A stretch of 64,000 nucleotides of DNA from Candidatus Marisimplicoccus framensis (lineage in GTDB: Bacteria; Bacteroidota; Bacteroidia; Flavobacteriales; Flavobacteriaceae). A program made the position numbers and the translations under genes. Every line of letters starts with the position of its first letter. Positions within the stretch are counted from its first letter, which is position 1. Positions 1 through 64,000 of this stretch are shown piece by piece. Location: assembly GCA_905182065.1 (NCBI GenBank), contig CAJIZN010000001.1, forward strand, positions 310,001-374,000, written 5' to 3'. Under the pieces are notes generated by a model that saw only the letters and a list, made by a program, of their open reading frames with translations, had not been told where the DNA came from and made no database searches.

Positions 1-1
1 A

Positions 2-1180
2 AGTCAACTTAGCATTATTCCTTCTTTAAATCAGCAAGCAAAAAATAATTTAATTGGTAATGCAAAAGATTTATGGATTGCAGGAATAAGAGATATAAAT
101 CAACAAATTGATGATTTAGAATCAATTTTAAATTACCCAGCTGTTAGTGATAATAATAAATTGGTTTACACTATAAATGAGGCTATTAATTCTACAAAAA
201 GTTTTTCAAATTGGTTAAATAGTGAATCTATTAAAAAGGATGGCCCTTCTGGAATAGGTAAAGAAAACTACACTTGGTATCAGAATAATGTACACCTAGT
301 TCCATTGTCATGGAGTGATGAAGTGATGCTTTTAAAAAGAGAACTTTCAAGAGCTTGGGCTTCCCTTAAATTAGAAGAGCATAAAAATAGAAATCTACCT
401 AAGCTTAATTCTGCATCTTCGTCAGAGGAATATAATTTACTTGCAACAGAGGCTTCACAAGACTTAATTGATTTTCTTGCAACAGAAGATATAATTGATG
501 TCAAAGACTTTTATAAGGAAGCACTTGATGTGCATCTTGGAAGTTATATTCCTGAAGAAAAAAGAAATTTTTTTTGGATCACTGCTCATTTAGATCCAAA
601 ACCTCTTTTCTCTCATTTCTTTCATTGGTTTGAATTAGCGGAGATGGATAAAAATCCTAATAATAATATTATTAGAAAAGATCCTGTGTTATATAATATT
701 TTTGACAGCAGAAATGAAGGCGTTGCAACTGCTGTAGAAGAAATGTTTATGCAGGCTGGGCTATATGAAGACAATCCTAGGTCTAAAGAAATCGTATATA
801 TATTAATTGCCCAAAGAGCCGCAAGAGGATTGGGTTCTCTTTATGCTCATGCAAATATGATGACGATGGAAGAAGCAGGTAAAATACATTCTGAGTATAC
901 ACCTAGAGGTTGGATGAAGACTGAAAAAGAGCTGCTTATTTTTGAACAGCATTTGTATTTAAGACAACCAGGTTATGGAACTAGTTATATAACTGGTAAG
1001 TATTTATTTGAGAGTGCACTTGCAGAATATTCTAGATTAAATGAAAGTGATGAATCTTCTGATTTAAAAAACTTCTTTAATCAGTTAATATTAATAGGCA
1101 ACGTCCCTATGACATTGTTTCATTGGGAACTTAATAACGACTGGTCAATTTTAGAGAATATAGTTCCTGGACTATACTAG
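2..1180 (+). CDS. DUF885-like protein, 3' part (5' end outside window)
   Basis: The reading frame is open from the window edge, so the upstream part of the gene is missing. The first usable start codon (TTG at 161) lies inside the domain and is not the real start. The visible part is soluble and helix-rich. Its C-terminal half (NEGVATAVEEM, then a long helix with RGLGSLYAHANMMTMEEA, then LRQPGYGTSYITGK) follows the order seen in DUF885 proteins: an EGWA-like segment, an MT-x-EEA helix and a PGQATSY-x-x-GK motif near the end. DUF885 proteins are often annotated as putative metallopeptidases. The usual HExxH-like motif is not clear here; the nearest candidate is SHFFHWFEL. Function unknown; the family assignment is by motif resemblance only. 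Confidence 0.55.
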   Translation, partial: SQLSIIPSLNQQAKNNLIGNAKDLWIAGIRDINQQIDDLESILNYPAVSDNNKLVYTINEAINSTKSFSNWLNSESIKKDGPSGIGKENYTWYQNNVHLVPLSWSDEVMLLKRELSRAWASLKLEEHKNRNLPKLNSASSSEEYNLLATEASQDLIDFLATEDIIDVKDFYKEALDVHLGSYIPEEKRNFFWITAHLDPKPLFSHFFHWFELAEMDKNPNNNIIRKDPVLYNIFDSRNEGVATAVEEMFMQAGLYEDNPRSKEIVYILIAQRAARGLGSLYAHANMMTMEEAGKIHSEYTPRGWMKTEKELLIFEQHLYLRQPGYGTSYITGKYLFESALAEYSRLNESDESSDLKNFFNQLILIGNVPMTLFHWELNNDWSILENIVPGLY

Positions 1181-1422
1181 GTATTTTGTAAGACAGCTTA
1201 GAAGGAATTAGAGTCTGCAAGCTGTATTAGGATATAGACCTTAGCAAACATAACTATAAGGAATAAAAAGAATATAATTTCGGGGTAATATTGTTTTGGT
1301 ATTTTCATCAACTTTAACATGATCACAAATGTAAATTTTAGTTTAATATAAAATTCCAAAATTTTTGTTAATTATGATAGTTAGAGTAAATTGCTGACAG
1401 CTAATATCAATAAGTTTGCCAC
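1181..1422. other. Non-coding stretch with inverted repeat
   Basis: No gene is apparent here. A 7-bp inverted repeat, ACAGCTT (about 1194) and AAGCTGT (about 1220), flanks a purine-rich loop just after the stop of the preceding gene. It lacks a T-tract, so it is not a classical terminator. The right end holds the promoter candidate described separately. Confidence 0.4.
1391..1418 (+). promoter_or_regulatory. Bacteroidota-type promoter candidate
   Basis: TAAGTTTG at 1411-1418 fits the Bacteroidota -7 consensus TAnnTTTG, with a TTG at 1391-1393 in the -33 area. Spacing is 17 bases, slightly shorter than usual. Transcription would start almost at the ATG at 1423, so the small gene downstream may be read from a very short or absent leader. 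Confidence 0.45.
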
Positions 1423-1596
1423 ATGAATAGATACGGTCAAATTAAAGATTTGCTTCTTGGTGACTTAACTGCTTCCATTTTTATATTTGGATTAGTTGTG
1501 ACATTATTAGTGATAGCATCATTGTTTCTTTCAAGCAAAGAGAGAGATGATTATGACAAAGATTATTATGACCGCCACGGTTCTTTACCTAAATAA
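1423..1596 (+). CDS. Small single-helix membrane protein (57 aa)
   Basis: This ORF has an ATG start and TAA stop. The N-terminus is short and polar (MNRYGQIKDLLLGD). One strongly hydrophobic helix of about 23 residues follows (SIFIFGLVVTLLVIASLFL), then a charged Asp/Tyr-rich tail (RDDYDKDYYDRHG). It ends 3 bp before the Met-rich outer-membrane gene and follows a promoter-like box, so the two are probably co-transcribed. The tail points to the cytoplasm or periplasm depending on topology. No family recognised; it could be an inner-membrane partner of the next protein, but that rests only on adjacency. Confidence 0.6.
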   Translation: MNRYGQIKDLLLGDLTASIFIFGLVVTLLVIASLFLSSKERDDYDKDYYDRHGSLPK

Positions 1597-1599
1597 CTT

Positions 1600-2082
1600 A
1601 TGAAAAAAATACTATTAGTACTAGCTTTTTTATTAACTCAAAATATATATTCTCAAGCTCATATTGGAGTTATGGGAGGATATGATCTAGACATGGAAAA
1701 CTCTCAAATTGGAGTTGGCCTTAATTACATGTTGTTTCCAAAAGTTTCCCTTGGGGGCATGTTAATGATATCTGACCTCGAATCAGATAGCAAATCTATG
1801 GTTATGTTGAACGGGAAATACAATTTTGGAAGACTTTCTTTAGTTGCAGGAATTATGAATATGGAAATGCACAACATGGACATGGGCATGAACATGAATA
1901 TGTCATCAATGTATGGTTCTGATGAAATGGACAGAGAAACCAAACCATATTTTGGTGTTGAGTATAAACCTTTCAAGAATAAAAAACTTAAAGTTTATTA
2001 CACTCACTCTGATATGATGAAATCTATCGGAATTATGATGCCTGTTTTTAATCTAGGTAAAAAAATGCACATGAATCACTAG
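1600..2082 (+). CDS. Methionine-rich outer-membrane beta-barrel-like protein
   Basis: A 160-residue protein with a typical signal peptide ending near YSQA. Alternating hydrophobic strands with Gly/Tyr turns (GVMGGYDLD, GVGLNYMLFP, LNGKYNFG, YFGVEYKPF, KLKVYYTHS) suggest a small outer-membrane barrel. The middle (about residues 87-113) is extremely Met-rich with interspersed His and Asp (NMEMHNMDMGMNMNM), and the C-terminus ends KKMHMNH. MxM and MxxM clusters with His are the usual soft-metal ligands of periplasmic copper proteins, so copper or silver binding is a reasonable inference. The stop codon overlaps the convergent hydrolase gene within a CTAG. No named family is certain. Confidence 0.6.
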   Translation: MKKILLVLAFLLTQNIYSQAHIGVMGGYDLDMENSQIGVGLNYMLFPKVSLGGMLMISDLESDSKSMVMLNGKYNFGRLSLVAGIMNMEMHNMDMGMNMNMSSMYGSDEMDRETKPYFGVEYKPFKNKKLKVYYTHSDMMKSIGIMMPVFNLGKKMHMNH

Positions 2083-2987
2083 TTCGATTCAATTGTAATT
2101 TCTTCTAAATGCCTAACAATTATTACATCAGACTCTGGTGATATTTTCTCAACATCCCTCTTGAAAGGTATCAACTTTAATTCAATGCTTGCTTCTTGAG
2201 AAAAACTGTATGGTAGTCTAAAATTGTCCCAATGAGTTGGAATTATAGTTTTGGGATAGCCTGTAACTTTTAATAGTCTTTCATTATAGTTATAGAGTCC
2301 TAATTGAGATTGGTTTACACCTGCTAGAAGAATATCAGAGGTTATTCCCTCAAGTTCACGTTCAACAAAATTCATAGATCCCATAGTAAGTATATCTTGA
2401 TCTTTAAATCTAGCCAAAAACATAAGTGAACCTCCTTCGATAAATTCAGATACTCTAAGTGGAGCACTTGGTGGTTTTGTGTATTCTCTTGAATCTAGGT
2501 AATGCTTATCATTAAGTGCAGAATGAATTGATGGAATTACTCTAACTGAAAAATTTTCAAATTGATAATCTTCTCCTCCTCTTACAGGATACAATTGATC
2601 ATTACCAATACCATAAGCTCTCAATATATTAATTGTTGTTTCAGTGCCTATAACTTTAGCTCCAGTTTTTTTTGCTATATAGGGAACATCTGATAAGTGG
2701 TCAAAGTGAGAATGATGAACTAAAATGAAATCTACCTTATCAACCAAACTATCAATAAGAATTGAATCAGAAACAAAAAAATCAGATCTTAAAACAGTTT
2801 TTCTTTTATCTAGTTTATTAACTGAGGGTCCATTTCCAAGCTTGACCCTAGAAATATATGGGTCTATTAAAATAGTTGTAGTATCATCTGAAATTTTCCA
2901 TCCAGCTGTTCCTAAGTACTTTAATTCAACTTGACTATGAATGTTTAAACTCATAGATATTAATAATAATAAGATCAATTTTTTCAT
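2079..2987 (-). CDS. Exported metallo-beta-lactamase-fold hydrolase
   Basis: A 302-residue protein with a signal peptide (cleavage near IHSQ). The zinc-binding motif HSHFDH (H92, H94, D96, H97) is intact. It is preceded by GTAGWKI and LIDPYI, typical of the MBL-fold branch that includes UlaG-like lactonases (COG2220). Later metal-site candidates are the His in VIPSIHSAL and the one in IIPTHWDNF. The substrate cannot be told from sequence. It probably acts in the periplasm or outside the cell. It lies 7 bp downstream of the VCBS-repeat gene on the same strand, so the two are likely co-transcribed. Confidence 0.85.
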   Translation of the reverse strand: MKKLILLLLISMSLNIHSQVELKYLGTAGWKISDDTTTILIDPYISRVKLGNGPSVNKLDKRKTVLRSDFFVSDSILIDSLVDKVDFILVHHSHFDHLSDVPYIAKKTGAKVIGTETTINILRAYGIGNDQLYPVRGGEDYQFENFSVRVIPSIHSALNDKHYLDSREYTKPPSAPLRVSEFIEGGSLMFLARFKDQDILTMGSMNFVERELEGITSDILLAGVNQSQLGLYNYNERLLKVTGYPKTIIPTHWDNFRLPYSFSQEASIELKLIPFKRDVEKISPESDVIIVRHLEEITIESN

Positions 2988-2994
2988 AGTATGA

Positions 2995-4092
2995 TTATTT
3001 ATTTATAAAGTAAAAATTATTTTCATCAGTATTTGCCTCCATAATATCAATTTTACCATCATTATTAATATCAGAATCCAGAATATCATAAGTCCTAAAC
3101 TGATTATTTGATAATATATTCTCCAACCATTTTTTACCATTAGAAATATTCAAATAAAGTTTAGTTGGGCCTGGAGAATTTCCAACTACTATATCTAGAT
3201 ATCCATTACCGTCAAAATCATTTACTGCTAATGAAAAACTTGAAGATTCTGATACATCAAAAACTATATTTTTTTTAAACGTAATGTCCTTATCTCCAAA
3301 ATATATGAGATTTGGTTCATTTATATTCGCTGTAGCGATATCTTCATATCCATCAGAATTAAAATCACCGATCTCTACAGCCCTTGTGTTATCATTACCT
3401 GTTCCAAATAGTATTTTCTTATTAAAATTTAAACCCCCATCATTAAGGTATATGTAGTTTGGCTGATTGTTTCTATTAGCTAAAATTAAATCTTTGAAAC
3501 CATCTTGATTCATGTCATAAACTTCTACATCTATAGTTGCATCCTCTGCATTTCCAAAAAGAATTATTTCTGAAAAATCTCCATTTCCATCATTTAAACA
3601 TATCTCATTTGATTCAACTCTATTTGTTATTAATATATCAATGTCACCATCATTATCGATATCATTTAATGTAATATTTCTTGTGTTTGAATAGGGTCTG
3701 CCAAATGTGTTAGATTTGACAAAATTTCCATTTCCATCATTAAGAAAAATATAATTTGGCGCTTTATCATTACCAACAGCTATATCTAAATCTCCATCAC
3801 CATCAAAATCTGAAAGTTCAGCAGCATAACTGGTTAATCTTTCTGATCCAAGATCTTTCTCAACTGTAAAGCCACCTTTTCCATTATTAAGTAGGATTTT
3901 ATTTTGGCCAGGCCAATGTCTTCCATTTGCTATAATTATATCTACATCTCCATCATTATCAATATCTCCAGAAGAAATTGAAGCTGTTTTTTCTTTAGCT
4001 CCTCCCAAAAGGTTGATATTAAAATCTACACTCTGAGAATAATTAGGATTGCTGTAAACAAATAAGATAATTATTAAAACTATTTTTTTCAT
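2995..4092 (-). CDS. Secreted FG-GAP/VCBS-repeat protein
   Basis: A signal peptide (ending near NYSQ) is followed by about six to seven repeats of roughly 45 residues. Each repeat carries a calcium-type loop DxDxDGxxD (DIDNDGDVDI, DFDGDGDLDI, DIDNDGDIDI, DFNSDGYEDI, DFDGNGYLDI, DINNDGKIDI) followed by an N-x-IYLNDG strand. This matches VCBS/FG-GAP beta-propeller proteins, which act outside the cell in adhesion or ligand binding. No enzymatic domain or C-terminal sorting domain is visible. It starts 2 bp after the stop of the ADP-ribosylglycohydrolase gene, which suggests one transcript for 5400-2079. Confidence 0.85.
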   Translation of the reverse strand: MKKIVLIIILFVYSNPNYSQSVDFNINLLGGAKEKTASISSGDIDNDGDVDIIIANGRHWPGQNKILLNNGKGGFTVEKDLGSERLTSYAAELSDFDGDGDLDIAVGNDKAPNYIFLNDGNGNFVKSNTFGRPYSNTRNITLNDIDNDGDIDILITNRVESNEICLNDGNGDFSEIILFGNAEDATIDVEVYDMNQDGFKDLILANRNNQPNYIYLNDGGLNFNKKILFGTGNDNTRAVEIGDFNSDGYEDIATANINEPNLIYFGDKDITFKKNIVFDVSESSSFSLAVNDFDGNGYLDIVVGNSPGPTKLYLNISNGKKWLENILSNNQFRTYDILDSDINNDGKIDIMEANTDENNFYFINK

Positions 4093-4094
4093 TG

Positions 4095-5400
4095 TTATTT
4101 AACTGGTATTAACCATGTGTTTTTAATTAAATTTATTTCACCCTTTAATTCTTCTTCTACAACTCTATCTACTACTTTAATTCCTTCAGCTGCCATATGA
4201 GTAAATGAATCAATTCCTTTGTTTGGAAAGTTTTGTCTTGTTCTATGAATATTAAACTTACTAGAAAAATTTGTATTAAATTCTCTTTCAATCATTTCTT
4301 TTCCAATCAAGAAACCAATTAATCCTCCCCATGTTGATGTTGGATTATCTGAATCCCAGCCTGACAAAGTTCCTATTTTGATAGTTTTTTTAATATCCCC
4401 TTCTCCATAAAATAAGCTAACAAGACTTGATGCAAAATTTATTCCAGCTGCAAAACAACCATTACAATATAGATTTTTAGATGTTATGTCATATCCATCT
4501 TTTTGTTCAACTTGATATCGTGAATAAATCGAATCTCTTGCTTGTTCCCATTTAATACCAGAATTATATAATCCCTCTGTGAAATCATACATTTTTGCTG
4601 GATAATTATTGTCAGCTTAAATACTTCCTTGATTCATTTGCAATCCAAAACATATTCTCTTTTGTAGAATTAAATTCTTTAGGATTTGAAGCTAACGAAT
4701 GCATTCTTACATAGAATTCTGCAATTTCTTGAGCTTCTCCTCTAGCTACAGTTTTAATTGGAAGTTCTGCCATCCTAATTCCAAAATCAGGTCTAGTTGG
4801 AGAGAACAATCCAAATATCTCGGTTGTCAACTGAGCGTCAATCATATTATAAAATTCATTATTGGATGGCTCACCTGTTTCAGGAGGAAGCATACCCTGA
4901 TTCATTAAGTCAAATGCTCTTTGATTAGATACCCATAAATAATTTTCTTCTTCAGCTTTAATATGTTTTATCCACCCTTCTCTTATTTGACTTGGAGAAA
5001 GTATACTTGTATTAAAGTAATTTAGAAGAAATTGATACATATACTCAATATCAGTATCATCGTCAGATCCCCAAACCTCCTCTTCAGATCTTAAACTATA
5101 ATCAATTCTTATATTTGATTTATCAATTGATTGATCCTCCCATATACTTCTTAAATCAATACTACCCCAGTCTTCTCTAGTGTAAAAACTTCCAGTTTTA
5201 ATATCACCTATGTTTCCAATCTTATCCATCTCAGTTATAAGACCAGTCCAATTTGCAATTGATTGTCCAAGCCAAAAACCATATAACTGATTAGAGTATT
5301 TTTCCCTTGAAATTTCTATAAAATCATTAGTATTGTTATTACAAGAAGATATAAATAAGAACAATGACCAAAGAATAAATAAATTTTTAAATACACTCAT
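4095..5400 (-). pseudogene. ADP-ribosylglycohydrolase-family lipoprotein, split by a frameshift
   Basis: Two adjacent reading frames (4612-5400 and 4095-4592) together make one ADP-ribosylglycohydrolase-fold lipoprotein. The lipobox is at ISSC. The N-terminal half has YGFWLGQSIANW and the metal motif DDDTDIEYM. The C-terminal half has the second metal motif GWDSDNPTSTWGG. The first frame ends with TGA near 4612; shifting by one base there restores an uninterrupted protein through ADNNYPAKMYDF. The family hydrolyses ADP-ribose linkages or related ribosyl bonds using two Mg ions. A lipoprotein form would act on an extracytoplasmic substrate that is unknown. Either a real one-base lesion or a sequencing error; I favour error because the motifs on both sides are intact. 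Confidence 0.75.
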
Positions 5401-5431
5401 ACAACTAGTTTAATTTTCTTAACTATGGGAA

Positions 5432-5905
5432 TTAGTTATCTATTGACCAATAATCCCAATTTCCACTTTCTTCATATAATTGAATAATATTTTCAAGTTT
5501 TTTCTTTTTGATAATAATTTTATTATCGCTGGTAATTGAAAGGATCTTACTTTGTATTGAAACTAACATTCTCTTTAACTCAGTCTTTAAAAAATCAACA
5601 GAATTATCAAATTCATCTTTTCGATAATATTGTCTAATGGTCTCTAAAATTAAATCATGTTTACCCAAGTAAAGAGATTTTTGAGATCCACTATTTTTAA
5701 ATATACATATGTAGGTTTTCCATCTTTTATCAAAAACAACCGAAATTGTTGTAAAAGTTTTATTGTAAATCGTTTTTACCTGATTAGAAATCTTTTTTCT
5801 CTCACTTATCAACTCTTCATATTCATTTTTTAGTTTAATTTTTTGCTTAGTGATTTTTTTAATTGATTTTTTTAATTGATTTTTCTTTAGCCAGAATTTG
5901 ATCAT
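5432..5905 (-). CDS. Lys-rich coiled-coil protein of unknown function
   Basis: A 157-residue protein with a very basic helical N-terminus (about residues 1-45, heptad-like KKSIKKITKQKIKLKNEYEEL). A small beta-containing middle follows (VVFDKRWKTYICIFKNSGSQKSLYLGKHD), then a helical Lys-rich C-terminus. The middle resembles the strand pattern WxxxI-F-G-KSLYLG found in some DNA-binding or integrase N-terminal folds, but this is weak. No signal peptide. It is unlike its neighbours, which are exported proteins, and is followed upstream by a short region with direct repeats. I do not recognise a family. Confidence 0.5.
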   Translation of the reverse strand: MIKFWLKKNQLKKSIKKITKQKIKLKNEYEELISERKKISNQVKTIYNKTFTTISVVFDKRWKTYICIFKNSGSQKSLYLGKHDLILETIRQYYRKDEFDNSVDFLKTELKRMLVSIQSKILSITSDNKIIIKKKKLENIIQLYEESGNWDYWSIDN

Positions 5906-6012
5906 AATTTAAAATTAAATTTTGATCACTTTTTTTAAGAGATTTAATGTCTTTATTTGTAAAATTTTTCACTATACTAATATAGACAAAAAATTAATAG
6001 GTATAGTATTTG

Positions 6013-6047
6013 ATTGTACCCCAATATTAAAATTGTACCCCAGGGTA
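6013..6047. repeat. 11-bp direct repeat and TACCCcaGGGTA palindrome
   Basis: ATTGTACCCCA occurs at 6013-6023 and again at 6032-6042, a 19-bp period. The second copy runs into a perfect inverted repeat TACCC-CA-GGGTA (6036-6047). These sit in the 164-bp gap between the orphan coiled-coil gene and the D-aminoacylase-type gene. GC-containing symmetry stands out in this AT-rich background. It could be a protein-binding site or the scar of an insertion. Confidence 0.5.
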
Positions 6048-6069
6048 TTAAATTCCTCCTAACGAGCTC

Positions 6070-7662
6070 CTAATTAATTTGATTTTTTCTTAAGACCTTC
6101 CCTGCTTTTATTTTCATAAATTCAAAATTATCAACAGCAAATTCTCCATTAATAATTACATATTTTATTCCATCAGGGTATTGGTGCGGTGATTCAAAAG
6201 TTGCATTATCAATTATTTTTTCTTCATCAAATATTGTAATGTCCGCCATCATTCCCTCCTTTATTAAACCTCTGTTTTTAAGGCCAAAAGACTTAGCTGG
6301 AAGATAAGTCATTTTATAAATTGCTTCACTCATAGATATTACCTTTTTTTCTCTAACATATCTACCTAGAACTCTTGGAAAAGTTCCATAAGCTCTTGGA
6401 TGAGGGTGACCAACACCAGGCTCAGAGAGTCGTCCATCAGAAGCAATCATTGTATGAGGATATTTCATTATATTTTCTACATCTGATTCATCCATAGCAT
6501 GAAATATACAGCTTGCCCCTCCATTTAGTTCCGCCTCTATAACAAGCTCTGCTCCATTTTTAACAGAAGGTTCAATTCCTCTCATTACTGCCCAATCCTT
6601 TAAAGTTTTACCTTCTAATTCAGGCTTCCAAGCTACTCTAGAGAATTGAACTCTACTTAAGTCATTCCCCCCTCTGTCATTTAAAATATTAAACTCAATT
6701 TCTTTCTTTATTTTTTCCTTTGTAATCTTATTTGAAACTCTTTTTTTAAATTCTTCTCTGCCTCCTGCCCTTGCCCATGTTGGGATTAGGATGTTAATCC
6801 CAGTATGACTAGCATTGTAAGGATATTGATCGGCCATGATTTTTATTCCCTTCTGTCTAGCTGAATCAATAAGAGATAGAGTAATTGCACTCTTTCCCCA
6901 CATTGGTTTTCCAATAACTTTATGATGAGTCAGAACAACATTTATATCAGCATTTTTTGATATTTGTATTGCTTCTTTTACAGCATCAATAATTTTTAAA
7001 CCTTCATCTCTTAGATGAGATGTATATATTCCCCCCTTATTTGATATCTCTTTTGATATTGCAATTACCTCATCAACCTTAGAAAAATTTCCAGGGAGGT
7101 ACTTTAACCCTGTTGAAATCCCAAAAGCACCTTCATCCATAGCCTTACTTGCAAGATTCTTCATGATTTCTAATTCATCATTTGTTGGTTCTCTATTATC
7201 AAGATTCATTACAACTCTTCTAATTTTATTATGACCTGTTAAAAAACCCACATTCATTCCTACACCAACTTTCTCAATTGTATCTAAGTACTGCTTAAAC
7301 CCATATTTTAATGGTACTCCTCTTCCATCTGGCCCACCAAAACTAGTTGTAACACCTTGCCTAACATGACTCTCACTATCTGAGAGTTTTATTAAATTAT
7401 CCATTGGATCTAAATGAGCATGAGTGTCTATAAATCCAGGAGAGACTATTAGCCCTGAAGCATCAATAACTCGAGTAGATTTTTCTGAATTTATCTTACC
7501 AACTTTAATTATTGTATTTCCTGTAATTGCTATATCTACAGTTTTACTTTCTGTTCCCGACCCATCAAAAACTTGACCATTTTTAATAACTAAGTCATAA
7601 GATGATGATTCACAGTTAATTAGAAAAAAACAAGAAAGTATGAGAAAGGTTTTTTTATACAT
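6070..7662 (-). CDS. N-acyl-D-amino-acid deacylase family lipoprotein
   Basis: A 530-residue amidohydrolase-superfamily enzyme with a lipoprotein signal (LINC, Cys17). Metal-site features in order: DTHAHLD (H81, H83), the Lys/His region around LTHHKVIGK, and the SDG followed by GHPHPRAYGTFPRVLGRYVRE. The last block is a hallmark of D-aminoacylases, where the SDG Asp is catalytic. The expected reaction is hydrolysis of N-acyl-D-amino acids or related amides to the free D-amino acid. The lipid anchor places it at the cell envelope. It is transcribed alone and divergently from the enoyl-reductase-like gene (84-bp gap). Length agrees with the family. Confidence 0.85.
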   Translation of the reverse strand: MYKKTFLILSCFFLINCESSSYDLVIKNGQVFDGSGTESKTVDIAITGNTIIKVGKINSEKSTRVIDASGLIVSPGFIDTHAHLDPMDNLIKLSDSESHVRQGVTTSFGGPDGRGVPLKYGFKQYLDTIEKVGVGMNVGFLTGHNKIRRVVMNLDNREPTNDELEIMKNLASKAMDEGAFGISTGLKYLPGNFSKVDEVIAISKEISNKGGIYTSHLRDEGLKIIDAVKEAIQISKNADINVVLTHHKVIGKPMWGKSAITLSLIDSARQKGIKIMADQYPYNASHTGINILIPTWARAGGREEFKKRVSNKITKEKIKKEIEFNILNDRGGNDLSRVQFSRVAWKPELEGKTLKDWAVMRGIEPSVKNGAELVIEAELNGGASCIFHAMDESDVENIMKYPHTMIASDGRLSEPGVGHPHPRAYGTFPRVLGRYVREKKVISMSEAIYKMTYLPAKSFGLKNRGLIKEGMMADITIFDEEKIIDNATFESPHQYPDGIKYVIINGEFAVDNFEFMKIKAGKVLRKNQIN

Positions 7663-7746
7663 TTTTAAGTATTTTCTACTAAGAAGGTAAATATTATTTT
7701 AATTTTAATCAAGTTTGAATTAAGTCCCCTTAAAAAATAAACTAGC

Positions 7747-8949
7747 ATGAAAGATAAAAGAGAATATGATATAATCGTATGGGGAGCATCTGGTTTTACA
7801 GGAAGGCTCGTTGCAGAATATTTATACTTAAACTACAATTCAAAGAATTTAAAATGGGCTATTGCAGGAAGAGATAAGCTAAAACTCATTTCAATAAGAG
7901 ATACATTTCTTGATAAGAGCATTCCTATAGTTATAGCTGATAGTTTCGATGAAAAGAGTCTTGATGAAATGACCAAAACAACAAAGGTAGTTTGTAGCAC
8001 CGTTGGTCCATATGCAAAATATGGATCTTTACTTGTAAAGTCTTGTGTTAATAATAAAACTCACTATTGTGATCTAGCAGGAGAAGCACAATGGATTAGA
8101 AAAATAATTGATTTACATCATGAAGAAGCAAAAAATAATCAAGTAAAAATAGTAAACAGCTGTGGTTTTGATTCAATTCCATCTGACTTAGGTGTTTACT
8201 TTATTCATAAGAATATTTCCAATAAGAACCTTACTATAAAAATGAGAGTTAGAGGTTTAAAAGGAACATATAGCGGAGGAACCTATGCTAGTATGAAGAA
8301 TATCATTAAGGATGCTTCTTCTAATAGAGAAGTTCGAAAGAGCTTAACTAATCCATATGGATTAAACCCAGTTGGCGAACAAAGTGGGCTTGACAAAAGA
8401 GATTTAGCATCTGTAGTTTATGATACAAAAATTAAAAGCTGGATATCCCCTTTTTTAATGGCTGGAATAAATACTAAAATAGTCAGAAGAAGTAATGCAT
8501 TGAGTAATTACCAGTATGGAAAAGACTTTAAATATGACGAGGCAGTCATGACAGGAAGAGGCCTTAAAGGAAGACTCAATGGAATAATATTTTCAATCCC
8601 TTTAATTTTTCTTGCTGCAAAACCTGGATCATTATTTAATAAAATTTTTAATTTTTTCTCACCTAAACCTGGTGAGGGACCAAATAAAAAAGAAAGAGAG
8701 AGTGGGTATTTTAATTTAAGATTTTTTGTTTTTCAAGAAAATTCTGATACTTCCATATTCAAAGTTACAGGTGATAGAGATCCTGGGTATGGTTCTACAT
8801 CTAAAATGCTTGCTGAAAGTGCCATTTGTCTTGCAAAAGATAATTTAGATAATAAATTTGGTGTGTTAACTCCATCTTATGCTATGGGTGACCATATCCT
8901 AGATAGACTTATTTCAAAAGCTGGATTATCATTTAGCAAGATTAAATAA
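7747..8949 (+). CDS. Saccharopine dehydrogenase-like / trans-acting enoyl reductase family protein
   Basis: A 400-residue protein starting with an NAD(P)-binding Rossmann motif (IIVWGASGFTGRLVAEYL, about residues 8-25). It continues with STVGPYAKYGSLLVKSC, HYCDLAGEAQWI and NSCGFDSIPSDLG. This series is diagnostic for the branch of the saccharopine dehydrogenase superfamily annotated as trans-acting enoyl reductases. Family members reduce carbon-carbon double bonds of lipid or polyketide intermediates; the substrate here is unknown. Its stop overlaps the start of the next gene (TAATG), so the two are translationally coupled. Confidence 0.8.
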   Translation: MKDKREYDIIVWGASGFTGRLVAEYLYLNYNSKNLKWAIAGRDKLKLISIRDTFLDKSIPIVIADSFDEKSLDEMTKTTKVVCSTVGPYAKYGSLLVKSCVNNKTHYCDLAGEAQWIRKIIDLHHEEAKNNQVKIVNSCGFDSIPSDLGVYFIHKNISNKNLTIKMRVRGLKGTYSGGTYASMKNIIKDASSNREVRKSLTNPYGLNPVGEQSGLDKRDLASVVYDTKIKSWISPFLMAGINTKIVRRSNALSNYQYGKDFKYDEAVMTGRGLKGRLNGIIFSIPLIFLAAKPGSLFNKIFNFFSPKPGEGPNKKERESGYFNLRFFVFQENSDTSIFKVTGDRDPGYGSTSKMLAESAICLAKDNLDNKFGVLTPSYAMGDHILDRLISKAGLSFSKIK

Positions 8950-9521
8950 TGATAAAAAATATTAGCCTAAAGAATTTATTATTTATTGGATTTTTAGTTG
9001 AAGTAATTATATATGGATTCTCTTATATAATAGCAGAGAATTGGGGGGAAATATTTAGACTATCTGCTAGATATTCAGGGAGGTTGTCTTTAGTAGTATA
9101 TCTTGTGGCCTTTTATCATTTTACTTTCTCCTTTATCAAAACAAAATCAGAAAAAAAACTTAAGAATAGTATTATAGTATTTTGCTTTCTTCATTATATC
9201 CATTTTGTTTATCTAGCCTTAGCTGTATATCTTAATGATATACCTATTATTCCTACTAGGTTAACTGGAGGATTTATAGCGTATTTGATGATTCTTATTT
9301 ATCCTTTGATCATTAGTAAGATTAGAAAACTTATTTACCATTTAATATATTTTTACTATGTTGGAATTGTAATGGCAGTAACAATTTTAGGAAGGGTTAG
9401 AGGTGATTTTGAAGGGGCAGAACCTGAATTTTTTCATTATTTAGGCTTAGCCTCAGTAATTTTAGGATTTATATATTTTACTTCTGTTATAATAAGATCA
9501 AAAAAACCTATAATTAAATAA
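8949..9521 (+). CDS. Six-helix membrane protein, possibly ferric-reductase-like
   Basis: A 190-residue protein with about six hydrophobic helices. The first ends near FSYIIAENW. The second contains ARYSGRLSLVVYLVAFYHF. The third has FCFLHYIHFVYLALAVYL. The Arg-x-x-Gly at the start of helix 2 and His residues inside helices 2 and 3 resemble the heme-binding cytochrome b core of ferric-reductase-like transmembrane proteins, but the resemblance is loose. Start overlaps the stop of the enoyl-reductase-like gene, implying coupled expression and perhaps supply of electrons or a lipid-related role. Confidence 0.6.
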   Translation: MIKNISLKNLLFIGFLVEVIIYGFSYIIAENWGEIFRLSARYSGRLSLVVYLVAFYHFTFSFIKTKSEKKLKNSIIVFCFLHYIHFVYLALAVYLNDIPIIPTRLTGGFIAYLMILIYPLIISKIRKLIYHLIYFYYVGIVMAVTILGRVRGDFEGAEPEFFHYLGLASVILGFIYFTSVIIRSKKPIIK

Positions 9522-9575
9522 CAATCTCTTTACAATTTATTAACGGCTAAGTATCAAAATTATTGTGAATTGGTT

Positions 9576-9583
9576 TATCTTTG
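9576..9583 (+). promoter_or_regulatory. -7 promoter box TATCTTTG
   Basis: TATCTTTG matches TAnnTTTG exactly, 30 bp before the ATG at 9614. No good -33 TTTG is seen at the expected distance. It probably drives the small exported protein downstream. Confidence 0.5.
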
Positions 9584-9613
9584 CAAAAAATTTAAAGACC
9601 CAAACCATAAACA

Positions 9614-9883
9614 ATGAAAAATTTAATACTTTCTCTAACAATTTTACTAAGTTCTTTAGTAGTTTCTGCAAACGAAACTGATCCAAAAATCTACGGATAT
9701 TGGCTTAACAATGACAGTGAAATTTTATTAATTCAAACGAATAATACTTTTTCTAGAAGATCTCAATCTGAAGTTCTTGCTCAAGGTGAACTAATAATTG
9801 GAGATGATAATATTAGTGTATTGAGAACTGATACAGGAGAAGAATATACATTAGAGTATTTCTTAGGTAGAAGAAGACTCTAG
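9614..9883 (+). CDS. Small exported protein of unknown function (89 aa)
   Basis: A signal peptide (hydrophobic core LILSLTILLSSLVVSA) precedes a mature domain of about 68 residues. That domain opens with DPKIYGYWLNNDSEILLIQ and ends LEYFLGRRRL. The opening recalls small secreted beta-barrel (lipocalin-like) proteins that start with an xGxW motif. No cysteines in the mature part. It has its own promoter box and is followed at once by a hairpin, so it is probably a single-gene transcript. Family not recognised. Confidence 0.65.
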   Translation: MKNLILSLTILLSSLVVSANETDPKIYGYWLNNDSEILLIQTNNTFSRRSQSEVLAQGELIIGDDNISVLRTDTGEEYTLEYFLGRRRL

Positions 9884-9885
9884 TA

Positions 9886-9923
9886 GTGAAAAAACCCAAC
9901 TCTGAAGAGGCTTGGCTTTTCAC
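9886..9923 (+). terminator. Hairpin after the small exported gene
   Basis: GTGAAAA at 9886 pairs with TTTTCAC ending at 9923. An inner stem CCAA-CTC pairs with GAG-(GC)-TTGG around a TGAA loop. There is no long T-run after it; the T-tract lies in the descending arm. A likely transcription end or 3'-protecting structure. Confidence 0.55.
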
Positions 9924-9991
9924 AAAAATAGGTGACTAAAACTTACATAAATTAATTAAGTCTTTTTCATATATTAGAACTAAACTTCTGT

Positions 9992-12319
9992 ATGAAAAAG
10001 ACTCTACTAATAATTGCTTCCCTTTTTATTTCATTTTCTTTATATAGTCAAAAGAAAAGTATTGATTCTTTGACCAAGAAAATGACTATATCCAAAGGGA
10101 TCATAAATTCATTTACTGATAACAATAAATTATTTTTTGAAATTCCAAATGGTCTTCTAAATAAAGAGATATTAGTTGTAACTAGACTAGCACAAGTTCC
10201 TTCTGGGTATTCTCCATATATAAATGCTGGCTCTAAAACTTCAGAACAAGTAATAAGTTTTTTAAAAAAGAATAACAGGGTGGATATAAGACAAATATCC
10301 TTTAACAATATAGCAAATGAAGAAGATCCAATTAATCAGAGTGTTACAGAGAATAACTTTTCACCCATACTAGCAAGCTTTGATATTAAGAACGACGATG
10401 AGAATTCATTTTTAATTGATGTTTCTGACTATTTTTTGAAGGATTCTCCAGGGTTTAATATTATAAATCCTAGACTAAAGGATAATTATAAAATTGGCAG
10501 TGTTGATAAAAAAAGAAGCAGCATTGACTCAGCAAAAAGTTTCCCAGAAAATATTGAAGTACTTAGCACGCTTACATTTAACACAAGTAAACCCCCTAGA
10601 GCTAATAGGACAAAGACCTTCAGCTTCCAAGTTAATCACTCATTTATTTTATTACCAAATGAAAAGATGAAAATTAGAAATTATGATCATCGGGTTGGGT
10701 GGTTTACTGTCAATAAAGTAGACTACAGTTCTGACGCATTAAAATCTGACTCCTTCAGGTTGATAAGAAGATGGAGACTTGAACCTAAAAATGAAGAAGC
10801 ATATTCAAGAGGAGAACTAGTTGAGCCTAAAAAACAAATTATTTATTATTTGGACCCTGCAACTCCAAAAAAATGGAGACCCTATTTCATTAAGGGAATT
10901 GAAGACTGGAACTCTGTATTTGAAAAAGCTGGGTTTAAAAATACAATTGTTGCAAAAAATCCACCAAGTAAAGAGGAGGATCCAAATTTTAGTCCTGAGG
11001 ATATTAGATACTCAACTGTTAGATACGTTGCTTCAGAAACAAGAAATGCTACTGGCCCTAGTGTGTCTGACCCAAGAACAGGCGAAATATTAGAAAGTGA
11101 TATTATATGGTATCACAACCATTTAAGATCTTATAGAAATAGATATTTACTTGAAACTGGAGCTGCTAATCCATTGGCAAGAACTTTAGAAACTCCTGAA
11201 AAAGAAATTGGAGAAATGATGAGAAGAGTTATATCTCATGAAATTGGACATGCACTTGGACTGCCTCACAATATGAAAGCAAGCAGTGCATATCCTGTTG
11301 ACTCTTTAAGATCTGGAGAGTTCACACAAAAAATGGGTATTGCTACAACTATAATGGATTATGCTAGATATAATTATGTTGCCCAACCAGGTGATGAAAA
11401 CATAAGGTTTGTGAGACAACTTGGACCATACGATGATTATTCAATTGAATGGGGGTATAGATATTATCCTGGAAAGTCAGTAAAAGAAGAGCAAGAAATT
11501 CTATCAAATATTGTAGATCAAAAAAGTCTTGACCCAACTTATATGTTTGGATCATCATATGGTGACCCAAATTCACAAACTGAAAATATTGGAGATGATC
11601 CTGTAAAAGCAAGCACCTATGGTTTAAATAATTTAAAAATTGTTTCTGATAATTTAATTAAATGGACATATGAACCTGGTAAAGACTATAGTGATCTTGA
11701 AGAATTATACGATGAATTATTAGGAGTTTATAGAAGATATATATTTCATGTAATAGGTATAATTGGAGGTATTAATCAAACTCTTATAAACACTAATCAA
11801 GACAACGCTTTTACTTATGTAAATGTCAATAAAGATCAACAGTTAAGGGCGCTAGAATTTCTTGACAAAGAATTATGGGACACCCCCTCTTGGTTACTAA
11901 ATAAAAATATTATTTCACAAATCAATAACTCTGATGGATTATATAAAATTGAGAGTATGCATGAACGTGCATTAAATTCTTTATTATCAAATCGAAGATT
12001 AAACAGAATGTTATCTTCAGAAAACTCACTAAAAGGAGATGGACTGAAATATCATGAACTTATTGATGATTTGTTTGAAACAATACTTCAAAACACTAAC
12101 CCAACAGGTCAAATAAAAAGAAACCTTCAAATAAGTTTCTCAAAAAAAATTAATGAATTAATTACTGAAGAAGATTTAAAAGATGTAATAAAATCTAAAG
12201 CTCTATCAATTAAGAAGAAAATAAATAAAATATCAAATCGAAAATCAAGATCAGCCAATACTGATATTATTAAGGATCATTTTAGTTATATAGTTTTCTT
12301 AACAAATGATAAAGATTAA
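9992..12319 (+). CDS. Large exported zinc-dependent metalloprotease (metzincin-like)
   Basis: A 775-residue protein with a signal peptide ending near LYSQ. The zinc site HEIGHALGLPHN (H416, E417, H420, H426) is a complete metzincin-type motif. It is followed at the expected distance by a Met-turn-like segment (TTIMDYARYNYV). The N-terminal 300 residues (SGYSPYINAGSKTSEQVISF and FSFQVNHSFILLP) match the DUF5117/DUF5118 region found in Bacteroidota proteins annotated as zinc-dependent metalloproteases. The C-terminal part corresponds to the usual helical extension. It should degrade peptides or proteins outside the cytoplasm. Its last codons overlap the convergent ParB-like gene by 4 bp. Confidence 0.85.
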   Translation: MKKTLLIIASLFISFSLYSQKKSIDSLTKKMTISKGIINSFTDNNKLFFEIPNGLLNKEILVVTRLAQVPSGYSPYINAGSKTSEQVISFLKKNNRVDIRQISFNNIANEEDPINQSVTENNFSPILASFDIKNDDENSFLIDVSDYFLKDSPGFNIINPRLKDNYKIGSVDKKRSSIDSAKSFPENIEVLSTLTFNTSKPPRANRTKTFSFQVNHSFILLPNEKMKIRNYDHRVGWFTVNKVDYSSDALKSDSFRLIRRWRLEPKNEEAYSRGELVEPKKQIIYYLDPATPKKWRPYFIKGIEDWNSVFEKAGFKNTIVAKNPPSKEEDPNFSPEDIRYSTVRYVASETRNATGPSVSDPRTGEILESDIIWYHNHLRSYRNRYLLETGAANPLARTLETPEKEIGEMMRRVISHEIGHALGLPHNMKASSAYPVDSLRSGEFTQKMGIATTIMDYARYNYVAQPGDENIRFVRQLGPYDDYSIEWGYRYYPGKSVKEEQEILSNIVDQKSLDPTYMFGSSYGDPNSQTENIGDDPVKASTYGLNNLKIVSDNLIKWTYEPGKDYSDLEELYDELLGVYRRYIFHVIGIIGGINQTLINTNQDNAFTYVNVNKDQQLRALEFLDKELWDTPSWLLNKNIISQINNSDGLYKIESMHERALNSLLSNRRLNRMLSSENSLKGDGLKYHELIDDLFETILQNTNPTGQIKRNLQISFSKKINELITEEDLKDVIKSKALSIKKKINKISNRKSRSANTDIIKDHFSYIVFLTNDKD

Positions 12320-12762
12320 GACATTTTTGATTTAAATAAGTAAAGTGAAGATATTAATGTAATTGGAAGCCAATTTCTATTTCTATTACAATAAATTAAA
12401 TGCTTTGTTGTTTTTGGATTGTATAAGCTTTTATTTTTTGAATTATTAATAATGTCAAGTTTAGAAAGACTATCATTATCATCAGTTATAATTTTATTTG
12501 AGAAATAATTTATTAAAGTAACCGGGATTTTGCTATATCCAAGCTCTTTAAGGGCAGTGTATCGATGATGACCATCTATTATTAGATTAGATTCATTACA
12601 CATAATTATAGTAGATATAATTATATCATCATTTTTATACTTCAAATTATTTTTTAAAATATCCTTTTTATCTAGAAGAACTTTTTCGTGTGGAATAAGC
12701 AGATTAACATCAACTTCTTCAATTCCTGAAACAATATCTTTATCTACATTTATTGAATACAT
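12316..12762 (-). CDS. ParB/SerK-like protein
   Basis: A 148-residue protein with the core motif IDGHHRYTALKELGYSKIPV (about residues 62-81). This is the ParB/sulfiredoxin-fold signature as it appears in free-serine kinases (SerK/SbnI type): the family's DGHHR loop binds nucleotide and the ALKELG helix follows. It is shorter than chromosomal ParB and lacks a helix-turn-helix, so a partition role is unlikely. The C-terminal 50 residues are Asn/Ser/Lys-rich and look disordered. It starts 4 bp after the RidA stop of the upstream gene, in an operon with an amino-acid permease. A role in serine or other amino-acid metabolism is therefore plausible but unproven. Confidence 0.6.
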   Translation of the reverse strand: MYSINVDKDIVSGIEEVDVNLLIPHEKVLLDKKDILKNNLKYKNDDIIISTIIMCNESNLIIDGHHRYTALKELGYSKIPVTLINYFSNKIITDDNDSLSKLDIINNSKNKSLYNPKTTKHLIYCNRNRNWLPITLISSLYLFKSKMS

Positions 12763-12765
12763 AGC

Positions 12766-14218
12766 TTATTCATTTAAAATTGCCTCTGCTTCTATTTCAA
12801 CCAAATAATCATCCCCAACTAAGTTGGCTTGAACTAAAGTATTAGCAGGGTTTATATCTTTAAATCTTCTACCATGAGCTTCAGCTACTTTTTTGCCAAT
12901 CATTGATGTTTTTAACAAAAACTCTAGTCCTGACTACATCTTCTAATCTGCCCCCTAATGATGAAATAGATGCCTCAATTTTATCAATTATAAAATCTGT
13001 TTGAGCAATGGGATCTTTTATTCCAATTACCCTATTTTCGTGTGTAGCAGTAGTTCCTGACACAATAATTCTATTACCAAATTTAACTGCTCTAGAATAG
13101 CTGGCCATTTTCTCCCAACTTGTATTACTTGATATGTTTTTTCTCATATGATTAATATTTTTGACCTCGTATACATTTGGAATTGAGTCAAGATGATGAC
13201 TCAAATCACCAGATGCAGTAAGAAATGGAGGCTTTCTATATTCATCGCCACAATCTCCTGGAACTCTAGTTAATAAATTTAAGGATTTAGAAATTAAATT
13301 ATTTTCTTCTGTGGAAAGAGTAATATTTGATATTTCTTTATGATCTTCTATATGATTGTTTTCCCCAAGTCTTGCTCCAATTATAACTGATGCTACATTA
13401 GGGTCCTCAAGTATGTATCTGCTAGAGATATTTGCTATGGAGGTATTCTTTTTTTTAGCTATTGAATCTAACTGTTCTAATAGTTTTTGAAATTTATTCC
13501 AACCTCCTGTAATATCAATAAACCTCTTATATTTCATCTGAGACCAATTAAGGTTATTGTCTATTTCAGGTTCTTTTTTACCAAGCCATCTGTTTGACAA
13601 GAATCCTCCTGCTAGAGTTCCAAAAGCAAATAATTTTATGTTAAACTGTTTACATAATTCAGACATTTCAAAACTAGCTCTTCTGTCTAATAAAGAATAA
13701 CAAACTTGATTGGAAACAATTGGAATTCCAGATGATAGCGCAATCCTTAAATGACTTGTATCAAAGTTAGTTACACCAATATTCTTAACAAGACCTTCTT
13801 CTTGTAGATCCTTTAAATAGCTTAAAGCATCTATCCAGCTTGAATCTTGGTAGTGCCACGCATGAAATTGCATCAAATCAATTTGACTCTGATTCATCCT
13901 AATTAAGGCTCTTTCTACAGCTTCTCTTGTTGAATCTTTTGAAATTTTTCCTGGTACAGGCACCCACTTAGTAAATAAATTAATTTTATCTGATAGTTGA
14001 TACTTATTTTTAAAAACTCCTGCAATAATTTCACTTGAACCATAATGATCTGCCATATCAAAAGCTGTGAAACCATTATCAGCGTATGAATTTAAATGAC
14101 CTGAAGCATTTTCTGGATTTAAAATATTTCCATCTTTCTCCATATCAGCTATTTGCCATAGGCCTATAACAATTCTTGGAATAGTTATTTTATCAGAAAG
14201 TCTTACAAATTGATCCAT
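12766..14218 (-). CDS. Aldo-keto reductase fused to a C-terminal RidA domain (frameshift near the end)
   Basis: Residues 1-310 form an aldo-keto reductase: GLWQIAD, AFDMADHYGSSE (catalytic Asp and Tyr), TKWVP (catalytic Lys) and MQFHAWHY (catalytic His) are all present. From about residue 345 a RidA/YjgF domain starts (AVKFGNRIIVSGTTAT, then RVFVKNIND). The frame breaks at a run of six A in TGGCAAAAAAGT near 12885. Removing one A extends the protein through VAEAHGRRF and IEAEAILNE to a TAA at 12766-12768, completing the RidA fold. RidA proteins deaminate reactive enamine or imine intermediates; coupling to a reductase suggests processing of an unstable carbonyl or imine. It lies 2 bp from the permease gene and 4 bp from the ParB-like gene, forming an operon. 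Confidence 0.8.
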
Positions 14219-14220
14219 AA

Positions 14221-15691
14221 CTATTCTAATGGTAATTCTTTATATGTATTAATGTTTTTTGTTTTCACTCTATTCCATCTTATTGCAAAATACAAACTTG
14301 CTGCTGTCATAACAATCAAGTAAATATAGGTTGAATGAAAATACCATCCATCTACATTTGATGATAGATCCTTAAAGGTATGAATGACTAAAAAGATAAA
14401 AATTATAATCGACCCTGTGAAACCAATTAAAACCTGAATTGTTCTGTTTTTTATTATTGTGATATTATTATAAAGTATTGGATTTACTCTCTTAATAGAA
14501 ATGAGTGTTATACACATTAACAGAAAATTTATCATCATTGCCGTAACCATAATATCAATTCCTAAGAAAAAATCTCCTGCAAAATGAGATCCAAACGCAC
14601 CTATACTTGCAACAATACCTACATATATTATTGCCCTATGAGGTGTGTTAAACTTAGGATGAATCTCAGAAATTTTTTCAGGAAAAATATTATCCTTAGA
14701 CCATGCAAACATAAGTCTTGAAACAGATAAAATCATTGCTGGCAAATCATTTATAAGAGCTATTGCTGCACCAATTATAATAAGTATTCCCCAGAAAGGA
14801 GGTAACACATAACTTAACAACCCTGGCGCAGTAACATCCTTGGTTAAAGATTCATCTGCAATAAAATTCCATGGAACAATATTATAAACTGAAATAGTAA
14901 ATAAAATATAATAAAGTGAAACTATGAAAATTGCCAATAAAATTGCTCTTGGAATATTTTTTGTTGGATTTTTAGCCTCATTACCTGTTTGAGCTATTGC
15001 ATCAAAACCGATAAAACTTGAAAACATTAAAGTAGATGCTGTTAAAAATATCTTCCAGTCAAATGACTTTTCCAAAATGGGTTCAATGACCCTGCTTTCA
15101 GTTCTATAGACAGAATCAATAAAATCATTTTGATCAAAAAGTAAACCAGATATGATTACTATACCTCCTAAGCTAAACATTATAATTAACATTGGAATAA
15201 GAGTGTTTCTATATAGTTTCCCTCCAATAATATTTACATAAACAAAAAGCCATATAAATAGAAGTGATATTATTAATCGTATTGATCCTACTTCTAGAAA
15301 ATTAGAAATATTATAAAATTCTAAATTGAAAAAAACATCACGAATAAATGGAACAATTATATAAGAAATTACACCAATAACAATTGATAAACCAAACCAC
15401 TGAGAGAAACTTGCTATAAATCCAAGATATGGGCTTAGACCTCTACTTGCATATAAATAGCTTCCTCCTGCTCTTGGCATAGCAGATGATAATATTGCAT
15501 ATGCGAATGCAGCAAATACAGCAGGAATTGCAGCAAATAAAAATGCTGGCACTACATATGGTCCAATTCCAGGTATATTTTTTTGGATCATGAAGGGAAT
15601 AACATTTATTGAAGCACCCATCATAGAACAAATTCCAGTTGCAGTTATTAACAATCAATCCCATTTGCCTGATCAATTTATTTTTCTTCAC
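14221..15691 (-). CDS. APC-family amino-acid permease (frameshift near N-terminus)
   Basis: An inner-membrane transporter with about 12 helices. The first helix (ITATGICSMMGASINVIPFM) and SSAMPRAGGSYLYASRGLSPYLGF in helix 2-3 are typical of the amino acid-polyamine-organocation family. FSSFIGFDAIAQTGNEAKNPTKNIPRAI matches the conserved helix 6 to loop region. The main frame opens at a TTG (15654) just after a stop. The other frame, starting with GTG at 15691, supplies a plausible N-terminus (MKKNKLIRQMGL) leading into it, so one base is probably missing or extra near 15655. First gene of the operon with the reductase-RidA fusion and ParB-like protein; it presumably imports their amino-acid-derived substrate. 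Confidence 0.8.
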
Positions 15692-15758
15692 TATGTTTAA
15701 GTTTTAATGGTCCTGCAAAATACATATTATTTAGAACTACTTTTTGTACATTTAAAAA

Positions 15759-16366
15759 ATGTCAACCAAATCACATTGGGAAAAAATTTATACAGAAAAA
15801 AGTCCTCAAGAGGTATCTTGGACTCAAGAAACACCAGTAACATCAATTGAATTTTTTGAGGATTTTAAGTTAAATAAAACATCTCCAATAATTGATATTG
15901 GAGGAGGTGAAAGTAAATTTGTTGACTATCTTCTTGATAACGAATACCAAAATATTTCTGTTCTTGATATTTCTGAAAGTGCAATCAAAAGAGCTAAAGA
16001 GAGGCTTGGTAAAAAATCTGAAAATGTTGATTGGATTGTCTGTGATATAAATGAATTTAACCCTACACAAAAATATGCTTTCTGGCATGACAGAGCTGTC
16101 TTTCACTTTTTAACTTCCAAAATTGAAATTAAGAGATATGTTGAAACAGTCAAGTTAAATGCTGAAGCTTTTGTTATAGGAACATTTTCAACCTCAGGTC
16201 CAAAGAAATGTAGCGGGCTTGATATTTCACCCAGTATGATGAAAAATCTTTGACTAAATTATTTAATCAGGATAATATTTTAACAAAAAGAGTTGAATAT
16301 ATTAATCATACAACTCCTTTTGAAACAATTCAAAATTTTATATTTTGCAGTTTCTCATCTAGATAA
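15759..16366 (+). CDS. Class I SAM-dependent methyltransferase (frameshift in C-terminal third)
   Basis: The N-terminus SHWEKIYTEKSPQEVSWTQ is typical of small thiol- or metalloid-type methyltransferases with a W-x-x-x-Y start. Motif I is IIDIGGGESKFVDYLL (about residues 45-60). The acidic residue of motif II is in ISVLDISESAI. Motif IV-like segments are WIVCDI and FWHDRAVFHFL. The frame stops after KCSGLDIS near 16238. In the next frame QYDEKSLTKLF through IFCSFSSR to the TAA at 16364-16366 gives the expected ending. About 200 residues in all. Acceptor substrate not predictable. Read divergently from the permease operon. Confidence 0.75.
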
Positions 16367-16384
16367 ACCAATTAAAAACTAAAA

Positions 16385-17416
16385 ATGGAATACAATAAAC
16401 TGCCTGGAACAGATATTGAAGTAAGTAAAATATGTCTTGGAACTATGACTTGGGGTAGGCAAAATTCTGAAAATGAAGCCTTTGAGCAAATGGATTATAG
16501 CTTAGATAAAGGAGTGAATTTTTTTGATACCGCAGAGCTCTATCCAGTTCCTGCTACTCCTGATAGATATGCTGATACAGAAAAAATTATTGGTAATTGG
16601 ATTTCGTCAAGGAACTCAAGAGATAAAATTATTTTAGCTTCAAAAATTGCAGGTCCTGGAGATTATACTGCCCATATTAGAAAAACAGGTTACAAAGGAA
16701 AATCAATTGAAGAAGCAGTTAATGGAAGTCTTAAAAGATTAAAAACTGATTATCTAGATTTATATCAACTCCACTGGCCAGATAGAGCAACAAATTATTT
16801 TGGGAAAAGAGGGTTTGAATATATCAACGATGGCTGGGAAGATAACTTTAAAGAAAATTTAGAAACTCTAAAAAAAATAGTTGACTCAGGAAAAGTTAGA
16901 CATGTAGGATTATCCAATGAAAATGCCTGGGGCATAATGAAATATCTAGAATATGCAAAGATGGGGCTGCCAAAAATGATTACAATTCAGAATCCTTATT
17001 CTCTTTTAAATAGGTTATTTGAAGTTGGAAGTGCTGAAATTTGTAAAAGAGAGAATGTTGGACTTCTAGCATATTCTCCACTGGGTTTTGGAGTATTATC
17101 AGGTAAATATAGAAATGGTAATATGCCTGATAATAGTAGATTAAAATTATTCTCAAATCTTGCTCGCTTTAGTAATGAAAAGTGTTTTGAAGCAACTGAA
17201 CTATATCATAATATTGCTGCTAAACATAACTTAAGTCTAACTGAAATGTCCTTAGCCTTTGTTAATGATAGACCTTTTGTCACAAGTAATATTATTGGCG
17301 CAACATCTATGGATCAACTTAAGGAAAACATAAATAGTATAAATATTAAGCTTTCTAAAGAAATTCTTGGTGAAATAAATTTAGTTAGTGAAAAAATTCC
17401 AAATCCAGCACCTTAA
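16385..17416 (+). CDS. tas: NADP(H)-dependent aldo-keto reductase, Tas type
   Basis: A 343-residue protein collinear with E. coli Tas from end to end. It keeps CLGTMTWGRQNSE, FFDTAELYPVPATP (catalytic Asp and Tyr), LASKIAGPG (catalytic Lys), DLYQLHWPDR (catalytic His), TIQNPYSLLNR and LLAYSPLGFGVLSGKY. The family reduces carbonyls with NADPH. Tas suppresses tyrosine auxotrophy in E. coli, but its physiological substrate is unsettled. It follows the methyltransferase by 18 bp and precedes the large fusion gene by 21 bp, so co-transcription is likely. The assignment to the Tas subgroup is confident. Confidence 0.88.
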   Translation: MEYNKLPGTDIEVSKICLGTMTWGRQNSENEAFEQMDYSLDKGVNFFDTAELYPVPATPDRYADTEKIIGNWISSRNSRDKIILASKIAGPGDYTAHIRKTGYKGKSIEEAVNGSLKRLKTDYLDLYQLHWPDRATNYFGKRGFEYINDGWEDNFKENLETLKKIVDSGKVRHVGLSNENAWGIMKYLEYAKMGLPKMITIQNPYSLLNRLFEVGSAEICKRENVGLLAYSPLGFGVLSGKYRNGNMPDNSRLKLFSNLARFSNEKCFEATELYHNIAAKHNLSLTEMSLAFVNDRPFVTSNIIGATSMDQLKENINSINIKLSKEILGEINLVSEKIPNPAP

Positions 17417-17437
17417 ATTAATCTGTAACTGAATTCA

Positions 17438-20400
17438 ATGAGCTTTGATAACTCTAAAATATCAACCAAGGAGGCTACTAAAATTCTTTATGCTAACTAT
17501 GATATAGAAGGATCAGTATTAGAACTTGATGGTGAAATAGATTTTAATTTTAAAGTTAATTCAGTAGACGGAAAAAATTACTTATTAAAAATATCAAGAC
17601 CAGGTTTCAAATCTGATTACATTGACTTTCAAATAAAACTATTAGATCATCTTAATAAAAATTGTGAAATTGAAATAGCAGGTAATGAGTTAACAGTTGA
17701 TGGTGAAAAATCATGTATTATAAAAGATAATCTAGGAAAAGAAAGAAGCGTTAGATTATTATCATGGGTAGAAGGAAGACTTTGGAGTTCTGCAAACCCA
17801 ATTAATAAATCTTTAAGAAATGATTTAGGATCTAAAACTGCAATGATTTCTAAATCTCTAACAAATTTCAGTCATTCCTTTTCTAAAAGAAAAATAGAAT
17901 GGGATATTTCAAATTCATTATGGGTAGAAGATTATATAGAGAAATTTGAAGTTGGTAACAAAAAAATAATTAAAGAATTTATAAAAGATTTTAAGGCAGG
18001 ATTGCCCATCTTCAATAAATTAAAAAAGTCAATTATTCATAATGATATTAATGATAATAACATCATAATATCTAATGATTTATTAAATCCCAAGATTGAG
18101 TCTATTATAGATTTTGGTGATTCTGTTTTTACTCAAACTATAAATGATTTAGCAATCTCTTGCTCATATGGAATAATGAACCTAAATGATCCTCTATCAG
18201 CATGTTGTGATATAGTTAATGGATATAATGCTATTTCTAAAATAAGTGATGATGAACTAAAAATATTATTCAACTTAGTTTCGATGAGACTTGTAATCTC
18301 TGTTACAAAATCTTTAATTAACAGAGTTAAAGAGCCTGAAAACAAATATCTTTTAATAAGTGAAAAATCTGCATGGGACGTTCTAAAAAAATGGGTTAAA
18401 ATTGACTCTGAATTTGCATATTATTCTTTTAGAAAAGCTTGCGGCACGAATGCTCATCCCAATCAAAATAAGTTTTATAAATGGGCAAAAAAAAATAAAT
18501 TTTCAGCAGCCGATTTATTTCCTTCTGTTAAAAAAAATAAATTTCACAAAATAGATTTAAGTGTTGGCAGTAAGTGGATTGGAGGAAGAAAAGAAATTGA
18601 AGATTTAGATTTATTTCAATTCAAGATAGAAAAACTTCAGAAACAATATCCTGGAAAAATTATAGCTGGAGGTTATCTTGAACCTAGATCTATTTATTCC
18701 TCAAACTCTTATGATAAAATTGGAAATTTTGGAAACGAAAGTAGAACTGTTCATTTAGGACTTGATTTTTGGCTTTCTCCAGGCACAAAAGTAAATTCAA
18801 TGTTTGACGGAGAGGTTGTTACTTCAATTAATGATAAGGGAGATAAAGAATATGGCGGACTTCTAATTATAAAACATAAAGTTGAAAATTTTGAATTCTA
18901 TACTTTATATGGACATAATACTGTTGGAAGTGTATTAAAAAATAAAATTGGAGCCAAAATTAAAAAAGGAGATATAATTGCAGAAATTGCAAATTATCCT
19001 GAAAATGGAAATTGGGCACCTCATTTACATTTTCAAATAATGCTATCCACACTTAATTATAAAATTGATTTTCCAGGAGTATGCTATTATAACCAAGTTG
19101 AAGTCTGGAAAGATTTATGCCCAAACCCTAATCTTCTTTTTAAATCTGTGGATTTGAATTATACAAATGATAAATCAGATGGTGAACTTATTGAATACAG
19201 AAAAAAACATTTAGGAAAAAGTCTAAAACTTCATTATGAAGAACCTATTAATATTGTTCGAGGTGAGGGGGTTTATTTAATATCTAAAAATGGAAGAAAA
19301 TATCTAGACACAATTAATAATGTTGCTCATGTCGGACATGAAAATGAATCAGTAGTGATTGAAGGACAGAATCAAATGTCAATTTTAAATACTAATTCTA
19401 GGTATCTACATAAAAGCATAAATGAGTTAGCTGAGGAAATAATTCAGACTTTACCAGAAAAGTTAAGTGTTATACATTTTGTCAATTCAGGAAGTGAAGC
19501 TAATGAACTAGCTATTAGAATGATGAAGTCTCATACTGGAAGCAATGATATTATTGTATCAGAAAATGGTTATCATGGAAACACTAATATTTGTGTTGAT
19601 ATTTCATCATATAAATTTGATGGTAATGGTGGTAAGGGTGCCCCTGAAAATACTCATGTTATTCCAATGCCAACTAAATTTAATGGAAAGTATAAAGGAG
19701 AGAATGCAAGTAAAGGCTATATAAGTGAAATTGAAAATTCTATTAATAACCTTAAATCTAAAAATAGAGGTCTTGGAGGCTTTATCATTGAACCTATAAT
19801 AAGTTGTGGGGGACAAGTAGAATTACCAGATGGATTTTTAAAAACTGCCTATGACTTAATTAGAAAAAATGGAGGAATCTGTATTTCAGACGAAGTGCAG
19901 GTTGGCTGTGGAAGATTAGGTGAATCATTTTGGGGTTTTGAACTTCATGATGTTATTCCTGATATTATTACAATTGGTAAACCACTAGGAAATGGTCACC
20001 CTATTGGAGCTGTAGTCTGCACAAGTGAAATAGCAGAGAGTTTTGCCAATGGAATGGAGTTTTTTAACACTTTTGGTGGAAACCCTGTTTCATGCTCGAT
20101 TGCAACTCAGGTTCTTAAGGTTGTAAAGAATGAAAATCTTCAGAAAAATGCCAAAACAATTGGAAATTATTTTAAAAAAGAACTTAAAAATCTATCTGGT
20201 AAACATGATATAATTGGTGATGTTAGAGGTCAAGGGTTATTTCTAGGTATAGAGTTTATTGATCATAAAATGAATCCACTATTTAAAGAAGCTAAATATA
20301 TTGTTAATCGTCTTAAAAACTTTGGCATATTAGCAAGCTTAGATGGTCCTAGCAATAACGTTATAAAAATAAAACCACCATTAATTTTCAATAAAGATAA

Positions 20401-20461
20401 TTGTGATACGTTTATTTTTTACCTTCATAAAATCTTAGATGAAGATTTTCTAAACAAATAA
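17438..20461 (+). CDS. Trifunctional fusion: phosphotransferase (APH) - M23 peptidase-like - class III aminotransferase
   Basis: A 1007-residue protein with three domains in one frame. Residues about 1-330 are an APH/choline-kinase-type phosphotransferase: catalytic loop [10 protein letters not shown] near residue 200 and metal-binding IIDFGD near 228. Residues about 410-545 are an M23 (LytM-like) domain with both zinc motifs: HLGLD near 438 and HLHFQ near 528. Residues about 575-1007 are a class III PLP aminotransferase with [24 protein letters not shown] and [11 protein letters not shown], whose Lys848 binds PLP. The C-terminal part resembles AGXT2/ethanolamine-phosphate phospho-lyase-type enzymes. 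A known but unusual architecture: a kinase plus a PLP lyase could phosphorylate and then eliminate an amino alcohol. The role of the M23 module is unclear, since no signal peptide is present. Confidence 0.85.
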
Positions 20462-20469
20462 TAACTACT

Positions 20470-21027
20470 ATGATCAAATATAATATCTTATTTACCTTTT
20501 TATTATTAAATACTTCAATAGCTATGTCGCAAAAATATGAGACTCAAGAATATAAAATAGTTAATCAGATTGACAAAGTTGAAATTAGATACTACCCTAG
20601 TGCCGCGATGATAAAAGTCTCTGCTAACATGGGTAGAAATAATAATTTTGGAAAATTATTTAGATATATAGCAGGTGGAAATAAAAGTGATGAAAAAATT
20701 GCAATGACTACTCCTGTATATATGTCAAATGATAATAGGACTATGGAATTTGTACTTCCAAGAAAATTTATTTCTAATAATGCTCCTGTTCCAATTGATA
20801 GCGATGTTGAGACTTATATATCAGAGCCAAAGTATTTTGCAGCTATTAGATACTCAGGTTATTCAAATGAAAGAAAAGAAAAAGAATATAAGGAACAACT
20901 TATTAAAAAAATTGAGGAAAGTAAACTTAAAATGCTAAGCGATCATTATGTTCTTTCTTATGATGGTCCTACAAAATTCTACAATAGAAGGAATGAAATT
21001 TTAATTCAAGTCAATTACTCAGATTAA
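20470..21027 (+). CDS. Exported SOUL heme-binding family protein
   Basis: A signal peptide (LLNTSIAMSQ) is followed by YETQEYKIVNQIDKVEIRYYP, GKLFRYIAGGNKSDEKIAMTTPVYM and the strand series ending YNRRNEILIQV. This is the SOUL/HBP fold. The KIAMTTPV segment is the family signature. SOUL proteins bind heme or related tetrapyrroles; a periplasmic copy may buffer or traffic heme. It starts 9 bp after the large fusion gene, so it probably shares its transcript. Confidence 0.85.
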   Translation: MIKYNILFTFLLLNTSIAMSQKYETQEYKIVNQIDKVEIRYYPSAAMIKVSANMGRNNNFGKLFRYIAGGNKSDEKIAMTTPVYMSNDNRTMEFVLPRKFISNNAPVPIDSDVETYISEPKYFAAIRYSGYSNERKEKEYKEQLIKKIEESKLKMLSDHYVLSYDGPTKFYNRRNEILIQVNYSD

Positions 21028-21149
21028 TAATTCACAATTTTTTTATTTAAAATTATTGTTTTTTTATAAAAATTCATACCCTTAAATATCAATTTCATAA
21101 ATATTAAATAATTAGTATTTCTAATTACCAATAAGTGTTTCTTATAAAA

Positions 21150-21157
21150 TAGTTTTG
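21150..21157 (+). promoter_or_regulatory. -7 promoter box TAGTTTTG before the ammonium module
   Basis: TAGTTTTG fits TAnnTTTG and lies 29 bp upstream of the ATG at 21186. The 158-bp gap before this gene is otherwise nearly pure A/T. It is the only candidate start for the porin-like / P-II / AmtB transcript. Confidence 0.5.
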
Positions 21158-21185
21158 GTTTAAATAATTTTAAACAACTTAAACT

Positions 21186-21854
21186 ATGAAAAATTTTATA
21201 ATAAATTTCTCCTCTTCTTTTAAGTTTATTTTACTAACTATAGTAGCTCTTCTTTCACCAAACATTTCATACTCACAAGACTTTGGAGCTGATTTAGTAA
21301 GTTCTTATGTTTGGAGGGGAACACAATTTGGATCTGGCGCACACATTCAACCTTACATGGATCTTGGGTCTGGTAACCTAACTGGAGGTGTTTGGGGAAG
21401 TTTTCCTACATCAGCTAAAGGTGGTGGAAATGAACTTGACTTATGGGTAAGTTATGATTTTGGACTACTCGCATTAACAGTAACTAACTATACATTTCCA
21501 AGTGAGGGAGGAGTATATGCTGATGGTGAAGGATTATTTAATGGAGATTACACAGAACTTGCTGCATCTACATCTATTATGGGTGTTGACTTGTCTGCAG
21601 GGTACTTTACTGAAGTTGAAGCATTATATGTTGAGCTTGGATTCTCCACTGGAGCTGTAGATATAGCTTTGGGATATGGTGATGATCAAGCAGATGGATT
21701 CTATGCAGGCGGAGGGTCAGGTTTAGTTAATATGTCATTTAGCGGCTCAAAGGATATTCAAATATCAGATAACTATGCATTACCTGTTTTTGGATCATTC
21801 ATTTTAAACCCTGAAGCAGAGACTGCATTTTTAGTTTTTGGAATAAGTTTCTAA
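21186..21854 (+). CDS. TorF-family putative porin
   Basis: A 222-residue outer-membrane protein with a signal peptide ending near SYSQD. It has DFGADLVSSYVWRGTQFGSGAHIQPYMDL at the start of the barrel, which matches the TorF/Gcw_chp family (SxYVWRGxxxS). Alternating strands follow, with a terminal aromatic (FGISF) for barrel assembly. It lies 12 bp before the P-II gene and upstream of AmtB, as seen in many Bacteroidota, which suggests passage of ammonium or small nitrogen compounds across the outer membrane. Confidence 0.75.
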   Translation: MKNFIINFSSSFKFILLTIVALLSPNISYSQDFGADLVSSYVWRGTQFGSGAHIQPYMDLGSGNLTGGVWGSFPTSAKGGGNELDLWVSYDFGLLALTVTNYTFPSEGGVYADGEGLFNGDYTELAASTSIMGVDLSAGYFTEVEALYVELGFSTGAVDIALGYGDDQADGFYAGGGSGLVNMSFSGSKDIQISDNYALPVFGSFILNPEAETAFLVFGISF

Positions 21855-21866
21855 ATTGAACACATT

Positions 21867-22205
21867 ATGAAAAAAATAGAGGCAATTATTAGAAAGTCAA
21901 AATTTGACGAAGTCGTTAAAGCTCTGCATGATGTAGAAGTTTACTTTTTCAGCTACTGGGATGTTACCGGAGTTGGAAATGAAAAAATAGGAAAGGTCTA
22001 CAGGGGGATTACATATAGCACAAAAGATATTCAAAGAAGGTGTTTATCAATTATTGTATCAGACACATTTGTTGATGCAACAGTTGAAGCAATAATTAAA
22101 TCTGGAGCAACTGGAAGCATAGGTGATGGTAAAATTTTTGTTTTACCATGCGATGAAGCCTATAGAATTAGAACAGGAGAACAAGGAAATAAATCATTTA
22201 ATTAA
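21867..22205 (+). CDS. P-II nitrogen regulatory protein
   Basis: A 112-residue P-II trimer subunit: start KKIEAIIRKSKFDEV, T-loop KIGKVYRGITYST with the Tyr that is modified in proteobacterial homologues, and the signature GATGSIGDGKIFVLP. The end EAYRIRTGEQG is standard. The segment before the T-loop (SYWDVTGVGNEK) differs from the usual VTEVKGFGRQK. The family Gln that contacts 2-oxoglutarate is replaced by Glu by my alignment. Encoded 5 bp before AmtB, so a GlnK-type function is expected: blocking AmtB when nitrogen is plentiful. Confidence 0.9.
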   Translation: MKKIEAIIRKSKFDEVVKALHDVEVYFFSYWDVTGVGNEKIGKVYRGITYSTKDIQRRCLSIIVSDTFVDATVEAIIKSGATGSIGDGKIFVLPCDEAYRIRTGEQGNKSFN

Positions 22206-22210
22206 AAAAC

Positions 22211-23422
22211 ATGGAACTATTAACAACTAATAATGTTTGGATGATGCTCTGTGCAGCATTAGTATTCTTCATGCATCTTGGATTTTCTTTCTTAGAGATA
22301 GGACTAACAAGGCAAAAAAATACAATTAATATTTTATTCAAAAACTTTTTTATAATAACTATGGGGTTAATCACTTATTGTTTAATTGGTTTTAACCTTA
22401 TGTATCCAGGAGACTTTAATATAATAAATGGATTTCTTGGGTTTTCAGGACTTGGTTTAGATTCAGTTGCAGCAGCAGATTTAGCATATAACGAGGGTTA
22501 TACATATTGGACAGATTTCTTATTTCAAGGAATGTTTGCAGCTACAGCTGGAACTATTATTTCAGGGGCAGTTGCAGAGAGAATTAAAATTAATTCTTTT
22601 ATGATTATAGTATTTGTATACATAACTCTAGTATATCCAATTGTTGGTTCATGGCAATGGGGAAGTGGTTTTTTATATAATTTAGGTTTTTATGATTTTG
22701 CTGGCTCAACTCTAGTTCATTCTGTTGGAGGGTGGGGAGCATTAATTATAATATATCTATTAGGGGCTAGAAAAGGTAAGTTTGATATTTCTGGAAATCC
22801 AGTTGCAATACCTGGATCAAATATCCCACTTTCTGCAGCTGGTGTTCTTATTCTTTGGTTAGGATGGTTTGGGTTTAATGGTGGATCTGTTTTATCTGCT
22901 GATCCTTCTAACACATCATTAGTTCTTGTAACTACATGTCTTGCAGCAGCAGCAGGAGGAATTGGAGCAATTTCACTTTCAACTCTACTTTATAAAAATC
23001 TAGATATAACTATGTTTATGAATGGTGTGCTGGGAGGACTCGTAGGAATTACAGCGGGTGCAGACCAAATGGGTCCAACCGAGGCAATAATAATTGGATC
23101 AGTTGGAGGAATAATTGTAGTTCTTGGTGTTGCTCTTCTTGATAAATGTAAACTGGATGATCCAGTTGGAGCTATTCCAGTTCATTTATTTGCTGGAATA
23201 TGGGGGACATTATCTGTAGGTATATTTGGAGCATCAGCAGGGTTTAATCAATTTATGATTCAGCTTGCAAGTATAGGAATTGTTGGATTCTTTTGTGTGA
23301 TTTGCACAACAATAATAGTCTTAACTGTTAAATCATTTGTTGGACTTAGAGTTTCTGAAGAAGAAGAATCTACTGGATTAGATATTACAGAACATGGTAC
23401 GAAAGCATATTTTTCATCTTAA
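22211..23422 (+). CDS. amtB: Ammonium transporter AmtB
   Basis: A 403-residue Amt/MEP/Rh protein with about 11 helices. It has the twin pore histidines (TLVHSVGGWGAL and IPVHLFAGIWG), the signature DFAGSTLVH, and WLGWFGFNGGS. The start MELLTTNNVWMMLCAALVFFMH is the usual first helix without an extra signal peptide. Conducts ammonium across the inner membrane under control of the adjacent P-II protein. Followed by a strong rho-independent terminator. Confidence 0.95.
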   Translation: MELLTTNNVWMMLCAALVFFMHLGFSFLEIGLTRQKNTINILFKNFFIITMGLITYCLIGFNLMYPGDFNIINGFLGFSGLGLDSVAAADLAYNEGYTYWTDFLFQGMFAATAGTIISGAVAERIKINSFMIIVFVYITLVYPIVGSWQWGSGFLYNLGFYDFAGSTLVHSVGGWGALIIIYLLGARKGKFDISGNPVAIPGSNIPLSAAGVLILWLGWFGFNGGSVLSADPSNTSLVLVTTCLAAAAGGIGAISLSTLLYKNLDITMFMNGVLGGLVGITAGADQMGPTEAIIIGSVGGIIVVLGVALLDKCKLDDPVGAIPVHLFAGIWGTLSVGIFGASAGFNQFMIQLASIGIVGFFCVICTTIIVLTVKSFVGLRVSEEEESTGLDITEHGTKAYFSS

Positions 23423-23453
23423 TGAAATAATAGCTTCTATTGTTTTCAACCTT

Positions 23454-23482
23454 AAAAGGAGGTCATTTGATCTCCTTTTTTT
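23454..23482 (+). terminator. Rho-independent terminator after amtB
   Basis: AAAAGGAGGTC pairs with GATCTCCTTTT around an ATTT loop, followed by a T-run. A complete 11-bp stem with one G-T wobble, 31 bp after the amtB stop. It isolates the ammonium module from the next gene. Confidence 0.9.
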
Positions 23483-23530
23483 GATTTAAAATTCAATAAT
23501 AATTTATTTAATTATGATACTTTTATAATA

Positions 23531-25036
23531 ATGAAGAAAATAGTTATTGTTGGAAGTGGTATTAATGGTTTAGTTGCGGCAAATTACTTAGTTAAAGAAG
23601 GTTATGATGTTAGTATAATTGAAAAAAAAGATATTACAGGCGGTGCTTGTATAAAAGATTCTATTCAAATTGAGAATAAAAAAATTGATTTTGCATATGG
23701 ATCAACTGTTCTAGGAATGATGCCAGATTTTATTTTTAAAGAAACAGGATTGATTAATAAAGTGGAAGGGTTTTACCCTAAAACGCCTAAGCTTGTTTAT
23801 TTTCAAGGTGATCCAAAAACTACTAAAATATTTCAAAACCATGATCAACTAGAGAAGGAGCTTAGAGAAAAATGGAATGAAAAAGGAAAAATAAGTGATT
23901 TTAGAAATGATGAAAATAAAGTTATAAATTTTATACAAAAACTTTATAGAGAAGCAGTATCTCCATCAATAGATTTAGCAAATAAAATATTAGGTAAAGA
24001 GCTAACAAGTTTGTGGATTTCAGGAACAGCAAAAGACCTACTAGATCATTATTTTACTAGTGATAGGACAAAATTATATATGGGAATGACTGTCATTGAA
24101 AGCGGTCCTGCTTCAATTTATGATCCTGGAACTGCATTTACAATCCCTTTAATGGACTCTGGTTCAGTATATGATGGTTATTGGGGTTATGTTAAAACTG
24201 GTATTTGGAAAATAACCGAATCTCTAACTAAAATTAATTATGATTTAGGAGTCAACATTCATTTAAACTCATCGATAAATGAGGTAGACACTAAAACTAA
24301 TTCTATTTCTTTTGTAAAAGATAAAAAAGATTATAAAATTAATTATGACCATTTATTATTTGCAACTGACCCAGTGACTCCATCAAAACTTATAAATAAT
24401 TTTAATCAGAAAAAGGTTAAGCTTGATTTAATTGGAACTAGTGGAAAGGTTACAGCTTTTTTTAAAAATCCTGTCAAATGGAAAGAATCAAATAATTATT
24501 CTGATTCATTTAGATTCGTTTTTTCAACAGATACTTTAAAAGATTTTGAAAATGCTAGTCAAAACGCATTAAAAAATTCTGGAGATTATTTTCCTGGATT
24601 TATTCAAGTATATCCTGATGGAAGTGCTCAGAGAACTATGGGTAATAAGGAAAATTTTGATAAGTTAATTTTCTTTACTAAGAATCTGAGTTATAATAAA
24701 AAAGCTGATGATCTAGAAAATATTAAGGATAAGATTGTTTCAACTGTACTTCCTTATATTGAGAATTCAGATGATCTGGTTTTTAGCAAGTTTCTAACTC
24801 CAAAAGATTTAAATGAAACATTTTTATTTCCAAAGGGAAATATTGATCATTCTACTATGACAGGTAATCAGAATTTTGATAAACGAACATTTAGTTCTCA
24901 ATCTTCAAACTTTTATTCTTACTATGACTATGAGAACGTTTATTATTGTGGGGCGGGAAGTTTTCCATGTGGAAGTGTAGCTGGAACTCCAGGCTATATG
25001 TGTTCAAAACAAATAATTAAGGCTAGTTTGCAGTAA
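23531..25036 (+). CDS. Phytoene-desaturase-like FAD-dependent oxidoreductase
   Basis: A 501-residue protein with an N-terminal dinucleotide-binding motif (IVGSGINGLVAANYLVKEG, then IIEKKDITGGACI). The C-terminal motif CGAGSFPCGSVAGTPGYMCSKQI is the CrtI/carotenoid-isomerase-type ending. Members of this branch (NAD(P)/FAD-dependent oxidoreductases, CrtI/CrtISO-like) desaturate or isomerise polyenes, but many act on other lipids. No carotenoid genes are adjacent, so the substrate is unknown. Single-gene transcript after the amtB terminator. Confidence 0.8.
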   Translation: MKKIVIVGSGINGLVAANYLVKEGYDVSIIEKKDITGGACIKDSIQIENKKIDFAYGSTVLGMMPDFIFKETGLINKVEGFYPKTPKLVYFQGDPKTTKIFQNHDQLEKELREKWNEKGKISDFRNDENKVINFIQKLYREAVSPSIDLANKILGKELTSLWISGTAKDLLDHYFTSDRTKLYMGMTVIESGPASIYDPGTAFTIPLMDSGSVYDGYWGYVKTGIWKITESLTKINYDLGVNIHLNSSINEVDTKTNSISFVKDKKDYKINYDHLLFATDPVTPSKLINNFNQKKVKLDLIGTSGKVTAFFKNPVKWKESNNYSDSFRFVFSTDTLKDFENASQNALKNSGDYFPGFIQVYPDGSAQRTMGNKENFDKLIFFTKNLSYNKKADDLENIKDKIVSTVLPYIENSDDLVFSKFLTPKDLNETFLFPKGNIDHSTMTGNQNFDKRTFSSQSSNFYSYYDYENVYYCGAGSFPCGSVAGTPGYMCSKQIIKASLQ

Positions 25037-25100
25037 TAATGCTGTATTATTATCTCCAATAAAAAAAATATTTTTAATACATTTAAATAAATACTTCAAA

Positions 25101-25823
25101 ATGAAGAATTCATATTTACTCTTACTTTTTATTTTAATGTCAGCTTGTACAAATTCAACAAAGGTTGTGTTTTTAGGAGACTCAATAACAGCAGCTGGAG
25201 TTTATGATAAAGAGGTTGCTGAACCCTGGGGTGATACTTTTGTTTACCCTAAAGCAACTGGTTTTATTACACTACTAAATGAAAATGTTGGAGACAATAT
25301 GGAATTAATTGGAAAAGGTGTTAGTGGAGATAAAGTATCCGATCTTCTTACAAGATATAAAGATGATGTAATGAAACTAAATCCTGATATAGTATTTATT
25401 TACATTGGGATTAATGATGTATGGCATAAATATGACTTTGGCACTGGGTCAGATATTGATTTTTATGAAAGTGGTTTAAGAAAAATTATTTATGATATAA
25501 AAAGTCAGGGTGCTGATATAGTTCTTTGTACACCAACACTTATAGGAGAAAATTCAGGTGAATTTACACTAGTTAATCAGTTCAAAGATGTTGAAACAAT
25601 GGAAAGAATGAATGGGGATTTAGATGCTTTCTCAGATGTAATAAGAAAATTATCTACCGAGCTTAATACTGATTTACTGGACTTAAGAGAGATATTCATG
25701 ACTTATGTTTCAGAAAATAACCTTAATAACGAACCAGCAGGTTTATTAACTTATGATGGTGTTCATTTAAATGACCTAGGCAATAAGTTAATTGCAGATG
25801 AAATGATGAAATTCTTAGATTAA
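25101..25823 (+). CDS. SGNH/GDSL hydrolase lipoprotein
   Basis: A 240-residue lipoprotein (lipobox MSAC) with all SGNH blocks: FLGDSITAAG (catalytic Ser), KGVSGDKVSDLL (Gly), YIGINDVWH (Asn) and DGVHLNDLG (catalytic Asp and His). Expected to hydrolyse ester bonds, for example acetyl groups on polysaccharides or lipid esters, at the cell surface or periplasm. Length fits the family. Located 64 bp downstream of the CrtI-like gene. Confidence 0.9.
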   Translation: MKNSYLLLLFILMSACTNSTKVVFLGDSITAAGVYDKEVAEPWGDTFVYPKATGFITLLNENVGDNMELIGKGVSGDKVSDLLTRYKDDVMKLNPDIVFIYIGINDVWHKYDFGTGSDIDFYESGLRKIIYDIKSQGADIVLCTPTLIGENSGEFTLVNQFKDVETMERMNGDLDAFSDVIRKLSTELNTDLLDLREIFMTYVSENNLNNEPAGLLTYDGVHLNDLGNKLIADEMMKFLD

Positions 25824-25867
25824 TTTTATTTAACATTTCATTTTAATATCATTTACAACATATAATT

Positions 25868-25875
25868 TAATTTTG
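25868..25875 (+). promoter_or_regulatory. -7 promoter box TAATTTTG
   Basis: TAATTTTG matches TAnnTTTG and lies 18 bp before the ATG at 25893. It would give a short leader for the cupredoxin lipoprotein. Confidence 0.5.
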
Positions 25876-25892
25876 TATTAAATATTATTCAT

Positions 25893-26953
25893 ATGTCGTT
25901 TATTAAAAATTTGAGTATGTTTCTTTGCATGTTACTATTGATAACATGTTCAAAAGAAAGTGATGTTGCCTCTGATACATATGCTTCAAATGCATCTCAA
26001 AATACTTACACACCACCAACAACCACAACTACTTCAACTACAACTACTACAACAGTTACTCAATTTACATTAGCTGTTACAGCGACTGAGGGTGGAAGTG
26101 TATCAAGTTCAGGTGGGACATATGATGACGGAACATCTGTAACCATTACAGCTACTGCAAATGAAGGATATAGGTTTACAGGATGGGAAGGCAGTGATTC
26201 AACAAGTGAAAGTTTAACAGTTACACTAAATTCAGATCAAACATATCAAGCCCTTTTTGAATTAATACCCGTGTACACTCTATCCGTTACTGCATCAGCA
26301 GGAGGAGGAACTGTCTCAACTGAGGGAGGGGATTTTGAAGAAGGAACATCTGTAACCATTACAGCTACTGCAAATGAAGGATATAGGTTTACAGGATGGG
26401 AAGGCAGTGATTCAACAAGTGAAAGTTTAACAGTTACACTAAATTCAGATCAAACATATCAAGCCCTTTTTGAATTAATAGCTGAAACATCAACGTCAAC
26501 TGATACATCAACGTCAACTGATACATCAACGTCAACTGATATCATCAACTGCATCAATCTGATACATCAACATCAACTGATACATCAACATCAACTGATA
26601 CACCTCCACCCTCAACTGTAGCTTCAACTTACTCAATATCTGTTTCAGCTCAAGGTTCAGCAAACTATATTCTAACTGGTGATGATGCTAATGGTAGTGT
26701 CAGCGGAAATGATCCTTCAGTTTCATTGAAAGTTGGTGATACTTTTAACTTCAATGTTAATGCCCAAGGTCATCCATTTTATTTAATTAAAACTTCTGAT
26801 GGAGGAGTTGGTTCTAGCAATTTAATTGATGGTGTTTCTAATAATGGAGCAGAAAGTGCAACTGTATCGTGGACACCAACCGAAGCTGGAACATATTACT
26901 ATATATGTGAATACCATCCTTCTATGTTAGGTACAATAACTGTAACTGAATAA
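25893..26953 (+). CDS. Lipoprotein with two InlB-type repeats, DTSTST linker and C-terminal cupredoxin domain (frameshift in linker)
   Basis: Lipobox LLITC, then a Thr-rich stretch. Two divergent-InlB-type repeats of about 70 residues follow (each GTSVTITATANEGYRFTGWEGS and ending QTYQALFE). Next comes a hexapeptide DTSTST repeat. In the next frame the protein continues through SVSAQGSANYILTGDD into a plastocyanin-like domain. It holds a His in AQGHPFYLI and CEYHPSM, giving Cys, His and Met in type-1 copper spacing. The main frame ends at 26621 after shifting inside the linker near 26540, so one or two indels there split the gene. Stop at 26951-26953. Likely a surface-anchored electron-transfer or copper-binding protein. 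The two repeats are identical over 138 bp of DNA. Confidence 0.75.
26130..26480. repeat. 138-bp perfect direct repeat within the lipoprotein gene
   Basis: Bases 26130-26267 and 26343-26480 are identical by eye, from GGAACATCTG to GAATTAATA. They encode the core of two InlB-type repeats. The sequence between them has diverged, so the core was probably duplicated or homogenised recently. A further 18-bp unit encoding DTSTST is repeated at 26500-26600. Confidence 0.85.
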
Positions 26954-26956
26954 TTA

Positions 26957-27439
26957 CTATCTAAATTTTATAATCTTAGAATTGGACGGAAGATATAAAG
27001 GATGTTTTGGAGTTCCATTAAGATTTTTACCAAAACACATTGGGTTAGGTATCAATTTTTTAAATTCATTTGGCTCTTCAATAGAATTTCCCCAGGCATA
27101 AACTACCTCATCAACTTTTGATACTAAATTGGTTAATACATTTAAGTTTTTATTTGTTAAACCAATACTAGTGTCTAATGTCTTTGGATTTGGTGTGATA
27201 TAGGTAAAAAGATTACCTACAAAAAAACCTCCATAATCAAGTTTTTTTGTGAAACTTAATAATCTCCTTATTGTAGGATCATCAATACTTTCATTGCCAA
27301 TTGATGGATTTAACATTATATATAATATCTGAGGCTTATTTAAATCCCAATGTCTTGATAATTTATATCTATGTTTTTTATCATTACTAAATCTAGCGTT
27401 TCGTAGTATATTATTCTTGATAATTGAGGCCATGTCCAA
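26957..27439 (-). CDS. DUF1643 family protein
   Basis: A 160-residue soluble protein with YIMLNPSIGNESIDDPTIRRLLSF, GGFFVGNLFTYITPNPKTL and VVYAWGNS. These are the conserved blocks of DUF1643. Members are often found near mobile or phage genes and have no established function. No signal peptide. It is co-oriented with the flavodoxin-fold reductase upstream (24-bp gap). The LNPS-x9-DPT motif suggests a nucleotide- or phosphate-binding site, but that is only an inference. Confidence 0.8.
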   Translation of the reverse strand: MDMASIIKNNILRNARFSNDKKHRYKLSRHWDLNKPQILYIMLNPSIGNESIDDPTIRRLLSFTKKLDYGGFFVGNLFTYITPNPKTLDTSIGLTNKNLNVLTNLVSKVDEVVYAWGNSIEEPNEFKKLIPNPMCFGKNLNGTPKHPLYLPSNSKIIKFR

Positions 27440-27463
27440 ATTTAAATATACCTAAAAAAGAGA

Positions 27464-28039
27464 TTATTTTCTACAATCTCTTAAAACATCCCTCTCTACT
27501 ACTCTAAGATATTTTTGTCTTTTTTTATCTGAAACAAATGGCACTGACCAAAACTGTTTTGTGTTTTTCCAATTACCTCCCCATCCAAATACAAATGTAA
27601 AAACTCCTAATACTAATCTTAGTTTTACAGAGTTTAGATACATTGTTTTAACAGGTAGAGCTGGGGCTCCATGAGTTAAATAACATCTTATTTTTTTCTT
27701 TTTTAAAAAAGATCTGGGATATGCATATGTTTTTGTAATATTTACAAACTCATATGCGAAACCTGGAGTAAAAACTTCGTCGAAGAAAGTTTCCATTTTT
27801 GGAGTCAGCCTGAACCACCAAACAGGAGAGATAAAATAAATTCTATCTGACCAGGTTACATGATCTTTATACTTAGTGACTAAGTCTTTTTTGTCTCTAT
27901 GAAGTTTATCTTCATAAAGATCAACTATCTTAACGTTTTGACTTTGATGTTTACTGAAAGTGTCGATAATAGTTTTGAAGATACCATTGTGGCAAAAAGA
28001 ATTTTTATCTGGATGCCCAATAATTACTAAATTATTCAA
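27464..28039 (-). CDS. NAD(P)H-dependent oxidoreductase, flavodoxin-like fold
   Basis: A 191-residue protein of the KefF/NQO-like family. It has the FMN phosphate-binding start NNLVIIGHPDKNSFCHNGI. The active-site segment SDRIYFISPVWWFRLTPKMETFFDEVF matches the family's PxWWxxxPAxLKxWxDRVF pattern. Then come GFAYEF and CYLTHGAP. Expected to reduce quinones or other electrophiles by two-electron transfer. Divergently oriented to the YpdA-like gene. Confidence 0.85.
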   Translation of the reverse strand: MNNLVIIGHPDKNSFCHNGIFKTIIDTFSKHQSQNVKIVDLYEDKLHRDKKDLVTKYKDHVTWSDRIYFISPVWWFRLTPKMETFFDEVFTPGFAYEFVNITKTYAYPRSFLKKKKIRCYLTHGAPALPVKTMYLNSVKLRLVLGVFTFVFGWGGNWKNTKQFWSVPFVSDKKRQKYLRVVERDVLRDCRK

Positions 28040-28093
28040 TGCTAGAATTTAAAATTAGTTAGCAAAATTAATAAATTTGTTAAGACTTAAGTT

Positions 28094-29053
28094 ATGAAAG
28101 ATTTAATAATTATTGGAGCGGGACCAATTGGACTAGCTTGTGGTATAGAAGCAAAAAAAAACAACCTGGATTATGAGATAATTGATAAAGGAATGCTTGT
28201 TAACTCAATTTTTAATTACCCTGTTAACACAACTTTTTTTTCTACAGCAGATAAGCTTGAAATTGGAGAAATCCCCTTCATTTCTCATAATGTAAAACCT
28301 ACTAGGACAGAAGCTTTAGAATATTATAGAAGAGTTTGTGACTCGTGGAAACTAAATCTAAGTTTATATAATGAGGTATCTGAAATTTTAAATAAAAATT
28401 CTCATTTTGAATTAAAAACTCAAAATGGAATTATGAATTCAAAAAAAATAATAATATGTACTGGTTTTTATGATATCCCATATTTACTTAATATTCCAGG
28501 AGAAGAATTAAACAAAGTATTACATTATTATAATGAGTCTCACCCATACTACAAAATGGATGTTGCAATTGTAGGAGCAGGGAATTCAGCTGTGGATGTT
28601 GCACTTGACACATATAGAAAAGGTGCGAATAGTGTTACGATGATTATTCGAGAAACACAAATTGGCGAAAATATAAAGTATTGGGTAAGACCTGATATTA
28701 TTAATAGGATTGAAAGCAATGAGATTAATGTTTTCTATGAATCTGAAATTTTAAAAATAAAGGAGAAGACAATTATTATTAAAACTAAAAAGGAAACAAA
28801 AGAAATTAAAAATGACTTTGTATTGGCTATGACTGGTTATCAGCCTAATTATAATATTTTAGAAAATCTTGGAGTAGAGATACTAAGTGATGAGTTTAAA
28901 ACTCCTGTTTACAACGAGGATACAATGGAGACGAATGTTAAAGGTGTTTTTGTAGCTGGGGTTATTTGTGGTGGACTTAAAACTAATAAATGGTTTATTG
29001 AAAACTCAAGAGAACACTCACAAAAAATATTATCTCAAATAATTAAAGTCTAG
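28094..29053 (+). CDS. YpdA-family bacillithiol disulfide reductase-like flavoprotein
   Basis: A 319-residue pyridine nucleotide-disulfide oxidoreductase-like flavoprotein: FAD motif IIIGAGPIGLACGIEA at residues 4-19, NAD(P) motif VAIVGAGNSAVDVALD near residue 155, and a C-terminal VFVAGVICGG. The N-terminal NYPVNTTFFSTADKLEIGEIPF block is specific to YpdA. YpdA proteins reduce bacillithiol disulfide with NADPH using a single Cys near the C-terminus; here the Cys in VICGG is a candidate. Its 3' end overlaps the convergent amidohydrolase gene by 11 bp. Confidence 0.85.
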   Translation: MKDLIIIGAGPIGLACGIEAKKNNLDYEIIDKGMLVNSIFNYPVNTTFFSTADKLEIGEIPFISHNVKPTRTEALEYYRRVCDSWKLNLSLYNEVSEILNKNSHFELKTQNGIMNSKKIIICTGFYDIPYLLNIPGEELNKVLHYYNESHPYYKMDVAIVGAGNSAVDVALDTYRKGANSVTMIIRETQIGENIKYWVRPDIINRIESNEINVFYESEILKIKEKTIIIKTKKETKEIKNDFVLAMTGYQPNYNILENLGVEILSDEFKTPVYNEDTMETNVKGVFVAGVICGGLKTNKWFIENSREHSQKILSQIIKV

Positions 29054-30380
29054 AATTTTTATATATTTTTCCTTTTTTGATAACAACGTCTACATTTTGA
29101 AGTAATGAAATATATTTAAGGACATTACCCTTTACAGCAATGATATCTGCTTGTTTTCCGATCGATATTGTTCCAACAGTTTCTGATACACCCATAAAAA
29201 AAGAAGGCCAATAAGTTGCAGATTTTATAGCATCAAGAGGGTCTACATCCATCACATTGACCCATACATCTAGTTCATTCCATGTGCTCTGAGAATGAAA
29301 CTTCATAGGTATTCCACTATCAGTTCCAATCATCATAACAACTCCTGAATTTCTTAGCTGATTAAATTTTGTTTTTAAAGTAGGTTTTCTAATTGGTGTA
29401 AGCTGAAAGTATGGTAATTCCCCTGGTTTTTTAATAGAGTTTTTTATATCAGTAATTATTGTGTCTGGAAGGCCTAAGTGCCATGAGTCATTGTCAAGAT
29501 GCTCATTACTTTTTATTACATCAGTGTAATTATAGAGGCCTTCAATTGTTGGAGTCCAAAATAACGGACCTAGGTTCATTTGACCAGTTCTCTCATTAAT
29601 CATTTCCATTACATCATCTGGATATTTAGGGGCTGATGATAATCCTGTATGCTCAAAATTATCAATTCCTACTTTAAGTCCCAATCTAATTTCTTCCGGG
29701 CGATGAGAGTGAGCTACGACTTTTAAATTATTCTTATGAGCTTCATCCACAATTGCATTTAACTCTTCGTAAGTCATTTGATCTTGATCAATAAGTTTTA
29801 TTACATCAACTCCAGCATTTGCAAGAGTTTTTACTTTATTTCTTGCATCTTTTCCTCCATTTACACCCCATCTGAATTCTTCTGTTCCTGGATATGGTTG
29901 TTTCTGAATAAAAGGACCACTCATATACATTGTAGGGCCTGGAATTATACCAGAATTAATTCTATCTCTAACATCTATACTCTCTTCCAAGGGCCCTCCT
30001 AAATCTCTGGCACTAGTAACTCCTGCCATAAGAAGTTGATTAGCTGACGAAGGCATAATTACATCCTTAAATAATTTTAAATATGTAGCGTCCCAGTAAT
30101 CATAATCTGAATGTCCATTAATCATTAAGTGAACATGCATATCCCAAAGACCTGGCATCACAGACATACCCTCCGTACTTATTATTTCATAATCCTCTGA
30201 TATTTTTATATTACCTACAGTTCCAATTTCTATTATGGTTTCACCATCAATAAGAATAACACTATCATGAATTGGGATATTACCATATCCATCAATTAAT
30301 GTTCCTCCAACTAAAGCCTTCTTTTGTGCAATTGAAAAAAAAGACGAGACTAATGTTATGATTAATAAGTATTTTTTCAT
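29043..30380 (-). CDS. Exported amidohydrolase (imidazolonepropionase/prolidase-like)
   Basis: A 445-residue amidohydrolase-superfamily protein with a signal peptide ending near FSIAQ. Metal ligands in order: MHVHLM (HxH), the carboxylated Lys in VIKLIDQDQ, VAHSHRPEE (His), DNFEHTG (His) and IGTDSGIP (Asp). The family includes Xaa-Pro dipeptidases and imidazolonepropionase-like enzymes and often acts on peptides or N-acylated amino acids. A signal peptide indicates periplasmic or extracellular action. It starts 10 bp after the Rieske oxygenase stop, which suggests one transcript. Confidence 0.85.
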   Translation of the reverse strand: MKKYLLIITLVSSFFSIAQKKALVGGTLIDGYGNIPIHDSVILIDGETIIEIGTVGNIKISEDYEIISTEGMSVMPGLWDMHVHLMINGHSDYDYWDATYLKLFKDVIMPSSANQLLMAGVTSARDLGGPLEESIDVRDRINSGIIPGPTMYMSGPFIQKQPYPGTEEFRWGVNGGKDARNKVKTLANAGVDVIKLIDQDQMTYEELNAIVDEAHKNNLKVVAHSHRPEEIRLGLKVGIDNFEHTGLSSAPKYPDDVMEMINERTGQMNLGPLFWTPTIEGLYNYTDVIKSNEHLDNDSWHLGLPDTIITDIKNSIKKPGELPYFQLTPIRKPTLKTKFNQLRNSGVVMMIGTDSGIPMKFHSQSTWNELDVWVNVMDVDPLDAIKSATYWPSFFMGVSETVGTISIGKQADIIAVKGNVLKYISLLQNVDVVIKKGKIYKNSRL

Positions 30381-30390
30381 TTTTTTAAAG

Positions 30391-31476
30391 TTAAGAATTA
30401 AATGATTTTGATAATAAACTGTGAAAATGATGAACTCCTTTCTCTTTTGTAGGAGAGAATCTTCCAGCTTTATAAAATTTTGATCTTATTCCTTTCTGAA
30501 CACCTTCGACAACAAATTCATCCTCTCTTTCAACTTTATCAAGAGAAGCTCCAGCGCCTGTTTCTAGTTTAGACTCATCAAAAACATAGGTTAAAAACTG
30601 AACTTTTGTTTTTTGAATACTAATTGGTTTAACAACATTTATAGATAATCCCCAAGGGTAAAAGTTTAGCATTATATTTGGAAATAACCAGTAGTAATAT
30701 GCTGCAACATTTTTTCCAAAATCTACATGTGATTCTGGAATATCAAAGGTCTCTTCACCGTCTTTTGCATAACCTACTTGTAAATTATAATTTTCATAAA
30801 TTTCCGTATCATAATCACCATAATCTAAAATATTATTTAGATCATTATGTACAAAAGGAATGTGGAACCCCTCAAGATAATTATCACAATATAGTGCCCA
30901 GTGAGAATTAACTAGATAATCTTTACTCAAATCCCCTCTATAAGTTAACTTATCAAGAGGGATAAAGCTTACTCTTTCAGTAATTTCACTAAAAACTGTT
31001 TTTATTTCATAGCTAGGTTCAAGACCAACAAATAGAAACGGACCCATATTTCTTACTTGAAATTCTTTTAAATTATCACATTCTCTTGGGAAATTTTTTG
31101 CATCATCAAATTCTGGCATTGATTTAAATTTTCCATCCAAGTGAAATTTTCTTCCATGATACATGCATCTTAAATCATTAACCTTACATCTATCATTGAC
31201 AATTATGTTGGCTCGATGAGTACAAACATTAGTTAAACATTTATGTTCATCGTTTTCATCTTTTATTAGTATTAAAGGTTCATCAATATAGTCTTTGATA
31301 AAATCAAAAGGGTAAACATTTGTATTAACTGGTAATATCGATTCATGTTCAATTAACTGCCATGATCTGTAAAAAACTTTTTCTCGTAAATCATTAAAAT
31401 ACTTATTAGATTTATAGAACTCTGAAGGAAGAGTTTCAGCAATTTTTATATCCTTTTCAACTTTAAATTGTTTCAT
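30391..31476 (-). CDS. Rieske non-heme iron oxygenase, alpha-subunit-like
   Basis: A 361-residue protein with an N-terminal Rieske [2Fe-2S] site (CTHR and CMYHG, giving Cys, His, Cys, His) and a catalytic domain with the mononuclear iron motif NYLEGFHIPFVH. These are the hallmarks of ring-hydroxylating/choline-monooxygenase-type alpha subunits. It needs a reductase partner, which is not encoded nearby. The substrate cannot be inferred; quaternary amines or aromatics are typical. No signal peptide. First gene of a two-gene unit with the amidohydrolase, divergent from the Rieske lipoprotein operon. Confidence 0.87.
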   Translation of the reverse strand: MKQFKVEKDIKIAETLPSEFYKSNKYFNDLREKVFYRSWQLIEHESILPVNTNVYPFDFIKDYIDEPLILIKDENDEHKCLTNVCTHRANIIVNDRCKVNDLRCMYHGRKFHLDGKFKSMPEFDDAKNFPRECDNLKEFQVRNMGPFLFVGLEPSYEIKTVFSEITERVSFIPLDKLTYRGDLSKDYLVNSHWALYCDNYLEGFHIPFVHNDLNNILDYGDYDTEIYENYNLQVGYAKDGEETFDIPESHVDFGKNVAAYYYWLFPNIMLNFYPWGLSINVVKPISIQKTKVQFLTYVFDESKLETGAGASLDKVEREDEFVVEGVQKGIRSKFYKAGRFSPTKEKGVHHFHSLLSKSFNS

Positions 31477-31568
31477 GTCATTTAGTTAAAAGTATACTAA
31501 AGTCTAATTTGAAGTGTTAATTTACTAAATATACATACTAGATTTATTTGAAATTTAAAACAAATTTT

Positions 31569-32081
31569 ATGGAAAGAAGAAAATTTTTACAAAATACTTG
31601 TCCTACTGTAACATTTGCTTTTTTTGGCTTGTCTTTTGTTCAGGCATGTTCTAAATCAGATGATGACGAGTCTTCATATTCATCTGACTCAGGCAATAAC
31701 TCAAGCGATCCTTATGGTAATGACTCTCAATCGAATAACGGAATAACAGAAAGCGGCAACACTTTAACTCTAGATCTTACAAACTCAACTTTTAGTGGAG
31801 TAAGCAGTCCAGGTGACTTTATTAATTTAACGTCAGTAGGAGTATTGCTCTTAAAAACTTCAAATACAGAATATAGAGCATTTGATAATTGTTGTCCTCA
31901 TAGTGGGTCTAAAAATGCATGGTCTTATACAAACGATAAGTTTAGATGTGGTACACACGGAAATAGCTATGGTATTGATGGAAATAATATTGTAAATTGT
32001 GGTTCAGCATCAACTTCGGGTGATTTGAAAAAATATTCAACATCTCTGAATAATGATACTTTAACCATAACTACTAGCTAA
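31569..32081 (+). CDS. Rieske [2Fe-2S] lipoprotein, twin-arginine type
   Basis: The ATG at 31569 gives MERRKFLQ, a twin-arginine-like start; the TTG at 31548 is less likely. A hydrophobic stretch ends in VQAC, a lipobox. A Ser/Asp/Asn-rich linker of about 35 residues follows, then a compact Rieske domain with CCPHSGSKN and CGTHGNSYG (Cys-x-His and Cys-x-x-His). Twin-arginine export fits a protein folded with its cluster in the cytoplasm. It is the first gene of a tight operon with a four-His membrane protein and a YceI-like protein; an extracytoplasmic electron relay is a reasonable inference. Confidence 0.8.
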   Translation: MERRKFLQNTCPTVTFAFFGLSFVQACSKSDDDESSYSSDSGNNSSDPYGNDSQSNNGITESGNTLTLDLTNSTFSGVSSPGDFINLTSVGVLLLKTSNTEYRAFDNCCPHSGSKNAWSYTNDKFRCGTHGNSYGIDGNNIVNCGSASTSGDLKKYSTSLNNDTLTITTS

Positions 32082-32082
32082 A

Positions 32083-32718
32083 ATGTTTTTTTCAAAGGGA
32101 AGAGTGATATTGACAATTAGTCTAGCAATTTTTTTTAGTTGCTCTGCTTTAGGTCAGGACTTTTTTGAAGAGTTTGAAAATTTAATAGATGATGAAAAAA
32201 CTTCTTTACTTCCTGAGAAAATAATTTTTACTCAAAAAATATTTTGGGGAAAAAATGGTTTATTCCGAAAAACAGGCATATCAAAACTTAGTCTTGAGAA
32301 TAGAGAGAAAGAGCTAGTCTTGAGAGAAAAAATGCTAAAAGCTCATCAAATACTTGGTTATGTTACATTCGTAGGAATGATTGCTCAGGGAATTTTAGGG
32401 GGGAAGCTATATCAAGGTAAAAAAAAGGGAGATTACAGTCTTTACGAACCTCATAAAACTGTTGGAAAAATTGTTACAGCGACATATTTTACTGGTGCTG
32501 GACTCTCATTATTTTCTCCACCACCCCTAGTTTCAAGAAAAAGTGAAGGAATAAATAATATTAAAATACATAAAGTTCTTGCTAATATCCATGTTCCCGC
32601 TATGATTTTAACAAATGTACTATCTAAAGATGTAAACTCAGATGCTCATCGAGCAGCAGCTTATACAGCTTTTGCAAGTTATTCTTTTGCAATGCTTTCT
32701 ATAATAATAGACTTCTAA
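32083..32718 (+). CDS. Membrane protein with four His-bearing helices (cytochrome b561-like)
   Basis: A signal-like N-terminal segment is followed by a polar stretch to about residue 85. Four hydrophobic helices come next, each with one or more His: LKAHQILGYVTFVGM, YEPHKTVGKIVTATYF, IKIHKVLANIHVPAM and SDAHRAAAYTAFASYSF. Two pairs of axial His would suit one or two hemes b, as in cytochrome b561. The sequence does not carry an exact family motif, so this is inference. It begins 1 bp after the Rieske lipoprotein stop and overlaps the YceI-like gene (TAATG), so tight co-expression is expected. Confidence 0.6.
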   Translation: MFFSKGRVILTISLAIFFSCSALGQDFFEEFENLIDDEKTSLLPEKIIFTQKIFWGKNGLFRKTGISKLSLENREKELVLREKMLKAHQILGYVTFVGMIAQGILGGKLYQGKKKGDYSLYEPHKTVGKIVTATYFTGAGLSLFSPPPLVSRKSEGINNIKIHKVLANIHVPAMILTNVLSKDVNSDAHRAAAYTAFASYSFAMLSIIIDF

Positions 32719-33242
32719 TGAGATTATTAACTCTTATATTAATATTAACTCTCAATAATTTAACTTCCCAGGAACTTAAAAATATTGATACTACTAAATC
32801 TAGTATTAGTTATTCTGGAAATCATTTTTTACATAAATGGTCAGCAGAGAATAATAATTTATCTGGTCTAATTAAAACAGATAATGAAAAAATTGTAAAT
32901 ATTGGTATAGTTGCTAAAGTGGCAGATTTCAAAAGTGGAAACTCTAGTCTTGATAGTAATTCTTATAGAGTTCTTGAGGCTCTAAAATTTCCTAATATTA
33001 TTTTTAAATCAATAAGTATTAAAAGTCAAAATGGTCTATCAAACATCCAAGGCCTAATTGAATTTCACGGAATAGAGAAAAATATTGATGTGAATGTTGA
33101 GTTAACTAAAATGGATAATACAACTCAAATAAATGGGGAATTCACTCTTAATTTATCAGACTTTTCAATTGATCGCCCTTCTTTACTTTTAAGAAAAATT
33201 GACAACGAAATCAAAATAGAATTTATTCTATTTTTTGGTTAG
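32718..33242 (+). CDS. YceI-like family protein
   Basis: A 174-residue exported protein (hydrophobic start, mature end near LTSQ). It has YSGNHFLHKWSAENNNLSG, FKSGNSSLDSNSYRVLEALKFPNIIFKS and IQGLIEFHGIEKNIDV. This is the YceI lipocalin-like pattern: a phi-x-G-x-H start, a K-FP-I-F-S strand, and a G-L-x-x-HG-x-x-K turn. YceI proteins bind isoprenoids or lipid-like cofactors in the periplasm. Together with the two upstream genes it suggests a membrane redox module acting on a quinone-like substrate. Confidence 0.75.
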   Translation: MRLLTLILILTLNNLTSQELKNIDTTKSSISYSGNHFLHKWSAENNNLSGLIKTDNEKIVNIGIVAKVADFKSGNSSLDSNSYRVLEALKFPNIIFKSISIKSQNGLSNIQGLIEFHGIEKNIDVNVELTKMDNTTQINGEFTLNLSDFSIDRPSLLLRKIDNEIKIEFILFFG

Positions 33243-33243
33243 G

Positions 33244-34124
33244 TTAGTATTGATGAAATCCCTGAGAAACAAATTCTAGAACAGTTGGAAGAGATTCTCT
33301 CCAATATGTCCAAGTATGAGCACCATCTCTTACTCTATACTCATGATTTATCCCTTTATCACTAAAGTCAATATGGAGTAGACTACTGTCTTCGTATAAA
33401 TAATCATCATCTCCAGTATCAATAAACCATCTAACAGAATTTATTTCACTAATTGGAATTTTATTTATCAAAATTCTAGGATGATTTTATTTAACAAAGC
33501 TTCTAGATCTCCTTCGATATAATCAAAGTCATAATTGTAGTTATAATTATTTCTAAAAATCCATTCAATAAATTTATTTGGATTTGTAGGTCCTATTGCA
33601 GGACTTAAAGGAGCTGCAGATGAGAAAAGATCAGGTCTGTGTAATGCATATATTAATGTGCCTCCACCACCCATTGATAGTCCTGAGATAGCTCGAAATC
33701 TTTTATCAGATTTTATTCTATATTTTGATTCTACATGAGGCATTAATTCATTGAAAAAAAAGTCTTCGTAAAGCCAGTTTTCATTTGGGATATTGATGTA
33801 ACCTACATATCCAGTATTTGCATCAGGCATTACAATAATCATAGGAGTTGATTCTCCATTTAAAATAGAATTATCAGCAATTTTCTTTACCTCGCCAAAC
33901 TGGACCCATCCCGTATGATTATCACCAAGTCCATGGAGTAAATAAAGAACAGGGTAACTTCTAGACGAAGTATCATAATCAGGAGGTAGATATATAGAAT
34001 AGTTTCTTTCCATATCAAGAATTTCACTTTTCATTGTAAGATTATCAAAGACCTTACTTTGAGCAAAAGTAAAGTTTGAAGAAATTATAATTAATAATAA
34101 TGTAAGTCTATATATTTTTCTCAT
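33244..34124 (-). CDS. Carbohydrate-esterase-1-like alpha/beta hydrolase (frameshift near C-terminus)
   Basis: Signal peptide ending FTFAQ. Features are RNYSIYLPPDYDTSSRSYPVLYLLHG, GLSMGGGG (nucleophile Ser, oxyanion loop), and in the next frame IDTGDDDYLYED (acid) and VRDGAHTWTYW (catalytic His). The frame changes near 33470, so the acid and His lie in the second fragment (33244-33471). With one base corrected the enzyme is complete, about 290 residues, and resembles feruloyl esterase/esterase D-type enzymes. It is convergent with the YceI-like gene, 1 bp between stops. Probably removes acyl groups from sugars or small esters outside the cytoplasm. Confidence 0.75.
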
Positions 34125-34196
34125 ACAACCAATTTATAAAATATATATTATATTTAGGACTTTACTATTAATCAATAACTTAATAAAAATTAAATT

Positions 34197-34731
34197 ATGA
34201 AAAAATTAGCTTTATTATTAATTATACTTATTTGCTTCATGTGAAGCTCCATCTACAGGGGTTAGTGAAGCAGATTCAAATACATTTGAAAAAAATGTAG
34301 AAACTTTAAAGAATGATTTCGTTAAAGGTTACGAAGAAGGAGACTATGACAAAGTAGTTTCTGTATTTGCTGATTCTATTAGATGGTACGGGCCAGGAGT
34401 TAATGCAGAAATGCTAGAAGGCATTGATATTTTAAAAGAAAATGTTTCTTTCTGGATGGGTAACTTTGAAAATATTTCTTTTACTGAAGGCTGGTGGTCT
34501 TCCAGGGACAGATATTGGTTTCTGGGGTGGAAATACATATCCCGTTTCTGATGCAATGTCTGGACCAAATAATGTAAGAATGTATGGAACATGGGATATA
34601 ACTAATTCATATACTGGAAAAGAAGCAACATTTAAGCATTATGTGTGTTAAATTTTAATGAAGATGGGAAAGTACATACAGTTACTGAATATGCTGATGT
34701 AGGTGGTTTAATGACAACTTTTGATGAGTAA
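34197..34731 (+). pseudogene. NTF2/SnoaL-like lipoprotein, broken by three or more frameshifts
   Basis: An ATG at 34197 opens a lipoprotein-like signal (MKKLALLLIILICF). The frame must then shift to give CEAPSTGVSEADSN and NDFVKGYEEGDYDKVVSVFADSIRWYGPG, which is the start of an NTF2-like fold. It shifts again near 34500 into GGLPGTDIGFWGGNTYPVSDAM and once more near 34650 into FNEDGKVHTVTEYADVGGLM, ending TAA at 34729-34731. Every segment is a recognisable part of one NTF2-like protein with no intervening substitutions to stop, so the breaks look like small indels. Its fold matches the convergent intact lipoprotein at 34882. If real, the gene is inactive; if sequencing error, it is a second copy of that type. 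Confidence 0.7.
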
Positions 34732-34792
34732 TTGTTAATAATTATTTCTAATCAATGGAGTCATTATAAATTAAATCTTTTTAGATTTACTC

Positions 34793-34808
34793 GTTGGCTT
34801 CGGCTAAC
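34793..34808 (+). other. UUCG-tetraloop hairpin
   Basis: GTTGGC-TTCG-GCTAAC forms a 6-bp stem with one G-T pair and a stable UUCG loop. It sits between the broken NTF2-like gene and the strong terminator and may protect the 3' end of the transcript. Confidence 0.5.
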
Positions 34809-34830
34809 TTAAATTGGTTTATGGTTAATT

Positions 34831-34867
34831 AAAAACCCTCAAGATCTTTCTTGAGGGTTTTTTTATA
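34831..34867. terminator. Bidirectional rho-independent terminator
   Basis: AAAAACCCTCAAGA pairs with TCTTGAGGGTTTTT around TCTT, with A- and T-runs on either side. The stem is about 14 bp. It lies between two convergent NTF2-like genes and can end transcription from both sides. Confidence 0.92.
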
Positions 34868-34881
34868 GTAAAAAATAATAT

Positions 34882-35382
34882 CTATTGAGAATCACCTCTA
34901 ATAGCATATTGTCTTAGAGTTATAATTTTGCCATCTACAACATAATAACTTTCATGATGAAGATCGATATATGCTTCACTATCTTCAGTTTCAGGATAGT
35001 CAACTGAGAATCCAGCCTGAACATGTTCACCACCAATTGAAGGGTCTAAGTCAACAGAGAAAGCATAATCATATGACCATGATACATTTTCACCTGTAGT
35101 AAGAGATTCGATAAAAGAATCAAAAGTATTAGTATACTCTCCCTTTGGTGTCCATACCTCAACAGTGTCAGCAAAATATTCTCTCATACCCTCATAATCT
35201 TGACTAGCCCATAGACCGTCAACTATATTAACTACATCTATAGCTTCTTGAGTTCCAAGGTGCCATTTAGAATCAGAGTTTTCGCCAGAGACAAAGCCTA
35301 TTGCTCTATCTGACATATTTGTTTCACACCCATTTAAAAAAACAGATAATGTGAAAATTGTTATTAAAATTGAATTTTTCAT
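34882..35382 (-). CDS. NTF2/SnoaL-like lipoprotein (intact)
   Basis: A 166-residue lipoprotein with lipobox VFLNGC. The mature part opens with a helix (QEAIDVVNIVDGLWASQDYEGMREYFADTVEVWTP), the typical NTF2-like start, and ends with strands (ESYYVVDGKIITLRQYAIRGD). NTF2-like proteins bind small ligands or act as dimerising enzymes; no catalytic residues can be assigned. A 34-bp promoter-like AT stretch precedes the gene. It shares fold and position with the broken lipoprotein on the other side of the terminator. Confidence 0.7.
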   Translation of the reverse strand: MKNSILITIFTLSVFLNGCETNMSDRAIGFVSGENSDSKWHLGTQEAIDVVNIVDGLWASQDYEGMREYFADTVEVWTPKGEYTNTFDSFIESLTTGENVSWSYDYAFSVDLDPSIGGEHVQAGFSVDYPETEDSEAYIDLHHESYYVVDGKIITLRQYAIRGDSQ

Positions 35383-35625
35383 TGTAATTGTTTAATTAAC
35401 AAATATATAACTAAAATAAATAACAATATCGTATCTTTTTTATAGTGTGCTATTTATGTTTTAATAATTTATTTATATATACTAATTTAAAAGTTTAATT
35501 AGTATATATAATATTATATACATTTATTATTATCAATATATTTGATTTAAAATTTATATAAATTGTATTAATAATACATTATTTAATACATCTACTATTT
35601 CTATTTTTTTATATATTTTTGAGAT

Positions 35626-36093
35626 ATGAAAAAAATGATAATTGCAATTCTAATAATGACTAGTTCTTGTGAAGGGACTCGAACAGATAACTACAATAAT
35701 AAACCAAGTACTCAAATCGATTACTATGTTTCAGAAAATACTAAAAAACTTGACTTTCCTTTTTCTGATGCTACAATAGTAAACAATGTAATATACGTAT
35801 CAGGACAGGTTGGAAATATCCCCGGAAGCAACGAATTAGTTAAAGGGGGAATTAAAGAAGAAACGAGACAAACAATGAAAAACATAGAAGGAATTTTGAC
35901 TTCATTAGGAAGTTCAATGGAAAAAGTATTTAAGTGTACTTGCATGTTATCTGATATATCTGAATGGGGTGAAATGAGTGCAGAATACAGAAAGGTGTTT
36001 AATGATAATAAGAAACCATCGCGAAGTGCTTTTGCAGGAACTGGATTAGCATTAGGTGCTAAGGTTGAAATAGAATGCTGGGCAGTAAAATAA
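35626..36093 (+). CDS. RidA-family lipoprotein (exported)
   Basis: A 155-residue protein with a short hydrophobic start and a lipobox-like MTSSC. It is followed by a full RidA domain: FPFSDATIVNNVIYVSGQVG, GIKEETRQTMKNIEGILTSLG, VFKCTCMLSDISEWGEMSAEYRKVF, and KKPSRSAFAGTGLALGAKVEIECWAVK. The Arg in PSRSAF is the substrate-binding residue of active imine deaminases, so the enzyme should be active. RidA is normally cytosolic; export as a lipoprotein is unusual. A separate RidA domain is fused to a reductase at 12.8 kb. Confidence 0.8.
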   Translation: MKKMIIAILIMTSSCEGTRTDNYNNKPSTQIDYYVSENTKKLDFPFSDATIVNNVIYVSGQVGNIPGSNELVKGGIKEETRQTMKNIEGILTSLGSSMEKVFKCTCMLSDISEWGEMSAEYRKVFNDNKKPSRSAFAGTGLALGAKVEIECWAVK

Positions 36094-36095
36094 TA

Positions 36096-36296
36096 TTAAC
36101 GCTTTTGCTTGACCTTAGATTCAAAAATTAATTCAGAAAGTAATTCATCTGCCTTATCATCAGCTTCTGATCTTTTTTTAGAATCAAACTTTTCGTAAAC
36201 TGAAATAAAATGATTTGAAGTTCTCCTTGAGATTTTTTTTAGAAGAAAGGCCTCCTGAACCCTTCTCAGGAAAATACTTTTTGAACTTAATTGCAT
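36096..36296 (-). CDS. Small basic protein, 66 aa, unknown function
   Basis: An ATG-initiated ORF convergent with the RidA gene, 2 bp between stops. The sequence is hydrophilic, Arg/Lys-rich at both ends with an acidic centre (RSEADDKADELLSELIFE) and no signal peptide. It looks like a helical cytosolic protein. It could be a real small gene or a chance frame; the balanced composition and clean spacing favour a real gene. Confidence 0.4.
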   Translation of the reverse strand: MQLSSKSIFLRRVQEAFLLKKISRRTSNHFISVYEKFDSKKRSEADDKADELLSELIFESKVKQKR

Positions 36297-36440
36297 TGGT
36301 TTATAATTATTCTAAAAATAGAAAAAAAACTGATTAAATAGCTATTATAATTAACTTTTTAAAAAAAATATTAACCCTAAGACTGTCTGATATGAGTAGT
36401 TTTCTTTTCAGATAGTTAATAAATTAAAGTTAATAGTCTG

Positions 36441-38672
36441 TTACTTAAATAAATACTGAAATTTTAAAAATACTTGAGTCTTGTTCATTCTGTAATGAGG
36501 AGAATTATAGTCTGTAAACTGATCAACATAGTTTTGATTTCCCCCTAAATAGAATATAGTATCTGGATTAGGCCTCCAAGAAATAAGTGGTTGAAAGAAA
36601 AATTGCTCAGAAAAATCATTATACTCAGAAATCAATCTAAGATCAAGAAAGTTTGTAAACTGATAACGAATATCTACCCTACCAATATAACCCTTAAAAT
36701 AATACTCATCTGAATTAAGTTTTTTTATTGAAGAATAATTGATACTTGGTATAATTCTAAAATTATCACTAATTGATATTTCAGATGAAAGTCTTATATC
36801 GTTAACCATACCTAACATTGGAGTTTCAATCCGGTAAGCAATGTCTTTACCCCACTTGTACCAAAAATTAAAATTTAGAAAGTCTGTTGGCTGACTTTCA
36901 ACCCTAAGCCAATGATTAATAAAATCTTTAAATTGAAACTCTAGATGTGACTTTATAAAGTTGTATTCATAATTATATAAAACATCAGTATTTAAAACTG
37001 TTAAAAAGCCAAGATACCCTTGAAAGTTAGATCTAGAAATATTGTTAGAATAATCATAATCGAAGTCTTGCCTTAAACTTATTCTGTATCTTTTTATAAG
37101 ATCTTTATTAGGAAATTTATAATAACCATGCCACAGAGTATATTTTTTCTGATTGTTAGTAGAAATAAAACCAAGATCTGATCTAAATTCGTCAGAAAGC
37201 TGCTTGTACTCAATAAACGACCTCCACGTTTCAGTATTTCTACTAATAGATGCAAAAATGGCATTCCCATTAATTATTTCTCCATCTAATTGTACTGAAT
37301 TATCTCCATATTTTTTATCAGAGTCAATCCAATCAGCAACCGGTTCCTTGTTATTATTTAAAGAATAATTCAAATCTCAAATTTCCATACATCTGAGAAA
37401 TTTATAAGTGCATCAAAGCCATATAAATTACCATAAGCATCTCCCTCATAAAGCCTGTTGGAAGCTAGGAGTCCTATCTTAGTCTGATTGATTAATAAAA
37501 TTTTGGTACCTAATAACATTACTGAAGCTTTTCCCCCCAACTCCTGAAAAAGATTCATATTGTGTTGGCACAAGATATGGCGTCTCTTATCAAAAGCACT
37601 TAAAACATATAGTCTTGACTTTTTACCTTGATTGATTATTTTGGATGCAAATGATGGATTATTAATTGATCTTGAATAAAACACATCAATTGATAGTCCA
37701 TTGCATCAACTCCTCTATTAAAAAAAGGTCTTCTTTCAGGATAGTTTATTGCTGTTGGTGAATTAATATCAATTTTTGTAGCATCAGATTCAACTTGTGA
37801 AAAATCAGGATTTAATGTTGCTTCTAATTGATAAGATTTTTATTCAACTCCATATTTACTCCAATTCCATAATTTAATTCTGGGGTTTCATAATTAATTC
37901 TATCATAATATTTATCTCTTGAACCTGAAATATTGGAACTTACATAGGGTAGGAAGTCTAATTTTTTTTCTATAACTATATCATTCATTACTATTGTGTG
38001 GTCAAGCAAACACAGTTGACAACTTGCATCTCTATTTACCATACTTGAACTAGCTCTTACCTCAACACCTTCATTATCATCATCAATATAACCTGTAAAA
38101 AGTTCTATTTTCCATGATTGATTTTTTCCGTTTGGAAAGGGAATCTCAGAATAAGGTATTATAAATTCAACCTCATATCCCCTATCAGTTTGTCTTCCTT
38201 TTGATTGGAAATCAAAATTTGCATTTTTCATATTTAGATCACCTAAGCTTTCTGAAGGAAGTCTAATTACATCATTTTGACTTCCTGAAGCATTGGAAGC
38301 TAATATAATATGGTTTCTAGCGTCACCATAGGTATCAATTGAGAGTCCAACAAAATCAGCTCTCCAGAAGGCACTGTTGTCTCTTGGTGTTAATGGAGCT
38401 ACAACTCTTTCTCTATCAGCTTTTATACCTATATAGAGAAACTTATCAGAGTAAGTTATATATCCTTTTGTCTTTTGAGATGGCATACTATTATACCCAG
38501 GAGTATCCTCATAAATTATCTCAAGAATTTTTGCACCCTGGATTTCTTCATCTGAAATTATACCATCTTTGTTAAAGTTACTTTCATCTATTTTATTTAA
38601 GACTAAGGTTGTTTCTTGACCTAAAGAAGATGAAACGTATAAACCTAAAAAAATTAATAAGAACTTTTTCAT
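36441..38672 (-). pseudogene. DUF5916 / CBM9-like outer-membrane protein, copy 1, with several frameshifts
   Basis: The fragments 37824-38672, 37370-37684 and 36441-37373 form one protein of about 744 residues. They are collinear with the neighbouring copy at 38723-40965. The N-terminus has a signal peptide (ending near LGQE), then a CBM9-like beta-sandwich (GYITYSDKFLYIGIKADRERV, WRADFVGLSIDTYGDARNH). The middle has NPDFSQVE and NYPERRPFF. The rest is a beta-barrel ending QVFLKFQYLFK. I place breaks near 37826, 37700, 37590, 37505 and 37373; in each case the expected residues resume in another frame (for example PYLVPTQYESFSGVGG in a different frame from 37590). Family function is unknown; it is an exported barrel often linked to sugar uptake. 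Confidence 0.75.
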
Positions 38673-38722
38673 GATTTAGACTTTAGACCAAAATAAATTA
38701 AAAAAGTTGTGTTGAATTAAAA

Positions 38723-40965
38723 TTAAGATTTAATAAGATACTGAAATTTCAAAAACAATTGAGATTTATTAACTCTGTAATTTGGAGAGTTATAGTCAAT
38801 GAATTCATCTACAAGGTTTTGATTTCCTCCAAAATAAAATATTGTGTCAGGGTTTGGTCTCCACGATATTAGGGGCTGAGTAAAAAATTGGTCAGAAAAT
38901 TCATTGTACTCAGATATAACTCTAAAGTCTAATGAACTAGTAAACTGATATCTAATATCAAGCCTTGCAATATAGCCATCAAAAAAATATTCATTAGAAT
39001 CTAATTTTTTTAATCTTGAGAAGTTAATGGAAGGTTTAATTCGTAAGTTATCATTCAGAGTAATCTCAACTGAAGTATTAAAAGAGAAGCGCTCTCCCAG
39101 CTCAGGTATTTCTTCACGATATGCTATTTCATTTCCTGTACCGAATCCACCTTGGATATTCATGAAATTAAAAGGTTTTGATGAAATTCTCACATAATGA
39201 CTTGTAAAATTTTCGAATTCTGATGCTAAATGAGAATCATAAAAAGCGAATTCATAATTATAAAAAATGTCTGTATTTAAAATTGTTAAAACAGTAAAAT
39301 ATGCCTCGAAAGCTGACCTTTTTAATTTATTAGAATAACTATACTCTCTATCATATCGTGCACTAACTCTATAATTTTTAAGATATTTCTTATCAGGATA
39401 CTTATAATATCCATGCCATATTTCATATTTCTTTAGATCGTTTTGAACAATAAACCCGTTATCAGCCCTGAAGGTTGGAGAGATTCCTGTATACCTTAAA
39501 AATGATCTCCAGTTTTGAGTGTCTCTTCTAAATTCACTAAATAAAGCATTTCCACTAAAACTTTCTCCATCAAGATTTACCGTATAATCTCCAAATTTTT
39601 TATCTGAGTCAATCCAGTCTGATACAGGCTCCTTGTTAGAGTTTTTAAAATATTCAAGTTCAAATTTCCAACCACCTGAAATCTTGAAAAGTGCGTCCAG
39701 TCCTAATAAATTTCCATAAGCATCTCCTTCATAAGATCTATTTGTTGCGAGTGCTCCAATTTGAATGTTTGGATTTAAAATATTTTGATATCTAAGTACA
39801 TTATTAAAACTTCTCCCCCCAACTCCTGAGAACGATTCAAATTGTGTTGGGACTAAGTATGGTGAGTCTTGATCTATGGCAGTAAGCATGTAAATTCTTG
39901 ATTTTCTACCTTGATTTAAAACTTTAGATGCAAATGAAGGATTATTTATTGATCTAGAATAATATACATCCATTGTATAGTCCATAACATCTATCCCTCT
40001 GGTAAAAAAAGGTCTTCTTTCTGGGTAGTTTATCGCAGTGGGTGAATTAATATCAATTTTAGTTACATCTGCTTCAACTTGAGAAAAATCAGGATTTAAA
40101 GTTGCCTCTAGAGATATATTTTTATTGATCTCTAGATTTACTCCAATTCCATAATTTACCTCTGGTTTAGCATAGTTTACTCGATCATAAAATTTTTCTC
40201 TTTCACCAGATAAATTAGAACTTACATATGGTAAAAAGTCTAATTTTTTCTGATAACTTATATCATTCATTACTATTGTATGGTCAATCTGGCAAAGCTT
40301 ACAGGAACTATCATTATCAAGTTTACTACTGTAAACTCGTGCGGTTGATCCCTGTTTTACTTCGTCTCTATAACCTGTGCTAACTTTAAGCTTCCATTTT
40401 TGATCTTTACCGTTAGGGAAGGGTATAGCAGTAAAAGGTATTATAACTTCAACTTCATATCCAAAATCTGTAAGTCTTCCTAGTGATTCCCAATTAAAAT
40501 TTGGGTCAAGACTCCAACCACTACTTTGACTCCCAAATCCAGATGATTCAACTCTTACACCATCATTTTGACTTCCATAAATATTTGCACTGAAACCAAG
40601 ATTGTTTCTGGCATCTCCATATGTGTCAATATGTATATTTACATAGTCTTCTGAAAATAAGGAAAAATTATCTCTGGAAAGTATTGACGCGGTAACTTCA
40701 TCTCTGTAAGCTTTAAATGCTATGTATACAAATTCTTCAGAATAATTCACATATCCAGTTGTTTTGTAGGATGGCGCAGTATTATAACCTGGAGTGTGTT
40801 CATAAATAATCTCAATAGGGAAAGCATTTTTTAATTCTGATTCAGAAAGAATTCCATCAAGTTTGAATTCAGATTCAGCGGTTTTTAAAAGATTTAAAAC
40901 CTGATTTTGAGAAAAACAAATCGTAGTAAAAAGAATTAAGAAAATAGTAAATTAGTTTTTTTCAT
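38723..40965 (-). CDS. DUF5916 / CBM9-like outer-membrane protein, copy 2 (frameshift in signal peptide)
   Basis: About 747 residues. The main frame is open through TICFSQ and AESEFKLDGILSE, but the start is broken. The ATG at 40965 gives MKKTNLLFS and stops; adding one T in the T-run near 40942 joins it to LILFTTICFSQ, a normal signal peptide. Then come a CBM9-like domain (YVNIHIDTYGDARNNLGF), the conserved NPDFSQVEADVTKIDINSP and NYPERRPFF, and a barrel of about 450 residues ending SQLFLKFQYLIKS. Tandem with copy 1 and similar to a third at 47.7 kb. Probably located in the outer membrane. Confidence 0.8.
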
Positions 40966-41048
40966 TTTGACATATTAGACCTCAAAGAAATTAAAAAGTT
41001 TTTGAACTACAATTATTTGAGAAGTTAAAAGGTAGTTAAATAAGAAGC

Positions 41049-41228
41049 TTATTTAGATTTGAAACCAAAGAATTTCTTAATGCTATTTGAATATCTAATC
41101 CATATCGCAGCCAAACTCCAGAAGGAACCTAGAGGTATCCACCATAAAGCAATAACTAGAGTATAAAACTGAGCTTTATTAGCGTTTTTAACCTTTTCTT
41201 TTAATTTTGAATAGCTGAGTTTTTTCAT
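41049..41228 (-). CDS. Small membrane protein (59 aa) coupled to DUF2490 gene
   Basis: An ATG at 41228 overlaps the TGA of the preceding gene (ATGA), a sign of translational coupling. The protein has a basic N-terminus (MKKLSYSKLKEKVKNANK), a hydrophobic segment with three Trp (LVIALWWIPLGSFWSLAAIW) and a basic end. One or two short membrane helices. No family recognised. It is the third gene of the DUF4956-DUF2490 operon. Confidence 0.65.
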   Translation of the reverse strand: MKKLSYSKLKEKVKNANKAQFYTLVIALWWIPLGSFWSLAAIWIRYSNSIKKFFGFKSK

Positions 41229-41911
41229 TTATTTTTTTTGTCGAAACTATACTTAACAGAAAGTATATGTGCAGAAGAGTTTGAGTTAAATTTCTCTTTA
41301 TATTTCTGATAAAAATAACGCAGCGTTATACTCTGAGAATTAGCTGTATTTATTTTATTGCTTATACCATATCTGTAAGCTTTTTGCTCATTACCATCTA
41401 TTTCATTTAAATATTCAAAGTAAATTTTAGGATTATTTGACCAATCTTTAACTTTCCACTCAATTAAAGGTCTTACACGAATTCTTTTCTTAATCCTATT
41501 GTCTCTATCTAAGGAAAAGCGATTTTGATATGCTAACCTTAACTCAAAATTTAATTTATTTGTGGTGAACTTTTTTTCAACTCCAAATCTATAACGTATC
41601 ATATTTTCATAACCTTGAATTCCACCATTGTTATCATTTCTACTGTAATACCTTAATTGACCTGATAATGTTAGTTTTTTTATTGGTTTATAAGATATTT
41701 CAGACTCTGTTATATAAGAATCAACTTCATTAAGATCTTCTTTTAATCTAAAATGTTGGCTTAAGTCAACATTCCACAAATCATTAATTTCTATTCCATA
41801 CTGAACTGAAGACCATCCTTTAAATTCATTAGTTTGTCCAAAGCTATTGTTGCTTAGGAGAACAGGAAATATCAAAATAAAAAAATGAATAGTTCTTCTA
41901 GTAATAAACAT
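41225..41911 (-). CDS. DUF2490 outer-membrane protein
   Basis: A 228-residue protein with a signal peptide (ending near SFGQ). A barrel follows with strands such as FKGWSSVQYGIEINDLWNVDLSQHFRLKEDL, RYRFGVEKKF, ELRLAYQNRF and QSITLRYFYQ. This pattern, with alternating charges and a final strand, matches DUF2490. Its start overlaps the end of the DUF4956 gene by 14 bp, and its stop overlaps the small membrane protein. Function unknown; an outer-membrane pore or a scaffold linked to the inner-membrane partner is plausible. Confidence 0.75.
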   Translation of the reverse strand: MFITRRTIHFFILIFPVLLSNNSFGQTNEFKGWSSVQYGIEINDLWNVDLSQHFRLKEDLNEVDSYITESEISYKPIKKLTLSGQLRYYSRNDNNGGIQGYENMIRYRFGVEKKFTTNKLNFELRLAYQNRFSLDRDNRIKKRIRVRPLIEWKVKDWSNNPKIYFEYLNEIDGNEQKAYRYGISNKINTANSQSITLRYFYQKYKEKFNSNSSAHILSVKYSFDKKNK

Positions 41912-42515
41912 GGATAGTAATGATATTTAAGTTTTTATCAATTTTGAAAATTTTAAATGTTTTGACTTTAATGTCAAGGTTTTTTTCTTGTTTCTTAATT
42001 TCTTCATCTATGATTTCATTCATATTAGAATCAACATATTGAATCTGTAAAACTATTCTTCGATTTAAATCCTCAGCCAGTGGATGAACTTTATTATTAT
42101 ATGAAAATCGCATTAAAATAAACTCTCCAAAAATTATAAATAATATAACTATTAGGTTAACCATAATTAATTCCAATACAGGTAAAAAATCTTCTGATAG
42201 AGCATTAATTACTGCCATTCCAATTGTTATGAATAAATAAGTCATTTCCTCAGTTTGAAGAGGTTGGGTTCTATATCTAATAATACCAAAAATCGCGAAT
42301 AACCCAAGGGCCATTCCAAGATTAAGATCAAAATTCTTTAAAGTAAAACATAGAAAAAACACAATTAAACTAATCATCAAAAATGTAAAAGAAAAGCGTC
42401 TTAACACCATGTGTTTTGTGATTATCAAAATCATTGAAGCAATAAAGATTGTATTGATAGAGAATCGAGTGATAGCAGTATTCCAATCTAGCTCAATAAG
42501 AAGTAAAGAAGTCAT
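41898..42515 (-). CDS. DUF4956 inner-membrane protein
   Basis: A 205-residue protein with four hydrophobic helices. The diagnostic block LGLFAIFGIIRYRTQPLQTEEMTYLFITIGMAVINAL (about residues 69-106) matches DUF4956. A cytosolic C-terminal domain with a basic, helix-strand pattern follows. In other bacteria DUF4956 proteins sit beside VTC polyphosphate-polymerase and CotH-like genes; neither is nearby here. Gene order DUF4956 - DUF2490 - small membrane protein suggests a trans-envelope set. Confidence 0.8.
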   Translation of the reverse strand: MTSLLLIELDWNTAITRFSINTIFIASMILIITKHMVLRRFSFTFLMISLIVFFLCFTLKNFDLNLGMALGLFAIFGIIRYRTQPLQTEEMTYLFITIGMAVINALSEDFLPVLELIMVNLIVILFIIFGEFILMRFSYNNKVHPLAEDLNRRIVLQIQYVDSNMNEIIDEEIKKQEKNLDIKVKTFKIFKIDKNLNIITIHVYY

Positions 42516-42619
42516 ATTACAACTGTTTATGGGGTATAAAAGTAAATTAAATAAAGCGTAATCTTTATCTCAATCAAAAATAGTTTATGCTGAAGAATTA
42601 ATTATAATTAGATCGTAAA

Positions 42620-43879
42620 TTAAGAATTTGCCATTTCCTTTACAGCTATTACGAATTGGTCTAATTCATATGTTGTTGTAAAAATATTTGGACTAATTCT
42701 ACAGCCCTTAACATTCGCATAGTCTATAGCAACAGTAAATATTTTATATTTTTCAAACAACACCTTGGACATGGCTGAAGGAGACATATTAGAAAGACCT
42801 ACATTCCCAATTCCACAACTTCTATTTAAATCTTCAGGTGTATTTACAATTACATTTTCTATACTTCTTAATTTATCTGACCAGTATCTTTGAAGATATC
42901 TCATTCTTTTTTCTTTCTTTTTCATGCCAATCCAATTTGTATAATCGATAGAATTTGATATTGCAAGATCTGTGTGAACTGGATGAGTACCTATGTGATT
43001 TAATCTCTTTATATCATTTTTATTTGTATTTCCATTAGCTAATAAAGGCCATATTTTATGAGTATTATTTCTATTTACATAAAGTAGGCCAGCGCCTAGA
43101 GGGGTTGCTAGCCATTTATGAAGACTTGATCCATAATAATCACAGTTAAATTCATCAATAGAGAAATCAAAATGTCCTACACAGTGAGCGCCATCTACCA
43201 TAACTTCAACCCCGTAGCTATGAGCCATTTCACATATTTTTTTAATAGGCAGAATTTGTCCAGTAATATTTATCATATGGCAGACCATAATTAGCTTGGT
43301 CTTGTCAGTTATCTGACTCTCATAAATTGATACTATTTCTTCATCATTCTTGGGGTGGTTTGGAACAGATACTATTTTATTTTTTACACCATATCTTGAA
43401 GAAATTTGTTCAAACATTTCCTTCATAGAACCATAATCCTGTTTTGCGTAAATTGCTTCATCTCCCTTTTCCCATTGAAAACCAGAAATTACTAAATCTA
43501 GAGATTCTGTAGTGTTTCTTGTTATTGCAATTTGATCAGAGGTAGAACCTACAAGATTTGCTAATTCACTTATTACTCTGTCTTTATTTTTCTTAAGGTC
43601 ATTCCTCATATAATATGATCCTTCAATATTTACATGTCTTACATGTTTTATAAAATGCTCTAAAACAGGGTTAGGAATAATACTATAATAACCACTTTCA
43701 AGATTTATATAATCATCTTTAAGGGTGTAATGAGATCTGATTGTAGCCCAGAGTTCTTCATCACTTCTAGTTTTTGGTAGGCTGTGAGAGACAGATTTAA
43801 TTTTTGTTAACTCTGATGCGGAAACTAATGATGAGACAGATAGGGCTCCAAGGGTTTTTATAAAATTTCTCTTATCCAT
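42620..43879 (-). CDS. Exported class V aminotransferase-fold PLP enzyme (isopenicillin-N-epimerase-like)
   Basis: A 419-residue protein with an N-terminal segment MDKRNFIKTLGALSVSSLVSA, which looks like a weak export signal. Then LESGYYSIIPNPVLEHF, IAITRNTTESLDLVISGF, VDGAHCVGHFDFSIDEFNCDYYGSSLHKW (with the PLP Lys in LHKWLATPLGAG) and HIGTHPVHTDLAI. This matches the class V family branch of isopenicillin-N-epimerase and cysteine-desulfurase-like enzymes. Exported members are found in Bacteroidota; the reaction here is unknown. The short 32-bp gap to the Kazal gene implies divergent promoters. Confidence 0.82.
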   Translation of the reverse strand: MDKRNFIKTLGALSVSSLVSASELTKIKSVSHSLPKTRSDEELWATIRSHYTLKDDYINLESGYYSIIPNPVLEHFIKHVRHVNIEGSYYMRNDLKKNKDRVISELANLVGSTSDQIAITRNTTESLDLVISGFQWEKGDEAIYAKQDYGSMKEMFEQISSRYGVKNKIVSVPNHPKNDEEIVSIYESQITDKTKLIMVCHMINITGQILPIKKICEMAHSYGVEVMVDGAHCVGHFDFSIDEFNCDYYGSSLHKWLATPLGAGLLYVNRNNTHKIWPLLANGNTNKNDIKRLNHIGTHPVHTDLAISNSIDYTNWIGMKKKEKRMRYLQRYWSDKLRSIENVIVNTPEDLNRSCGIGNVGLSNMSPSAMSKVLFEKYKIFTVAIDYANVKGCRISPNIFTTTYELDQFVIAVKEMANS

Positions 43880-43911
43880 TAAATTAGTAATTTTACTTCA
43901 ATTTAATAAAA

Positions 43912-44127
43912 ATGCAGAAAGAAATAAGTTTTTATTTACTGATTTTCATTGTGTTAAGTGGTTGTAATAAATCTGAAACTCAAAATTGTAAATCAGAAAA
44001 AAAATTAATTGCCTGCACTAAAGAATATATGCCAGTTTGTGGCTGTGATAATATTACCTACTCAAATAAATGTGTTGCCGAATCAGAGGGATTAAATACT
44101 TGGACCGATGGAGCGTGTAGTAATTAA
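43912..44127 (+). CDS. Kazal-type serine protease inhibitor lipoprotein
   Basis: A 71-residue lipoprotein (lipobox VLSGC) whose mature part is one Kazal domain: CKSEKKLIACTKEYMPVCGCDNITYSNKCVAESEGL and a last Cys in DGAC. The six half-cystines and the PVCGCDNITYSNKC core are classic. The P1 site, two residues after the second Cys, appears to be Lys or Glu by eye, so trypsin-like targets are possible. Likely faces the periplasm or surface, inhibiting proteases from other cells or the host's own. Lies between the class V enzyme and the IDO-like gene. Confidence 0.9.
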   Translation: MQKEISFYLLIFIVLSGCNKSETQNCKSEKKLIACTKEYMPVCGCDNITYSNKCVAESEGLNTWTDGACSN

Positions 44128-44159
44128 TTTTCCATAAATTTATATTAAAACCTATTAAA

Positions 44160-45545
44160 TTGAATCTAGAAAATTATACAGATGGCTTCTTTGAGGTTAA
44201 CCATATAAATGGTTTTCTGCCATTAAAAAGCCCACTTGCCACACTTCCTTCAAAATACAATGAAGTTCAAGCTTTAATTGATGAAATGCCAATTAAAAAA
44301 GCTGATGGGACAGATGGATTGCTGTCTAGTAGAGGGGCGATTGAAAAACGTGTAAAAGAACTTTCAAACTTGAAAGATCTAGTCAAGCAAGAAGAAGATA
44401 TTTTTATTATTCAAGCATTATTTAGGGCCTATTCATTTCTTACAAGCGCATATCTTTTAGCTCCTGCTCACTTCAATTATATTGATACAAAAAAATACGG
44501 AAAAGCTCATAATATATTACCCTCTCAAATTGCTGAGCCTTTTGTAATTGTTAGTAAGAAACTTGATGTATATCCTTTCATAGATTACCATTATTCATAT
44601 TCACTAGGTAATTATGTTAAGATAGATAAGACCAAAGGATATGAGTGGGAAAACCTTGGAATGGCTGCAAAGTTTTCTGGAATGGATGATGAAAGAGGCT
44701 TTATAATGCTTCATGTAGATATAAATCAACATTCTCCTCAATTAATTGGAAGTATTCTTGATTTTTTAAAATCTGACAATAATGAAAGTGTAAATAAATC
44801 TCTAAACAAATGTCTTTCTGCTATGAGAAATATTAATGAAAGAAGACAGGTAATGTGGCAAGCTTCAAGATGGAAGCACTATAATGATTTTAGAGTATTT
44901 ATAATGGGAATTAAAGGAAATGATGAGATTTTTGGTGATGGTGTTATTTATGAAGGAGTATCTGATAAACCTGTTCAATACCGCGGTCAAACTGGGGCTC
45001 AAGATAATATAATACCAACAGCTGATATATTTACAGGAGTTATTGGATATTATCCAACTAATGATCTTACAAAATATCTTTTAGATCTTAGATCTTACAG
45101 ACCAAAGTGTATACAAAATTTCTTATCTGACATTAAAGAAGAGATGGGAGATAGTAGACTATTTGATAATTTAAAAAAATCGAATAATGAAGAGGGGCTA
45201 TGCTTATTATTTGAAATTCTTGATGAAATTTATTATTTCCGAAATGGTCATTGGCAATTTGTTCAGAAATATATAATGGCTAATACTAAATATGCAAAAG
45301 CTACAGGAGGAACTCCTATTATCTCGTGGATTCCAAATCAAATTACCGCAGTTCTTAACTACATGTCAGATGTTATCGATCTAATTCCTGTTGATTCAAA
45401 TTATATAGATAGATCTTCAAATCTAGATAGTTTAAACAAAAAGAGAGACTTGCTAACCCAACAGTTACAATTACTTCATGGCGATAACTACAATGCTGAC
45501 GAGGTTTTCTCCTTAAATAAGAAGATGAACCTTAATGATGATTAA
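44160..45545 (+). CDS. Indoleamine 2,3-dioxygenase-like protein
   Basis: A 461-residue protein with IDO landmarks in order: YSYSLGNYV, the long helix region RRQVMWQASRWKHYNDFRVFIMGIKG, YRGQTGAQDNIIPTADIF, LTKYLLDLRSYRP, the proximal-heme His in RNGHWQFVQKYIM (His364) and ATGGTPIISWIPNQ. IDO opens the indole ring of tryptophan to N-formylkynurenine. Bacterial IDO-like enzymes may have other indole substrates. Start is a TTG at 44160 with no in-frame ATG before the conserved region. It follows the Kazal gene by 32 bp. No kynurenine-pathway genes are nearby. Confidence 0.88.
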   Translation: MNLENYTDGFFEVNHINGFLPLKSPLATLPSKYNEVQALIDEMPIKKADGTDGLLSSRGAIEKRVKELSNLKDLVKQEEDIFIIQALFRAYSFLTSAYLLAPAHFNYIDTKKYGKAHNILPSQIAEPFVIVSKKLDVYPFIDYHYSYSLGNYVKIDKTKGYEWENLGMAAKFSGMDDERGFIMLHVDINQHSPQLIGSILDFLKSDNNESVNKSLNKCLSAMRNINERRQVMWQASRWKHYNDFRVFIMGIKGNDEIFGDGVIYEGVSDKPVQYRGQTGAQDNIIPTADIFTGVIGYYPTNDLTKYLLDLRSYRPKCIQNFLSDIKEEMGDSRLFDNLKKSNNEEGLCLLFEILDEIYYFRNGHWQFVQKYIMANTKYAKATGGTPIISWIPNQITAVLNYMSDVIDLIPVDSNYIDRSSNLDSLNKKRDLLTQQLQLLHGDNYNADEVFSLNKKMNLNDD

Positions 45546-45581
45546 TTAAAAATTGATTTATTCTTGATAATCTTAAAGATT

Positions 45582-45612
45582 ATTCAGTACTTTGTATAAC
45601 ATAGTACCGAAT
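45582..45612. promoter_or_regulatory. Palindromic operator candidate for PadR
   Basis: ATTCAGTACT (45582-45591) and AGTACCGAAT (45603-45612) form an inverted repeat with one mismatch and an 11-bp spacer, ending 6 bp before the PadR start codon. A further AGTAC follows the ATG. PadR regulators bind such symmetric sites and usually repress their own operon. Confidence 0.7.
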
Positions 45613-45617
45613 GATAT

Positions 45618-45950
45618 ATGAGTACAAATAACTTTAAAACACAAATAAGAAAAGGTTTAATCGAATTTTGTGTTCTTCAAATTATCTCTAGAGGTGAAGT
45701 ATACACTACTGATATAATATTAGAGCTTCAAAAATCAAAAATTATAGTTGTAGAGGGAACACTGTATCCATTACTTAACAGATTAAAATCATCTAATTAC
45801 GTTAATTATTCTTGGCAAGAATCAAAACAAGGACCCCCAAGAAAGTATTATGTTTTAACAAAGGAAGGTGTTGATCACTTAAAAGAATTACACCTATCGT
45901 GGATTGAAGTTGACAAAGCAGTAAAAAAAATAATAAATACAAAAAAATAA
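45618..45950 (+). CDS. PadR-family transcriptional regulator
   Basis: A 110-residue protein of the small PadR subtype: winged helix with GLIEFCVLQIISRGEVYTTDIILEL, VVEGTLYPLLNRLKSSNYVNYSW and GPPRKYYVLTKEG, the family's hallmark. First gene of an operon with an exported hypothetical protein and a PspC-domain protein. Its stop overlaps the next start (TAATG). A palindrome just upstream suggests autoregulation. Small PadR proteins commonly sense hydrophobic drugs or membrane stress; the signal here is unknown. Confidence 0.9.
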   Translation: MSTNNFKTQIRKGLIEFCVLQIISRGEVYTTDIILELQKSKIIVVEGTLYPLLNRLKSSNYVNYSWQESKQGPPRKYYVLTKEGVDHLKELHLSWIEVDKAVKKIINTKK

Positions 45951-46405
45951 TGAAAAATATAATTCTAGTACTTGCCCTTATATTCATATCAAACATTCAA
46001 TCACAAGAGAATAATAGAAATGATTTAATTGGAGAATGGGAGTTTAAAATAGATGTAAAAGATGTAATAAAAAATTCAGATGATTTAAACGGGTTTGAAA
46101 AATTAGCTGCAAGAGCTTTTTCTGGAATAATTGAAGAGGCCTTGAATAAGACACAAATATTAATTGATTTTAAAAAAAATAATACTGCTGCAATAATAAT
46201 AACTACAGGTGAAAAAACAGAGAGTAAAGTGGTTTTTAGTTGGGAAATAGATCAAAAAGGATATTTAATATTAGATGCAACATATGATCAAACTGAAGTT
46301 CAATTTGGCGATACTGCATATTGGGTTTTTGATGATGATAAATTAGTTCCTTATGATATAAAAGCGAATATTAACAAAGGAATGTTGTTGATTAAAGTAA
46401 GATAA
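45950..46405 (+). CDS. Exported hypothetical protein of the PadR operon
   Basis: A 151-residue protein with a signal peptide ending near SNIQSQ. The mature part begins DLIGEWEFKIDVKD, a lipocalin-like entry, and contains an amphipathic helix. The rest is strand-rich (TQILIDFKKNNTAAIIITTG, VVFSWEIDQKGYLILDAT). No cysteines. Two overlapping or near-touching neighbours (PadR upstream, PspC protein 1 bp downstream) show it belongs to the same operon. The family is not recognised; ligand binding is an inference from fold only. Confidence 0.65.
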   Translation: MKNIILVLALIFISNIQSQENNRNDLIGEWEFKIDVKDVIKNSDDLNGFEKLAARAFSGIIEEALNKTQILIDFKKNNTAAIIITTGEKTESKVVFSWEIDQKGYLILDATYDQTEVQFGDTAYWVFDDDKLVPYDIKANINKGMLLIKVR

Positions 46406-46406
46406 A

Positions 46407-47729
46407 ATGAAAAAAACACTAAATATAAATATTGGGAGTAGAGTTTTTAACATCGATGAAGATGCTTATAATTTACTATCTAAATATCTAGAATCAATAA
46501 AAACTTATTTTGATAAAATAAAAATTGATGAAGATATATTTGAAGATATTGAAAATCGAATTTCAGAAAAATTTAGCTCAACATTAGATAAAAGACAGTC
46601 TTTAAATATTGGTGATGTCAATAATATAATTAAAGAGATGGGTACTCTTGAAGATTTTAAAGAAGCTTATAATGATTTTGAAACTAATGATTCCAAGGAT
46701 CAGAATAAAGAATCAAATAATAGAGAAGATAAAAAAAGAATCTACAGAAATACAAGCGATAAAGTAATCGCCGGAGTTGCTTCTGGATTAGCAAACTATT
46801 TTGGTGTTGACCCCATTATTTTTAGGATAATTTTTATTGTTTTACTTTTTACAGGTCCTGGATTTTTTGCTTATTTAATTTTTTGGATTGGAATACCTGC
46901 AAATGAAGGTGGAAGAGTAAATGAAAATAAGAGACTTTACAGGGATGGAGAAAATAAAATTTTAGGTGGAGTTGCATATGGTTTAGGAAATTACTTTGGT
47001 GTTGATCCTGCAATACTTAGAATACTTTTTGTAATATCTATTTTTATTGGAGGTTTTGGAGTAATTACTTATTTAATACTATGGATATCAATTCCTGAAG
47101 CAAAGACAGTCGGTGAGAAAATGAATATGAATGGGTATGCTATTACTCTTGAAAATATTGAAAAATTTATAAAAGAGAAGCTTGCAAAAGAAGATGGAAA
47201 AGAAAATTTTTTTGTAAAAATAATTCTACTTCCATTTAGAATTATAGGTCCAGTATTATTAGGAATCATTGGGCTTATTATTCCTATACTTAGAGTTTTC
47301 TTGAGTTTTATCCTTTTTATTATTTCATTAGTTATTATTGTTTTTTTGGTAGTGTTTACTCTAGGGGCTTTAAAATTAATTAATTCTCAAAGCTTTCTAC
47401 TCGGGAGTATTGACGGTTTTTATATTAGTGGTATTGATCTATCCGTTATAATTGGTGAATTACCATTATATCTACAATTATCAATTTTTTCATTCCTAGT
47501 TGTGGCTCTATTATTTATCATAATGATTATTTCAAAAGTATTATTCAACTTAAAAAATAATATTTCTAGTAGATTAATTGGGTTATTTTTTATTGGTATT
47601 ATTTTATTCATTTTTAACCTCATGGTTCTTGGTGACACGATTGATAAATGGGAAAAAAATGGTCAAATTGATGAGTGGGTAGATGAAGGTAAATTAAAAA
47701 TTGATAAAAGAAGATCCTATAGATATTAA
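46407..47729 (+). CDS. Membrane protein with two PspC domains
   Basis: A 440-residue protein. The N-terminal 110 residues are cytosolic and acidic/basic mixed. Two PspC domains follow: RIYRNTSDKVIAGVASGLANYFG (about 112-165) and RLYRDGENKILGGVAYGLGNYFG (about 173-231). Each has a conserved GVxxGLxxYFGVDPxxxRIxF pattern and a hydrophobic helix. Four further helices lie between about 270 and 420. PspC proteins sense membrane stress or act as toxin-like membrane partners. Location with a PadR regulator is common in Bacteroidota and in Firmicutes. Confidence 0.88.
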   Translation: MKKTLNINIGSRVFNIDEDAYNLLSKYLESIKTYFDKIKIDEDIFEDIENRISEKFSSTLDKRQSLNIGDVNNIIKEMGTLEDFKEAYNDFETNDSKDQNKESNNREDKKRIYRNTSDKVIAGVASGLANYFGVDPIIFRIIFIVLLFTGPGFFAYLIFWIGIPANEGGRVNENKRLYRDGENKILGGVAYGLGNYFGVDPAILRILFVISIFIGGFGVITYLILWISIPEAKTVGEKMNMNGYAITLENIEKFIKEKLAKEDGKENFFVKIILLPFRIIGPVLLGIIGLIIPILRVFLSFILFIISLVIIVFLVVFTLGALKLINSQSFLLGSIDGFYISGIDLSVIIGELPLYLQLSIFSFLVVALLFIIMIISKVLFNLKNNISSRLIGLFFIGIILFIFNLMVLGDTIDKWEKNGQIDEWVDEGKLKIDKRRSYRY

Positions 47730-47741
47730 TGTGTTTTATAA

Positions 47742-49997
47742 ATGCTTAATTTAGCGATCCGTATGCCACGAATTTTACTATTTTTTCTCTTATTACTTCA
47801 AAGCTGGGGTTATTCTCAAAAAGAATTCAATCTAGTAAAGTCATCAGAAAACATTATAGTTTTAGACGGTTTCATTTCTAGTGAGGAGAAGAAAAATTCA
47901 CTTGTTTTTCCAATAGACTTTGAACAGGAACCCGGAGATAATATTCCAACCAAACTTGAGTCTGAAGTTTATGTTACATATACTGATACATTTATTTATT
48001 TTGGAATAAAGGCATATGGTAATCCCCAAAATATTAGAGGACAAGTAAAGCCAAGAGATCAAGCAGAATATGAAAATGAAGATATGATATTTTTAAGATT
48101 TGATCCTTTTGGAGATTCAAGGGTAAATTATATTTTAGGTTCTAATGCTTTTGGAAGTCAAGTAGATATTAGAGCTAAAAATGGAACTAGTGATTCTGAT
48201 TCTTTTGATAATGGATATAATGCAGTTTTTGAAACTAAAAGTTCAATTGTTGAAGACGGATATATTCTCGAATTTAAGATTCCAATTAATTCACTTCCAT
48301 ATCCACCTGGAAAAAATCAAAGATGGAACTTTAATGTTTCTAGAGTTTTTACACTTGATGGAACTTTTTACAGAAGTCAAAGCCAGCCTTATGATAGGTC
48401 AGATCCTTGTTGGGTCTGTCAAGTAACAGATAAACTAATTATGAATGATATTGTATATAAGGGGAAGACTGAACTGCTACCCTATATATCATCTAATATT
48501 TCTGGGCAAAGACAAACAAATAACACAAACCCTATTGAGTATGGAAAAATTAATGGTAATGTTGGGATTGGTCTTAACTATGATTTTTCCCCATCCTCTT
48601 CAATTGAAGCGACAATTAATCCAGACTTCTCTCAAATTGAAGCTGATGAAACACAAATAGATATTAATTCTTCCTATGCACTGGACTACCCTGAATTAAG
48701 ACCTTTTTTTAATAAAGGAATGGATTTACTAAGATTTATGGATAGAGGTTTTTATTCTAGGACTATTAACTCTCCAAGTTTTTCTTCAAAATTTGTTAAT
48801 CTTGGCAAAAATTCAGGAACAATTCTTTTAAATGCTATTGATGAAGTATCACCTTATCTTGTTGGAGGAGAAGATAAATCTTATTTTGGTGATGGTAGTG
48901 TCAGTTATGTAAATGCATTTCGCCATCAGAGATTAATTAATGAAGGATCTAAATATGGAATGTTTACAACCAGTAGATATTTTAAAGAAGGTGGGTATGG
49001 AAATCTAATTGGAATTGATGGGTTATTTACATTTAATAAAATATGGAGGTTTCAATTTGAATTTTCTAAAAGTTTCAATAAAGAGCCTGTTGCGAATTGG
49101 ATCGAAAGTGATGAAACATTTTTAGATAAAACAGTGAAACTAGATGGGGAAAAATTTAAAGGGAGTGCTAGTTACATAAGACTATCTAGAAATACAGAGC
49201 ATTGGAATACTAATATATTTTACAAAGGAATATCCCCAGGTTTTAGAGCAGATGTTGGATTCGTCCCAAGAATAAACAGAAGGTTGTTATCTATTTATCA
49301 AGGTTATGAGGCTCTTTATGATAAAAAATATCTCAAAGAATTTTCTACAAGTTTAAGAGGTGATGTAAACTATAATTATGATAATAAATTAAAAACCAAG
49401 AATTTTGATTTTAATATAAGCATTAAAACATTTGGGAAAACTGAAATTGGATATGTGTATGAATATAATTTAATTCGAAATTACCTAAATGTTGATTTTA
49501 AAAATTATGGAAAGTCAGGGTTCGGAATAAATGGATTTCCAACTGAAAATTTAACCTTTGCTTTTGAAGGGACAATTGGTAAAGAAATTGCATTTAACGA
49601 AGAAGTTCCAAAAATAGGAAGAGAGGAAAATATATATTTATCTATTTCTTACAAAGTTGGAAATAATATAAGCTTAAGTTCATCAATAAATTATTCTAAG
49701 TTGGAGGATTTAGAAACATACGAATCATTTTACGATGGCTATATATCTAGATTATCTTTCAGATATCAATTTAATAATGACTTAAGCCTAAGACTGGTTT
49801 CAGAGTATAATGAATTTAACGATACTTTCTTATTTCAACCTCTTCTTAAGTGGAACCCAAACCCTTCAACAATTTTCTATATAGGGGGTATTCAAAACTC
49901 CATTAATGATTTTAATTTAGATCCTGAAGATTTTAATCCTTTTAGAATAAACAGATCTCAATTTTTTATTAAGTTTCAATACTTGATAGGAATATAA
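47742..49997 (+). CDS. DUF5916 / CBM9-like outer-membrane protein, copy 3 (intact)
   Basis: 751 residues from the ATG at 47742, although the second Met (47763, MPRILLFFLLLLQSWGYSQ) is a better signal-peptide start. Then a CBM9-like domain (EVYVTYTDTFIYFGIKAYG, EDMIFLRFDPFGDSRVN), the family segment NPDFSQIEADETQIDINSS and DYPELRPFFNKG, and a long barrel ending RSQFFIKFQYLIGI. It is collinear with the two copies at 36-41 kb and is the only one with an unbroken frame. Role likely at the outer membrane; family function unknown. It follows the PadR operon by 12 bp and may be read from it. Confidence 0.82.
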   Translation: MLNLAIRMPRILLFFLLLLQSWGYSQKEFNLVKSSENIIVLDGFISSEEKKNSLVFPIDFEQEPGDNIPTKLESEVYVTYTDTFIYFGIKAYGNPQNIRGQVKPRDQAEYENEDMIFLRFDPFGDSRVNYILGSNAFGSQVDIRAKNGTSDSDSFDNGYNAVFETKSSIVEDGYILEFKIPINSLPYPPGKNQRWNFNVSRVFTLDGTFYRSQSQPYDRSDPCWVCQVTDKLIMNDIVYKGKTELLPYISSNISGQRQTNNTNPIEYGKINGNVGIGLNYDFSPSSSIEATINPDFSQIEADETQIDINSSYALDYPELRPFFNKGMDLLRFMDRGFYSRTINSPSFSSKFVNLGKNSGTILLNAIDEVSPYLVGGEDKSYFGDGSVSYVNAFRHQRLINEGSKYGMFTTSRYFKEGGYGNLIGIDGLFTFNKIWRFQFEFSKSFNKEPVANWIESDETFLDKTVKLDGEKFKGSASYIRLSRNTEHWNTNIFYKGISPGFRADVGFVPRINRRLLSIYQGYEALYDKKYLKEFSTSLRGDVNYNYDNKLKTKNFDFNISIKTFGKTEIGYVYEYNLIRNYLNVDFKNYGKSGFGINGFPTENLTFAFEGTIGKEIAFNEEVPKIGREENIYLSISYKVGNNISLSSSINYSKLEDLETYESFYDGYISRLSFRYQFNNDLSLRLVSEYNEFNDTFLFQPLLKWNPNPSTIFYIGGIQNSINDFNLDPEDFNPFRINRSQFFIKFQYLIGI

Positions 49998-50015
49998 ATT
50001 TTAATATATTTAAAT

Positions 50016-50438
50016 ATGAAAAATAAAATCTTACTATTAGCCCTTATACTTACATTTTCTTCATGTGGTATTTTTATATCAGTTACAGATACTGGATCAA
50101 CAGTAAATGAAATTCAAGTTGAAACTAGTTTGGACGAAGTCACAAAATTTATTGGAAAATATGATATTACTGTGTTTGGATTACCTGATGTTGGTGAATT
50201 AGGATTAATCATGAATGTAACTAGAGATGGTGATGAGCTTAAAACTGAAATTGAAGAAGGAGAACAAGAATCTGGACTTGATGTTTTAAAAACTGAGATT
50301 GAAGAAGACATATTATATATTGATCTATACGTAGATAGTTATGGCATAAACGTTTCTTTTGAAATTTATGTAGATGGAAATACAGTTACAGGATATCTAG
50401 CTGATATGTTTGAGCTTGAAGGAACTATTACCTATTAG
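50016..50438 (+). CDS. Small lipoprotein of unknown function
   Basis: A 140-residue protein with lipobox FSSCG. The mature part is acidic and strand-rich, with two similar strand-turn units (VTRDGDELKTEIEEGE and LKTEIEEDILYIDLYVD) and a final VDGNTVTGYLADMFELEG. It resembles small periplasmic beta-sandwich proteins. It follows the DUF5916 gene by 18 bp, so co-expression is likely. No family recognised. Confidence 0.6.
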   Translation: MKNKILLLALILTFSSCGIFISVTDTGSTVNEIQVETSLDEVTKFIGKYDITVFGLPDVGELGLIMNVTRDGDELKTEIEEGEQESGLDVLKTEIEEDILYIDLYVDSYGINVSFEIYVDGNTVTGYLADMFELEGTITY

Positions 50439-50492
50439 CTTAAGTTAGATAGGAAAGAGAATAAATTAATATTGAATCTCTCCCAAAAATAG

Positions 50493-50861
50493 TTATTGAG
50501 ATATCTCATATTCAAATTCCCAAAGTGGATTATCTAACTTATTAATTATATAATTTAATGTTAGCTCTTCTCCAGCTAAAATATTTTTTTCAGCTTGAAT
50601 TCTTATGTGTTTTATATTTCCAATAGATTCATGTGATTCTGAAACAACAGCCTTACAGTTTGGCATTTCATGATGATTAATAAAAGCTCCTAAGGGAAGT
50701 CTAATATAATTATCTGGGAACCTTTCATCATATACGTGAGATATTCCAAGATCAGTATTTACTTGAATATCTTGAGTAGCAAAAACTCCAAGTCCTTCAA
50801 TTTTACTTTCTTTTATTGTTATGGATTCCGGAAGTGGTCTCCACTCTTTTTGCTCATTCAT
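50493..50861 (-). CDS. SET-domain protein-lysine methyltransferase-like
   Basis: A 122-residue protein made up of a compact SET domain. It has SKIEGLGVFATQDI (the G-x-G SAM-binding motif), FINHHEMPNCKAV (NHxxxPN, the SAM and catalytic loop) and AEKNILAGEELTLNYI (GEELxxxY, active-site Tyr). All catalytic elements are present. Bacterial SET proteins methylate lysines of ribosomal or other proteins; the target is unknown. No neighbouring gene suggests the substrate. Confidence 0.82.
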   Translation of the reverse strand: MNEQKEWRPLPESITIKESKIEGLGVFATQDIQVNTDLGISHVYDERFPDNYIRLPLGAFINHHEMPNCKAVVSESHESIGNIKHIRIQAEKNILAGEELTLNYIINKLDNPLWEFEYEISQ

Positions 50862-50912
50862 AACCTCAATTTATAAATAATTATTGATTTGATATTTATT
50901 TTAACCTAAATA

Positions 50913-51563
50913 TCAGTCACACTCTATTTCGTATTCTTGCCAAGGTTTATCTGGACTAATGTTTGGAAAGTAATAGCATTTTTTTGTATTGTCAGGAAAA
51001 ATAACAAACTTAAAAAACGCTGATGGTACATGAGCTCCACTTTCAAGTATTATATGATCTGAATCAAATTCTAAATATATCTCAACATTTATATCCCCTA
51101 GCTCGTCAGCCCATTCTCTTATTTGACTCTCTAAGCCAACCCAAGCACCTCTATTTAAATCATCATATTGAAGGGCAACATTTAGATAAGTGAAGGTAGA
51201 AAATAAGTTTGCATAAGAATCATTAAATGATCCTGCTGGAGCCATATGACCTCTATCCCATCTATTTGAATAGTAATCATTATCATCAGATGTATATATT
51301 GAATCTACTGTGTAAAAATTCATACCATCTCGATCAGCATTTTTAACAATATCTCTAACAGTATATTTAACCCAGTTAGGTTGTTCATAGATTTCGTTAT
51401 ATGAAATATCAAAAATACTTGTTGATACTAAAAGGGAATCTATCCTATCTCTTGTTAAAGTTATGGAGCTAACATCCTCTGTAGAGTCAATTTTTGAAGT
51501 ATTTTTATTTTCCTTTTGACAAGACCCTAATAGAAATAAAGAGATTAAAATATATTTCTTCAC
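50913..51563 (-). CDS. DNA/RNA non-specific endonuclease, lipoprotein
   Basis: A 216-residue protein with lipobox LLGSC. The active-site motif DRGHMAPAGSFN (DRGH-x-A-P, His-Me finger) is intact, preceded by SNRW. Then come STFTYLNVALQYDDLNRGAW (Asn that binds Mg) and IYLEFDSDHIIL. The GTG start at 51563 overlaps the last base of the tesB stop codon. Such exported nucleases degrade extracellular DNA for phosphate and nucleotides. The lipid anchor keeps it on the cell surface or in the periplasm. Confidence 0.87.
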   Translation of the reverse strand: MKKYILISLFLLGSCQKENKNTSKIDSTEDVSSITLTRDRIDSLLVSTSIFDISYNEIYEQPNWVKYTVRDIVKNADRDGMNFYTVDSIYTSDDNDYYSNRWDRGHMAPAGSFNDSYANLFSTFTYLNVALQYDDLNRGAWVGLESQIREWADELGDINVEIYLEFDSDHIILESGAHVPSAFFKFVIFPDNTKKCYYFPNISPDKPWQEYEIECD

Positions 51564-52426
51564 TATTGTTTTACTAATTTTCTCATTAATCCTTCTTGTG
51601 CAACTGAAGCTACCATTGTTCCATCTTTCTTAAAAATACTTCCTCTTGCAAAACCTCTAGAATTTGATGCACTTGGACTTTCCATGTCGTAAAGTAGCCA
51701 ATCATTTATTGAAAAGTCTCTGTGAAACCATAAAGCATGATCTAAGCTTGCATAGTAAGCTCTTGTTTTTGCAATCTCTTCTCTGTGAGGAAGTGATGCA
51801 GTAGCTAAAAGCTGGTAATCACTTACAAAAGCTAATAATTGATGATGGAAGGGAAGTGGTAAATCAATTTTATCTTTTAGCCTAAACCAACAATGATTTA
51901 ATGGAAGTGTGTTTTCTTTTTGCAAAAAAGTATGAGTACCTACAGGTTTAAATTCAAAAACTTGTGGATGTGACTGTTTTAACTGATTATATCTCTCAGG
52001 AGTTAAATCTTTATGATCTTCTGCTTGCTGAATATCAGTGAGTAACAATTCTGGAGTTAATACATTTGGTTTTTTTATTTGGTGATTAAAACCTATTTCT
52101 TTTTTTTGAAAAGAAGCTGCCATATTAAAAATTGCTCTGTTTTTTTGAAAAGCTACTACTCTTCTGGTTGTAAAACTTCCTCCATTCCTGATTTTATCTA
52201 CTTCATATGTTACAGGCTCATCAAGGTTTCCAGGCAAAATAAAATAAGCGTGCATAGAGTGAGCAATCCTATCATCAGGCACTGTTTGATATGCGGCATG
52301 AAGTGATTGACTTAATGTTTGTCCTCCAAAAACTGTTCCCCAGGAAGTATGATAATTTTGACCCTCAAATCTATTGTCATCAACCTTTTTTAGATTTACA
52401 ATTGAAATTATTTCTTCTAGATTCAT
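51563..52426 (-). CDS. tesB: Acyl-CoA thioesterase II
   Basis: The frame is open from 52465, but the Met at residue 14 (MNLEEIISIVNL, 52426) gives the usual start and avoids overlap with the upstream gene. Double hot-dog TesB features are present: NYHTSWGTVFGGQTLSQSLHAAY, SMHAYFILPGNLDEPVTYEV, ASLDHALWFHRDFSINDWLLYDMESPSASNSRGFARGSIF and VASVAQEGLMR. These include the catalytic Asp, Gln and Thr/Ser positions. Hydrolyses medium- and long-chain acyl-CoA to free fatty acid and CoA. No signal peptide. It overlaps the nuclease gene by one base. Confidence 0.88.
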   Translation of the reverse strand: MNLEEIISIVNLKKVDDNRFEGQNYHTSWGTVFGGQTLSQSLHAAYQTVPDDRIAHSMHAYFILPGNLDEPVTYEVDKIRNGGSFTTRRVVAFQKNRAIFNMAASFQKKEIGFNHQIKKPNVLTPELLLTDIQQAEDHKDLTPERYNQLKQSHPQVFEFKPVGTHTFLQKENTLPLNHCWFRLKDKIDLPLPFHHQLLAFVSDYQLLATASLPHREEIAKTRAYYASLDHALWFHRDFSINDWLLYDMESPSASNSRGFARGSIFKKDGTMVASVAQEGLMRKLVKQ

Positions 52427-52433
52427 AAAATTT

Positions 52434-53086
52434 TTATTTATTATCTCTAATGCTCCAAACCTCATTTATAGGTTTTCCTTTACTACTTAATCCAGTATGA
52501 TACCAGTCATTATTTTTAACTTCATAATTAAAATCAAGTTCAGCTCCAACCCTAGAATCATCTCTTGAAAAATATTGAATAATTTCAATATACTTTCCCT
52601 CTATTGTTTCATACTCTCCTCCTCCACTTCCTGAGAACTTAAATGTTTCTGTATTAAAGGCAATCCATTGAAAAAATCCATCTATTAATACTTTCATTGT
52701 TTTCCTAGGCAAATCTGTGTTTCTTGTTCGGAATTCTCCATTATTATACCTTCCAGACATTACCCATTTTCCTTTAAGTGTATTGTTTTCTTTTGAGATA
52801 TTCTTCCATTTAGAAGTCTTTACAATGCTTAGAGACTTTATACTATCTTGATCATAATTAGAATTAAATTCCAAGTTAATTTCATATACTCCTTCATTAA
52901 GCTGATAATATCCTCCTAATGTTGATATAAAATTTCCAGAATCTGATTTAAATTTTGATATTACTATATATTCATTATCTAAAATTACTCTTGATATATC
53001 TTCTTCATTATCAATATGATAGACTTGAGAGAAATTTAAAAAAGGAGTATATAAGGAAGACTAATATTAGTATTGGTTTTTCACAT
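52434..53086 (-). CDS. Exported protein of unknown function (frameshifts in signal peptide)
   Basis: The frame is open from 52434 upstream past the first Met (52874) to a signal-peptide-like end at LFLNFSQVYHIDNEEDISR. The hydrophobic core itself (KPILILVFLIYSFF) lies in another frame after a GTG or ATG near 53083-53086. So one or two indels in the poly-A and poly-T runs of the start region are likely. The mature protein has about 190 residues with strand-rich segments (GNFISTLGGYYQLNEGVYEINLEF, FKFSGSGGGEYETIEGKYIEI, ELDFNYEV). It resembles small secreted beta-barrel domains. No family recognised. It is 7 bp upstream of tesB. Confidence 0.55.
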
Positions 53087-53176
53087 AATCTTTGTAAACC
53101 CTTAATAAACATATACATCATATGGTAAAGTTAGCAAACAATGATTATCTTTGGCCTTCAATTTAATATAATTTTA

Positions 53177-54488
53177 ATGAAAAAAATACTAGGAACAGCA
53201 TTTCTAGCACTAACTTTTTATGCTACAAATGCACAAGAAATAAATTTTGTTGAGTATAACCTTGACAATGGTCTTCATGTAATTCTTCATCAAGATAATA
53301 CAGCTCCTGTTATTACTACAGCTGTTTCATATCATGTTGGATCTAAAGATGAAGAAGAAGGTAGAACTGGTTTCGCTCATTTATTTGAACATATGCTTGG
53401 TCAAGAAACCAAAAACATGGATGCTGGTGATTGGTTTAAAATTTACCGATCAAGAGGTGGGAGTGGTAATGCGTCAACTAGCGTTGATTTAACTTCGTAT
53501 TATGTTACTCTTCCATCAAATAGTCTTGAGCTTGCATTATGGAGATATTCAGAAATAATGTTGCATCCAGTAATTGATCAAAAAACAATTGATGTTCAAA
53601 GAGAAGCAGTTAAAGAAGAAAAGAGACAAAGAGATAATCAACCATACGCTAGGTTTTATCAGTACCTTAAGGAAAACTTGTTTGAATCACACCCATATAC
53701 TTATCCTTTAATTGGATATATAGAAGACTTAGACAACTCATCATCTAGAAGACTTCCTAAGCTTTAAAGAAAAGTTTTATGCGCCAAGTAATGCTGTGTT
53801 TGTTATTGCTGGAGATATAGATATTGATGAGACTAAGAAACTTGTTGCTCAGTATTTTAATGAAATTCCTAATAAAGGTGAAAAACCAGTAAAAGATTAT
53901 CCATCAGAGGAGTTGTTTAAAGAAATGCGAGTTAAAGAATATGATCCAAATATTCAAATTCCTGCTCTTTTTTATGCGTTTAGAACACCTGCAGAAACAG
54001 ATAGAGACTCCTCAATACTAAATTATATATCTACTTATCTAAGTGGAGGTGAAAGCTCTGTGCTTTATAAAAAATTAGTTGATGAAAAACAGATGGCTCT
54101 AGCTGTTCAATCTTTTAACATTGAACAAGAAGACTATAGTATGTTTGCAGTATTGATTCTTCCTCAAGGAGAGACTAGTTTTGAGGATTTGATAAGTGAA
54201 ATTGAAGTTGAAATAGAAGGTATTCAAAAAGAAATTATATCTGAAAAAGATTATCAAAAAATTCAAAATAATTTAGAGAACATATATGTTTCTTCATTAG
54301 GGTCAGTTAGCGGAATTAGTCAAAGTTTAGCCAGTTATCATAATATTCATGGTGATGCATCGATGATAAATAAGGTCTCGGAAATTTTTAGATCAATTTC
54401 CAGAGAAGAAATTAAAGCTGCTGCAAATAAGTATTTAAATAAAAATCAAAGATTAATAATGGAATATCTTCCTGAAACTAAAGAATAA
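53177..54488 (+). CDS. M16 zinc peptidase, active subunit-like (frameshift in middle)
   Basis: The frame opens at 53141, but the Met at 53177 (MKKILGTAFLALTFYATNAQ) is the better start with a signal peptide. The zinc motif HLFEH with the downstream Glu (REAVKEEKRQ) is complete, as in active pitrilysin-family enzymes. Near 53750 the frame changes: IEDLD breaks and LSFKEKFYAPSNAVFVIAGDIDIDE resumes in the next frame to 54488. Together they form a 435-residue subunit with two halves. Hydrolyses peptides in the periplasm, together with the next gene, which lacks the zinc site. Confidence 0.82.
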
Positions 54489-54491
54489 AAA

Positions 54492-56637
54492 ATGAAAAAA
54501 AATTTAAAAATATTAGTTATGATTGGGTCGTGTAAAAAACTTATCGTTTTATCCATGCTAGTCTTATCAAGTTCATTAATTGGACAAATTGATAGAAGTA
54601 TGCCTGAGGCTGGTCCAGCTCCAGAGATTGAGTTTAAAGAACCTTATACTACAAAATTGTCTAACAATCTAACACTTATGGTTGTTGTCAATGATAAATT
54701 GCCAACTGCCTCTGCAACACTAATTATTGATAACCCGCCAATTTTAGAGGGTGATAAATCAGGGGTGAAAGGCCTAGTTACCTCAAATATGGGTAAGGGA
54801 AATAAATTTCAAAGCAAAGATGAGTTTATAGAGGAAAAAGATTTTATGGGATCGTTTATTAGTTATAATTCTAGTGGTGGTTCTATATCTTCGCTATCTA
54901 GATACTTTGAGAGAACAATGACTATGTTTGCTCAAGGAGCATTATATCCTATTTTTTCAGATGAAGAATTTGAGAAGGAAAAAACAAAGCTAACTGAAGC
55001 ATTAAAAATTGATGAAAAAAATGCTGCTTCAATTGCAAGAAGAGTCGAAAATATAGTTGCGTTTAAAAAAGATCATCCAAGATCTGAATATACCACAGAA
55101 GCATCAGTCTCAAACATAAATATTACTGATATTGAGAACTTTTATAAGAGTTATTTCAAACCAAACAACGCATATCTTGTTGTTATAGGAGATGTTCATT
55201 TAGAGGGGACTATAGCTCTATCAAAAAAATTATTTGAAGACTGGAAATATTCTAATGAACTAGATAAAATGTTTGGCAAAGGATCAATTAATGATTTTGA
55301 AGAACCTGAAGTTTCCGACAAAACAACCATTCATATTGTGGATGTTCCAAATGCAACTAACGTTGAAATAAGCTTTCAAAATATAATTGATAGAAAAACT
55401 TCTGATAGTGATTACTTTTCTGGAACTGTAGCTAACAGGGTTTTAGGCGCAGGACCAGAGTCTAGATTGTTTAGCGTCATAAGAGAAGAGAAGGGATTTG
55501 CTTATGGAGCATATTCTGGTCTTCCAACTAGTTCCAAAACCAAAACAAAGTTTGTAGCAAGAACAACTGTTAGGACAGAAGTAGCTGATAGTGCAATTGT
55601 AGAAATGCATAATCAACTTAGGATAATGAGAGATAATCCTATTACAGATGAGGAATTATCTAATGTTAAATCTGGTTATTTTGGTGAATTTGCAATGTCA
55701 ATAGAGAACCCAATAACTATTGCTAATCAAGCTTTATCTATAAGATCAGAAAATCTTCCTGAAGATTTTTATAGAACTTTTCTTAGTAATTTAAATACTG
55801 TTTCTAAAGATGATGTAATGCAATCATCTAAAAAGTTTTTCTTAATTGACAATGCTCAAATAGTTGTAACAGGAAAGATAAATGATATACTTGACAATTT
55901 AGAGAGTATATATTTAGATGAAAATAAAATAGATGTAATTTACTATGATGCTTTTGGAGAGGTTATTGAAAAGCCTGATTATTCTGTGTCAGATGATGTT
56001 TCTGCTGAAAGTATAATTAATAAATACATTGATTTAATTGGAGGTAAAGATAAACTTGACAGAAGTTGAATCTATTGAAATTAACGGTAATGCAAACTTA
56101 AATATGCAAGGGCAAAGTTTTGTCTTAGAGTTTTATTCTTTAAAAAATAACCAAAATCAATCTTTAGCTACAGTAACTGCTGGAGGTATGGTTGTTCAAA
56201 GAAGTGTGTTTAATAAATATCAAGGCTATAATGAAGTAAATGGTCAAAGAATGCCACTTACTGATTCTGAACTTGAACAAGCTATAATTAATTCAGCATT
56301 ATTCTCAGAATTAAATTATGATTTTTCTACAATTGAATTAGTAGGAACTGCATCAGTAGATGATCAAAAAGCCTATGAGATAAAAATCACTGACAATAAG
56401 ACTGAATACTATTCTGTTGAATCAGGTCTAAAGATAAAAGAAGTTGAAATACAAGAAATTGAAGGCAATCAATTAGCTATTGAAACTACAATTAAAGAGT
56501 ATGAAGAAGTTGAAGGAATTTTAATTCCAAAAGAAATTAACCAAGTAACACCGACACTCCCAATTCCAGGAGGTATTACTATTAAGTTTAACAACATTAA
56601 ACTTAACGTTAAAACTTCAGATTCAGATTTTAACTAG
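54492..56637 (+). CDS. M16 peptidase partner subunit with C-terminal extra domain (frameshift near 56055)
   Basis: A signal peptide (VLSSSLIGQ) is followed by an M16 fold without the HxxEH motif, since FIEEKDFMGSFISYNSSGG lies at that position. It is therefore a non-catalytic partner. It has SYFKPNNAYLVVIGDVH and NRVLGAGPESRLFSVIREEKGFAYG, typical of M16 C-terminal halves. Near residue 520 the sequence YIDLIGGKDKL is followed after a one-base shift by TEVESIEINGNANLNMQGQSF and continues for about 190 residues, ending LNVKTSDSDFN. The extra domain resembles the outer-membrane lipoprotein-sorting (LolA-like) fold. A shared operon with the active subunit 3 bp upstream supports a heterodimer. Confidence 0.78.
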
Positions 56638-56654
56638 AAAATTATTCAAGGAAA

Positions 56655-57545
56655 TTAAGGTGTCTTTTTAGGCACCTTTTTTTTTGTTACTAGGTAAACC
56701 CCCATTAAGATTATACTAGTTCCAACGAATTGAATTAATTTAAAGTCCTCTCCATCTAAAAGTCCCCAGAAAATTGCAACTACAGGCATTAAGTAAGTTG
56801 TGGAAACTGAAAAAACAGGAGTTGATATTGCAAGTAGTTTAATGTATAAGACTTTTGCAATTGCTGTACCAAAAAGAGCTAGTATAATTATGTAAATGAA
56901 TGATTCCACAATCAGTGGATCTGAAGCAAAGTCTGAAAATGGAAAATTAGAGAAACAAAGAACTATAAATGCAGGAATAAACATAAACAGAAAACTCATG
57001 AATACAATTCCAAGTGCGGGAATATTTGGGAGTTTATATTTTAAAACATTAGCATTAATTGCATAACAAAAAGCTGCTAACACTATAAACATTACATATA
57101 ATAAATTAAATGAGGATGATAATAATTCATTGTTTATCAAGACAATGATTCCTGTAAAACCAACCAAGACTCCTAAAACTTGTTTTTTTAATAGCTCCTC
57201 TTTGAAAACAACAACACTAATCAATAATGTAAAAAGTGGAGTTAGCGAAACCATTACAGCAGTAACAGAACTTGAGATTTCTGTTTCAGCAAAGGCAAAT
57301 AAATATGCAGGTAAAAATGAGCCAATAAATGCAGAAATTGCTACCCATTTCATTTTTTCTTTAGGTATCATTTTGATTTTCTTATACCCCATTGGTGCAA
57401 TTATAAGAGTAGTGACTATAACTCTTAAAGATCCTAACTGAATAGGCGTTAGACCTGTAAGTCCTTTTTTTATGAGTATATAAGAGCTACCCCAAATTAT
57501 AGATAAAATAACTAACGTTCCCCACTTTCTTAGACTTAAGCTCAC
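56655..57545 (-). CDS. EamA-family transporter (DMT superfamily)
   Basis: A 296-residue protein with ten predicted helices in two EamA repeats. It has WGSSYILIKKGLTGLTPIQLGSLRVI in helix 1-2 and GLLDGEDFKLIQFVGTSIILMGVYLV near the end, both typical. EamA proteins export amino acids or other metabolites. The gene starts 3 bp after the gldE stop codon, in the mutY-ssb-gldE operon, where gldD is usually found in Flavobacteriia. The last codons (KKVPKKTP) lie in a terminator hairpin. Confidence 0.87.
   Translation of the reverse strand: MSLSLRKWGTLVILSIIWGSSYILIKKGLTGLTPIQLGSLRVIVTTLIIAPMGYKKIKMIPKEKMKWVAISAFIGSFLPAYLFAFAETEISSSVTAVMVSLTPLFTLLISVVVFKEELLKKQVLGVLVGFTGIIVLINNELLSSSFNLLYVMFIVLAAFCYAINANVLKYKLPNIPALGIVFMSFLFMFIPAFIVLCFSNFPFSDFASDPLIVESFIYIIILALFGTAIAKVLYIKLLAISTPVFSVSTTYLMPVVAIFWGLLDGEDFKLIQFVGTSIILMGVYLVTKKKVPKKTP
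56657..56685. terminator. Terminator after the M16 pair, inside the EamA 3' end
   Basis: AAGGTGTC pairs with GGCACCTT around TTTTTA, followed by a long T-run on the plus strand. The stem overlaps the last codons and the stop of the convergent EamA gene, so the same DNA serves both. Confidence 0.85.
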
Positions 57546-57548
57546 TAT

Positions 57549-58805
57549 CTATTTGTCTTTTGGTATTATTAACTTTACTTGCTTTATTCTTTTTTTATCT
57601 ACTATTTCAACTATAAACTTATATGAGTCATGAATTATAACTTGTCCTACTCTTGGAATCTTTTTAACTTTTTCAATAAGAAAACCACCTAAAGTTTCAA
57701 TTTCAAGAGCGATCTCCTCAAATGAAGTTGAATCTTTTAAATTAATTGCTCTATAAAAATCTTGTAAATTTATTTTTGAGTCAAAAATAAATGTAAAGTC
57801 ATCTAACTTAGAAAATAGATTGTCTTCCTCATCATTTTCACCACTAATCTCTCCAAAAATTTCTTCAATAACATCTTCAAGTGTAATTATTCCCGAAGTT
57901 CCCCCATATTCATCAACCACAATACCCATGTGAATTTTCTTAGTTTTAAATTCAGTTAACAAATCATCTAATTTTTTGTTTTCTGGAATATAAAGAGGTT
58001 TACGAAGTAATGAAGTCCAATTAAAATTATCATTTTCTAGGTGAGGTAAAAGGTCTTTAACATAAAGTACGCCAATAATTTTATCAAGGTTTTCTTTATA
58101 TACTGGAACTCTTGAAAAACCTTTAGCAATTAAATCATCAATAACATCAAGTATTTTTTTGTTAGATTCAAGAGCGAAGACATCTATTCTAGGACACATA
58201 ATTTGTCTGGTCTCAACATTTCCAAAATTTACAATTCCTTTAAGAATCTTTTTTTCCTCTTTACTTGTTTCTTTAGAATCTGTTAAATCAAGGGCTTGAG
58301 ATAACTTGTCTACAGATAATTGTTTTGAATCTTTAGCTAAGCTTGATTCTAAATAGCTCATAGATTTACTCATTGGCTTATTTAATAAAAACAAAACATA
58401 GCGATCCAAGAAGTAAATTGGGTTTACCATTATTTTAGAGAAGACCAAAGGGTTCCTGTTAGCATAAATTTTAGGAAGAATATCTCCTATAAATAAAATC
58501 AACATTCCTATTAATCCTACCTCTAAAACAGTTTCTAGAAATGGGCTATTTATAGAACTTAAATATGGATTGTCAATAGAAGCAAATAATATAACTATTG
58601 CAATATTTATAAAGTTATTAGATATAAGAATGGTTGCAAGCAGTTTCTTGGGTTGTTCAAGTAATAATTGAATTTTTTTAATCAGTTTATCACTCTTATC
58701 ATCTGGCATAATTGATTTATCCAATGAAAAAAAAGCTACCTCACACCCTGATGTAAGTGCGGATAATACTAGAAAAATTAAGATTAAAATAATTTTTACT
58801 ATCAC
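57549..58805 (-). CDS. gldE: GldE, gliding-motility-associated CNNM/CBS protein
   Basis: A 418-residue protein of the CorC/HlyC family. An N-terminal DUF21/CNNM membrane domain has four helices (LVLSALTSGCEVAFFSLDKS at start). Two CBS domains follow (MCPRIDVFALESNKKILDVIDDLI and KKIHMGIVVDEYGGTSGIITLEDVIEEIFGEI). A C-terminal CorC_HlyC domain ends it (LGGFLIEKVKKIPRVGQVI). The match to GldE includes the neighbours mutY and ssb, the standard order in the phylum. GldE is needed for gliding with GldD in F. johnsoniae, but gldD is absent from the expected slot here. Magnesium or cobalt transport is the family's general role. Confidence 0.88.
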   Translation of the reverse strand: MIVKIILILIFLVLSALTSGCEVAFFSLDKSIMPDDKSDKLIKKIQLLLEQPKKLLATILISNNFINIAIVILFASIDNPYLSSINSPFLETVLEVGLIGMLILFIGDILPKIYANRNPLVFSKIMVNPIYFLDRYVLFLLNKPMSKSMSYLESSLAKDSKQLSVDKLSQALDLTDSKETSKEEKKILKGIVNFGNVETRQIMCPRIDVFALESNKKILDVIDDLIAKGFSRVPVYKENLDKIIGVLYVKDLLPHLENDNFNWTSLLRKPLYIPENKKLDDLLTEFKTKKIHMGIVVDEYGGTSGIITLEDVIEEIFGEISGENDEEDNLFSKLDDFTFIFDSKINLQDFYRAINLKDSTSFEEIALEIETLGGFLIEKVKKIPRVGQVIIHDSYKFIVEIVDKKRIKQVKLIIPKDK

Positions 58806-58851
58806 AGAAATCTAGAATAAAAAGTTATAAAGTTGAAATTCAAAAATATGT

Positions 58852-59277
58852 TTAGAAAGGTAGGTCGTCTTCAGTATTATCAGTCTCTTCATTCTTAGTT
58901 TCAACAGAAGGCTTTGGCTCAACATTTGAAACAGAATCTTTTTTAGTTGAAAGAAAAGTAAACTCATCAACATTTACTTCAGTAGTATATCTATCTGCTC
59001 CATCTTCTCCTTGCCACTTTCTTGTTCTTATTTTACCTTCAACATAGACTTTATCTCCCTTAGATAAGTATTTTTCACAGATTTCAGCTGCTTTGTTTCT
59101 TAAAACAATATTATGCCAATCTGTATTAGTTACTTTTTCATTGGTTGACTTATTTGTATATGACTCATTTGTAGCTAGAGGAAATCTTGCAAGACAGCCA
59201 CCATTATCAAAATGTTTAATTTTTACGTCATCCCCTAGATGACCAATTAACATAACCTTATTTAATGTTCCACTCAT
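58852..59277 (-). CDS. ssb: Single-stranded DNA-binding protein
   Basis: A 141-residue SSB: OB fold starting NKVMLIGHLGDDVKIKHFDNGG, then FPLATNESYTN, DWHNIVLRNKAAEICEKYLSKGDKVYVEGKI, a flexible linker, and the acidic tail ending DDLPF that recruits partner proteins. It works in replication, repair and recombination. The gene lies between mutY and gldE with gaps of 34 and 46 bp. A short form, as usual for the second SSB type in this phylum. Confidence 0.95.
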   Translation of the reverse strand: MSGTLNKVMLIGHLGDDVKIKHFDNGGCLARFPLATNESYTNKSTNEKVTNTDWHNIVLRNKAAEICEKYLSKGDKVYVEGKIRTRKWQGEDGADRYTTEVNVDEFTFLSTKKDSVSNVEPKPSVETKNEETDNTEDDLPF

Positions 59278-59311
59278 AATTATATATAGCTAATATACAA
59301 AAATAGAGTAC

Positions 59312-60352
59312 CTAGATTAATAACTTATTAATAAAATTAGTTATTGGTACAGGAAAATTATACTTGTTTAGCTTGGATAAATGAACACCTTGACTTATGT
59401 CTTGATCAATACTAAGATGATGGAATGTTATGTATAGTATCTGATGCGAGAGAATATGTTTTATTCTCTCTTTTTTATACTTTTCTTCATTTATTACTAT
59501 AGATTTCGATTTTGTGAATTCTTTAAATTCAGGAAGTGTTGTGATGTTCTTTATTTCTCTTTTACTTTCGATAAGAGGAAATTCATTCAACTTATACCAA
59601 ATGTCTTTACTTAATCTTTTATTAACCATTGTGTTATAATTATTATCAATACAAACGATATAATTAAAAAACCTTTCTTTTGATTTTTTCTTCTTGGATT
59701 TAACAGGTATTATCTCAACTTCTTTTTTATTAAAAGCAATACATTTTGAGCTAAAGGCACATGACTCACAATCTGGAAAAGGCGAACACACCAATGATCC
59801 AAACTCCATCATTGCCTGATTAAAGTCACCTGGATTATTTGTTTTATTAATTAATTTCTGACCAATTTCTTTAATTTTTCTCTGAGCCTTTAATGAATCT
59901 ATTGGTGTTTTAAGCCCATAATATCGAGAAAGTAGTCTTAAAACATTCCCATCGACAACTGGATTAAATTCGTTAAAGCAAATAGATGATATTGCACTTG
60001 CAGTATAGTCACCAACACCCTTTAGCTTAATTATATCATAATATGTTTCTGGAAATTTTCCATCCAAATTACTGATTATGTATTGTGAAGATTTATGGAG
60101 ATTTATGGCTCTGTTGTAATACCCTAGTCCCTTCCAGATGTTCAGGACTTCAGATTCTTTTGAAGATGCTAGACTTTGAATATTTGGAAATTTTTTAATG
60201 AACTTATTATAGTATTTTGTGCCTTGAACTACTCTTGTTTGTTGAAGTATTATCTCTGAAATCCAAACTCGATATGGATCTTTATTTTCTCTCCATGGCA
60301 AATCTCTTTTATTATTTATATACCATTTAACTAATTGATTTTCAAAAGACAT
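59312..60352 (-). CDS. mutY: A/G-specific adenine glycosylase
   Basis: A 346-residue MutY: LPWRENKDPYRVWISEIILQQT (catalytic Glu), helix-hairpin-helix LKGVGDYTASAISSICF, and NPVVDGNVLRLLSRYYG (catalytic Asp). It has a four-Cys iron-sulfur loop and a C-terminal NUDIX-like domain that reads 8-oxo-G. The iron-sulfur loop reads CSPFPDC-ESC-AFSSKC, so the first Cys gap is five residues rather than the usual six. It removes adenine opposite 8-oxo-guanine. First gene of the mutY-ssb-gldE-EamA transcript. Confidence 0.92.
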   Translation of the reverse strand: MSFENQLVKWYINNKRDLPWRENKDPYRVWISEIILQQTRVVQGTKYYNKFIKKFPNIQSLASSKESEVLNIWKGLGYYNRAINLHKSSQYIISNLDGKFPETYYDIIKLKGVGDYTASAISSICFNEFNPVVDGNVLRLLSRYYGLKTPIDSLKAQRKIKEIGQKLINKTNNPGDFNQAMMEFGSLVCSPFPDCESCAFSSKCIAFNKKEVEIIPVKSKKKKSKERFFNYIVCIDNNYNTMVNKRLSKDIWYKLNEFPLIESKREIKNITTLPEFKEFTKSKSIVINEEKYKKERIKHILSHQILYITFHHLSIDQDISQGVHLSKLNKYNFPVPITNFINKLLI

Positions 60353-60414
60353 TTAGTAGATTTTTCTAGGGTTAATTATATATTACTAAATCACTAATTT
60401 AAAATATAAATTTA

Positions 60415-60422
60415 TATATTTG
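60415..60422 (+). promoter_or_regulatory. -7 promoter box TATATTTG before HU
   Basis: TATATTTG matches TAnnTTTG and lies 40 bp upstream of the HU start. It would give a leader of about 33 nt. The AT-rich stretch 60380-60415 in front of it may act as an UP-like element. Confidence 0.55.
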
Positions 60423-60462
60423 CTAGCCTTAAAAGCTAATTGTATAACCAATATAACAGAAA

Positions 60463-60753
60463 ATGACAAAGGCAGATATTGTAAAAAATATATCAGATCA
60501 AACTGGAGTGGATAAAACTGATGTTCAGATGATCGCTGAAAAGTTTATGGAGGAAATCAAGAATTCTCTCCAAAAGAATAATAATGTTTACTTAAGGGGG
60601 TTTGGCAGTTTTATAATTAAAACAAGAGCAGAAAAAACAGGTAGAAATATTTCAAAGAATACAGCTGTAATAATTCCTGCTCATAACATACCTGCATTTA
60701 AACCTTCAAAAACTTTTGTAAAATCTGTAAAACAAAATGTGCCAGTTGGCTAA
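60463..60753 (+). CDS. HU-family DNA-binding protein
   Basis: A 96-residue HU/IHF-type protein: KADIVKNISDQTGVDKTDVQMIAEKFMEEI, then the arm region VYLRGFGSFIIKTRAEKTGRNISKN and IPAHNIPAFKPSKTFVKSV. The GFGxF motif and the conserved R-x-GRN and FKPSK segments are intact. Shapes the nucleoid and stabilises bent DNA. It heads a conserved cluster: HU, a 29-residue basic protein, RNase E/G. Confidence 0.92.
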   Translation: MTKADIVKNISDQTGVDKTDVQMIAEKFMEEIKNSLQKNNNVYLRGFGSFIIKTRAEKTGRNISKNTAVIIPAHNIPAFKPSKTFVKSVKQNVPVG

Positions 60754-60771
60754 TTTTAAAATTAGATAGAT

Positions 60772-60861
60772 ATGCCTAGCGGTAAAAAAAGAAAAAGACA
60801 TAAGGTTGCTACTCACAAGAGAAAAAAAAGAGCAAGAGCAAACCGACATAAGAAGAAATAG
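60772..60861 (+). CDS. 29-residue highly basic protein, bS22/mS38-like candidate
   Basis: Sequence starts MPSGKKRKRHKVATHKR and continues with repeated KKRARANRHKKK-type basic runs; nearly every residue is Lys, Arg, His or a small residue. It ends with TAG at 60859. It lies between HU and RNase E/G, a position where Bacteroidota commonly encode a tiny basic protein. The pattern R-K-R-H-K-x-x-x-H-K-R-K-K-R resembles the C-terminal KRxKRMxxHKxRKRRKR motif of the mitochondrial mS38/bacterial bS22 ribosomal proteins. A ribosomal or RNA-binding role is likely but not proven. Confidence 0.75.
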   Translation: MPSGKKRKRHKVATHKRKKRARANRHKKK

Positions 60862-60899
60862 TGTTCGGGATTACACTTTAAACATCTCAAGTTCTTTGA

Positions 60900-60927
60900 A
60901 ATAACGTATAACGAAAGTTATATTATT
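60900..60927 (+). promoter_or_regulatory. GAAA-tetraloop hairpin in the RNase E/G leader
   Basis: AATAA-(cg)-TATAAC-GAAA-GTTATA-TTATT forms a stem with a two-base bulge and a GNRA-type loop, in the non-coding leader between the 29-residue gene and the ribonuclease gene. In other bacteria the rne leader holds hairpins that RNase E itself reads to control its level. Here that is inference. Confidence 0.6.
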
Positions 60928-60979
60928 ATTGAATAATGTTTAACCTTTCTACAATTAAGTAGAAATAATACTAAAAACA

Positions 60980-62530
60980 GTGAAAAAAGAATTGATTATA
61001 AGATCAAATTCAAGTGCTGTTGATTTTGCGATGCTTAACGACGGTAGACTTGTTGAGCTGGATAAAGAAGTAGGTAAAAACAAATTTTCTGTAGGTGACA
61101 TTTTTGTTGCAAAAGTTAGAAAAACCATACCTGGATTAAACGCCTCATTTGTTGATGTTGGGCACGAAAAAGATGGTTTTCTACATTATCATGACTTAGG
61201 ACCTAAATTATTATCATTATCTAAATTTGTAGATCAAATTGATACTAAAAAAGTAAAATCTTTTTCTTTTAGTAAGTTTAGTTTTGAAAAAGATATACCA
61301 AAAAATGGTCTTATTAAAGATTGTCTTAAAGCTAAACAGACAACTTTAGTACAAATTATTAAAGAACCTATATCAACTAAAGGACCCAGACTAAGTTCTG
61401 AAATTTCTTTAGCAGGTAGATTTATGGTTTTGATTCCCTTTTCTGAGAGAATCTCTATTTCACAAAAAATTAAAAGTCAAGATGAGAAAAAAAGACTAAA
61501 AAACTTAGTCAAGAATATTAAGCCAAAAGGTTTTGGTGTTATAATTCGAACTGTAGCAAATAACAAATCTGTAAATGAGCTAGAAGGAGATCTAAAAGAT
61601 TTAATTCTTAGATGGAAAAGACTCTGTATTAACTTAAGTAAATCAGATTCTTATCCAACAAAAATCTTAGGTGAGATAAATAGAACAACATCGAAGTTAA
61701 GGGATGTATTTGATGATTCCTTTTCAAATATTTATCTAGATGATCCTAGCTTACATAGTGAAATTAAAGACTATATAAAACTCATTGCACCAGAAAAATC
61801 ATCTATTGTTAAACTCTATAAAGGTGTTACTCCAATTTTTGAAAAATATGGAATTGAGAGACAAATTAAATCTTCCTTCGGAAGAACAGTCTCTATGCAA
61901 AAAGGAGCATATCTAATAATTGAACATACAGAAGCTCTTCATGTTATTGATGTAAATAGCGGAAACAGATCAAATAAAGCTAAGACTCAAGAAGAGACTG
62001 CCATGGAAGTAAACTTAATTGCTTCAGCTGAAATAGCTAGACAATTAAGACTAAGAGATATGGGAGGAATTATTGTTATAGACTTTATAGACCAAACTAA
62101 AAGAGAAAACAGAAAAAAATTGTTTGATCATTTTTGCCAGGAAATGGCAAAAGATAGAACAAAGCATAAAATTCTTCCACCTAGCAAATTTGGATTGATT
62201 CAAATCACAAGGCAAAGAGTAAGACCTGAGATGATTATCAAAACCCAAGAAGCTAATCCTAATAAAGATTTAGAAGTGGAAGCGCCTATTTTATTAGTAG
62301 ACAAAATCAACACAGAACTTAACAGAATTGTTAAGAATTCGCGTTACAAAAAAGGATCAATATATATTCATGTTCACCCATTTGTAGCAGCGTATATAGA
62401 TAAAGGTTTATTTTCATTGAAAAATAAATGGAGTTTTAATTACAAAAGAATAATTAAAGTTATTCCTAGAGACTCTTATTTATATCTTCAATATAATTTA
62501 ACAGATAATAAATCAAAAATTTTAAGATAA
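60980..62530 (+). CDS. rng: RNase E/G family ribonuclease
   Basis: A 516-residue protein with an N-terminal S1 domain (GDIFVAKVRKTIPGLNASFVDVGHEKDGFLHYHDL). The 5'-sensor region has GFGVIIRTVA. The catalytic metal site consists of HVIDVNSG and GGIIVIDFID (two Asp), and the RTKHKILPPSKFGLIQITRQRVR block follows. GTG is the start codon. Length agrees with RNase G; the long C-terminal scaffold of E. coli RNase E is missing. Processes rRNA and degrades mRNA from 5'-monophosphate ends. Followed by a strong terminator. Confidence 0.92.
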   Translation: MKKELIIRSNSSAVDFAMLNDGRLVELDKEVGKNKFSVGDIFVAKVRKTIPGLNASFVDVGHEKDGFLHYHDLGPKLLSLSKFVDQIDTKKVKSFSFSKFSFEKDIPKNGLIKDCLKAKQTTLVQIIKEPISTKGPRLSSEISLAGRFMVLIPFSERISISQKIKSQDEKKRLKNLVKNIKPKGFGVIIRTVANNKSVNELEGDLKDLILRWKRLCINLSKSDSYPTKILGEINRTTSKLRDVFDDSFSNIYLDDPSLHSEIKDYIKLIAPEKSSIVKLYKGVTPIFEKYGIERQIKSSFGRTVSMQKGAYLIIEHTEALHVIDVNSGNRSNKAKTQEETAMEVNLIASAEIARQLRLRDMGGIIVIDFIDQTKRENRKKLFDHFCQEMAKDRTKHKILPPSKFGLIQITRQRVRPEMIIKTQEANPNKDLEVEAPILLVDKINTELNRIVKNSRYKKGSIYIHVHPFVAAYIDKGLFSLKNKWSFNYKRIIKVIPRDSYLYLQYNLTDNKSKILR

Positions 62531-62538
62531 AAGTTACT

Positions 62539-62570
62539 AAAACCGTTTAGATATTCTAAACGGTTTTTTT
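62539..62570 (+). terminator. Rho-independent terminator after RNase E/G
   Basis: AAACCGTTTAGA pairs with TCTAAACGGTTT around a TAT loop, followed by eight T. It starts 8 bp after the RNase stop and ends 11 bp before the recX start, so recX has almost no space for its own promoter. Confidence 0.92.
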
Positions 62571-62581
62571 TATATTATAAA

Positions 62582-63031
62582 ATGGAATCTTCAGTAAAAA
62601 AGAAAATTGAACATTATTGTGCTTACCAAGAAAGGTGTCATTTAGAAGTGACAAATAAACTTAATAAGCTTGGTGTATTTGGAGATGAGCTTGATGAATA
62701 TGTTTGTTATTTGATTGATGAAAATTTTTTATCTGAAACTAGATTCTGCGAAGCATATGTAAGAGGTAAATTTAATAACAATAACTGGGGTAAGGTTAAG
62801 CTTTCAAGAGAGCTCAAATTAAGGAATATTTCAGATTGGAATATAAGCAATGCGTTAAATCAAATAAAAAGTGAAGATTATAATAAAAAACTAAGAAAGC
62901 TTTGTGAAAAACTAGTTGAAATTAGTGATAAACCAGAATTTGAATTAAGAAATAAAGTAGTTAAAAATCTATCTTATAAGGGTTGGGAAATTGATTTAAT
63001 AATAAAGACCCTTAATCAACTAATAAAGTAA
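62582..63031 (+). CDS. recX: Recombination regulator RecX
   Basis: A 149-residue helical protein: KKKIEHYCAYQERCHLEVTNKL, then YLIDENFLSETRFCEAYVRGKF, WGKVKLSRELKLRNI and LRNKVVKNLSYKGWEIDLII. These are the three-helix repeats of RecX, including the R-F/Y-x-x-A-x-x-x-G-K and G-x-x-x-I-x-x-x-L blocks. RecX restrains RecA filaments. The usual neighbour recA is not in the window. Its 3' end overlaps atpC by 20 bp on opposite strands. Confidence 0.88.
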   Translation: MESSVKKKIEHYCAYQERCHLEVTNKLNKLGVFGDELDEYVCYLIDENFLSETRFCEAYVRGKFNNNNWGKVKLSRELKLRNISDWNISNALNQIKSEDYNKKLRKLCEKLVEISDKPEFELRNKVVKNLSYKGWEIDLIIKTLNQLIK

Positions 63032-63287
63032 CCTTATTATTATTCATTTCAACTGTTCCTGACTCAATGTCAAGCACCGTCTCTCTCTCGTTAAACTGAA
63101 ATTTATCCTTAGCGTTTTCTTCAATCATTAACTTACCAATGATTTTTACCTTGCCTTTTGTAAGAGTAGATACAATTGGAGCATGGTTATTTAAAACTTG
63201 AAAGTCACCATGTGATCCTGGAAAGAGAATTGATTCAACATCACCCTTATATAAAGTTTGCTCTGGTGTAATTATTTCTAGATACAT
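63012..63287 (-). CDS. atpC: ATP synthase epsilon subunit (short form)
   Basis: A 91-residue protein: YLEIITPEQTLYKGDVESILFPGSHGDFQVLNNHAPIVSTLTKGKVKI is the conserved N-terminal beta-sandwich. The C-terminal helical hairpin of E. coli-type epsilon is missing, as is usual in Bacteroidota. It couples rotation to the beta subunits. It follows atpD with a 2-bp gap. Confidence 0.93.
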   Translation of the reverse strand: MYLEIITPEQTLYKGDVESILFPGSHGDFQVLNNHAPIVSTLTKGKVKIIGKLMIEENAKDKFQFNERETVLDIESGTVEMNNNKVTLLVD

Positions 63288-63289
63288 TG

Positions 63290-64000
<711 letters not shown>

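Follow-up and report, generated by a model that had tools for sequence, protein, structure and literature searches.

A conserved Rieske, cytochrome b561-like and YceI lipocalin gene cassette, probably redox-active, in the envelope of Bacteroidota

A 64,000-nucleotide stretch of the Candidatus Marisimplicoccus framensis genome (hereafter, the window) carries three adjacent genes, for a Rieske [2Fe-2S] protein, a membrane protein (hereafter, Mem) and a YceI-family lipocalin. Comparison across Bacteroidota showed that these genes are conserved as a unit, with Mem and YceI as its invariant core. Genomes with Mem also tend to encode the Rieske protein, even where the two genes are unlinked, and the cassette YceI belongs to a distinct subgroup of the family with an HxxH motif. 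From its sequence, Mem is likely a divergent protein of the cytochrome b561 superfamily and a predicted heme binder. By analogy with a lipid-protecting system of Burkholderia, the cassette probably works in the envelope to transfer electrons to lipid-like molecules.

The Rieske gene (31569..32081, + strand, 170 aa) begins with an ATG and is separated by a 1-bp gap from the Mem gene (32083..32718, +, 211 aa), which in turn overlaps the YceI gene (32718..33242, +, 174 aa) by 1 bp, in agreement with the spacing of 1 bp and an overlap reported in the initial annotation. The Rieske reading frame could also begin further 5', with a TTG at 31548; the alignment of its 19 orthologues from the genus starts at the ATG. 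Upstream, a Rieske oxygenase alpha-subunit-like gene with Ring_hydroxyl_A and Rieske domains (30391..31476, −) is divergently encoded, and the 92-bp divergent intergenic region contains the element TAAATATACATACTAGATTT (31526..31545, +), read by eye. The motif TAGATTT, which we take to resemble the flavobacterial −7 box (TAnnTTTG), was found by eye 5' of the Rieske gene in 16 of the 19 Rieske-bearing loci of the genus, and is also kept in both Rieske-less genus loci (L012 and L019). The assembly of the window genome measures 1.23 Mb, with a completeness of 87.6%. On the other side of the cassette, a putative esterase gene (33247-34124, −) is broken into two reading frames near 33490, and intact relatives of about 290 aa are found in the same genus (L002 and L021); the split could be a true frameshift or an assembly error.

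Mem was detected in 21 of 40 relatives, i.e., 21 of 25 same-genus genomes (window's included) and none of the 15 from other families. The four same-genus genomes without it are incomplete assemblies, like most other relatives. All 21 genus loci have YceI after Mem and the Rieske oxygenase gene, divergent, upstream, and 19 of them also have an intact Rieske lipoprotein gene. The other two retain remnants, a short open frame joining the N-terminal to the C-terminal end in L012 and a piece of the C-terminal end only in L019, next to intact Mem and YceI genes; as both are draft genomes, these remnants may reflect assembly error.

When the Mem sequence alone was searched against 296 genomes of the order, nothing matched outside the window's own genome, so profile searches were needed to see the family. 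The Mem profile had 36 matches in 397 Flavobacteriaceae genomes, or 33 after removal of three short fragments within long frames (G429, G435, and G333), and a broader profile had matches in 32 of 395 genomes sampled across the phylum. All 33 Mem-bearing Flavobacteriaceae genomes are small (about 1.2–2.2 Mb). Two genomes (G1013 and G909) contain two Mem gene copies each. A total of 80 loci were compared, comprising the 21 of the genus, a further three (L041-L043), L047-L073 from the Flavobacteriaceae search, and L075-L103 from the phylum search; L022-L040 and L044-L046 duplicate counted loci, and L074 is the window. Outside this set are the Flavobacteriaceae matches G382, G646 and G639, for which no loci were obtained, and, from the phylum search, genomes G755 and G775 and two second copies.

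In all 80 Bacteroidota loci, Mem has a YceI gene directly after it on the same strand; the YceI genes of L056 and L091 were recovered stop-to-stop (start-codon choice had given 78 of 80). An adjacent same-strand Rieske gene is present in 52 loci and absent from 28, with 19 of 21 in the genus, none of three in L041-L043, 7 of 27 in L047-L073, and 26 of 29 in L075-L103; in L088-L091 it is located after YceI and not before Mem. This conservation of Mem-YceI and of the adjacent Rieske gene excludes a chance association, and the three genes, far from being seldom together in other genomes, belong together as had been claimed from the window. The Rieske gene appears dispensable locally, given the 28 loci without an adjacent copy and the remnants in two genus members.

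Across 38 windows, each spanning at most 14 kb, no further gene was recurrent phylum-wide beside the cassette, based on mechanically called ORFs and BLAST clusters, in which an overlap filter dropped the Mem of L201 and the YceI of three windows. The Rieske oxygenase had no BLAST match in 38 windows of this size from other genera; it is thus a genus-level neighbour, and was dropped as a cassette component. Its best NCBIfam match, glycine betaine monooxygenase GbcA, is far below cut-off. A purM/prfA/pyrF-like context in seven Flavobacteriaceae loci looks, by eye, like housekeeping and was set aside. Genes for SOUL heme-binding proteins are found 5' of Mem at L041:1-513 and L049:2090-2659 (−) (Pfam, about 1e-35), and probably, by eye, in L052; these three loci have no adjacent Rieske gene. 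Gluconate 2-dehydrogenase subunit 3-like proteins are encoded before Mem in L048 and L054, the latter also with a GMC oxidoreductase.

The association of Rieske and Mem extends beyond gene adjacency. In the 397 Flavobacteriaceae genomes, 60 proteins matched the Rieske profile at E<=1e-5. At E<1e-15, a threshold chosen post hoc from a gap in the scores, the Rieske protein was found in 32 of 33 genomes with Mem and in 7 of 364 without (Fisher 3e-39, uncorrected for shared ancestry), and one protein (G587, E 5e-15) narrowly misses this threshold. With all 60 matches the counts are 32 of 33 and 28 of 364, respectively (Fisher 2e-29, again uncorrected for shared ancestry). Many Rieske genes of the Mem genomes sit on contigs other than that of Mem. 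Across 51 loci, the distance matrices were correlated for Rieske and Mem (r 0.90), Rieske and YceI (0.85), and Mem and YceI (0.82), without correction for shared ancestry; the correlations were weaker inside the genus (r 0.41–0.54, 19 loci).

The Rieske protein of the window matches the Rieske domain over cut-off (PF00355, 8e-07; Pfam) and has the cluster motifs C109-x-H111 and C127-x-x-H130 (CPHSGS...CGTH). All 52 cassette Rieske proteins have the CxH...CxxH ligand motifs, which they share with Rieske proteins of the bc1/b6f type, to which the weak PetC-type NCBIfam matches of the window protein also refer. Unlike these, the cassette protein has a lipobox-type anchor, and the extra Cys pair of bc-type Rieske proteins is missing in 38 of 52, the window's among them, and present in 14. 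Rieske proteins without this pair tend toward lower potential. Both a Tat-type RRxFL motif (R3-R4 and F6-L7) and the lipobox-type Cys27 (codon 31647-31649) are invariant in the 19 genus orthologues, and Tat export and lipidation are predicted from these motifs. The lipid Cys is followed by an acidic stretch, CSKSDDDE, which resembles, as an inexact match, the Bacteroidetes surface-export signals QKDDE, SDDDD and SDDFE given in a published study (PMC5080379). From this resemblance, the Rieske lipoprotein is possibly located on the outer membrane or cell surface, away from Mem, a point against the electron exchange with Mem proposed below.

The YceI protein matches its family across the whole domain (PF04264, 1.1e-17, over cut-off; Pfam) and has a signal-peptide-like N-terminus; it is a predicted periplasmic protein. 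It differs from other YceI proteins by a near-N-terminal HxxH, H36-x-x-H39 in the window (codons 32823-32825 and 32832-32834). Both His columns are kept in 79 of 80 cassette YceI proteins, the exception being L058 with HPLK and not HPLH. YceI searches covering the window genome together with 16 more genomes that carry the cassette yielded 65 matches, of which 32 were read as loci. All eight cassette copies among these have HxxH, whereas none of the 24 other copies from the same genomes does, and the second YceI of the window genome is without it. By eye, the first His corresponds to one common in ordinary YceI proteins, and the second seems to be the addition.

Assigning Mem was less direct. 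The window protein matched no Pfam family over cut-off, PF01292 and PF03188 included, and gave weak matches to DUF420 and DUF2306. Among 38 diverse homologues, PF03188 (Eukaryotic cytochrome b561) matched 12, four of which passed its cut-off of 23 bits (L102, 29.7; L094, 26.7; L087, 25.4; L103, 24.9) with matches spanning helices 1 and 2. PF01292 (Prokaryotic cytochrome b561) matched 16 of the 38 weakly, none over cut-off among those read. The Pfam results of 35 members were read singly, including all 12 PF03188 matches, and L081, L083 and L084 are in the tally only. No flavobacterial Mem is among the 12, and the window protein is below the cut-offs, so its b561 link runs via distant homologues. 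As a control, the last 190 residues of 10 members were locally shuffled, after which none matched any Pfam family (8 of 10 match some family unshuffled), and none of 14 DUF420 proteins matched PF03188 or PF01292. These matches indicate that the Mem family resembles b561-type models at the sequence level.

Other comparisons of Mem were not discriminating. In profile-profile comparison, neither the E. coli proteins YceJ, YodB and CybB nor six b561-type proteins from the same genomes gave a significant match, and NCBIfam gave nothing recurrent. A sequence search of the PDB found no significant relative (best E 1.5 for A1, none for the 38-sequence A5, and best E 0.29 for L102), and Foldseek with the Mem model returned no match at E<=0.001. 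The model aligned to the b561 structure 4o7g with Z 8.8 and rmsd 3.5 over 121 residues, amid many unrelated helical bundles; a diheme design, NADPH oxidase, STEAP and b561 all fell at Z 8.8–11.9 amid such bundles. An identity as a DUF420 (CtaM-like) or DUF2306 protein was rejected, with single weak matches and non-significant profile-profile comparison, and is retained below only as a rival.

The AlphaFold2 model of Mem, built from a broader alignment (39 sequences) and superseding an earlier one (pLDDT 66), has a mean pLDDT of 83 and a pTM of 0.75, with four core helices at residues 71-109, 118-143, 159-179, and 186-208. These contain, in order, H88, H124, H163 with H170, and H189, all five invariant in the 39 sequences, which are nearly all from Flavobacteriaceae. 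In the 38 more diverse sequences, H88, H163, H170 and H189 are again invariant, whereas seven (L082-L085, L088, L089, and L091) have Lys in place of H124 in helix 2. The arrangement of His on four helices, proposed initially from the window, thus holds for the window and its family but not for all homologues. With H124 replaced in these seven, all of which retain an adjacent Rieske gene, two bis-His hemes cannot be a general feature. The natural variants could help to distinguish one-heme and two-heme forms of Mem.

The N-terminus of Mem is signal-peptide-like, and we infer that it is cleaved. Cleavage would place the starts of helices 1 and 3 on the periplasmic side. A heme on that side would then be held by H88 together with either H163 or H170, and one on the cytoplasmic side by H124 and H189, the variable His pair. 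Mem shares with the cytochrome b561 superfamily the four core helices with conserved His, besides the four homologues over the PF03188 cut-off. It differs in that most members, including the window's, are under every cut-off, in the extra conserved His170 and a conserved N-terminal W-G-x-x-G-x-x-R segment, and in the replaced helix-2 His of the seven variants.

A named relative in kind exists in Burkholderia cenocepacia, the LcoA-BcnA system, described as having the aldehyde reductase PsrA/YqhD as a partner. LcoA, a b561 protein, and BcnA, a YceI lipocalin, act in defence against lipid peroxyl radicals; according to the study of this system, mutants of either show raised lipid peroxidation, YceI proteins bind isoprenoids, and its authors propose that LcoA re-reduces the BcnA-bound quinone (PMC9113575). 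There, as in E. coli, where yceJ adjoins yceI, the b561-type gene is directly 5' of the YceI gene, which is the order of all 80 Mem-YceI loci. In contrast to LcoA-BcnA, the window Mem is under the PF01292 cut-off and has a signal-peptide-like N-terminus, the cassette adds a Rieske protein, and its YceI has HxxH. The initial statement that no named system of this composition is known therefore needs revision with respect to LcoA-BcnA (PMC9113575), from which the cassette differs by the Rieske protein and the HxxH lipocalin. The main text of that report has no mention of 'Rieske' or 'Bacteroid', and no description of a YceI, Rieske and b561 cassette was found in the open-licence literature, a scope that leaves aside subscription journals and preprints. 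By this comparison, the cassette appears LcoA-BcnA-like in composition, and what would be new is the added Rieske protein and the distinct HxxH lipocalin subgroup.

We tentatively read the cassette, with a confidence somewhat short of even, as a self-contained extracytoplasmic redox cassette of Bacteroidota that would maintain a YceI-bound quinone or lipid in the reduced state in the manner of LcoA-BcnA, with a Rieske relay. Mem would bind one or two b hemes, and electrons would pass between its periplasmic side (H88 plus either H163 or H170) and both the Rieske lipoprotein and an isoprenoid quinone or lipid in the YceI barrel. This electron transfer among the membrane, the Rieske protein and the YceI isoprenoid is proposed by analogy with LcoA-BcnA (PMC9113575). 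The likeliest job would be to maintain an antioxidant quinone (or a damaged lipid), bound to YceI in the periplasm, in its reduced form and thereby to quench lipid peroxyl radicals; the Rieske protein would contribute an extra one-electron relay. The menaquinol pool or a periplasmic donor is a candidate source of electrons, and flow could be in either direction. We count the SOUL heme-binding genes 5' of Mem in L041 and L049 in favour of a redox reading.

The core pair of bc complexes is a b-type membrane protein and a Rieske protein, and the cassette could, in line with this, be a minimal, stripped-down bc-like quinol oxidase branch, in which Mem takes electrons from menaquinol and passes them via the Rieske protein to a periplasmic acceptor, while YceI supplies or stores quinone. 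The bc-type Cys pair kept in 14 of 52 Rieske proteins fits such a branch; its loss from the other 38, the window's included, does not, and neither do the frequent Mem-YceI pairs without an adjacent Rieske gene (28 of 80) or the lack of any further recurrent gene phylum-wide across the 38 windows (at most 14 kb each), so we consider it unlikely. The isoprenoid binding of YceI proteins, as given in the Burkholderia study (PMC9113575), could also point to a biosynthetic or modification module in which a YceI-carried isoprenoid (carotenoid, quinone precursor, or lipid) is reduced or oxidised by Mem and the Rieske protein within a pathway. The divergent Rieske oxygenase would suit such a pathway, but it is a neighbour in the window's genus only and the phylum sample has no further consistent neighbour, leaving this module improbable in our estimate.

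Two further readings concern the roles of individual proteins. Mem might be a non-heme four-helix scaffold or assembly factor, similar to CtaM/DUF420, with a role in the docking or maturation of the two exported proteins, Rieske and YceI, as its weak DUF420 and DUF2306 matches in the window and the replaced helix-2 His in 7 of 38 members would allow. However, the b561 models match more members and match them better (16 and 12, against one of 38 for DUF420), with four over cut-off, while 0 of 14 DUF420 proteins match the b561 models and the other four Mem His are invariant; we regard a scaffold role as improbable. The HxxH YceI might itself act as a redox or metal/heme-assisted carrier, ferrying a quinone through the periplasm between the inner-membrane b561-like protein and an outer-membrane Rieske lipoprotein, a scheme that we likewise hold to be improbable. 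If true, it would be a soluble-quinone trans-envelope electron route in Bacteroidota, and we know of no system like it.

YceI lipocalins are widespread, and the reading as an LcoA-BcnA-like redox cassette would offer one HxxH subgroup of them a concrete redox role with named partners. It also suggests that Bacteroidota, among them marine bacteria whose genomes measure only about 1.2 Mb, may have their own, differently constructed version of the Burkholderia-type envelope lipid defence.
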